Positions 1-26,838 of a stretch of DNA of 26,838 nucleotides are shown here, piece after piece (within the stretch, counting starts at the first letter, position 1; each line of letters starts with the position of its first letter). Made by a program: the position numbers and the translations under genes. Source of the DNA: a virus; IMG/VR virus record IMGVR_UViG_3300030116_005570, positions 1 through 26,838 of that record. The stretch is one strand, 5' to 3'. A model generated the notes under the pieces. The model was not told where the DNA came from and searched no databases. It saw nothing but the letters and a program-made list of their open reading frames with translations.

Positions 1-446
1 CTTCAGCTGCTTTTGCAGATATTAGTTCTTCAATTAGTTCATCTGTAAAACTAGAAGTTTCAGCAGCAGCTACAGCAGCAGATCGAATTGGAAATTCATA
101 TAGTGTTTCAGGAACTGGTGTTACAACTACAGATGGAACTACTGCCGGAAGTCTTGGAGGTTTAGGTGCAGCAACTAATGGCGTCAATGCATATACACCA
201 ATTACTGCAAGTCAGCTTACTGATGGCGAATCTTTTTCGTACACTGTTTCACACACTACAGGCGATACTATTTCAACAAGTTTAACTACAGGCGAAGTTA
301 GTCCTTTTGGAGATTTAACCAGTACTTCAGGAGGTACAGCAACAAACTTAGCTGGTACTGTTGATAATCACGTTATTACAATTACTGCCGGATCAGCTGG
401 TACCACTGCAACAGGTCAATATGTGACAACAGTAACAGTAGATTAA
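1..446 (+). CDS. exported Thr/Ser/Gly-rich protein (5' partial)
   Basis: This frame is open from base 3 to a TAA at 444-446 and has no start inside the window, so the gene begins upstream. The first visible residues, SAAFADISSS, look like the end of a Sec signal peptide with an AFA|D cleavage site, so probably only the start of the signal peptide is missing. The mature part (about 140 residues) is rich in Thr, Ser, Gly and Ala and ends in alternating Val/Thr, consistent with an all-beta secreted or virion-surface protein. It contains a YSVSGTG segment also found, as YSVTGIG, in the next gene, so the two may be related. The next gene starts 6 nt downstream on the same strand. From memory, similar exported proteins sit together in marine cyanophage genomes; their function is unknown. 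Confidence 0.8.
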   Translation, partial: SAAFADISSSISSSVKLEVSAAATAADRIGNSYSVSGTGVTTTDGTTAGSLGGLGAATNGVNAYTPITASQLTDGESFSYTVSHTTGDTISTSLTTGEVSPFGDLTSTSGGTATNLAGTVDNHVITITAGSAGTTATGQYVTTVTVD

Positions 447-452
447 TGAATT

Positions 453-881
453 ATGCGAAAGCTTTTTTTATTAGTTTTTTTATATGTTTTACCAGTTAAT
501 GCAAATATTACTCCAAATTTTGTTCAAGGAAGTATGTCGAGTACCACTACTACACAAACTTCAATTTCTGAGCAAGTTACCAGTAAGGATTATGCTACAG
601 GATATCAATATTCAGTTACAGGAATTGGAATTGAACATGATGGAAGCAATATGTCCCCGAATGCTACTCAGGTTACAGGAACAGTAGGAGGTCAAAGTTA
701 TACGTGGACAGGAGCAGATATGACAACAAAACCAAATTGGACATTAACAAATCCTTCATCTGGAGATGCTTTTCAATTTACAGAAACATATTCTGGTCCA
801 GGACTTCAAAATGTAACCACGATAAATCGGTCAATCGAAACAGAATCAGTTACTACTACTACATCTGTGTTCTCGCAATAA
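453..881 (+). CDS. exported protein with signal peptide, unknown function
   Basis: A 142-residue protein with a clear Sec signal peptide: MRK, then a hydrophobic core LFLLVFLYVL, then a likely cleavage site after VNA. The mature part begins NITPNF and is rich in Thr, Ser and Gly, with a TETYSGPG segment and a C-terminal ESVTTTTSVFSQ. It starts 6 nt after the preceding exported-protein gene and shares a YSV(S/T)G motif with it. It has no cysteines and no enzymatic motif that I can see. From memory, NITPNF-type exported proteins recur in marine cyanophages beside the other proteins at this end of the window. An outer-membrane, periplasmic or virion-decoration role is possible but unproven. The next gene overlaps its 3' part in the -1 frame. 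Confidence 0.85.
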   Translation: MRKLFLLVFLYVLPVNANITPNFVQGSMSSTTTTQTSISEQVTSKDYATGYQYSVTGIGIEHDGSNMSPNATQVTGTVGGQSYTWTGADMTTKPNWTLTNPSSGDAFQFTETYSGPGLQNVTTINRSIETESVTTTTSVFSQ

Positions 882-1513
882 TTTTAAGTCCAGTAAAAGT
901 ATTTGCTAATGCTGTTAGTCAAAGCAATAGTGGATCAGTTACTAATCAAAATTGGAATGTTAATAATGGAAGTTTTCATACAAATCAATTTGGAGGAGGT
1001 GTTGTTTGTCAGGGCGCAATGATGACTATTACGCCATTTACTACATTTAATTCAAATTATCGAAAACCTTATAGAGATTATTACACGACTCCAGTTTATG
1101 ACGAAACCGATATTGTCGGAGATTTTGACGATAATGGAAATCCTATAGGAGACGGTACGCCAGATAATCCAGGAGTTATTCTTTATGAACAAATACATTA
1201 TTCAGGTACAAATAAAGATAGCTATGCTTTAGGAACTGGAATAACTTTAAATTTTTCAATTCCTTTAGATAGACAATATACAAAAACATGTAAAGAAGCT
1301 GCACAAGTTCAAAATAATATAAATAAACAAAAACTCAAAAACTTAGAATTAGACTGGCATTTTGCAAGATTAAAGCACTGCGGAGAGAAAAAAATTGCTG
1401 GAATCCAATTTTCAAAATCAAGTCCTTACTATAATTTATGTAAAGATATTGAGATTGTACCGCGTAAAAATCAAGTTATTCCGCATCAACATTCTTTGAC
1501 TTCCGAGAAGTAG
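704..1513 (+). CDS. exported protein, unknown function; start uncertain
   Basis: The recognisable protein begins around nt 842: a hydrophobic segment YYYYICVLAIILSPVKVFANA, a likely cleavage site after ANA, then VSQSNSGSVTNQNW. The mature part holds a Gly/Cys segment (GGGVVCQGAMMTITPF), an acidic Asp/Gly-rich stretch (DFDDNGNPIGDGTPDNPG) and a Lys-rich tail with three Cys (CKEAA, KHCGEK, NLCKD). No ATG, GTG or TTG lies in frame near the signal peptide. The nearest candidates are TTG at 737 and GTG at 704, the latter 12 nt after an AGGAGG at 686-691. Both give an implausibly long basic N-terminus overlapping the preceding gene in the -1 frame. Start codon change, sequence error, unusual initiation or frameshifting are all possible. 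From memory, homologues occur in marine cyanophages. Confidence 0.7.
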   Translation: MDRSRYDNKTKLDINKSFIWRCFSIYRNIFWSRTSKCNHDKSVNRNRISYYYYICVLAIILSPVKVFANAVSQSNSGSVTNQNWNVNNGSFHTNQFGGGVVCQGAMMTITPFTTFNSNYRKPYRDYYTTPVYDETDIVGDFDDNGNPIGDGTPDNPGVILYEQIHYSGTNKDSYALGTGITLNFSIPLDRQYTKTCKEAAQVQNNINKQKLKNLELDWHFARLKHCGEKKIAGIQFSKSSPYYNLCKDIEIVPRKNQVIPHQHSLTSEK

Positions 1514-2126
1514 CTTTTTTTACAGCAGTTTTTACAATATTTTTTAAAAAATTAACTATTAAAGGACTTGTAGCAGCCGTAATTGCAATAAGGCTAGTAT
1601 TGATAATAAGAGGAGGAGATGGTATCCAACGATCAACAAATCGACTTTCTTCGAATAAGGTAATACAGGTTTTGCCATCTTCTGAAATTTTATGGCCTAC
1701 AACCTTTTCTAACCTATCTTCTGATGCAAACATACCAACTCTTAAATCTTTGTCACCTGGACATTTTATAAAAAACTCTTCTTCTTTTTTTTTTGGTAAT
1801 TTAGGTTTTTCCTGTTTATATTCAGGCTGTACTTCTTTTACTTCTTCTTTTTTTTCTTCTTTTACTTCTGTAATTTCAATTTTTCTAGGGTCATATAATA
1901 AAGGCTCGTATGTAGGCATTGAACCAAAAGGACATGAAATTGTAGTTCCCTTTGGATCATCATCATATAACGCAGTATTTTTAGGAGAAGCATCTCTATG
2001 ATACTTAAAACAACCAGGCATTTTTAAAGACGGAAGAGGTATATTTAAAACCTGATTTGGATTATTTATTGGTATATTTATTGTTTGTATATTTATTTCT
2101 GGAATTTTAATTTCAGGTATTTCCAT
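1476..2126 (-). CDS. proline/lysine-rich protein with C-terminal membrane segment, unknown function
   Basis: I chose the ATG at 2126 (216 residues, MEIPEIKIPEINI) over one 12 codons upstream, because the IP-repeat N-terminus is the pattern I remember from marine cyanophage relatives and the upstream extension overlaps another small gene. In order: alternating Ile/Pro repeats (1-30); a PGCFKYHRD...DDPKGT...CPFG segment with Cys residues (about 38-68); an acidic/basic Glu-Lys-Pro linker (about 90-120); a compact part with KCPGDKDLRVG and EKVVGH; then a hydrophobic stretch IINTSLIAITAATSPLIVNFL and a basic tail. One C-terminal membrane anchor is likely. Its 3' end overlaps the convergent plus-strand gene by 38 nt. 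The function is unknown; a virion or envelope-associated role is only inferred. Confidence 0.75.
   Translation of the reverse strand: MEIPEIKIPEINIQTINIPINNPNQVLNIPLPSLKMPGCFKYHRDASPKNTALYDDDPKGTTISCPFGSMPTYEPLLYDPRKIEITEVKEEKKEEVKEVQPEYKQEKPKLPKKKEEEFFIKCPGDKDLRVGMFASEDRLEKVVGHKISEDGKTCITLFEESRFVDRWIPSPPLIINTSLIAITAATSPLIVNFLKNIVKTAVKKATSRKSKNVDAE
1499..1521 (+). terminator. possible intrinsic terminator of the plus-strand genes
   Basis: The inverted repeat ACTTC-CGA-GAAGT (1499-1511) runs into the stop codon of the third exported-protein gene and is followed after three bases by seven T (1515-1521). The position, exactly where the plus-strand genes end, fits a terminator. The stem is only five pairs long, so the call is tentative. 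No matching T-run exists for the minus strand. Confidence 0.35.
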
Positions 2127-2214
2127 TTTTTTCAGAAAAATATTTATACATTGCAAAAGCACAAGCTGAATAAATTAAAATTGCCAAAAAACAAGAAATT
2201 ATTGGAAAAAACAT
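2113..2214 (-). CDS. 33-residue single-pass membrane protein
   Basis: A short ORF beginning directly after the stop of the upstream gene (TAAATG junction) and overlapping the downstream gene by 14 nt. The product is MFFPIISCFLAILIYSACAF followed by AMYKYFSEKNGNT. It has one hydrophobic span of about 20 residues and a short charged tail, so it is a probable inner-membrane miniprotein. No homologue is recognised. A small holin-like or envelope role is conceivable, but nothing in the sequence shows it. The tight packing between two real genes and the hydrophobic-then-charged layout argue that it is translated. Confidence 0.55.
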   Translation of the reverse strand: MFFPIISCFLAILIYSACAFAMYKYFSEKNGNT

Positions 2215-2436
2215 TTATTTTTTATTTATAGGAATAGATGGACCACTAAATTTAGGTAATTGTTTTGGAATTTCTTTTTTCATTTTCTGTTCTAAATCTC
2301 CCATAATTTTATTTTTTAAAGTTCTTTCAAATTCAGGGCTTTGCATATACCGAATTGCAACGTAGCTAAAAGCTACCATTGACCCTGAAAGTAATAATGA
2401 TAATAATGAGGCTATCTGACAAATTTTGTTAAACAT
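2215..2436 (-). CDS. small membrane protein, unknown function
   Basis: A 73-residue protein. Residues 8-28 (IASLLSLLLSGSMVAFSYVAI) form one transmembrane helix or uncleaved signal anchor. A charged helical region follows (SPEFERTLKNKIMGDLEQKMKKEIPKQLPKF) and it ends GPSIPINKK. From memory, short proteins with this layout (N-terminal anchor, amphipathic helix, GPSIP-like end) are common in marine cyanophages next to proline-rich partners like the gene immediately downstream. Their function is not known. It abuts the 33-residue ORF, suggesting co-translation of small envelope proteins. Confidence 0.75.
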   Translation of the reverse strand: MFNKICQIASLLSLLLSGSMVAFSYVAIRYMQSPEFERTLKNKIMGDLEQKMKKEIPKQLPKFSGPSIPINKK

Positions 2437-2474
2437 TTTTATGTGGAAAGAAGCGTTTATTCGAGCTTTGGCAC

Positions 2475-2708
2475 CTATTTCTTTGATGTGCCTGTTTTTA
2501 CTGGTAGGTCTTGCTCCACTATATTTGATTGCTGGTTTAATGACTCGGACTTTTTCAACAACAACTCCCCGAACTGAATACCACCCTCCAAAACGTTAAT
2601 GTTTATAGTTGCTTCATCAAATACTTTTTTTGCGTGATCTCTTGTTTTTATTTGTTTTGCGAGTTCTTCTTTCCATTCAAGAATTTGTTTTTCAGTAGAA
2701 GATTGCAT
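2475..2708 (-). CDS. small coiled-coil protein, unknown function
   Basis: A 77-residue protein, almost wholly charged helix in its first half (EKQILEWKEELAKQIKTRDHAKKVFDEA), followed by a GGIQFGELLL segment and a Gln/Ser/Lys tail. The heptad-like spacing of hydrophobics suggests a coiled coil. There is no signal peptide or membrane span. It lies between the tail-adhesin genes and the small membrane proteins, all on one strand. I recall similar short coiled-coil proteins near tail-fibre genes in marine phages but cannot name a family. Confidence 0.65.
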   Translation of the reverse strand: MQSSTEKQILEWKEELAKQIKTRDHAKKVFDEATININVLEGGIQFGELLLKKSESLNQQSNIVEQDLPVKTGTSKK

Positions 2709-2741
2709 AGGTTTTCTTTTTATATTATCAATATATAAAAA

Positions 2742-3122
2742 TTATTCCACTGGTTTTTCTTTCCAGCCTTTTGTATTATCTGCTTGATATTCAGATTCTT
2801 CCCAAAAATATTCACCATCAGGTCTTGAAATAGGTGGTTCATATTGCTTTGTTGCAGAACTATAAGTCCAGGAATCGAAAGGTTTAAATACAAAAACGTC
2901 ATCTGTTTCGTTGTATTCATAACCTATACCAGCGTATTTATTTCTAAAATTTTGGTTATAGCTTGTTTGTTTATATTTTTTATCTGATCCAAAAAGATTT
3001 TGTAAATAAGCAATGCCTAACGCTTCACTTTCCTGGTTATTTTCATCTAATAAAATGCTGTTATCAACAACTAAAACATTAGTAACTACATTGTTTTCGT
3101 TTAATTCTGCAAAATGTGCCAT
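2742..3122 (-). CDS. conserved marine-phage tail-region protein
   Basis: A 126-residue protein beginning MAHFAELNENNVVTNVLVVDN, with an YNQNFRNKYAGIGYEYNE core and a C-terminal part rich in Trp/Tyr/Pro (FDSWTYSS, YEPPISRPDGEYFWEESE). From memory this layout, MAHFA(K/E)L at the start and FR..YAGIGY in the middle, is a widespread uncharacterised family in marine tailed phages, usually beside tail-fibre genes. It has no signal peptide, membrane segment or catalytic motif. It starts right after the stop of the glycine-rich adhesin, so a structural or fibre-accessory role is inferred from position only. Confidence 0.75.
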   Translation of the reverse strand: MAHFAELNENNVVTNVLVVDNSILLDENNQESEALGIAYLQNLFGSDKKYKQTSYNQNFRNKYAGIGYEYNETDDVFVFKPFDSWTYSSATKQYEPPISRPDGEYFWEESEYQADNTKGWKEKPVE

Positions 3123-4067
3123 TTAACTTACTGTAAAAGTACCTGAACTATTAAATGTGTGATAAGTATAGCCTCCAGAAGAAGAAATACTACCTCCAGA
3201 AGCTGCAGTTCCACCTGTATAACGAATAACAGCAACACCTGAACCACCATTACCACCTCTTCCATAATATGAGCCATGCATATAAACGTTTTCACCTCCT
3301 CCGGCACCACTTCCTGTATTTGCAGTCGCACTTGAAGCAGATACTACACCACCACCTGTAGCTCCACCGCCACCCCCGGAACCTCCGGGCAAATTATATT
3401 CTTTTGAACCACCACCACCTCCAGCATAAGTTCCTAAAAAGAAAGATTGAGCTGAACCACCATTTCCTGTGTGTGTTGTTGTACCATCTTGACCAGCACC
3501 ACCTTTTCCACCTCCTCCTCCAGAACCATAATTGGCTTGTTGGATTCCATAACCACCATTATTTCCTTCACCAGAAACACCGGTACCTCTTGCATAATGG
3601 TTTCCACCACCTCCACCACCTGATCCACCATTTTGAGGCTTTGTAGTACTTGGACTATAAGCCCATGCAGATCGTGTACCACCATGACCACCGCCAGTAC
3701 AAGAAGCAGAAACTTGACCAGACATTGAAGAGTTTCCACCATTAGAACAGACACCTTGTTGACCACCCTGACCACCAGCACCAATAGTTACTGAAATTGT
3801 TTGACCAGAAGTAAGCCCATTTGCTGAACCATTTTTCATACCGCCTGCACCACCTCCTCCAGCATTACCGCCTCCACCACCTGCAACTAAAAGCCATTCA
3901 ATATTTATTGCAGCAGAAGTTCCATAAAAATCACTTAAACTTATTGCTCCTGAACTTGGTACTCCTGAAGCTGCACTATAGTATTCGCTTAAAGAGTGAG
4001 GGGTGGAACCTCCAAACTCTCCAGCAACATCATTTATAGAAATTGCACCAGAACTTTGTAAGGCCAT
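3123..4067 (-). CDS. glycine-rich tail adhesin / receptor-binding protein
   Basis: A 314-residue protein. The N-terminus (about 1-52) carries two similar SSGAIS(I/L) segments (SSGAISINDVAGEFGG, then SSGAISLSDFYG), a module I recall at the front of phage distal tail proteins. Next is a short beta segment, NIEWLLVAGGGGG. About 200 residues follow with many Gly runs (GGGGAGG, GGSGGGGGG, GGGGGKGGAG) separated by variable loops. The C-terminus, SSGGYTYHTFNSSGTFTVS, looks like a beta cap. Repeated Gly-rich motifs with variable loops resemble the polyglycine-II sandwich of T-even gp38-type adhesins, where the loops contact the receptor; this is analogy, not shown homology. The start overlaps the stop of the S74 fibre gene (TAATG), placing it at the fibre tip by context. 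Confidence 0.75.
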   Translation of the reverse strand: MALQSSGAISINDVAGEFGGSTPHSLSEYYSAASGVPSSGAISLSDFYGTSAAINIEWLLVAGGGGGNAGGGGAGGMKNGSANGLTSGQTISVTIGAGGQGGQQGVCSNGGNSSMSGQVSASCTGGGHGGTRSAWAYSPSTTKPQNGGSGGGGGGNHYARGTGVSGEGNNGGYGIQQANYGSGGGGGKGGAGQDGTTTHTGNGGSAQSFFLGTYAGGGGGSKEYNLPGGSGGGGGATGGGVVSASSATANTGSGAGGGENVYMHGSYYGRGGNGGSGVAVIRYTGGTAASGGSISSSGGYTYHTFNSSGTFTVS

Positions 4068-6475
4068 TAGTTATTACCTTTTAGCAAATTAACTTCCCAT
4101 TTAAGTTCTTTTACTGCTTGAACTAATAATCCAACTATTTGATCGTATTCTACAGTTTTATATTTTTCTGGTTCTTCCTGGTTATTACTTAAATAAGGTA
4201 AACCTTTTTCTGAAACAGCTTGTGGAAATACTTTTTCTATTTCTTGTGCAACAACACCAGCAGATTTCTTATCGTCTTTTTTATAAGTAAAAGTATATCC
4301 GTTAATTTTATCAAGAATATCTAAAGAATTTTTTATTACTTGAACATCTTTTTTTAATCGTAAATCTGAAACAGTTGTTGAAAAAGCTGTTACATCACCA
4401 TCTACATGAAGATCTCCGTCATTTTCCAACCGCATTTCTTCTGAGCCTGATGTATAAAATCTCATTCCAACATCAGCATCAAAGAAAACATAGTCGTGTG
4501 TATTTCCTGTATAAATATCAGTAGAGCTACTATTCCTTCTACGATCATCTTCTAATCTAAATTCTGTGCCACTAAGGGTCATTCCATAATCACCGCCAGC
4601 AGTGTATGTTGTATTAGTGTCAGAAGTAACGTAACCTGCTCCGTTTGTAAGTTGATTATTATTTGTCGGTATTGTTGGGGTATTGGAAAGATTATTGTAA
4701 TTTAGATAAAAACTACTTGTTTCCCCATCTAATTTATCTGCATCTAAACCAGAGCCAGCACCATCATTTCCAGCGTGCCAAACCTTATGCCAAGTGCTGC
4801 TGTCGGTTGAAAATTCTATATCATCATGAATCCTTAAATTGGAATTATCTTCTTGGTTTCCAATTTGTAAATAACCACCTGTATGCCATTGAATAAAACA
4901 TTTTTCTGTAGAACCTTCATGAAATCTTATAAAAGGTTGATTAGCACCAGTAAGAATTATTTTTTCGCCATGCGAACCACCACAAGTTAATTTTCCTGTT
5001 GTTGTATCATCTGCATCTGATCTTAAAAACTGTGTTGAATCTATGCCATCTAACAAAGCTGCGTTTCCACCATCACCAGCACCAGAAAGTGCAGCAGAAG
5101 TAATGTATCCAGCACCATTAGTTAACTGGTTATTGTTTGTCGGAATTGTTGGCTTATTAGTTAAATTATTGTAATTAATATCAATATTTGCAGAGCCATC
5201 AAAAGAAGTTCCAGCAATATTTCTTGCTGTTTCTAAAGCTGTCGCTGTCGCTGCATTTCCAGTTGTGTCTTGATTAAGTGTTGCCACTCTTGCTGCTGCA
5301 AGCGTTCCAGAAGAAATATTTGAAGCGTTTGTTGTATCGGTAGTTGCTGAAGCTACTAGGCCAAGCATTGTTCTTACAGCACTCGGAGCAATTTCTTCTA
5401 TAATTCCAGCACCACTTGAATCTCTACCTAATAACCTGTCTGTTGCTGATACATTCTGCATTTTTGCATAAGTAACAGCATCATCTGAAATAGTATTTGT
5501 TTCTACAAAAGAAAAGCTAGTAGTTCCAGAACCATCTGTTAGCAAAAATTGGTTGGCAGTACCACCAGTTATAGGAAAAGTGAAATCGTAGCTTGATTGC
5601 CCTGTCTGATCTGTTGGAGCTTTTAACTTGACGTGTTCATTCATTCTTCCTAGCTGCAAGCCAGTCTGATCTAATATGGAAGCAATGCCAGCACCACTTG
5701 CTCCGTTCTGATTAGTTCTAAAAGTTAAAGTTGAACTTCCACCAGCAGATCCAATAACAGGGTCAACATTATTTGAATCTCTTTGACAAGAAATATCATG
5801 AAAAGTAATAGTATTTCCATTATTACTATGAGTAGGAAAATCATGTACAACACAGTCACCGCCATTAACTGTTGCTATAAATCCATCTGCATTGTGTTGA
5901 AATAATTTATCTAGATTGACTGCGTTGTCTGCGATATTAGCTGTTGCTACAAGACCGAAACTGGTATTGGCACTGCTGTCGGTTTTTAAAACTCCATTAT
6001 TTACAATACTGCTAGGAAATGTCAGAGTATAACTTTGAGAAGCACTATGAGGTGGACTTTTTAATTTAATTCCATGTGAATTTTCAGAACAATTAAGTTG
6101 TATATATCCATCTGTTTGGCCTGACGTACCTTTGGCTTCTAAACTTGGTGCTGAAGTAGTTGAAATTAAATTTATTTTGGCAATAGTAACTTGATCGTCT
6201 CCTATTTTTGTTGTTGTAACTGCTCCGTCAACCAACTTACCATTTGTAACTGCATTGTTATCTATAGTAAAAGTTGATCCAGAACCAGATACTGTAATAT
6301 CGCCTTTATCTCCGTCACTTACACCAGATGCAGCACCTATTTCAGTAACAGAATTATCATCTTTTTTTGTAAATAATTGACCTGAATCTGTTCTTACTGC
6401 TAATTCACCAGTAACAAGATCACTAGCACTCGGGTTACTACCGCTTGCTCTTTTAAGTCGAATTTGATTAGCCAT
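4067..6475 (-). CDS. tail fibre with C-terminal S74 intramolecular chaperone
   Basis: An 802-residue protein. It starts with MANQIRLKRASGS, a fibre N-terminal module also present in the upstream gene. The long shaft is Asn/Thr/Ser/Gly-rich with repeated motifs (NGKLVDGAVTTTKIG; two copies of a PTIPTNNNQLTNGAGY block). The last 100 residues match the endosialidase-type intramolecular chaperone (Peptidase_S74): SDLRLKKDV at 703, then INGYTFTYK, AGVVAQEIEKVFP, YDQIVGLLVQAVKEL. In this family the chaperone trimerises the fibre and cuts itself off before the Ser, predicting release of residues 703-802. Translation begins behind a strong Shine-Dalgarno and the gene overlaps the glycine-rich adhesin gene by one base. 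It is probably a trimeric receptor-binding fibre. Confidence 0.88.
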   Translation of the reverse strand: MANQIRLKRASGSNPSASDLVTGELAVRTDSGQLFTKKDDNSVTEIGAASGVSDGDKGDITVSGSGSTFTIDNNAVTNGKLVDGAVTTTKIGDDQVTIAKINLISTTSAPSLEAKGTSGQTDGYIQLNCSENSHGIKLKSPPHSASQSYTLTFPSSIVNNGVLKTDSSANTSFGLVATANIADNAVNLDKLFQHNADGFIATVNGGDCVVHDFPTHSNNGNTITFHDISCQRDSNNVDPVIGSAGGSSTLTFRTNQNGASGAGIASILDQTGLQLGRMNEHVKLKAPTDQTGQSSYDFTFPITGGTANQFLLTDGSGTTSFSFVETNTISDDAVTYAKMQNVSATDRLLGRDSSGAGIIEEIAPSAVRTMLGLVASATTDTTNASNISSGTLAAARVATLNQDTTGNAATATALETARNIAGTSFDGSANIDINYNNLTNKPTIPTNNNQLTNGAGYITSAALSGAGDGGNAALLDGIDSTQFLRSDADDTTTGKLTCGGSHGEKIILTGANQPFIRFHEGSTEKCFIQWHTGGYLQIGNQEDNSNLRIHDDIEFSTDSSTWHKVWHAGNDGAGSGLDADKLDGETSSFYLNYNNLSNTPTIPTNNNQLTNGAGYVTSDTNTTYTAGGDYGMTLSGTEFRLEDDRRRNSSSTDIYTGNTHDYVFFDADVGMRFYTSGSEEMRLENDGDLHVDGDVTAFSTTVSDLRLKKDVQVIKNSLDILDKINGYTFTYKKDDKKSAGVVAQEIEKVFPQAVSEKGLPYLSNNQEEPEKYKTVEYDQIVGLLVQAVKELKWEVNLLKGNN
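4622..5173 (-). repeat. two 78-bp direct repeats in the S74 fibre gene
   Basis: Two in-frame copies of a 26-residue block, YNNL(T/S)N(K/T)PTIPTNNNQ followed by LTNGAGY(I/V)TS, lie at 5096-5173 (residues 435-460) and 4622-4699 (residues 593-618). They are 474 nt apart. The protein copies differ at only three positions, while the DNA has diverged at many third bases, so this is an old duplication kept by selection at the protein level. Such blocks are common fibre-shaft modules. Confidence 0.85.
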
Positions 6476-6483
6476 TGGCTTTT

Positions 6484-6490
6484 ACCTCCT
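6484..6490 (-). promoter_or_regulatory. strong ribosome binding site of the S74 fibre gene
   Basis: AGGAGGT on the minus strand, eight bases before the ATG at 6475. It is one of the few near-perfect Shine-Dalgarno sites in this module and fixes the fibre start; many neighbouring genes instead rely on overlapping stops and starts. Confidence 0.7.
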
Positions 6491-6495
6491 ATGGC

Positions 6496-7680
6496 TTAAT
6501 AACTTCCACCATCTATGTTAAAGCTAGATGCACTTTCATCTTCAAGAAATGTAACCAAGTCAGAGAGTGCAACCTGTTTCATAGTACCAGCATCATTACA
6601 AACAAATCTATCTGCAGCTGCTAAAGTTGTTGAAGTTGCAGAAGTTCCTCCGTCCATAAGATTCAATTCAGCTGTAGTTGAAGTAATGCCATCAAGCACG
6701 TTCAATTCTGAAACAGTAGAAGTTAAACTTGTAATTTTTGTAACTGGTAAAGTACCTGTAATTGAACTAGCAGCAAGATCAATTGCAATTTCAGTAGATT
6801 CAATAACAAGTCCACCATTAGCTTTTAAATCAACAGATAATGTATTACCTGATTTATCGAGCCCGTCACCTGCCGTGATTTGACCTGCCCCTGAAAATTG
6901 AGCAAAACTTAGATTATTTGTTCCTGTAACTGCACTTCCTTTATTACTTGTACAAACAAAACCATTATCAGCATTTACAGTTCCTTGTTCAACAAAAGTA
7001 AACATTCCCGCGGCATCTGATCCAGCAGCTAAATCACTTGCTCTAGCTGGAGATGAACCTACAATATAAATACCATTTTCAGATGCTGTTGATTGATCTT
7101 TTACAAGAACTCTATCATTAGTTGAAAGAGTTACACCATCTAACGTATCTCCATTATTTAGAGCAGTAGATATTGTGATATTTCCAGTTGTTGCTGCAAC
7201 GCAAGAATCTTTTACATCTAAACCTTGAGCAGTAGACTCTACGAAGCTTTTGGTTGCTGCATCAGTTGCATTAACCGGTGCTCCCAAATTTGTTATTGTT
7301 TGGCTATTTAATGAAACTGAACCAGTTGGTGCAGTCATTTGATCTAATCTATTTGATTGAACTCCAGTATCAAAATCTGAAATTTTTAAATGATTTAAAG
7401 AAGGAATATCTGCCGCTACTAATGCTCGGAATGTTGGAGCAGCAGCACTTCCTGTTGTAGGTCCACTTAAAATTGTATTAGCAGTTCTGGTTGTATCTTT
7501 ATCAAAAAAAGCTCCTTTTCCAAAAGCTTTATTTATAGTTGTAGCTGATCCTCCCGCACCACCCGTACCGATTCCAATATATCCAATCTCATTACCTTCT
7601 GCAAAAGCTAACTCGGCATTTGCAAGGCTTGTTGGTGCTGAAGACCCTGTTGATCTTTTAATTCTTACTGTGTTAGCCAT
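6496..7680 (-). CDS. tail fibre protein
   Basis: A 394-residue protein beginning MANTVRIKRSTGSSAPTSLA, the same N-terminal module as the S74 fibre gene downstream (MAN-x-(I/V)-R-(L/I)-K-R). A Gly-rich segment (IGIGTGGAGG) and a long Thr/Ser/Ala/Asn-rich shaft follow, with SLNSQTITNLGAPVNATDAATKSF, a motif typical of phage fibre shafts. Near the C-terminus are two tandem ELN-x2-DG units (SELNVLDG, AELNLMDG), which I recall as a recurring marine-phage fibre repeat. It ends SFNIDGGSY, similar to the end of the small gene just upstream. There is no chaperone domain, so folding may need a separate helper. It probably attaches to the J-type tail tip or baseplate hub. Confidence 0.82.
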   Translation of the reverse strand: MANTVRIKRSTGSSAPTSLANAELAFAEGNEIGYIGIGTGGAGGSATTINKAFGKGAFFDKDTTRTANTILSGPTTGSAAAPTFRALVAADIPSLNHLKISDFDTGVQSNRLDQMTAPTGSVSLNSQTITNLGAPVNATDAATKSFVESTAQGLDVKDSCVAATTGNITISTALNNGDTLDGVTLSTNDRVLVKDQSTASENGIYIVGSSPARASDLAAGSDAAGMFTFVEQGTVNADNGFVCTSNKGSAVTGTNNLSFAQFSGAGQITAGDGLDKSGNTLSVDLKANGGLVIESTEIAIDLAASSITGTLPVTKITSLTSTVSELNVLDGITSTTAELNLMDGGTSATSTTLAAADRFVCNDAGTMKQVALSDLVTFLEDESASSFNIDGGSY

Positions 7681-7682
7681 TG

Positions 7683-7907
7683 TTAAAAGTTGCCCCCGTC
7701 GACAAGTGTAAGTTTAGTAGTTGTTGCATCTGCCTTAAATGTACCACTAGATGAATCAAAATACACTACTGAATCATTGACTTTGGCAGAATCATCTAAT
7801 GTAACCCCAGAAGAGGAAAAAGTAGGACCTTGAGGACCTTGAGTAGTTATTTCTACAGTAGTTACATCAGAAACCTGACTAACAGTAACAGAATTGGGAC
7901 TACTCAT
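7683..7907 (-). CDS. small tail protein with a Gly-Pro segment
   Basis: A 74-residue protein with alternating Val/Thr/Ser beta-prone sequence, a short collagen-like QGPQGP segment at about residue 28 and a C-terminus LTLVDGGNF. It sits between a BppU-like protein (its ATG overlaps that gene's stop by 4 nt) and the next fibre gene, which ends in the similar IDGGSY. Small GPQGP-containing proteins are frequent in marine phage fibre blocks, from memory. Its role is probably an accessory fibre or joint protein; no specific function can be assigned. Confidence 0.7.
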   Translation of the reverse strand: MSSPNSVTVSQVSDVTTVEITTQGPQGPTFSSSGVTLDDSAKVNDSVVYFDSSSGTFKADATTTKLTLVDGGNF

Positions 7908-8245
7908 GCTGTATATCCCTCCAAAATAAATAAAGTACCCCTAATATATACATTTTCTTTTCCATTAGGCTGAGTATATTTAAAATCGTAAAAAAGTTCA
8001 TTTGGTGAAAATGTTGTTGTTTGGTCATCTGACAAACTTACATCTACAATTCCATTTGGTCGATCTGTATAAGCAATAGTCCAGTCAGCAAATTTTGTTG
8101 ATCTATCTTCGTTATAAACTTCTCCAGCAACAGTATATCCTTGAAGGTTAATTGCTGATCCTGAATTATCTTTTACTGTAAGACGCATATCAAAATCACT
8201 TCGCCTTACTAATTCAAAATCTTTATGAGCTGGAATAATTGCCAT
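7904..8245 (-). CDS. BppU/baseplate-like beta-sandwich tail protein
   Basis: A 113-residue protein with the outline of phage baseplate upper-protein N-terminal domains: KDFELVRRSDFDMRLTV, a Gly-Tyr-Thr turn, SLSDDQTT, and a C-terminal YDFKYTQPNGKENVYIRG strand pair ending LEGYTA. Domains of this kind act as connectors between the tail and receptor-binding proteins. It starts immediately after the stop of the upstream 86-residue gene and overlaps the next gene by 4 nt (ATGA). The assignment rests on motif layout, not a search, so baseplate or fibre connector is a reasonable but unproven call. Confidence 0.65.
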   Translation of the reverse strand: MAIIPAHKDFELVRRSDFDMRLTVKDNSGSAINLQGYTVAGEVYNEDRSTKFADWTIAYTDRPNGIVDVSLSDDQTTTFSPNELFYDFKYTQPNGKENVYIRGTLFILEGYTA

Positions 8246-8506
8246 TTAGTTATAAGGTGATGTGCCTAGTATATCAGTTTTCCATTGAGCCTTCAAAGTA
8301 TCTGTATCAGTTGCAGCAGCTATAGCAGAATCTGCAGGAGCATCTCTTAATGCATTTTTTTTTGCAATAATATTCGTTGTATTTGCTCCAGTTTCTAGAG
8401 CTTTTTGAAATTCAATATCAAGTGCCTCTAATAAAGGCTTTCTTGCAACTCTTATATTTGTTTTATGAATTTCTCTGGCTTTTGCCATGTCTATACCAAA
8501 ACCCAT
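8246..8506 (-). CDS. putative fibre/tail assembly chaperone-like protein
   Basis: An 86-residue, mostly helical protein: MGFGIDMAKAREIHKTNIR, ARKPLLEALDIEFQKALE, then NALRDAPADSAI and LKAQWKTDILG. The ALRDAP segment resembles the LRD-x-P core of small tail-fibre assembly chaperones (XkdW / DUF4376 type). From memory, proteins starting MGF-x-IDM-x-KA occur in marine phages next to the RIIY-type protein that lies just upstream here. Its position among fibre genes supports an assembly-helper role. No enzymatic motif is seen. Confidence 0.65.
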   Translation of the reverse strand: MGFGIDMAKAREIHKTNIRVARKPLLEALDIEFQKALETGANTTNIIAKKNALRDAPADSAIAAATDTDTLKAQWKTDILGTSPYN

Positions 8507-8509
8507 AAT

Positions 8510-8710
8510 TTACTCCGTATAAGTCCAAGCATTTCTAAAACTTCTATCAGTAGGAATAATAGATTTGTCTACAATATAAGATTTTTTTCCAGATGGTACA
8601 TCTTTTTTCTGTAATTCTTCAATTGTTTTATTACACTTTACAGATGGTATTAAAATTGTAATTCCTCCATCATCTCTTGTATAAATAATTCTTTTATTTT
8701 GATCGGCCAT
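8510..8710 (-). CDS. conserved small phage tail-region protein
   Basis: A 66-residue protein: KRIIYTRDDGGITILIPS, a Cys, TIEELQKKDVPSGKKSYIVD, then IPTDRSFRNAWTYTE. The combination of IIY-x4-GG, DVP-G-x4-IVD and the terminal DR(S/T)FRNAW is a pattern I recall from many tailed phages, where the protein lies beside tail-fibre assembly genes. The function is not established. It lies 3 nt upstream of the putative chaperone gene, and the two probably act as a pair. Confidence 0.72.
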   Translation of the reverse strand: MADQNKRIIYTRDDGGITILIPSVKCNKTIEELQKKDVPSGKKSYIVDKSIIPTDRSFRNAWTYTE

Positions 8711-8736
8711 AATTTTTTATTTTTATATTACCTTAA

Positions 8737-9732
8737 TTAATTACCATCACCAAATATAGCTACACAGAAAATGTCTTGGTCTGTTGAAACGTTACTTGAA
8801 AGTGCGTTCCTTGATTCCATTCTTATGCTATTGGTTGTTAAATAAGTTGAATCTACAGGTCCAAATATACTACTTTCGTCATTTGACATTTCGACTGCGG
8901 CATAATCGTTATTACTCATTGTTACATCAAAATTTATTGTATAGTCACCAGTTCCATTGTCACCAATAGTGCTTACGTTATAATCATCTCTACTTGATGG
9001 AGGATTGGTTAAACCACTAAAGTTAACCCATATTTTTGCTCTACCTTGTTCAATCTGGACTGGTGTTGAGCCATTATTTCCTGATGAGTCTTGAATATTT
9101 GTTGGCCTAATATTTGTTGCACTAACTGTTGTTGCATTAACAGTTGTTGGCGAGATTGTAGCTGTTGCTGACGTCAAAATAGTTCCATCTTCTTCAGGTA
9201 ATGTTAAAGTTTTATTTGCAGTTACATTTGAAGCAGTTTTTATTTCGATATATTGACTAGAGTTTGCATCAAAAAACCTTGCGGGTCTTCGATCTCTTAA
9301 ATTAAATGATGTGTTTGAAAACGTGTAACTTAGATTGCCAGCACCAGAAAAACCTACAACATTACTAGATTCTTTAAAAAATCCAGTTGTACTATCACCA
9401 AAATTTACTGAAGGAGCAGAATTTGAACCAGCAACTAATGAAAGAACACCAGTCATAGAACCACCACTTTTTGGTAATAAACCAAGATTTGCTGTATTTA
9501 ATGACCCTATAGTATGAAATGTTGCTGAAGCAGCAGCAGAGTTGCCTCCTGTATCTCTTATTTTTAAAAGACCATTATCTGTATCCGCAAAAATTTGACA
9601 TGGGTGAGTGGTACCTAAATTTGATTGTGACCCACTATTAGATGAGGCTAAAGCTAAAATTGCTCTTTCAATATCAAGCCTTACAGCTTGACCTGTACCA
9701 TTTGGTATTTGGAAATCAGTGTCTTGTGCCAT
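8737..9732 (-). CDS. tail fibre / distal tail protein
   Basis: A 331-residue protein beginning MAQDTDFQIPNGTGQAVRLD with a helical IERAILALASS segment. A beta-rich shaft follows with KSGGSMTGVLSL and TLPEEDGTILTS motifs, both typical of phage fibre shafts. The C-terminal domain begins around GRAKIWVNFSG and contains NVSTIGDNGTGDYTINF. I recall this RAK-x-WVNF...DNGTGDYT-x-NF domain from the tips of many marine phage fibres. It starts directly after the J stop codon, so it is the first fibre after the tail-tip protein and may be the one anchored to it. Confidence 0.8.
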   Translation of the reverse strand: MAQDTDFQIPNGTGQAVRLDIERAILALASSNSGSQSNLGTTHPCQIFADTDNGLLKIRDTGGNSAAASATFHTIGSLNTANLGLLPKSGGSMTGVLSLVAGSNSAPSVNFGDSTTGFFKESSNVVGFSGAGNLSYTFSNTSFNLRDRRPARFFDANSSQYIEIKTASNVTANKTLTLPEEDGTILTSATATISPTTVNATTVSATNIRPTNIQDSSGNNGSTPVQIEQGRAKIWVNFSGLTNPPSSRDDYNVSTIGDNGTGDYTINFDVTMSNNDYAAVEMSNDESSIFGPVDSTYLTTNSIRMESRNALSSNVSTDQDIFCVAIFGDGN

Positions 9733-12700
9733 TTAATTAGATTTACCGAAACCAGTAGCAGTAAAAGTAAAGTTTCTATCTATTACGTTACCAGAAGAAT
9801 TGGTAAATTTCACATTAAAACCAGATCCACTTATTGAACTTATTGTATATGTTTCAGAGGTTCCTAAGTTGGTTGGCACAACTTGAATTGATGGTAGATA
9901 AGCACTTGTGCTGCCTCCTAGTACTGAAGTTCCTGTGAAAAAGTTATTAACAAAACTTATATTTTTTCCAGAATTTGATGTTCCAGAAGCAATAACTCCA
10001 TTACTCGCTGCTAAATTAACTGCAGAAGTTTCTGTTCTTAATTCTAAAAAAGCATCAAAACCTAATACTGAAACATCTAAATTTTGAGCTATATTTGTAC
10101 TTGATAAAGTTGCTTTAAATTTAAAATATCTGCCTAAAAAACTTGCCTGAGAAAAATCTTGAAAATTGCTAAAATCAGAATCACTTGTACCAGATGTAGA
10201 TGTTGCGACCTCTAGCTTGACATTTGTATTGTTTACAACACTCCCGTCCCAAGAGTTATAGTCATCTACGTTTCCAAGTCTACTATCTAATAAATCAGAA
10301 ACATTCACTCCAAGACTTGAAATAACCTTAGTTAAATTCAATGAAAAAGTAGCACCTAAATCTAAAATATTAGCAAATATATAAGTTCCTGTAGATGTTG
10401 CTGAAAGAGTGTCTAATTTTAATTTGCTACTTGAAACAGTTGTATTACTTTTTGTACCTGAAAAACTAGGGTTTTCCCGCTGTTGTTTAACAGTTAATTG
10501 TGTCAGTTGACTTGGCATTGAAACCGAAACTATCGCATCATTTTGCGAAAAACGGCCTCCATCATCAGTATATTTAAGAACGTAAGATCCAACTAAAGCA
10601 GGGACTATTGCTTCTGTAGAGTTACCAGAAATTGCTTGAATTAAATCTTGTGCTGAACCAAAATCAGCTCCTGAAGTAGCAGTTGAATGACGTATATGCA
10701 CAAAACCCCCGTGAATTACGTCCACTTCTGTAGTTTTTGTCCATTTAAGCCTAACTTGCTTACCATCAATAGGTTCTAATGTTAGACCTTGTACATCTTC
10801 AGGGTCTGCAGTTTTACCACTAGCAATAAATTGATCTTCTAGAGGTGTGACAGAAGGAACTCCTAAAGCATTAATTGCAAATATTCTAAAATCATAAGTT
10901 CCTACATCTCCATTTTCTATTACATAATCGTTTGACGTTACTGGAATATTTGTATAATTATCATTATTTCTGCGATATTGAAGTTGATAACTAGTAGCTC
11001 CTGCAACTGGTTGCCACGAAACTACAATTTTACTTACAGCTTTATTATTAACAGCTACAAGTCTTTCCTGGAAAGTCATTGTTGCTGGCGGTTGTTTTAT
11101 TTCTGTTAATGTTGAGATTGATCTTGTGGGTAAAACTTCTCCATTTTCTACTGCAGAATATTTATTCTCATCATGTAATAAAGCAGTAATATTAAAAGTA
11201 GTATCGTTATTCTCTTTAACAGATAAAACTCTCCATTGAGTTGTCTTAAATGAGGGTGTTTCCAATATATAAATACTATTTGGATTTGGCGCAGTATTTT
11301 GACCGGCTGTATTTGTGAAAGCAACAGAAACAGATAAAGTATTTCCATTTATACCAGTAATATTTCGTGTACTAACTGAACCATCTGGAAGTATTACAGA
11401 TAAAGTAGGATTTGCTGTAAGTTGTGGAATATCAGTATTAGCAATATCATCAACAACAATTTGAGTTGTAGTCGGTGTTGAATCTGCTGAAATTCTTCCT
11501 CCTCTTCTAATACCGCTTTTTACTGGGTCTTGAATTGAGATAATATCGTGCGGTCTAACTATTACTCCTGCATCTATTGAAGTAGTAAAACTGCAAGTTT
11601 CACCTGCATTTTGTTCATTATGCAAAAGCCATTTACCTAATCTTTGAGCTTGACCTCTCGAAGTTGTACCTATTGCTTTTATGTTTTTAACAACAACTCC
11701 ATATTTATCTCTTAGTGCTTGACTAGCCTCTACAGTTTCAAAGTCAATTTCTTGAGTTTCCATATCAAAATAAGAAACATTAATAATTGTATGTCTAGCT
11801 TTGCGACTGCTACCAAAATATGTAAAACCTTCTTCTTTTACATTCGATAAATTAAAAAGATATTTTGGGTCTGCTGGCTGGTCATTTGCAATTTCGATAG
11901 TGCTATCGTTAAAATATGCAATTCCTCTAAATACTGAACAAAGTTCATTAATAACAGTAAATGCCTCTTTAGCAGTAGTAATATTTATATTTGTTTGGAA
12001 ACGTGGTTCTAGTCCATTTTGTCCATCATCTACTAATTGATTGCAATATTCGCTGACTGTGTAAAAAGAATATTGATTTAAGTTTGATTCAGATATATTT
12101 GCTCCATATCTTTCATTACTTAATAAGTCATATAAAATCCATGCGGGATCATTTGTCCACTCTTTATCTGTTTTAAACGTGCCGTTAAAAGTTCCACTAT
12201 AAGTAATTCTTCCGTTACTTATATCTACAGTTGCATTATGTGGAATTTTTACCTTAATTCCTCTTATTCGATAGGTTCGTCTTGGTATTCTTGGAAATTG
12301 TTCAGAATCTATTCTTAAAGCAACGTGAGCTGTATTAGGATAAGTCTGTGATTCTTTTAATAATTCAGTCATTGCAAAAAACTTAAATTCATTCTGCAAT
12401 TTTGTATCCGTACTATCAGCAGTTATTCTTTCTACTCTTATAACTACAGGAAAACTAGAACTTGCTGGTAGGTCAAACTCATAATCTCTGTTATAAGCAT
12501 TTGAGGCTCTACCTTTAACAGTATCAGTAATATGTGTAGTTATTGTGCCATCATTTTGAACTGATTTTATTCTTAGTTGTACTTCTGCACCTGATATATT
12601 TCCATTATCTTCAAAAGTTTGTAGTTGTGTAAACTGAATTGTTACTCTTACAGTCTCAATAGAACTGTCATTTATCGTAAGTTCTCTTGGATTAGATGTT

Positions 12701-13077
12701 GTGACTGGTTGTGAACTTCCAGCACTTGTTCTTTCAATATTTTTTACGCCTTGTATTTTTGTTTGATTAGCACTACCATCTCGAAAATCAAATTCAATAT
12801 CTTTAAAATTAAATTGTGAATCTGCTGGACTTGCTGCAACTGCTGCTTGTTGTAATACTTGAGTTCCATTTAAAAACACATCTTTAAGAAAACTATTTAA
12901 ATAAGCCGTAGAGGTTTTATCTGTAATACCTGCTTTGCTTGCAGTTGCTGATCCTTCTATTTGACCTTCAGATATAATTTCAACAATAGTAGAAAATTGC
13001 TTACTTGAAAGTGCATCTTTTGGCAAATCTGGATTATTAAAAACTGTATTTTGATCTAAATCTTGTAATCTTGGCAT
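9733..13077 (-). CDS. tail tip attachment protein, lambda gpJ-like
   Basis: A 1114-residue protein, close to lambda gpJ (1132 residues), in the matching position after the I-like gene. The N-terminal half has the conserved tail-hub features: LSSKQFSTIVEIISEGQIEG, TAYLNSFLKDVFLNGT, RRTYRIRGIKVKIPHNA, DPAWILYDLLSNERYGAN, then the hub domain with GTTSRGQAQRLGKWLLHNEQ. Residues about 665-760 form a fibronectin-III-like domain (VSKIVVSWQPVAGATSYQLQY...YDFRIFAINALG), followed by a second weaker one (VRLKWTKTTEVD). The C-terminus is Ser/Thr/Asn-rich beta structure. In lambda, J forms the tip hub and contacts the receptor; here separate fibres follow, so the C-terminus may serve mainly as a fibre platform. 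An AAGGAGT ribosome binding site precedes the ATG. Confidence 0.92.
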   Translation of the reverse strand: MPRLQDLDQNTVFNNPDLPKDALSSKQFSTIVEIISEGQIEGSATASKAGITDKTSTAYLNSFLKDVFLNGTQVLQQAAVAASPADSQFNFKDIEFDFRDGSANQTKIQGVKNIERTSAGSSQPVTTSNPRELTINDSSIETVRVTIQFTQLQTFEDNGNISGAEVQLRIKSVQNDGTITTHITDTVKGRASNAYNRDYEFDLPASSSFPVVIRVERITADSTDTKLQNEFKFFAMTELLKESQTYPNTAHVALRIDSEQFPRIPRRTYRIRGIKVKIPHNATVDISNGRITYSGTFNGTFKTDKEWTNDPAWILYDLLSNERYGANISESNLNQYSFYTVSEYCNQLVDDGQNGLEPRFQTNINITTAKEAFTVINELCSVFRGIAYFNDSTIEIANDQPADPKYLFNLSNVKEEGFTYFGSSRKARHTIINVSYFDMETQEIDFETVEASQALRDKYGVVVKNIKAIGTTSRGQAQRLGKWLLHNEQNAGETCSFTTSIDAGVIVRPHDIISIQDPVKSGIRRGGRISADSTPTTTQIVVDDIANTDIPQLTANPTLSVILPDGSVSTRNITGINGNTLSVSVAFTNTAGQNTAPNPNSIYILETPSFKTTQWRVLSVKENNDTTFNITALLHDENKYSAVENGEVLPTRSISTLTEIKQPPATMTFQERLVAVNNKAVSKIVVSWQPVAGATSYQLQYRRNNDNYTNIPVTSNDYVIENGDVGTYDFRIFAINALGVPSVTPLEDQFIASGKTADPEDVQGLTLEPIDGKQVRLKWTKTTEVDVIHGGFVHIRHSTATSGADFGSAQDLIQAISGNSTEAIVPALVGSYVLKYTDDGGRFSQNDAIVSVSMPSQLTQLTVKQQRENPSFSGTKSNTTVSSSKLKLDTLSATSTGTYIFANILDLGATFSLNLTKVISSLGVNVSDLLDSRLGNVDDYNSWDGSVVNNTNVKLEVATSTSGTSDSDFSNFQDFSQASFLGRYFKFKATLSSTNIAQNLDVSVLGFDAFLELRTETSAVNLAASNGVIASGTSNSGKNISFVNNFFTGTSVLGGSTSAYLPSIQVVPTNLGTSETYTISSISGSGFNVKFTNSSGNVIDRNFTFTATGFGKSN

Positions 13078-13080
13078 TTT

Positions 13081-13662
13081 TTACTCCTTAACTTGTACAA
13101 CGTCTACACCATTCGAAATAGTTATTGAACCTACAAAAATTTCTCCAAATACGCAGTTAACCGGAATACCTGCTCGAGAAACATTTGTCAGTCCACTAAA
13201 AGAATAATTGGCAGCATAAGCAGCTGGGTCGGTTTCGTCCATTCCACTACCGCCACGTTGTTGTGAAGGTGTAGGACTTAACAATTCTGTTATACCACCA
13301 ATAACTAGAGATGTACCAATAGATGTCAAGATAGACGCTGCTACAGATGCTAAAACACCACCTGATATTGCACTACCAGCAAACAAAGCACCAGCACCTA
13401 GTAAAAGCGGCAAAAAATTACCATGAGCAATAGGAATAATTTGAATTTCGCCACTCATGTGCATTTGTAAATTTTTTTCTGTTATCTCTTTACCTCTTAC
13501 CTTTATACAATAATGCTGATTAGCCATGTGCTTTTCTAATCCTTTAAAGTTACATTTCAAAAATGATATAGCGTCTAAAGGTTTTTTTATTGATGCTTCA
13601 AAAGACTTTTCATTATTACAAAATTTTCTTAAACGTCCATATATTTTAATTTTAGTTAGCAT
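13081..13662 (-). CDS. tail assembly protein, lambda gpI-like
   Basis: A 193-residue protein (194 from the ATG three bases upstream; GAGGT spacing favours the second ATG). The first ~90 residues are a ubiquitin-like fold candidate (KIKIYGRLRKFC...SGEIQIIPIAHG). A Gly/Ala/Leu/Ile-rich hydrophobic region follows (LPLLLGAGALFAGSAISGGVLASVAASILTSIG in two parts), then a Gly-rich linker and a C-terminal GIPVNCVFGEIFVGSITISNG. This layout and the K-I-J order match lambda tail assembly protein I, which is needed for tail-tip assembly and is not found in the mature virion in lambda. It overlaps the JAMM-protein gene upstream by 11 nt. Confidence 0.85.
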   Translation of the reverse strand: MLTKIKIYGRLRKFCNNEKSFEASIKKPLDAISFLKCNFKGLEKHMANQHYCIKVRGKEITEKNLQMHMSGEIQIIPIAHGNFLPLLLGAGALFAGSAISGGVLASVAASILTSIGTSLVIGGITELLSPTPSQQRGGSGMDETDPAAYAANYSFSGLTNVSRAGIPVNCVFGEIFVGSITISNGVDVVQVKE

Positions 13663-13993
13663 CATTTACCTCTGGGTCTATATAAATAATAGTTTTTGTG
13701 GTTGGATTAACAAGATAAAAACGTAAATCTAGTGCATTACAAGATGCTATATCCTGTGGAGAAAAATCCATATTATATTCAGGGTGGCTATGCACTATTC
13801 CAATTATTTCATCTACAGAATCTTCGCATAAAGCCCAATCATTTGGGTCTATTACAAAATTAGAAACTGCGTGTTTAAAAGAAATATTTTTGCAAGGCCA
13901 ATAATCTAATTTACCTTTATCCTTAACTAATAGACCACAACACTCTATTGGCTGTTCTTTTATTGCGTGTGCGAATGCTTTTTCTTTCCACAT
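13652..13993 (-). CDS. JAMM/MPN+ metalloprotease-like tail protein (gpK N-terminal domain only)
   Basis: A 113-residue protein with a complete JAMM zinc motif: Glu17, His68-Ser-His70, then seven residues to Ser78 and Asp81 (VHSHPEYNMDFSPQD). This corresponds to the Mov34/MPN domain at the front of lambda gpK. The second gpK domain, an NlpC/P60 peptidoglycan hydrolase with Cys-His catalytic residues, is absent and no separate copy is seen in the window. It lies between the L- and I-like genes, as expected for K. The intact metal site suggests an active isopeptidase-type protease, perhaps acting on the ubiquitin-like domain of the neighbouring I-like protein. That pairing is known as a hypothesis for this tail family and is inferred here. 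Confidence 0.9.
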   Translation of the reverse strand: MWKEKAFAHAIKEQPIECCGLLVKDKGKLDYWPCKNISFKHAVSNFVIDPNDWALCEDSVDEIIGIVHSHPEYNMDFSPQDIASCNALDLRFYLVNPTTKTIIYIDPEVNDAN

Positions 13994-13995
13994 AA

Positions 13996-14595
13996 TTATT
14001 GATTTATAAATGTACCAACACCAGGAAATTCTGATCTTAGTACTTGCCTATATGGTATTTTACGGCCAGCTTTATCAATTTCTGAAGTAAGCTCAAATTC
14101 AACAAAATTTCTACTTTCTGATACTTTTCTGTCAATAAAAAATATTTTTTGAGGTAATTCATCTGCATTTGGTGTGCCAAATGGATTTGAGTTGCCACTA
14201 AAATTAACAGCATCAAGACTACTTGCTAATGTTTGTATTCTCGTAAACTTAGCTCCAATTAAATCATTTTGTGGAGTTGTTTGATTTACAAGTACCATTA
14301 AATCTGAAACAGTAACAAGTGTACTATCTTTCGTTAAAGCTAACAAATTTGCAATTTTAAAACTAGGTCTAGGTATTTGACCTTTTGAAGCGTATTCAAA
14401 ACCAGTTGCTTGAACAGGAAATTTTTGATATGTATTTCCTCTCCAAACTATATCTTCATTGGTATGCATTTTTGTACCACTGTGAAATCTTAGAACATCA
14501 TTACTGCCGTGAAGATTTTGAAAAAGCTCTAAAGTAAAAAGTTCAATTAAACTACTTGGATTTATACTTTGTAGTTCAGATACTGGAATAGCCAT
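13996..14595 (-). CDS. minor tail protein, lambda gpL-like, lacking the cysteine domain
   Basis: A 199-residue protein matching the N-terminal beta domain of gpL: LIELFTLEL, FHSGTKMHTNEDIVWRGNTYQKFPV, GFEYASKGQIPRPSFKIAN, and a C-terminal FELTSEIDKAGRKIPYRQVL. The position between the M- and K-like genes agrees. Lambda gpL carries a C-terminal Fe-S domain bound by cysteines; this protein ends shortly after the beta domain and has no cysteine at all. It probably forms the trimeric ring joining the tape-measure end of the tube to the tip hub. The start overlaps the stop of the M-like gene by one base. Confidence 0.85.
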   Translation of the reverse strand: MAIPVSELQSINPSSLIELFTLELFQNLHGSNDVLRFHSGTKMHTNEDIVWRGNTYQKFPVQATGFEYASKGQIPRPSFKIANLLALTKDSTLVTVSDLMVLVNQTTPQNDLIGAKFTRIQTLASSLDAVNFSGNSNPFGTPNADELPQKIFFIDRKVSESRNFVEFELTSEIDKAGRKIPYRQVLRSEFPGVGTFINQ

Positions 14596-14963
14596 TATGG
14601 TCTTCTTGTTTCTTCAAATGTAATATTCATTGTCACTCTACCTTTTGCAACTAAGGTTCGACTTCTTAATGTACAAATAAATAATGGTGAAGCTGTTAAA
14701 TCAGGTAGAACCTCTTGTCTAAAAGATGTGCTTACATCAAATGCAGCTTGGTCATCAAATCTATCATTTAAAAAATCATTTATAGTTTTTGAAACTGCAG
14801 TTGAAACATTAAAAACTAATTTTAAATTAATCAGCCTTCTATTTGATGGCAAGCCTACTACTAAACGTTGTTCATAACCATCACCAAATTTAATTCTATT
14901 AACTTCTTGTTTTACATTTTCAACATTACTATATGCTGGTAAAACATCAGGAAAAGTTGCCAT
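14595..14963 (-). CDS. minor tail protein, lambda gpM-like (distal tail ring)
   Basis: A 122-residue protein with the family pattern of phage minor tail protein M: an N-terminal FPDVLPAYSNVENVKQEVNRIKFGDGYEQR and a middle LINLKLVFNVSTA region, ending GRVTMNITFEETRRP. It is close in size to lambda gpM (109 residues) and follows the tape measure directly, overlapping its stop by one base. M-type proteins form the first ring below the tail tube and begin the tip complex. All-beta composition and context agree. Confidence 0.85.
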   Translation of the reverse strand: MATFPDVLPAYSNVENVKQEVNRIKFGDGYEQRLVVGLPSNRRLINLKLVFNVSTAVSKTINDFLNDRFDDQAAFDVSTSFRQEVLPDLTASPLFICTLRSRTLVAKGRVTMNITFEETRRP

Positions 14964-17086
14964 TATGCTAATAAACCTCCAACACGTTTTTGTTTTATTA
15001 ATTCAGATTGTATCGCAGCAGCTATTTGTTCACCTAATGCATTTCCATCTGAAGTATCGCCACTAACAGCTGATCCAGAAGCATCAACATTTACACTTAT
15101 ATTTATCGATCCACCACCACCAATTTGACTATTAGGAGTTATGTTACCAGAAGCACGAGGAGTAAAAATTTCAGGTCCTTTTTCTCCAACCACATAACTT
15201 GATCCTTGTCTTACTGGTCCGCCATTAGCTTTAAATATTCCACCTAATATTCCACCTAATAAACCTTTATTTTTACCTCCGTCGCCAAATACTGCATCTC
15301 CAATACCGCCAAAAAGATTTGATAATGCTCTATCCATTAACTTATTTTTAAGATTATTTAAAACATTTCCCATTGCTTCTCCAAATGTTTGAGTGCCATT
15401 AATTGCACCTTTAATATTTTCAACTAAACCTTGTTCTAGAGTATCTCCTAATTCTTTAGAAATATTAACTTGATCCCTTACTTTTGAATTTAAAATTTCT
15501 TGACGATCAATTTGATAATCTTTTAATAATAATTTACTTTTTTCTAAACGTAAACCTTCATCTTCTATATTCATAACTTCTTCCATTTTATTTGAAAATT
15601 CAAACTGTCTTTCTAATAATTGTCTGTCTATTTCGTCTTCCTGTTGTTTAATTTGTATTCTTTGCTTTAAAATTTTTATGCTATTTGCAGCTTTATCATT
15701 ATCTGAACCTTTTTCAAATGTTCTGTCTTCTTGTTTTATTCCTGGACCAGATATAGCTTTTCCACTAGCTGTATCATAAGTAAAATCACCAACTTTATAA
15801 GTTTTATTCTTTTCCATTATTTCGTTAAGTTCTTTCATAGATTTATTTCTTTTATCTAATTGTTCGATTTGTAATTTTAAATCAGCAATATCTTGATAAA
15901 TTAAACTTTTTCCACGTTTTGCATTTTCCAATCTTGCTTCAGCCGCTTCAAGTTCCTTTTGTTTTACTTTCATTAAACTTTCAACTTGTGCTACTGAACC
16001 TTCTTCTATTGTTTGAGTTAATTTTCTTTGTTCTTCAGCTTGTTTTTTATAATGTCCAATTATTGCAGTAATACCTAAACCAACAGCTGCTATTGCTGCA
16101 ACTACAGGTCCTGCTAATAAAACTTTTAAAACAACAAATTTTTTAGTTAATACACCAACAGTTACAGACATTGCTTTAAGTATTGGCATTAAAATTGTTG
16201 CTGCAGCAGTTACAGCAGTTATTCCCGCAGCAATTGAAATAAATTCCGGCGGTAAAAAATTTAATACTTTTGCCGTTATAGTTAAAACTTCAGTTAAAGC
16301 TTTTGCTGCAGGTAATAAAGCAGAACCAACAGCAATTTGTAATTGTTCAACCTCGTTTTGTAAATTTTTAAATACTTGTGTTGGATCATTTTCTAATATT
16401 TTTTTTAAATCTTCTGCACCACTAGAACCTAATTTTCTTAAGGCACGTATAACAACTTCACTTGTAAGTTTTCCTTCTGCTGCTAATCCTTTTAATGCTC
16501 CTGTAGATACATTTAATTCATCAGCTAAAGGTTTGAGTATTAAGGGAACTTGTTCTGAAACTGATCTAAATTCATCTCCCGCTAAACGACCAGAACCCAA
16601 AGCTTGAGCTAACTGTCTAAAAGCATTTGATGCTTCAATTGCAGTTGAACCTCCTAATTTAGCAGCAGTATTAAATCCAATGAATGTTGTTTCTATATCT
16701 TGTAAACTAACTCCAAGAGGTTTTAATCTAGAAGTTATATTAGTTACTCCTTCAAGTGCTTCGGTTGCACTCATTCCAAAAAGTTTTTGTCCTCTTGTAG
16801 CTATAGCTTGAGCTTCAGCAAATTCTCCTGTTTGTTCGGTTAAAATTTTTAATCTTAATTCTAATCTTTGAAAATCTGCTGCTGTTTGTATTGATCTTCT
16901 ACCAATTTCTAATAAAGCTCCAGCAGCTATAACTTGACCTAATTTATTAAATCTTTTAGTTATACCACCAGCTCTTTTATCTAATTTACTAAAATCTTTA
17001 GCAGCTTTATTGGCAGCTGCGTTAATTTTTTTTAACTTATTACTGGCTTTGTCAACAACATCAATAATTACGCTTGAATAAGCCAT
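14963..17086 (-). CDS. tape measure protein
   Basis: A 707-residue protein. The N-terminal basic helix (SNKLKKINAAANKAAKDFSKLD) leads into a tape-measure N-terminal domain at about 70-215 (GMSATEALEGVTNITSRL, FRQLAQALGSGRLAGDEFRS, VPLILKPLADELNVSTGALK). Hydrophobic segments lie at about 275-345 (ISIAAGITAVTAAATILMPI, GPVVAAIAAVGLGITAIIG). A long charged coiled coil follows, with a Gly-rich C-terminus containing NGGPVRQGSSYVVGEKGPE, a motif common at tape-measure ends. It sets tail length during tube assembly and is ejected at infection. At about 1.5 angstrom per residue the tail would be near 100 nm, a rule-of-thumb estimate. It lies directly after the G/GT chaperone genes that coat it in lambda. 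Confidence 0.93.
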   Translation of the reverse strand: MAYSSVIIDVVDKASNKLKKINAAANKAAKDFSKLDKRAGGITKRFNKLGQVIAAGALLEIGRRSIQTAADFQRLELRLKILTEQTGEFAEAQAIATRGQKLFGMSATEALEGVTNITSRLKPLGVSLQDIETTFIGFNTAAKLGGSTAIEASNAFRQLAQALGSGRLAGDEFRSVSEQVPLILKPLADELNVSTGALKGLAAEGKLTSEVVIRALRKLGSSGAEDLKKILENDPTQVFKNLQNEVEQLQIAVGSALLPAAKALTEVLTITAKVLNFLPPEFISIAAGITAVTAAATILMPILKAMSVTVGVLTKKFVVLKVLLAGPVVAAIAAVGLGITAIIGHYKKQAEEQRKLTQTIEEGSVAQVESLMKVKQKELEAAEARLENAKRGKSLIYQDIADLKLQIEQLDKRNKSMKELNEIMEKNKTYKVGDFTYDTASGKAISGPGIKQEDRTFEKGSDNDKAANSIKILKQRIQIKQQEDEIDRQLLERQFEFSNKMEEVMNIEDEGLRLEKSKLLLKDYQIDRQEILNSKVRDQVNISKELGDTLEQGLVENIKGAINGTQTFGEAMGNVLNNLKNKLMDRALSNLFGGIGDAVFGDGGKNKGLLGGILGGIFKANGGPVRQGSSYVVGEKGPEIFTPRASGNITPNSQIGGGGSINISVNVDASGSAVSGDTSDGNALGEQIAAAIQSELIKQKRVGGLLA

Positions 17087-17116
17087 AAATATAAGTTTTT
17101 TTATTAGTTTACACTT

Positions 17117-17643
17117 TTATTTAATTTTATCCAATTGTTCTTTTTCAATTTCCCATTTATTTTCATAATAAGCAGCAAAAAAAACTAATTCAGCCTGCGT
17201 TAGCTCTTTTCTTAGTCTGCTAACTGTCATTTTCAATTCTGTTGCTAGGAAAAACTCAAAATTTAACCAGTTATCCCCTTTTATTCGTTTTTTGCTTCTT
17301 GTATTTCAAGATCGCCAGCTACATTAAATAAAAACAGTTCTAATTGATTTAAAACTTCTTCAGGTATTTCTCTTTGTAGTCTTATTGCATCTCCAGGCAT
17401 AAATGCTTTTTCTCCATTTTCTTTTTCAGCAATTAGACAAAGCATTGCAGTTGAAGCTTTTAAAGCATCACCATCTTTAGCCATGCTATTAACTCTAACT
17501 CTATCTGATCTTGTTATAGGTTTAAAATATAAATCTACTAACGGACTGCCATCAGGTTTATTTAAAGTAAATTTTCTTCTTTGATTTAGATCAAAAGCAC
17601 CAATTAAAAGATCAACAGTGCGGGTTTCTTTTGCTGTTGTCAT
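17117..17643 (-). CDS. tail assembly chaperone GT fusion (made by -1 frameshift)
   Basis: Translation of the G-like frame to Asn119 (AAC ending at 17287), a -1 slip on A AAA AAC, then reading CGA ATA AAA onwards gives 56 more residues to a TAA at 17117-17119, 175 in all. The extension begins RIKGDNWLNFEFFLATELKM and continues TVSRLRKELTQAELVFFAAY, then a charged helix ending QLDKIK. The TVSRL-x3-LT-x-AEL-x4-AYY pattern resembles the T domain of lambda gpGT and relatives. In lambda, GT recruits tube subunits to the tape measure covered by G. The T frame has no start codon of its own near its beginning, and it sits between the G-like gene and the tape measure, as expected. No obvious stimulatory pseudoknot was found by eye. 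Confidence 0.85.
17281..17643 (-). CDS. tail assembly chaperone, gpG-like (unshifted product)
   Basis: A 120-residue protein, MTTAKETRTVDLLIGAFDLN onwards, with KPDGSPLVDLYFKPITRSDR, a helical middle (VNSMAKDGDALKASTAMLCL), REIPEEVLNQLELFLF and an acidic end EIQEAKNE. Size, acidic helical composition and position between the tube protein and the tape measure fit the G-type chaperone that binds the tape measure before tube polymerisation. The last codons contain the slippery heptamer that yields the longer GT form. The start lies three bases after the tube-protein stop. Confidence 0.82.
   Translation of the reverse strand: MTTAKETRTVDLLIGAFDLNQRRKFTLNKPDGSPLVDLYFKPITRSDRVRVNSMAKDGDALKASTAMLCLIAEKENGEKAFMPGDAIRLQREIPEEVLNQLELFLFNVAGDLEIQEAKNE
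17287..17293 (-). other. programmed -1 frameshift site A AAA AAC
   Basis: On the minus strand the codons run GCA AAA AAC GAA TAA, so the heptamer is in the exact X XXY YYZ register, two codons before the G stop (17281-17283). The -1 frame then stays open for 57 codons including the stop and encodes a T-like domain. A-AAA-AAC is a classic efficient bacterial slippery sequence. Confidence 0.88.
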
Positions 17644-17646
17644 AAA

Positions 17647-18063
17647 TTAAATTGCAAAGGTAACGGGACCACTTACTTGGAAGTTTACTGTCTGAGTTGT
17701 TAGTTCGCCAACAGTAGAAGCCGCACCTACTCCAGTTACTAATCCATTAAATGAATATTTTTTAGCGCCTGAAGTATCCAAAAATAAATTAAATGATGCA
17801 TCAGCTGGATCTTCGCTTGTATTTATATCAGCTAAAAGTTCTGCAACAGCATCACCTGAAGTAGCTGTATATTGAACTTCAATAGTTCCTGTAGCACTTT
17901 TTAAACTACCTACATATTTTCTTGATACGTCACCATGAGTAGTACATTCAAGAACATCTTTAGTCATATCTAGAGTCCATGCTGTAGTACCAACAACAGC
18001 AGAAACTGATCCTGATCCATTATCAAATGAAACTGAACCTTCCTCTCCGCGAACATTTGCCAT
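17647..18063 (-). CDS. major tail tube protein (gpV-type)
   Basis: A 138-residue beta-rich protein. I use the ATG at 18063 (MANVRGEEGSVSF); a TTG two codons upstream is less likely. Features: SVSAVVGTTAWTLDMTKDVL, ECTTHGDVSRKYVGSLKSATG, a TIEVQYTATSGD strand, and a C-terminal VGELTTQTVNFQVSGPVTFAI. The tube-subunit pattern of an N-terminal strand, a (T/D)-x-TTHGD-like loop, a middle G-x-(I/V)-x-V strand and a final VNFQ(V/G)SGP strand fits the gpV/Hcp-like fold. Its position just upstream of the G/GT genes is canonical. It is expected to be one of the most abundant virion proteins. Confidence 0.85.
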   Translation of the reverse strand: MANVRGEEGSVSFDNGSGSVSAVVGTTAWTLDMTKDVLECTTHGDVSRKYVGSLKSATGTIEVQYTATSGDAVAELLADINTSEDPADASFNLFLDTSGAKKYSFNGLVTGVGAASTVGELTTQTVNFQVSGPVTFAI

Positions 18064-18088
18064 AATCAAAAAGAAATTTAATTATAGT

Positions 18089-18232
18089 TTATCCTTTTTT
18101 TTGTTTTTTATCTACTTTTTCAGTTTTTTTTCTAGATAGAGCAGATTCGCAACGTGAATCCCATAAATTAGGATTTCTTTTTCCTTTTAATTGCTCAATA
18201 ATATCAAGCATTTCTTCTGTTACTTCAATCAT
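18089..18232 (-). CDS. 47-residue basic protein between tail terminator and tube
   Basis: A short ORF with an ATGA overlap with the upstream terminator gene. The product is MIEVTEEMLDIIEQLKGKRN followed by PNLWDSRCESALSRKKTEKV and a Lys-rich DKKQKKG end. It has an acidic N-terminal helix and a strongly basic C-terminus. The stop-start overlap and the lack of any other ORF in the 159-nt interval between terminator and tube support translation. I do not recognise a family. A small tail-assembly accessory is the contextual guess. Confidence 0.6.
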   Translation of the reverse strand: MIEVTEEMLDIIEQLKGKRNPNLWDSRCESALSRKKTEKVDKKQKKG

Positions 18233-18654
18233 AAATTTTCAAAAATTTCAAAAGGAATTGATAATACACTTTGAGTAAAACCTTCAGGAGCAGCATTTTC
18301 AATTACAGCTGGTCCAGTTGCTGGATCAAAGAAAATATCATTTAATTTTACTCTATTGTATAAATCTTTAATTCTTTTGGCTACTGTAAAATTGTTACCT
18401 AATCCAACTCCAATTTTTGTAAATATATTTATTGTAATTAATCCAGTAAGGTTATTAGTACTATTTGAAGTTCCACCTAAAGTAATATATTCACTACCAG
18501 TAAATTCAATTAAACATTGAACAAAACTTTTATTTGATGTCGGATTAAATGGTTGATTACCAAAAACAACCTGGATAATAGGTGCTTTTTTAAATTCATC
18601 TATTAAACGTTGTTCAATATCTTTTCGAATTGTATTTAAATCTAAAGCAGCCAT
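18229..18654 (-). CDS. tail terminator-like protein (gpU position)
   Basis: A 141-residue protein: LNTIRKDIEQRLIDEFKKAPIIQVVFGNQPFNP, then FVQCLIEFTGSEYITLGGTS, GLITINIFTKIGVGLGN, AKRIKDLYNRVKLNDIFF and a closing VLSIPFEIFENL. The pattern of an N-terminal helix, a W/F-x-N-x-PF loop, a G-x-(I/L)-x-(I/V)-x-IF strand and an A-x-(R/K)-I-x-DLY helix matches phage tail terminator proteins (gpU-like, DUF4128-related). These cap the tube at the correct length and bind the head connector. It lies between the gp10-type neck protein and the tube gene, and overlaps the former by one base. Confidence 0.78.
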   Translation of the reverse strand: MAALDLNTIRKDIEQRLIDEFKKAPIIQVVFGNQPFNPTSNKSFVQCLIEFTGSEYITLGGTSNSTNNLTGLITINIFTKIGVGLGNNFTVAKRIKDLYNRVKLNDIFFDPATGPAVIENAAPEGFTQSVLSIPFEIFENL

Positions 18655-19085
18655 TAATTTTTACTTTGAGCCTTTCTAACTTTTCTAGCTACAAATTCTA
18701 CTTCTTTCAATGGCCAACCTGCACTTCTGTTACTATCTCTTGATTGAAAAGTATTATTCCAGGAAGGAGGTGTATTAGTTCCGAAACATACTGCTTCAGC
18801 ATAAGGTAATGGATTAATTAAGCTATAAGTATTTCCGACTTTTTCTTTTAAATAATTTAAACGCATTGGAGGAATAATAGCAGATTTATTATTTGTAAAT
18901 GGACCTCCTTGAATAGGTGCGCTTCTTTTATTTTCAGCTAATTGCCAGTTCATACGAAATCTTCCAGTATGTACAGGCGAAACACGTTTAATTCTTGAAT
19001 CTAAAGTAAAAACAGCAAAACGAATTAAACTTTCATGTTCTTCTTCAAAAAATTTACCTATTTGTTGAATCTTAATTTTTTTCAT
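18654..19085 (-). CDS. neck / tail completion protein (HK97 gp10-like)
   Basis: A 143-residue protein with an N-terminal helix, then RIKRVSPVHTGRFRMNWQLA, a variable loop, PLPYAEAVCFGTNTP and a basic C-terminal helix (EVEFVARKVRKAQSKN). The P-x-(D/H)-TGR(L/F)-x-x-(S/N) motif followed by YA-x-x-(L/V)-x-x-G-x-(S/N)-x-x-AP is the signature of the HK97 gp10 / lambda gpZ group of neck proteins. These act at the head-tail junction. Overlaps on both sides (4 nt upstream, 1 nt downstream) place it in the connector gene run. Confidence 0.78.
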   Translation of the reverse strand: MKKIKIQQIGKFFEEEHESLIRFAVFTLDSRIKRVSPVHTGRFRMNWQLAENKRSAPIQGGPFTNNKSAIIPPMRLNYLKEKVGNTYSLINPLPYAEAVCFGTNTPPSWNNTFQSRDSNRSAGWPLKEVEFVARKVRKAQSKN

Positions 19086-19441
19086 GCTCTTATATATAAT
19101 TCGTATTTAATTTCAGAATTATCATTCTCATCTGTAAGAATACGAATAATCTGATAATCAATATTGGCTATTGAAACCCTATCAGTTGTTGTTGGAACAA
19201 AATCTAAATCTTTTGCTGGAATAATACAAATTTTATCGTTTTCTTTAATTAAATCATTAGTTTCCCTTTGATTAACATTTTGTAATATTCCATGTATTGT
19301 TACACTTGTAATTGTTTCACTAACTGTTCCATTAGTAGCATTATAAATTCCACTAGTAACTTTTTTTATTGTTATATCTCCTCCAAACTTATTTAAAGTT
19401 TTTGAAGAAACTTTTCTTAAGCCTTTGGATAATCGAGACAT
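19082..19441 (-). CDS. head closure / stopper-like connector protein
   Basis: A 119-residue protein from the ATG at 19441 (MSRLSKGLRKVSSKTLNKFG). The frame is open 20 codons further upstream but with a Cys/Tyr-rich sequence that lies inside the neighbouring gene. Features: GGDITIKKVTSG, an ETITSVTIHGILQNVN strand pair, NDKICIIPAKDL, DRVSIANIDYQIIRI, ending YELYIRA. This all-beta layout is typical of small head-tail stoppers (lambda gpFII / SPP1 gp16 type). It starts through a TAATG overlap with the preceding 74-residue gene and overlaps the gp10-like gene by 4 nt. Confidence 0.7.
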   Translation of the reverse strand: MSRLSKGLRKVSSKTLNKFGGDITIKKVTSGIYNATNGTVSETITSVTIHGILQNVNQRETNDLIKENDKICIIPAKDLDFVPTTTDRVSIANIDYQIIRILTDENDNSEIKYELYIRA

Positions 19442-19665
19442 TATAAACGATAAGCAATAACAGAACCGCTTGCAAGAGTAAAGCCAGTAATAACACCACA
19501 AATTTCACAACTAGCATTCAATGTAATACTAGTACTTGCTCCATCAATGTTTTGCGCAGTTAATGAAGCTATAACCGTATCTTCGTTTGCTTGTAGTTTT
19601 CCAAATCTTCCTGTTATGGCAGACGTTGATTTAATAATTGTTGCTGAAGGGTATTCATAAGCCAT
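19441..19665 (-). CDS. small conserved head/neck-region protein
   Basis: A 74-residue protein: MAYEYPSATIIKSTSAITGR, then LQANEDTVIASLTAQNIDGAS and a closing ASCEICGVITGFTLASGSVIAYRL. The ending in which a G-x-(I/F)-T-x-(F/V)-x-(L/V)-x-SG-x-VIAY(R) strand pair follows an E/S-I-x-G turn is a pattern I recall for small proteins beside connector genes in many tailed phages. Their role is not established; capsid decoration or connector accessory has been suggested by position only. It sits between the adaptor and stopper genes. Confidence 0.65.
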   Translation of the reverse strand: MAYEYPSATIIKSTSAITGRFGKLQANEDTVIASLTAQNIDGASTSITLNASCEICGVITGFTLASGSVIAYRL

Positions 19666-19667
19666 AG

Positions 19668-20228
19668 TTAACTCCTTTTTACTCCTATTGTAGCTGGCCC
19701 ACTTATTCTAATGCCAGTTAAGTATTGTTCAATTATAGGTGGTATTCGATTAGAACCTACAGCTCCATAAAATCTAGGTTTTACTTGTAAATTTCCAATC
19801 GATACTTCACTATAATCTTCAAATCCACTTAAATCCAATCCATCTTTATTGTTATTTAAATAGACTGCTAAATGAATTTGAGCATGCTTTACTCTATCAG
19901 GTAATTCATCATCTGCATAAAAAGCAGGTTGTAAATTACTCGGATATAAAGCATTGTAAGTACTTGTATAAGTATACGGTTTTTTTACACCAGTTCTAGG
20001 CCATTCAAGTGCTTGAGCATCATTAGTTCTGGCACCTAAAAATCTTTCTCTATCAATTCTTTGTGTAGCACTAAAAAGTGCTCGGTTTTTTTGGTCTGTT
20101 GTTGCACTACTCCATGCAGTAACATCTTCATTTTCTACTAGACCATCTATAAAAGCTTGAGCCTGAGCTAAAGTGACATAGCTATTAGCAGTTGCACTTC
20201 CAGCTGTTTCAACTATTGAGATTGCCAT
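19668..20228 (-). CDS. head-tail adaptor (DnaT-like connector family)
   Basis: A 186-residue protein with the adaptor family pattern: an N-terminal ETAGSATANSYVTLAQAQAF, a WSSATTDQKNRALFSATQRI helix, then DRERFLGART, ALEWPRTGVK, LPDRVKHAQIHLAVYL and a C-terminal IGVKRS. The ANSY(V/A)(S/T)-x-(A/E)-x-A, K-x-x-AL-x-x-AT-x-x-ID and (L/W)-x-WPR sequence is what annotation usually calls a DnaT-like phage protein, located after the capsid gene and thought to attach to the portal. It overlaps the 43-residue ORF upstream by 20 nt. Confidence 0.75.
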   Translation of the reverse strand: MAISIVETAGSATANSYVTLAQAQAFIDGLVENEDVTAWSSATTDQKNRALFSATQRIDRERFLGARTNDAQALEWPRTGVKKPYTYTSTYNALYPSNLQPAFYADDELPDRVKHAQIHLAVYLNNNKDGLDLSGFEDYSEVSIGNLQVKPRFYGAVGSNRIPPIIEQYLTGIRISGPATIGVKRS

Positions 20229-20340
20229 TAGTTTTTAATTTTTTAGGCTTTTTTACTTTTTTTTGTTCGAGAAGTGGAGAAGCCACTTTTAATTTTGCAG
20301 CTTCCCTTTCTCTAGCTAAACGAAATGTAGCTATACCCAT
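20209..20340 (-). CDS. 43-residue basic protein after the decoration gene
   Basis: A short ORF with a TAATG junction to the preceding gene: MGIATFRLAREREAAKLKVA, then SPLLEQKKVKKPKKLKTNGN and LNS. It is helical at the N-terminus and Lys-rich later. It fills the 111-nt space between two real genes and runs 20 nt into the adaptor gene. The FR-x-AR-x-(R/K)-EAAK start resembles small basic proteins I remember between capsid and connector genes of other tailed phages. Its function is unknown. Confidence 0.6.
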   Translation of the reverse strand: MGIATFRLAREREAAKLKVASPLLEQKKVKKPKKLKTNGNLNS

Positions 20341-20717
20341 TACTTTCTAAACGCGCTAACAGCAGTTGAACTTGTAACTCTAAAAATAAAAGTTCCAGAA
20401 GTATCTGCAGTTATATCTGGTTCACCAACAATTGTGACACCAGAACCAGCAGTCAAAGTAAATTTATGAGTTGATGCTGCTTTATTAACAACAGTTAACT
20501 CAAAACATTGACCAACTTTGTTTTGAATACCAAGAGCAGTAATAATTTCAGCTGCAGTTGGAGTTGTAATGGTCCTATTACCTGTAGGAGTACCGTCAAC
20601 AATTCCTTCAATTAACTCTGCAGTTGTTAAAGTCATTGCTGCGTTTTCCGTTTTGATAACTTTAGTTTTTGTAAGTTGACCAAAAGGAGGATTTTGTAGT
20701 TCGAAAATACTAGCCAT
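20340..20717 (-). CDS. putative capsid decoration protein
   Basis: A 125-residue beta-rich protein: an N-terminal MASIFELQNPPFGQL, then AMTLTTAELIEGIVDGTPTG, TITTPTAAEIITALG, GQCFELTVVNKAAST and GSGVTIVGEPDI, ending FIFRVTSSTAVSAFRK. The sequence TLTA(A/E)L..G.I.....tA...TTPTAA.I...l....G..F...V.N.....(V/L)T...G is familiar from small proteins encoded next to capsid genes in marine phages, from memory. The position two bases after the capsid stop favours a decoration or head-stabilising protein. I cannot exclude a head fibre or structural accessory. Confidence 0.65.
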   Translation of the reverse strand: MASIFELQNPPFGQLTKTKVIKTENAAMTLTTAELIEGIVDGTPTGNRTITTPTAAEIITALGIQNKVGQCFELTVVNKAASTHKFTLTAGSGVTIVGEPDITADTSGTFIFRVTSSTAVSAFRK

Positions 20718-20719
20718 GA

Positions 20720-21781
20720 TTAATCTAATGGTGAAGTAACAGTAGCACGTACGATTCCTATATTTTTGATGTCGTACACTTTTTCCCAGTTAGTTGCAGT
20801 TTCGAGCTGTGCCCTTGTTGGGTTTGTAGTTGTCACTGCCCATTTCAACCCAATTGGGTGATAAATATAAGCATGTTTAAATGAAACTACATCTTCAAAT
20901 GCAAGAACATCTTCATCAACTTTAGTTACTAAAGCAGCCTGCTCGCCCGTTGCTACGCTTCCTTGAGAGAAAAAATAGACCGCATATTCCGTAGAAGAAC
21001 CTGAACCAGCAGTAGGAATATCATCAGAAACAACAATATTCATTCCCATGTATTGAGGAACAGATACATCACCATAAGCACCAGCAGAAGATCCACCAAA
21101 AGCATTAATTGTACTTGCGCCGGTTGCTGCTGTTCCTAGTCTTGCTTCACTGTTAGTAACATAATCTAATGCTCTTCTTTCTTTAAGTGCATAAAACACT
21201 TTTGAATGCATGGCAATAGTTGTTAATTTATCTCCTTGATCTCCAAGTAAAGACTGAGCTTTTGCAACAGTACCAGCACCTAGAGCTGTTGGAGTGTCAC
21301 CAGATTCAGAATCAATTGAAAGTTCAAATAAAGCAGAAGAACTATTGTTAGCAGTTAAAGAACCAAAAGCACCTTGTAAACAACTATACAAATCTTTTTG
21401 TTTTTCATTGTTTATGTAAGCACCTAATTTTTGTCTAATTGCTGCTATTGGATCAGGTGAATTTGAACCAATTTTTTGACCTGCAAGTTGTCTTGCAGAA
21501 AAAGCATCTCCAGCAGTAAGAACAACACCAATTTGGCTGCTTTGTTCAATTTTATTTGGAGTAAGTGAAGAACTATCATTCAAACGAGTGTAGTTACCAC
21601 TTAAATTTGCCTTATAAAAAGGAATATTGACGAAATTTCCGCCAGCTGTTGAGCTTAAGTTTAGCTCAGGTAGAGGTGCAAGAACGCCACTCTGAAGAAA
21701 ACTATCTCTTAAAGTTGTCTCTTCAATAATGGAATCTGCAAATACCTCAGGAATAATAATGTCCGAAAGAGTAGTAGCCAT
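20720..21781 (-). CDS. major capsid protein
   Basis: A 353-residue protein in the slot after the scaffold gene. The N-terminus TTLSDIIIPEVFADSIIEET and LRDSFLQSGVL, then GGNFVNIPFYKANLSGNYTR, and a helix with NEKQKDLYSCLQGAFG, match the HK97-fold coat group with the (L/M)SD-x-I-x-PEVF start (often called the gp13-like capsid family). Later parts have IAMHSKVFYALKERRALDYV and a C-terminal FKHAYIYHPIGLKWAVTTTNPTR split across the P domain and tail. No separate prohead protease gene is seen nearby and the protein lacks a long N-terminal delta domain, consistent with the separate scaffold gene upstream. Its mRNA leader carries three hairpins (21807-21876). Confidence 0.9.
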   Translation of the reverse strand: MATTLSDIIIPEVFADSIIEETTLRDSFLQSGVLAPLPELNLSSTAGGNFVNIPFYKANLSGNYTRLNDSSSLTPNKIEQSSQIGVVLTAGDAFSARQLAGQKIGSNSPDPIAAIRQKLGAYINNEKQKDLYSCLQGAFGSLTANNSSSALFELSIDSESGDTPTALGAGTVAKAQSLLGDQGDKLTTIAMHSKVFYALKERRALDYVTNSEARLGTAATGASTINAFGGSSAGAYGDVSVPQYMGMNIVVSDDIPTAGSGSSTEYAVYFFSQGSVATGEQAALVTKVDEDVLAFEDVVSFKHAYIYHPIGLKWAVTTTNPTRAQLETATNWEKVYDIKNIGIVRATVTSPLD

Positions 21782-21806
21782 TTCAAAGAAATGTTTAATT
21801 TTACAA

Positions 21807-21876
21807 AGATGAGCACAGCCCTCTAAATTTCAGCACAGCCTTAATTTAGTTTTTCAAATCAGCACAGCCGAATTTG
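21807..21876 (-). promoter_or_regulatory. three tandem hairpins in the capsid gene leader
   Basis: In mRNA sense three copies of GGCTGTGCT (plus-strand AGCACAGCC at 21861-21869, 21832-21840, 21812-21820) each fold as GGC-UGU-GCU with a UGU loop. Hairpin 1 (21855-21876) extends with C-G then CAAAU/AUUUG around one bulged U. Hairpin 2 (21823-21849) extends with CUAAAUU/AAUUUAG after a 2x2 internal loop. Hairpin 3 (21807-21824) extends with G-C, a bulged A, and AGA/UCU. The lower stems differ in sequence but each is self-complementary. Hairpins 2 and 3 share two bases. The last hairpin ends 25 nt before the capsid ATG. A protein-bound translational or mRNA-stability element is inferred; a DNA-level operator is the alternative. 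Confidence 0.6.
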
Positions 21877-21905
21877 TTATTACTAAAACTATAACTCAAT
21901 ATTTC

Positions 21906-22613
21906 TTATTTGTAATCTTTAGCAATTTTTTTTGCAGCTAGCCAAGCATCACGACCATATTTTGCATGAATTTCATGAGCTGCAGTATCTTCACCTTGAG
22001 CCATTCTTTTTAATAAATTAGTATCAATACCAGCAATTGATCCAGGAATTTCACTTTTTCCAATTGGTGCACCAGAACCAACAGGCGGTTGATTTTTTAA
22101 AGCCCATGTTTGAACTTTTTCTTTAACAGCTTCTTGTATAGGTTTTGAAGTAAAACCATCATCTGACAAATAAACAACCGCACCATCTTTTTGAACTTGA
22201 ATTTTGTCTTTGTCAAGTTTGCTCATTGCATAATCAGGATCATGTACAAGTTCAGATAATGCACTTACAGCCGGTGTAACTAATTTTAATTCTTTTAGTT
22301 CATTTTTTAAAGAATTAATTTCATCATCTTTTTTTTCAATAACTTCTTTAAATTGTTCTTCTCTTTTATTTAATGCTTCTGAATATTGACCTTTTTCTTC
22401 TAATCTTTCTTGTTCAACTTTTTGTTTGAATTCAATCAGAGCTTGAACATCAGTTCCTTCTGGTAAAGTTGCAACAGATTTAGCATTAGAAGTAATTTTC
22501 TGTTTTTCTTCAACAACTTCTCGATTTTTTTGTTTTAATAATTCAATTTCTTTTTTTAATCGATCAATTTCAGCTGAATTATCAACAGCTGCTGCGGGAT
22601 TTTCTTCTGCCAT
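21906..22613 (-). CDS. capsid scaffolding protein
   Basis: A 235-residue protein, mostly charged coiled coil: EIDRLKKEIELLKQKNREVV, then VQALIEFKQKVEQERLEEKG and EQFKEVIEKKDDEINSLKNE. A less helical C-terminal half follows with ALSELVHDPDYAMSKLDKDK, PPVGSGAPIGK and a basic end AAKKIAKDYK. Acidic/coiled N-terminus, short basic C-terminus and position directly upstream of the capsid gene fit phage scaffolds of the DUF4355-like kind, whose basic tail contacts the coat protein. It is expected to be inside the prohead and absent from the mature virion. Confidence 0.85.
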   Translation of the reverse strand: MAEENPAAAVDNSAEIDRLKKEIELLKQKNREVVEEKQKITSNAKSVATLPEGTDVQALIEFKQKVEQERLEEKGQYSEALNKREEQFKEVIEKKDDEINSLKNELKELKLVTPAVSALSELVHDPDYAMSKLDKDKIQVQKDGAVVYLSDDGFTSKPIQEAVKEKVQTWALKNQPPVGSGAPIGKSEIPGSIAGIDTNLLKRMAQGEDTAAHEIHAKYGRDAWLAAKKIAKDYK

Positions 22614-22657
22614 GTAAAAATATTAAAGTAATCCTAATATACCTTGTTTTTAAAAAA

Positions 22658-22933
22658 TTAGCATTTCCAACGCTTTAAAGCTTTATTTATTCTGCTGTTA
22701 GGATCATTTGCTTTTTTGCTACCGGTTAATTTTTTCTTCATTCCCTTCATACGACTACAAAATGATTTTCTTCTATTAGCTGCTTTGCTTCCAGGTTTAA
22801 CTTTACCTGTAACAGGTGCTTTTAAATTTCCTCCCGTTGCTTTATTGTATTTAGCTCTTCCTTTGGCAGTAAGTCCACCCTTCTTAGATTTATCTTCTTT
22901 TTTAAATTTTACTACTTTTCTTTTTGTTGTCAT
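22658..22933 (-). CDS. Lys/Arg-rich small protein (DUF6321-like)
   Basis: A 91-residue strongly basic protein: MTTKRKVVKFKKEDKSKKGG, then LTAKGRAKYNKATGGNLKAP, SKAANRRKSFCSRMKGMKKK and an end SRINKALKRWKC. The GGL(T/S)-x-KGR, R(K/R)SFC(S/A)RM-x-GM and terminal LRKW-(K/N)-C elements match a family I know from many marine phages, annotated to my memory as DUF6321. The three cysteines/aromatics and short motifs are conserved there, suggesting a folded domain rather than a mere basic tail. It overlaps the upstream gene by 4 nt. The function is unknown; nucleic-acid binding in the head is a guess from charge. Confidence 0.78.
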   Translation of the reverse strand: MTTKRKVVKFKKEDKSKKGGLTAKGRAKYNKATGGNLKAPVTGKVKPGSKAANRRKSFCSRMKGMKKKLTGSKKANDPNSRINKALKRWKC

Positions 22934-23121
22934 TTGCCTTTTTTCCTCATAGCAATTGTATGTGCTTCCATAAAAGTTTTACCACTTAGCATTGCTTTTG
23001 TCATTTCGTCTATATGTTTTTTTGAATGACCATGAGTTGCTTTGTGTCTTTGTAAAGCATCTTTTTGCCTTTTAGTTAGTCTAACTCTTCTTTTACTAAT
23101 TTTGCCAGATTTAATTTTCAT
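22930..23121 (-). CDS. small basic protein with HSKKH motif
   Basis: A 63-residue protein: MKIKSGKISKRRVRLTKRQK, then DALQRHKATHGHSKKHIDEM and TKAMLSGKTFMEAHTIAMRK. The LTK(R/K)Q-x-D-x-L-x-x-H, HSKKH(I/M)-x-x-M and G-x-(T/S)F-x-(E/Q)AH-x-x-A(M/L) elements are a recurring pattern in marine phage genomes, from memory, next to the other small basic genes found here. Three His residues lie close together (HKATHGHSKKH); metal binding is possible but not shown. It overlaps its neighbours by 4 nt on each side (ATGA), so translation is coupled. Confidence 0.72.
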   Translation of the reverse strand: MKIKSGKISKRRVRLTKRQKDALQRHKATHGHSKKHIDEMTKAMLSGKTFMEAHTIAMRKKGK

Positions 23122-23402
23122 TTCTTTTTAGTTGTAGTTTTACGTTTACGTCTCATTTGAAATGAAATTTTCTTTTTACCTGTTTTAGCAGCTTTAAATC
23201 TTTTTTTCTCTGCAGGTGATAACTCTGAAAGTAATTTAGGTGTTTTACTTGAAACACGTCTGGTAGGTCTACAAGCAGGGTAACCTTTTCTTTTTTTTTC
23301 TGATTTTTTTCTTCCGCAAGGTTTACCAGTTTTAACATCTACCCATTTTTCTTTAAACCAATCGGTTAAACCACCTGGAGCCCTACTTTTTTTTCTTGCC
23401 AC
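23118..23402 (-). CDS. Lys/Arg-rich protein with GLTDWFKEKWVD motif
   Basis: A 94-residue protein if started at the GTG at 23402 (MARKKSRAPGG), which has an AAAGGTG just upstream. The frame allows another GTG three codons earlier. Motifs: GLTDWFKEKWVDVKTGKPCG, GYPACRPTRRVSSKTPK, LSPAEKKRFKAAK, and a basic tail ending KRKTTTKKK. The GL-x-x-WF-x-EKWVD...PCGRKK...YPACRP-x-(R/K)RV layout is a family I recall from marine phages and giant viruses (possibly DUF5872; name from memory). The two Cys in CGR and ACRP could bind metal. It overlaps the upstream gene by 20 nt. Confidence 0.75.
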   Translation of the reverse strand: MARKKSRAPGGLTDWFKEKWVDVKTGKPCGRKKSEKKRKGYPACRPTRRVSSKTPKLLSELSPAEKKRFKAAKTGKKKISFQMRRKRKTTTKKK

Positions 23403-23589
23403 GTTTAGCACCTTTTTTAGTTTTTGCTTTTGGCTTATTTACAGTAGTATAACCACCACCAGCTTTTTGATATGCCTGAACTAATTGAGCACTAGCATAA
23501 GCACTTGGCCAACGTTTAACACGTGCTTTTACTCTAGCTTTTACACGTGCATATAGTTCTGGATCGGTTGGTTTGTTTACCTTTGCCAT
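23383..23589 (-). CDS. small basic protein with WPSAYAS motif
   Basis: A 68-residue protein: KPTDPELYARVKARVKARVK, then RWPSAYASAQLVQAYQKAGG and a Lys-rich tail ending GKKKK. DPELYARVK...WPSAYAS-x-x-(L/V)-x-x-(A/K)Y-x-x-(A/R)GG is a familiar short domain in marine phages and large DNA viruses. It contains three tandem ARVK units in the first helix. It starts through a TAATG overlap with the 25-residue ORF upstream. The function is unknown. Confidence 0.75.
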   Translation of the reverse strand: MAKVNKPTDPELYARVKARVKARVKRWPSAYASAQLVQAYQKAGGGYTTVNKPKAKTKKGAKRGKKKK

Positions 23590-23666
23590 TACTTTTTAGC
23601 AACTTTTTTTTTTCCTTTCTTCTTTTTTGTTCCTTTTGGTTTCATTGAACCATAATGACTAGGCAT
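23589..23666 (-). CDS. 25-residue lysine-rich peptide
   Basis: A tiny ORF with a TAATG junction to the next gene: MPSHYGSMKPKGTKKKKGKK followed by KVAKK, with 11 Lys in 25 residues. The MP-x-HYGS-x-(K/M) start is one I recall from short Lys-rich proteins in other phages, which argues for real translation. It is the smallest member of the basic cassette. It could also be missed or omitted by automated callers because of its length. Confidence 0.55.
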   Translation of the reverse strand: MPSHYGSMKPKGTKKKKGKKKVAKK

Positions 23667-23697
23667 AATTTTTAAGCAACTATTTATAGTTTACTAT

Positions 23698-23847
23698 TTA
23701 TTTCTTTTTTCGTCTTGTTTTTTTCTTTTTTTTACCAGCTGTTGATAAGGCAATAGCAACTGCTTGATTATGAGGTTTTCCTTCTTTTTTCAGCATTTGA
23801 ATATTTTTTGAAATTATATTTTGTGACTTTCCTTTTTTAATTGGCAT
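23698..23847 (-). CDS. 49-residue basic protein (SKNI / QAVAIALS type)
   Basis: A short ORF overlapping the 3' end of the MuF gene by 11 nt: [20 protein letters not shown], then [20 protein letters not shown] and a basic KKKTRRKKK end. The MP-(L/I)-x-KG-(K/S)-S...ISKNI...(E/A)GKP[14 protein letters not shown] pattern is common in phages and is, from memory, related to DUF6496-type proteins. It has a helical core and a basic tail. It is the first gene of the basic-protein cassette. Confidence 0.7.
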
Positions 23848-25081
23848 TTGCTTTTCTTAACTCTTCTAATGTTAACGTTGATCCATCTGAACGCACGAAT
23901 TTACGAAAAACATCAGTTGGATTATTAGTTTTAAGTTCTGATCTATATATTTTTGATTTTTCAATACCAAATACTTTATTTTGTGTTTCAATATCCTGTT
24001 TACTTAACCAAACTGCATAATTTTCCGAAGCGGGAACTAATTTTCCTCGATTAGATAATCCAGTTTTTGAAGGTCTTTGTAATCCTTCTTCCAGGTCATC
24101 ATCTTCTAATCCAAATTGTTTTAAAAAAGAATCTTTAATAATTGGAACAATTGTTGATCTGCAATTAAAATGTTGAGGTGGTTGAGGACCTTTACCCATT
24201 TCAAATACCTGACCATCAAGCCTTCCACAAATAGCAGAAGTTCTACTATCTAAAGTTGCAACATATTTATATCGATCTATCATATCTGAATTTGCTTGAA
24301 AAACACTATTAATAGCTGAGTTACTAACTTGATTAATACTTGTTCGAACTATAGTGTCTATTTGATTATTAGCTAAAGTAGTTCCTATTCCACCTCGAGC
24401 TTTTATTTGAGCAAGGGTTCCGGTAGCTTCAAAATTTAATTGACCGCGTAATTCCTTAGCAATTTGAGCAGTTGTATTATTTGATAATAAACCTGTGCGA
24501 ATTGTATTTTGTAAAAGTTCAGTTTGTGATGCTGCAATTCTACGAAAGGCAGTTCTTACATTTACACCGTTAGGTAAATTTATTACAGCACCTTCTCGCG
24601 CAGTTAAACTAAATTTTGGAATAGTACCTGTTTGAACTGCAAATTCTTCGGGTAATGTAAATACATTTATTTGACGAGGATCAGTATTAACAACGCTTTG
24701 CGCAAATTGTGGACTTATTTCAACTGTTCGAACTGCATTTTTAGTTGCTTGGCTTGGTAATACTTTTTTTAATTGTTCTTGTATAAAGTCGGATTGTAAT
24801 TCAGCTAAACCTTGTAATTCCTGAGTAATAATTAATGAACTACTTTCAGCCCATGTATCTAAACTTTCTTGTAATTGTAATAATAAAGTTCTTTGTCTAT
24901 TAACTGCTGCTGGAGTTAATGTAAGTTCACCTGCTTCAAATTGTTTTAATCTATCAGTTATTCCAACAATAATATTATTATATTCCTGGACTATTTTAAG
25001 AGCTACGCTATTTTCATATCTATTTAAATTTATTGCATTTCTATATAATGCTTCCGGTATTTGTTGCTGTTCTATAGCCAT
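23837..25081 (-). CDS. MuF-like head morphogenesis protein
   Basis: A 414-residue protein. The N-terminal ~230 residues are helical and Gln/Leu-rich. Residues about 240-312 form the MuF domain: [20 protein letters not shown], then [20 protein letters not shown] and [17 protein letters not shown]. The R-T-x-x-N, T(L/R)D-x-RTS-x-(I/V)C-x-x-(L/M)-(D/N)-G and PP-x-H-x-NCRS motifs are diagnostic. MuF / SPP1 gp7 proteins enter the prohead with the portal and help head assembly and, in SPP1, DNA delivery. The gene overlaps the portal stop by one base. No toxin domain is fused at the C-terminus. Confidence 0.92.
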
Positions 25082-26466
25082 TATTCATTTGTTGTTTCTT
25101 GCTGATCCATTTCAATTAACCCTCCTTGCATAGTTTTACTAAGCATATTTTCAATATCTATATCTTCACTTAATACTTCACCTTCAATTAATTTTTTAAG
25201 AAGTTCTTCTTGATCTATAATTCCTTGCGCATAAATTTTTAATAAAGCATCTATTTGCTGTGGTTCTAAACTTGTATCAACAAAATCTCTATTTACAAAG
25301 CTAGTGCCAGCAACACTTTGTTTTTCAAAAGCAGCATGAAATTTTAAACAATTATCAATTAAATCTTGAATTTGCTGACTTAAAACCATCATTGTAGAAT
25401 CACCCTGCGACCTGTCAATTCTTTTACTTGTAGCTGTTTCCGCGCTCATTTTTTGCCCGAGTATAGCTGCTAAACCCAATTCATTAATTTGATATTCTAA
25501 TTTATCAATTCTTTCTCTTTGCGCATTAAAACTATTTCCATTTGGTTCGATATAACTTGCACTACTTCCTTCAGGTAAAGATAATGCTTCACTTGGTCCT
25601 GCACTTACTTCTTCAGCAGCAGCAGGAAATCCAAAAAAAGCAAGCATTGGAACTGCGCTTATGTGTAATTGATTATCATAATCACTTTGGATTTGATAGC
25701 TTTTGATGTTTAATTCAGCAATATCTTCTAAAGGCGGTCTACTTTCATAAATACCAACCTTATTACTATAAGCCACACTAAAAGGAATAAAATCTAAACT
25801 TGTTGTTCCTTCATCAACTTTTTTAAAATCACCATCATTATTTCTTTGAAATAGTTGAAATGTTCCAGGTTCTAATACTCTTATTTGTTCAACAGTTTCT
25901 TCACCATATAAACCTTTTGGTCTAACTACTCTTTCAGTTAATCTTAATTGTTTTAATTTTCTTAAACCATTTTCGATTTCAGTACGCCAACCAATAATGT
26001 CCCGAGGAGTATAAGGAATCCAATAAGGTCTTCCGCCTTCTGCAGGAGCATCAACTAAAACACCAACATGGCCATAACGAATACATAAACGAGAAATATT
26101 ATATATAAAATTTGTTAAATTATTTCCTTCAAGATCAGTATCAAATAATTGTTCTTCAATTATCTCTGGAACATCTGTTAATCTAACTGGTTTACGAGTA
26201 AGCATACCAGCCAACATTCTTTCCATTCTTACATAATAAGGCGGGCAAACAGATCGAGATAAACGAACATCATAACTTTCATCTTCTTCGCGTGGCTCTT
26301 GTTTTAAATAAATTCTTGCTTTACCACGAATTTTACTAGTTCCTTCAATTAAATCTTCTATCAATCCCCAATGACTTTGCATATTTCTCCACGCCTGATT
26401 CTGCTGCTGTACTTCTGTTACTGGTATTTCAAAGCTGTCAATTCTATTTGTGAAAGAACTATACAT
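25081..26466 (-). CDS. portal protein (DUF4055-type)
   Basis: A 461-residue protein in the position between terminase and MuF. Motifs of the DUF4055 portal group are visible: WGLIEDLIEGTSKIRGKARI, YLKQEPREEDESYDVRLSRS, PPYYVRMERMLAGMLTRKPV, IRYGHVGVLVDAPAEGGRPY, WIPYTPRDIIGWR, then DIAELNIKSYQIQSDYDNQL and a C-terminal GLAAILGQKMSAETATSKRI region. The dodecameric portal forms the DNA channel at one capsid vertex and docks the terminase and head-tail adaptor. The acidic, Gln-rich C-terminus is typical of the crown. Start chosen as the first ATG after the 27-nt gap from terminase. Confidence 0.88.
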   Translation of the reverse strand: MYSSFTNRIDSFEIPVTEVQQQNQAWRNMQSHWGLIEDLIEGTSKIRGKARIYLKQEPREEDESYDVRLSRSVCPPYYVRMERMLAGMLTRKPVRLTDVPEIIEEQLFDTDLEGNNLTNFIYNISRLCIRYGHVGVLVDAPAEGGRPYWIPYTPRDIIGWRTEIENGLRKLKQLRLTERVVRPKGLYGEETVEQIRVLEPGTFQLFQRNNDGDFKKVDEGTTSLDFIPFSVAYSNKVGIYESRPPLEDIAELNIKSYQIQSDYDNQLHISAVPMLAFFGFPAAAEEVSAGPSEALSLPEGSSASYIEPNGNSFNAQRERIDKLEYQINELGLAAILGQKMSAETATSKRIDRSQGDSTMMVLSQQIQDLIDNCLKFHAAFEKQSVAGTSFVNRDFVDTSLEPQQIDALLKIYAQGIIDQEELLKKLIEGEVLSEDIDIENMLSKTMQGGLIEMDQQETTNE

Positions 26467-26493
26467 TGTTTTTAAATTAATAATATCAGGTCT

Positions 26494-26838
26494 TTAGTAA
26501 ATTCTAATGCCTGTTTTATTTCCTGCTCTACTATAAATCATATTAAATTCTTTATAACATAAATATCCAAGCGCGTCATTAAGGTGATCGTAACCATTTT
26601 GTTTATCTGGATCGCCTGTTTTTTCATCATAACTTTGTAATTCCAAACATTCAATTAAGCGTCGGCAACGGGCATGAATCGCCACACGCACCCGTCCTTT
26701 TGAGTTTTCCAAGAGTGCTTGTAAGGTTTGAACTCTGTCTTTGATTGGTGGGTTACTTCTGAGCGCCATACTTGTGAATCCATAACTTTGCAAAATAGCA
26801 ATATCAGTTTTGCTTGCGTTGATTGTTGATCTATTGGC
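26494..26838 (-). CDS. terL: large terminase subunit, C-terminal nuclease end (5' partial)
   Basis: The frame is open to the window edge, giving 114 residues of the C-terminus, so the gene starts to the right of the window. Visible features: a conserved RSTINASKTDIAILQSYGF region, NPPIKDRVQTLQALLENSKG, RRLIECLELQSYDEKTGDPD, then the nuclease signature DHLNDALGYLCYKEF. The late DH-(L/P)-(N/A)-DA-x-(G/R)-Y aspartate is one of the metal ligands of the RNase H-like headful or cos nuclease. The ATPase domain lies outside. The strand and the following portal gene fit a terminase-portal-MuF run. Confidence 0.85.
   Translation of the reverse strand, partial: ANRSTINASKTDIAILQSYGFTSMALRSNPPIKDRVQTLQALLENSKGRVRVAIHARCRRLIECLELQSYDEKTGDPDKQNGYDHLNDALGYLCYKEFNMIYSRAGNKTGIRIY

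Follow-up and report, generated by a model that had tools for sequence, protein, structure and literature searches.

Assembly of tailed phages requires a balanced supply of scaffold and coat proteins, and how the scaffold/coat balance is sensed is, to our knowledge, largely unknown. In the RNA phages MS2 and Qbeta, the operator is a hairpin by a start codon that is bound by a virion protein, a coat dimer reading through its beta-sheet; this interaction controls a head gene, and loop and protein vary together. The N protein of phage lambda reads the small boxB hairpin with an alpha-helix, in phage-specific pairs of loop and peptide. Autogenously regulated ribosomal protein operons carry a structured mRNA leader that is bound by a protein from the same operon. 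In the tailed phage P22, the scaffold reportedly controls head-gene expression post-transcriptionally, as King, Casjens, and Wyckoff are said to have found between 1978 and 1985, and we know of no RNA operator or reading residues that have been defined for it.

Here we describe a leader of cyanophage capsid mRNAs that can be compared with each of these systems. As in MS2 and Qbeta, an assembly protein would bind a hairpin near a start codon, but the phages are tailed and have dsDNA genomes, the proposed reader is the scaffold, acting through an N-terminal zipper helix instead of a beta-sheet coat dimer, and there are two or three hairpins. The likeness to P22 lies in scaffold-based control of head genes, for which the cyanophages offer covariation support only; the scaffold is of another protein family, and the cyanophage site precedes the coat gene. 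With lambda N and boxB the leader shares an alpha-helix and a small hairpin in phage-specific pairs, but it has no antitermination context, it has two hairpins with equal loops, and it would be read by a zipper dimer and not by a free Arg-rich peptide. The combination that defines the lambda system, an Arg-rich peptide with a boxA/boxB nut site ahead of terminators, does not apply, as the motif is a heptad zipper and not an Arg-rich stretch. Like the ribosomal protein leaders, this leader is structured and its proposed reader comes from the same operon, but we saw no rRNA mimicry and no match to an Rfam family. Comparison of sequences makes it likely that each phage's scaffold protein uses the leader as its RNA operator, and a homodimer of the scaffold would bind the paired hairpins and control coat synthesis; there are no binding, expression, or structure data.

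Tandem hairpins in the capsid leader

The window analyzed here is a stretch of 26,838 nucleotides from the virus record IMGVR_UViG_3300030116_005570 (27,936 bases in full) and carries the head and tail module of a siphophage on the minus strand. The gene for the scaffold protein, the proposed hairpin reader (positions 21906 to 22613, minus strand; phrog_206), lies upstream of the hairpins, and the gene for an SPP1 gp13-like major capsid protein (positions 20720 to 21781, minus strand; phrog_247, PF20036) lies downstream of them. All three copies of GGCUGUGCU fall in the 124-nt gap between the two genes, and the rest of the record (27,936 bases) has none. Read on the minus (mRNA) strand, GGCTGTGCT occurs at positions 21812 to 21820, 21832 to 21840, and 21861 to 21869, against a chance expectation of 0.11 matches per window, and no shuffle reached three copies. 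The initial annotation of this DNA had already placed three tandem copies in a gap of this length, and it was correct on the copies, their coordinates, and the gap.

Each copy of GGCTGTGCT forms the tip of one hairpin, and all three hairpins lie on the minus strand with the triloop UGU. H1, the 5'-most in the mRNA (positions 21855 to 21876), reads CAAAU.CGGC-UGU-GCUGAUUUG and is found in this clade only. H2 (positions 21823 to 21849) reads CUAAAUU-AA-GGC-UGU-GCU-GA-AAUUUAG, with an AA/GA internal loop, and H3 (positions 21807 to 21824) reads AGAGGGC-UGU-GCUCAUCU and ends 25 nt upstream of the capsid start codon; these two make up the conserved core. H2 and H3 have positions 21823 and 21824 in common, the two-base overlap from which competition between them had been suggested. 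Between H3 and the capsid start codon lies a GUAAA box (positions 21799 to 21804, minus strand), which is exact in 110 of 184 leaders and present in a relaxed form in 153 of 184. The distance from the end of H3 to the capsid AUG is 25 to 40 nt across leaders, with a median of 29 nt.

Folding of the single sequence is only modestly informative. Compared with shuffled sequences, H1 and H2 have z scores of about -2.5, H3 is not better than most (z of -0.8), and the leader as a whole is only mildly unusual (z of -1.3). Folding energy from one sequence is weak evidence, so comparison with relatives has to decide.

Two other features of the locus were recorded. A -10-like TANNNT stands upstream of the hairpins at window positions 21888 to 21893 (minus strand). 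Downstream of the capsid gene and the gene that follows it, an Arg/Lys-rich open reading frame of 43 residues without prior annotation occupies window positions 20209 to 20340 (minus strand; MGIATFRLAREREAAK...), and it had no Pfam or PHROG match.

Distribution among cyanophages

By DNA, the nearest named relatives are the Prochlorococcus phages MED4-184, MED4-117, and P-HS2; by capsid protein, they are the same three together with the Synechococcus phages KBS-S-2A and S-H1 (57 to 61% identical). Among capsid-homologue loci, a clade at 92% identity retains three hairpins, and phages at about 60% identity have two, H2 and H3, whose stems are very different yet paired (in MED4-184, for example, ACGUGGU-UGU-GCUACGU and GAGGU-UGU-GCCUC). 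The count of three given in the initial annotation thus applies to this clade, but the conserved core elsewhere is the pair. The overlap of H2 and H3 is likewise real but clade-specific, so competition between them cannot be a general property of the element.

The element precedes the capsid gene in every homologue that was read, in marine and freshwater cyanophages, with two or three hairpins. A covariance-model search with inspection upstream of homologous capsid genes, the check proposed at the outset, bore out the location: there was one strong match per record in 38 of 38 records, each in the capsid leader, and three further matches were near chance (E of 0.04 to 0.5). A pattern scan for the UAC form gave 120 matches, 107 directly before this capsid gene and nine cut by contig ends. 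The remaining four were chance matches on unrelated contigs, and a location of the element before other genes was rejected on this basis.

The initial annotation knew of no described family for the element, and this still stands: in Rfam 15 the window had no match at gathering score, the best subthreshold hits being unrelated families far below their gathering scores, and a literature search, with most subscription papers outside its reach, found no description of the element. One MED4-184-like contig with both hairpins (L376) comes from a marine single-cell assembly labelled Alphaproteobacteria (AG-426-I04), for which the host assignment is uncertain.

Evidence for selected RNA structure

Covariation was measured on an alignment of 37 rows from diverse relatives, with 500 shuffles and five measures. 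Eighty percent of the alignment cells are paired, double changes occur in 10 of 13 base pairs, and none of the 500 shuffles reached any of the five measures. When the structure was slid along the alignment, pairing fell to 25 to 49%. We drew the consensus structure from the same sequences, and the slid control is biased towards it; the counts of changes on both sides of a pair are independent of that choice.

Outside the internal loop, G.U pairs outnumber A.C pairs in mRNA sense by 55 to 6. Such an excess is expected of RNA of the mRNA sense and not of a DNA dyad, which argues against the double-stranded DNA operator that had been named in advance as a possible refutation, and we rejected that candidate. 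Covariation and strand asymmetry together establish the leader hairpins as RNA structure under selection. The original reading of a shared apex on differing self-complementary stems as selected structure, not repeat copying, therefore holds, since the stems of relatives change and stay paired. Support is good for the RNA element itself, for the strand to which it belongs, and for its link with the capsid gene.

Matched loops within each phage

The loop triplet is the same in all hairpins of one phage in 146 of 146 distinct leaders. The types seen are UGC, UGU, UAC, and CGU, together with a tetraloop form, UUGU or UUGC. Extra pattern matches overlap the 3' arm of H2; the loops of the eight leaders with the tetraloop form, and those of L242, were assigned by eye. 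The capsid tree requires at least 20 changes of loop type, some of them between phages with 98 to 100% identical capsid proteins. Equal loops on unequal stems point to a single trans-acting reader.

Scaffold residues and the loop triplet

In sister phages with different loops, the C-terminal part of the scaffold is nearly identical and the N-terminal 50 residues differ. Grouping scaffold N-termini by loop type exposed a motif centered on an Asn that is conserved (position 0), a stripe of nine residues in the N-terminal leucine-zipper helix that covaries perfectly with the loop triplet. In a first set of 162, position -3 is K or R with U at base 3 (57/57) and E or D with C at base 3 (105/105); position +1 is Y, F, or H with A at base 2 (44/44) and never otherwise (118/118); and position +5 is K with C at base 1 (4/4), for an overall agreement of 162/162. 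In the phage studied here, the zipper helix spans scaffold residues 16 to 40 (positions 22494 to 22568, minus strand) with N30 at position 0, and K27 (-3), R31 (+1), and E35 (+5) predict the loop U-G-U that is observed.

A scan of 740 columns in the scaffold, the capsid protein, and the head-tail adaptor found full prediction at scaffold motif columns only, namely, -8 and -3 for base 3 and +1, +5, and +6 for base 2. Because -8 performs as well as -3, and +5 and +6 as well as +1, the residues that would touch the RNA remain unresolved. Residues at -8 and -3 combine as E with K/R or as S/R with E/D and are never mixed, a pattern that would fit a g-e' salt-bridge swap between zipper helices.

The rule was written down before the scaffolds of the new pattern-scan loci were read. 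That new set comprised 122 scaffold sequences, with the motif found automatically in 117, and 108 had a usable capsid sequence. In these 108 unseen phages, the three parts of the rule held in 107/107, 108/108, and 108/108, with 15/15 independent contrasts in agreement for bases 3 and 2. Three apparent misses were due to automatic misplacement of the motif, and the true motif, EKKNFELIGKL, obeys the rule. In L503, R replaces K at +5 and is still basic. One phage, L582, has a UGU loop and Asn at -3 (NRKNKELLEEK), a case that the rule does not cover; this Asn is a possible extra letter of the code.

With both sets combined, agreement was 262/262 for -3 and base 3, 263/263 for +1 and base 2, and 263/263 for +5 and base 1. 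Independent contrasts on the capsid tree were 16/16 for base 3 (P = 3e-5) and 18/18 for base 2 (P = 8e-6), and the base 1 rule rests on only three independent changes, all in agreement (3/3). In the new set, bases 2 and 3 switch jointly (UAC versus UGU), so the tests for these two bases are not independent of each other, and any separation of the role of -3 from that of +1 depends on the first set, through its UGC phages. As a putative reader of the hairpins, the N-terminal helix of the scaffold is strongly supported by this covariation.

Alternative explanations

The hairpins might instead be a processing or stability element that guards the 5' end of the capsid mRNA from decay, with no phage-specific reader. 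The capsid is a highly expressed gene, and 87 of 123 leaders have a -10-like TA[AG]NNT at, overlapping, or just after the stop codon of the scaffold gene, possibly a capsid promoter, which may place the hairpins near the mRNA 5' end. Such a function would leave unexplained both the same loops on different stems and the co-change with scaffold residues, and we consider it improbable.

A capsid reader of the kind known from MS2 and other RNA phages would suit an element that always lies immediately upstream of the capsid gene. Yet phages with 100% identical capsid proteins differ in stems and loop form, and the best capsid column reaches 93.8% for base 3 and 92.6% for base 2, against 100% in the scaffold, which leaves this possibility very unlikely. 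The initial annotation had offered coat or scaffold as the binding protein. The scaffold half of that proposal is strongly favored, since only scaffold N-terminal residues predict the loop perfectly, and the coat half fails on identical capsids with different hairpins; binding data are lacking for both.

We give little more than nominal weight to genetic linkage, or to RNA-RNA pairing with the scaffold coding sequence, as the source of the association. About 0.6 kb separates the two loci, and recombination exchanges them, but the intervening scaffold C-terminus is less associated with the loop: the loop label requires 6 changes on the tree of scaffold N-termini, against 16 for the C-termini and 18 for the capsid protein. 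Linkage fails to account for these counts, since the part of the scaffold gene that codes for the N-terminus is more distant from the leader than the part for the C-terminus. At -3, the codons found with U are seven basic ones and those found with C are four acidic ones, and varied synonymous and similar-class codons serve at both -3 and +1; the association follows residue class across codons, which places the link at the protein level. Finally, the small Arg-rich protein whose gene directly follows those for capsid and decoration proteins is barely credible as a reader of the lambda N/boxB kind and was dropped, because its N-terminus (MG-FAFRRLRERE), conserved in many of these phages, barely differs where loops differ (for example, L149/L158 or L077/L107).

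Other candidates were also rejected. Clustering of open reading frames from 35 genomes found only structural and packaging proteins to be universal, with no dedicated phage RNA-binding gene. Loop-loop kissing fails because the triplets are not self-complementary, and the loops cannot act as codons because the spacing between them is not a multiple of three.

Proposed mechanism

The scaffold N-terminal helix is predicted to form a short leucine zipper. Hydrophobic residues fill heptad positions d -11, a -7, d -4, and d +3 in 99 to 100% of sequences, and Asn occupies a0 in 151 of 162, so the helix has the hydrophobic a/d heptads and the polar Asn expected of a two-stranded parallel zipper. Such zippers share this placement of Asn at 'a', and the helix may thus form a parallel homodimer. 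A structure model places a helix at scaffold residues 13 to 47 with moderate confidence, and profile comparison links the motif only weakly with the coiled coils of CREB, FosW, and proteasomal ATPase. The related scaffold gp11 of SPP1 is a stable dimer in solution (PMC6813328).

One face of the helix (-3, +1, and +5, or i, i+4, and i+8) would read one triloop at bases 3, 2, and 1, respectively, and it would be chemically sensible for an acid to face C, with its amino group, and a base to face U, with its keto group. The two identical faces of a homodimer would account for two hairpins whose loops are always alike; the third hairpin of this clade is a poor fit to a simple dimer. Bound beside the site where ribosomes load on the capsid gene, free scaffold would govern how fast coat is made and so keep the scaffold:coat ratio, and H3, at 25 to 40 nt from the AUG, would be near enough to impede ribosome loading. 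The sign of control is most likely repression, a preference drawn from the P22 precedent, and activation or capture of nascent coat is not excluded. The comparison shows that the RNA structure is conserved, on which strand it acts, that it is confined to this gene, and that residues and bases covary. That the scaffold binds, that it does so as a homodimer, and in which direction it acts are inferences. Translational feedback, which the initial annotation had suggested, is likewise not something that the sequences show.

In an abundant cyanophage group, the scaffold protein thus very probably acts as the sensor of scaffold and coat supply, through an RNA site that is defined here. The natural pairs of loop and residue are a ready-made mutational experiment. 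If the proposal is true, zipper helices would offer a programmable module of a new kind for binding RNA, and a molecular mechanism that can be searched for in many phages would be at hand for scaffold autoregulation of the P22 type. We remain evenly divided on the broadest version, a new mode of RNA reading in which the outer face of a homodimeric zipper would read a triloop by a colinear code of residues i, i+4, and i+8 (at -3, an acid would call for C and a base for U; at +1, an aromatic residue for A; and at +5, a basic residue for C), through which scaffolds would control head-gene mRNAs, and which would extend to Serratia, Salmonella, and Xanthomonas phages with the site moved to the scaffold gene.

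Hairpins in other phages

The gaps between scaffold and coat genes of SPP1, Listeria, Pasteurella, Serratia Eta, and Salmonella Ent2 phages are short and have no hairpins. Fourteen other phages were screened, and six of them have tandem hairpins with matched loops ahead of the scaffold gene (≤0.004 by shuffles in each case). The definition of a hairpin pair was set after the first cases had been seen, so these pairs are a lead and not a result. They occur in Serratia Eta and Salmonella Ent2 (scaffold leaders of loci L091 and L095), Xanthomonas XAJ2 (L730), Serratia ZDD2 (L731), and Bradyrhizobium BDU-MI-1 (L733). The sixth is JenP2, whose first hairpin is terminator-like; its distant relatives have no pair, and within the Queuovirinae the tandem hairpins were found in the JenP2 clade only. 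Rfam 15 had no match for the Eta, Ent2, XAJ2, and ZDD2 regions either. In Jersey-like relatives, loop one is NGG and loop two is AGG, which amounts to looser matching. In Eta and Ent2, the two hairpins have AGG loops and stand immediately ahead of the scaffold gene, where the second one covers the likely Shine-Dalgarno sequence, and the scaffolds of both phages have a similar zipper (LKANNDRLLAEKK and LKANQEALLNEKK).
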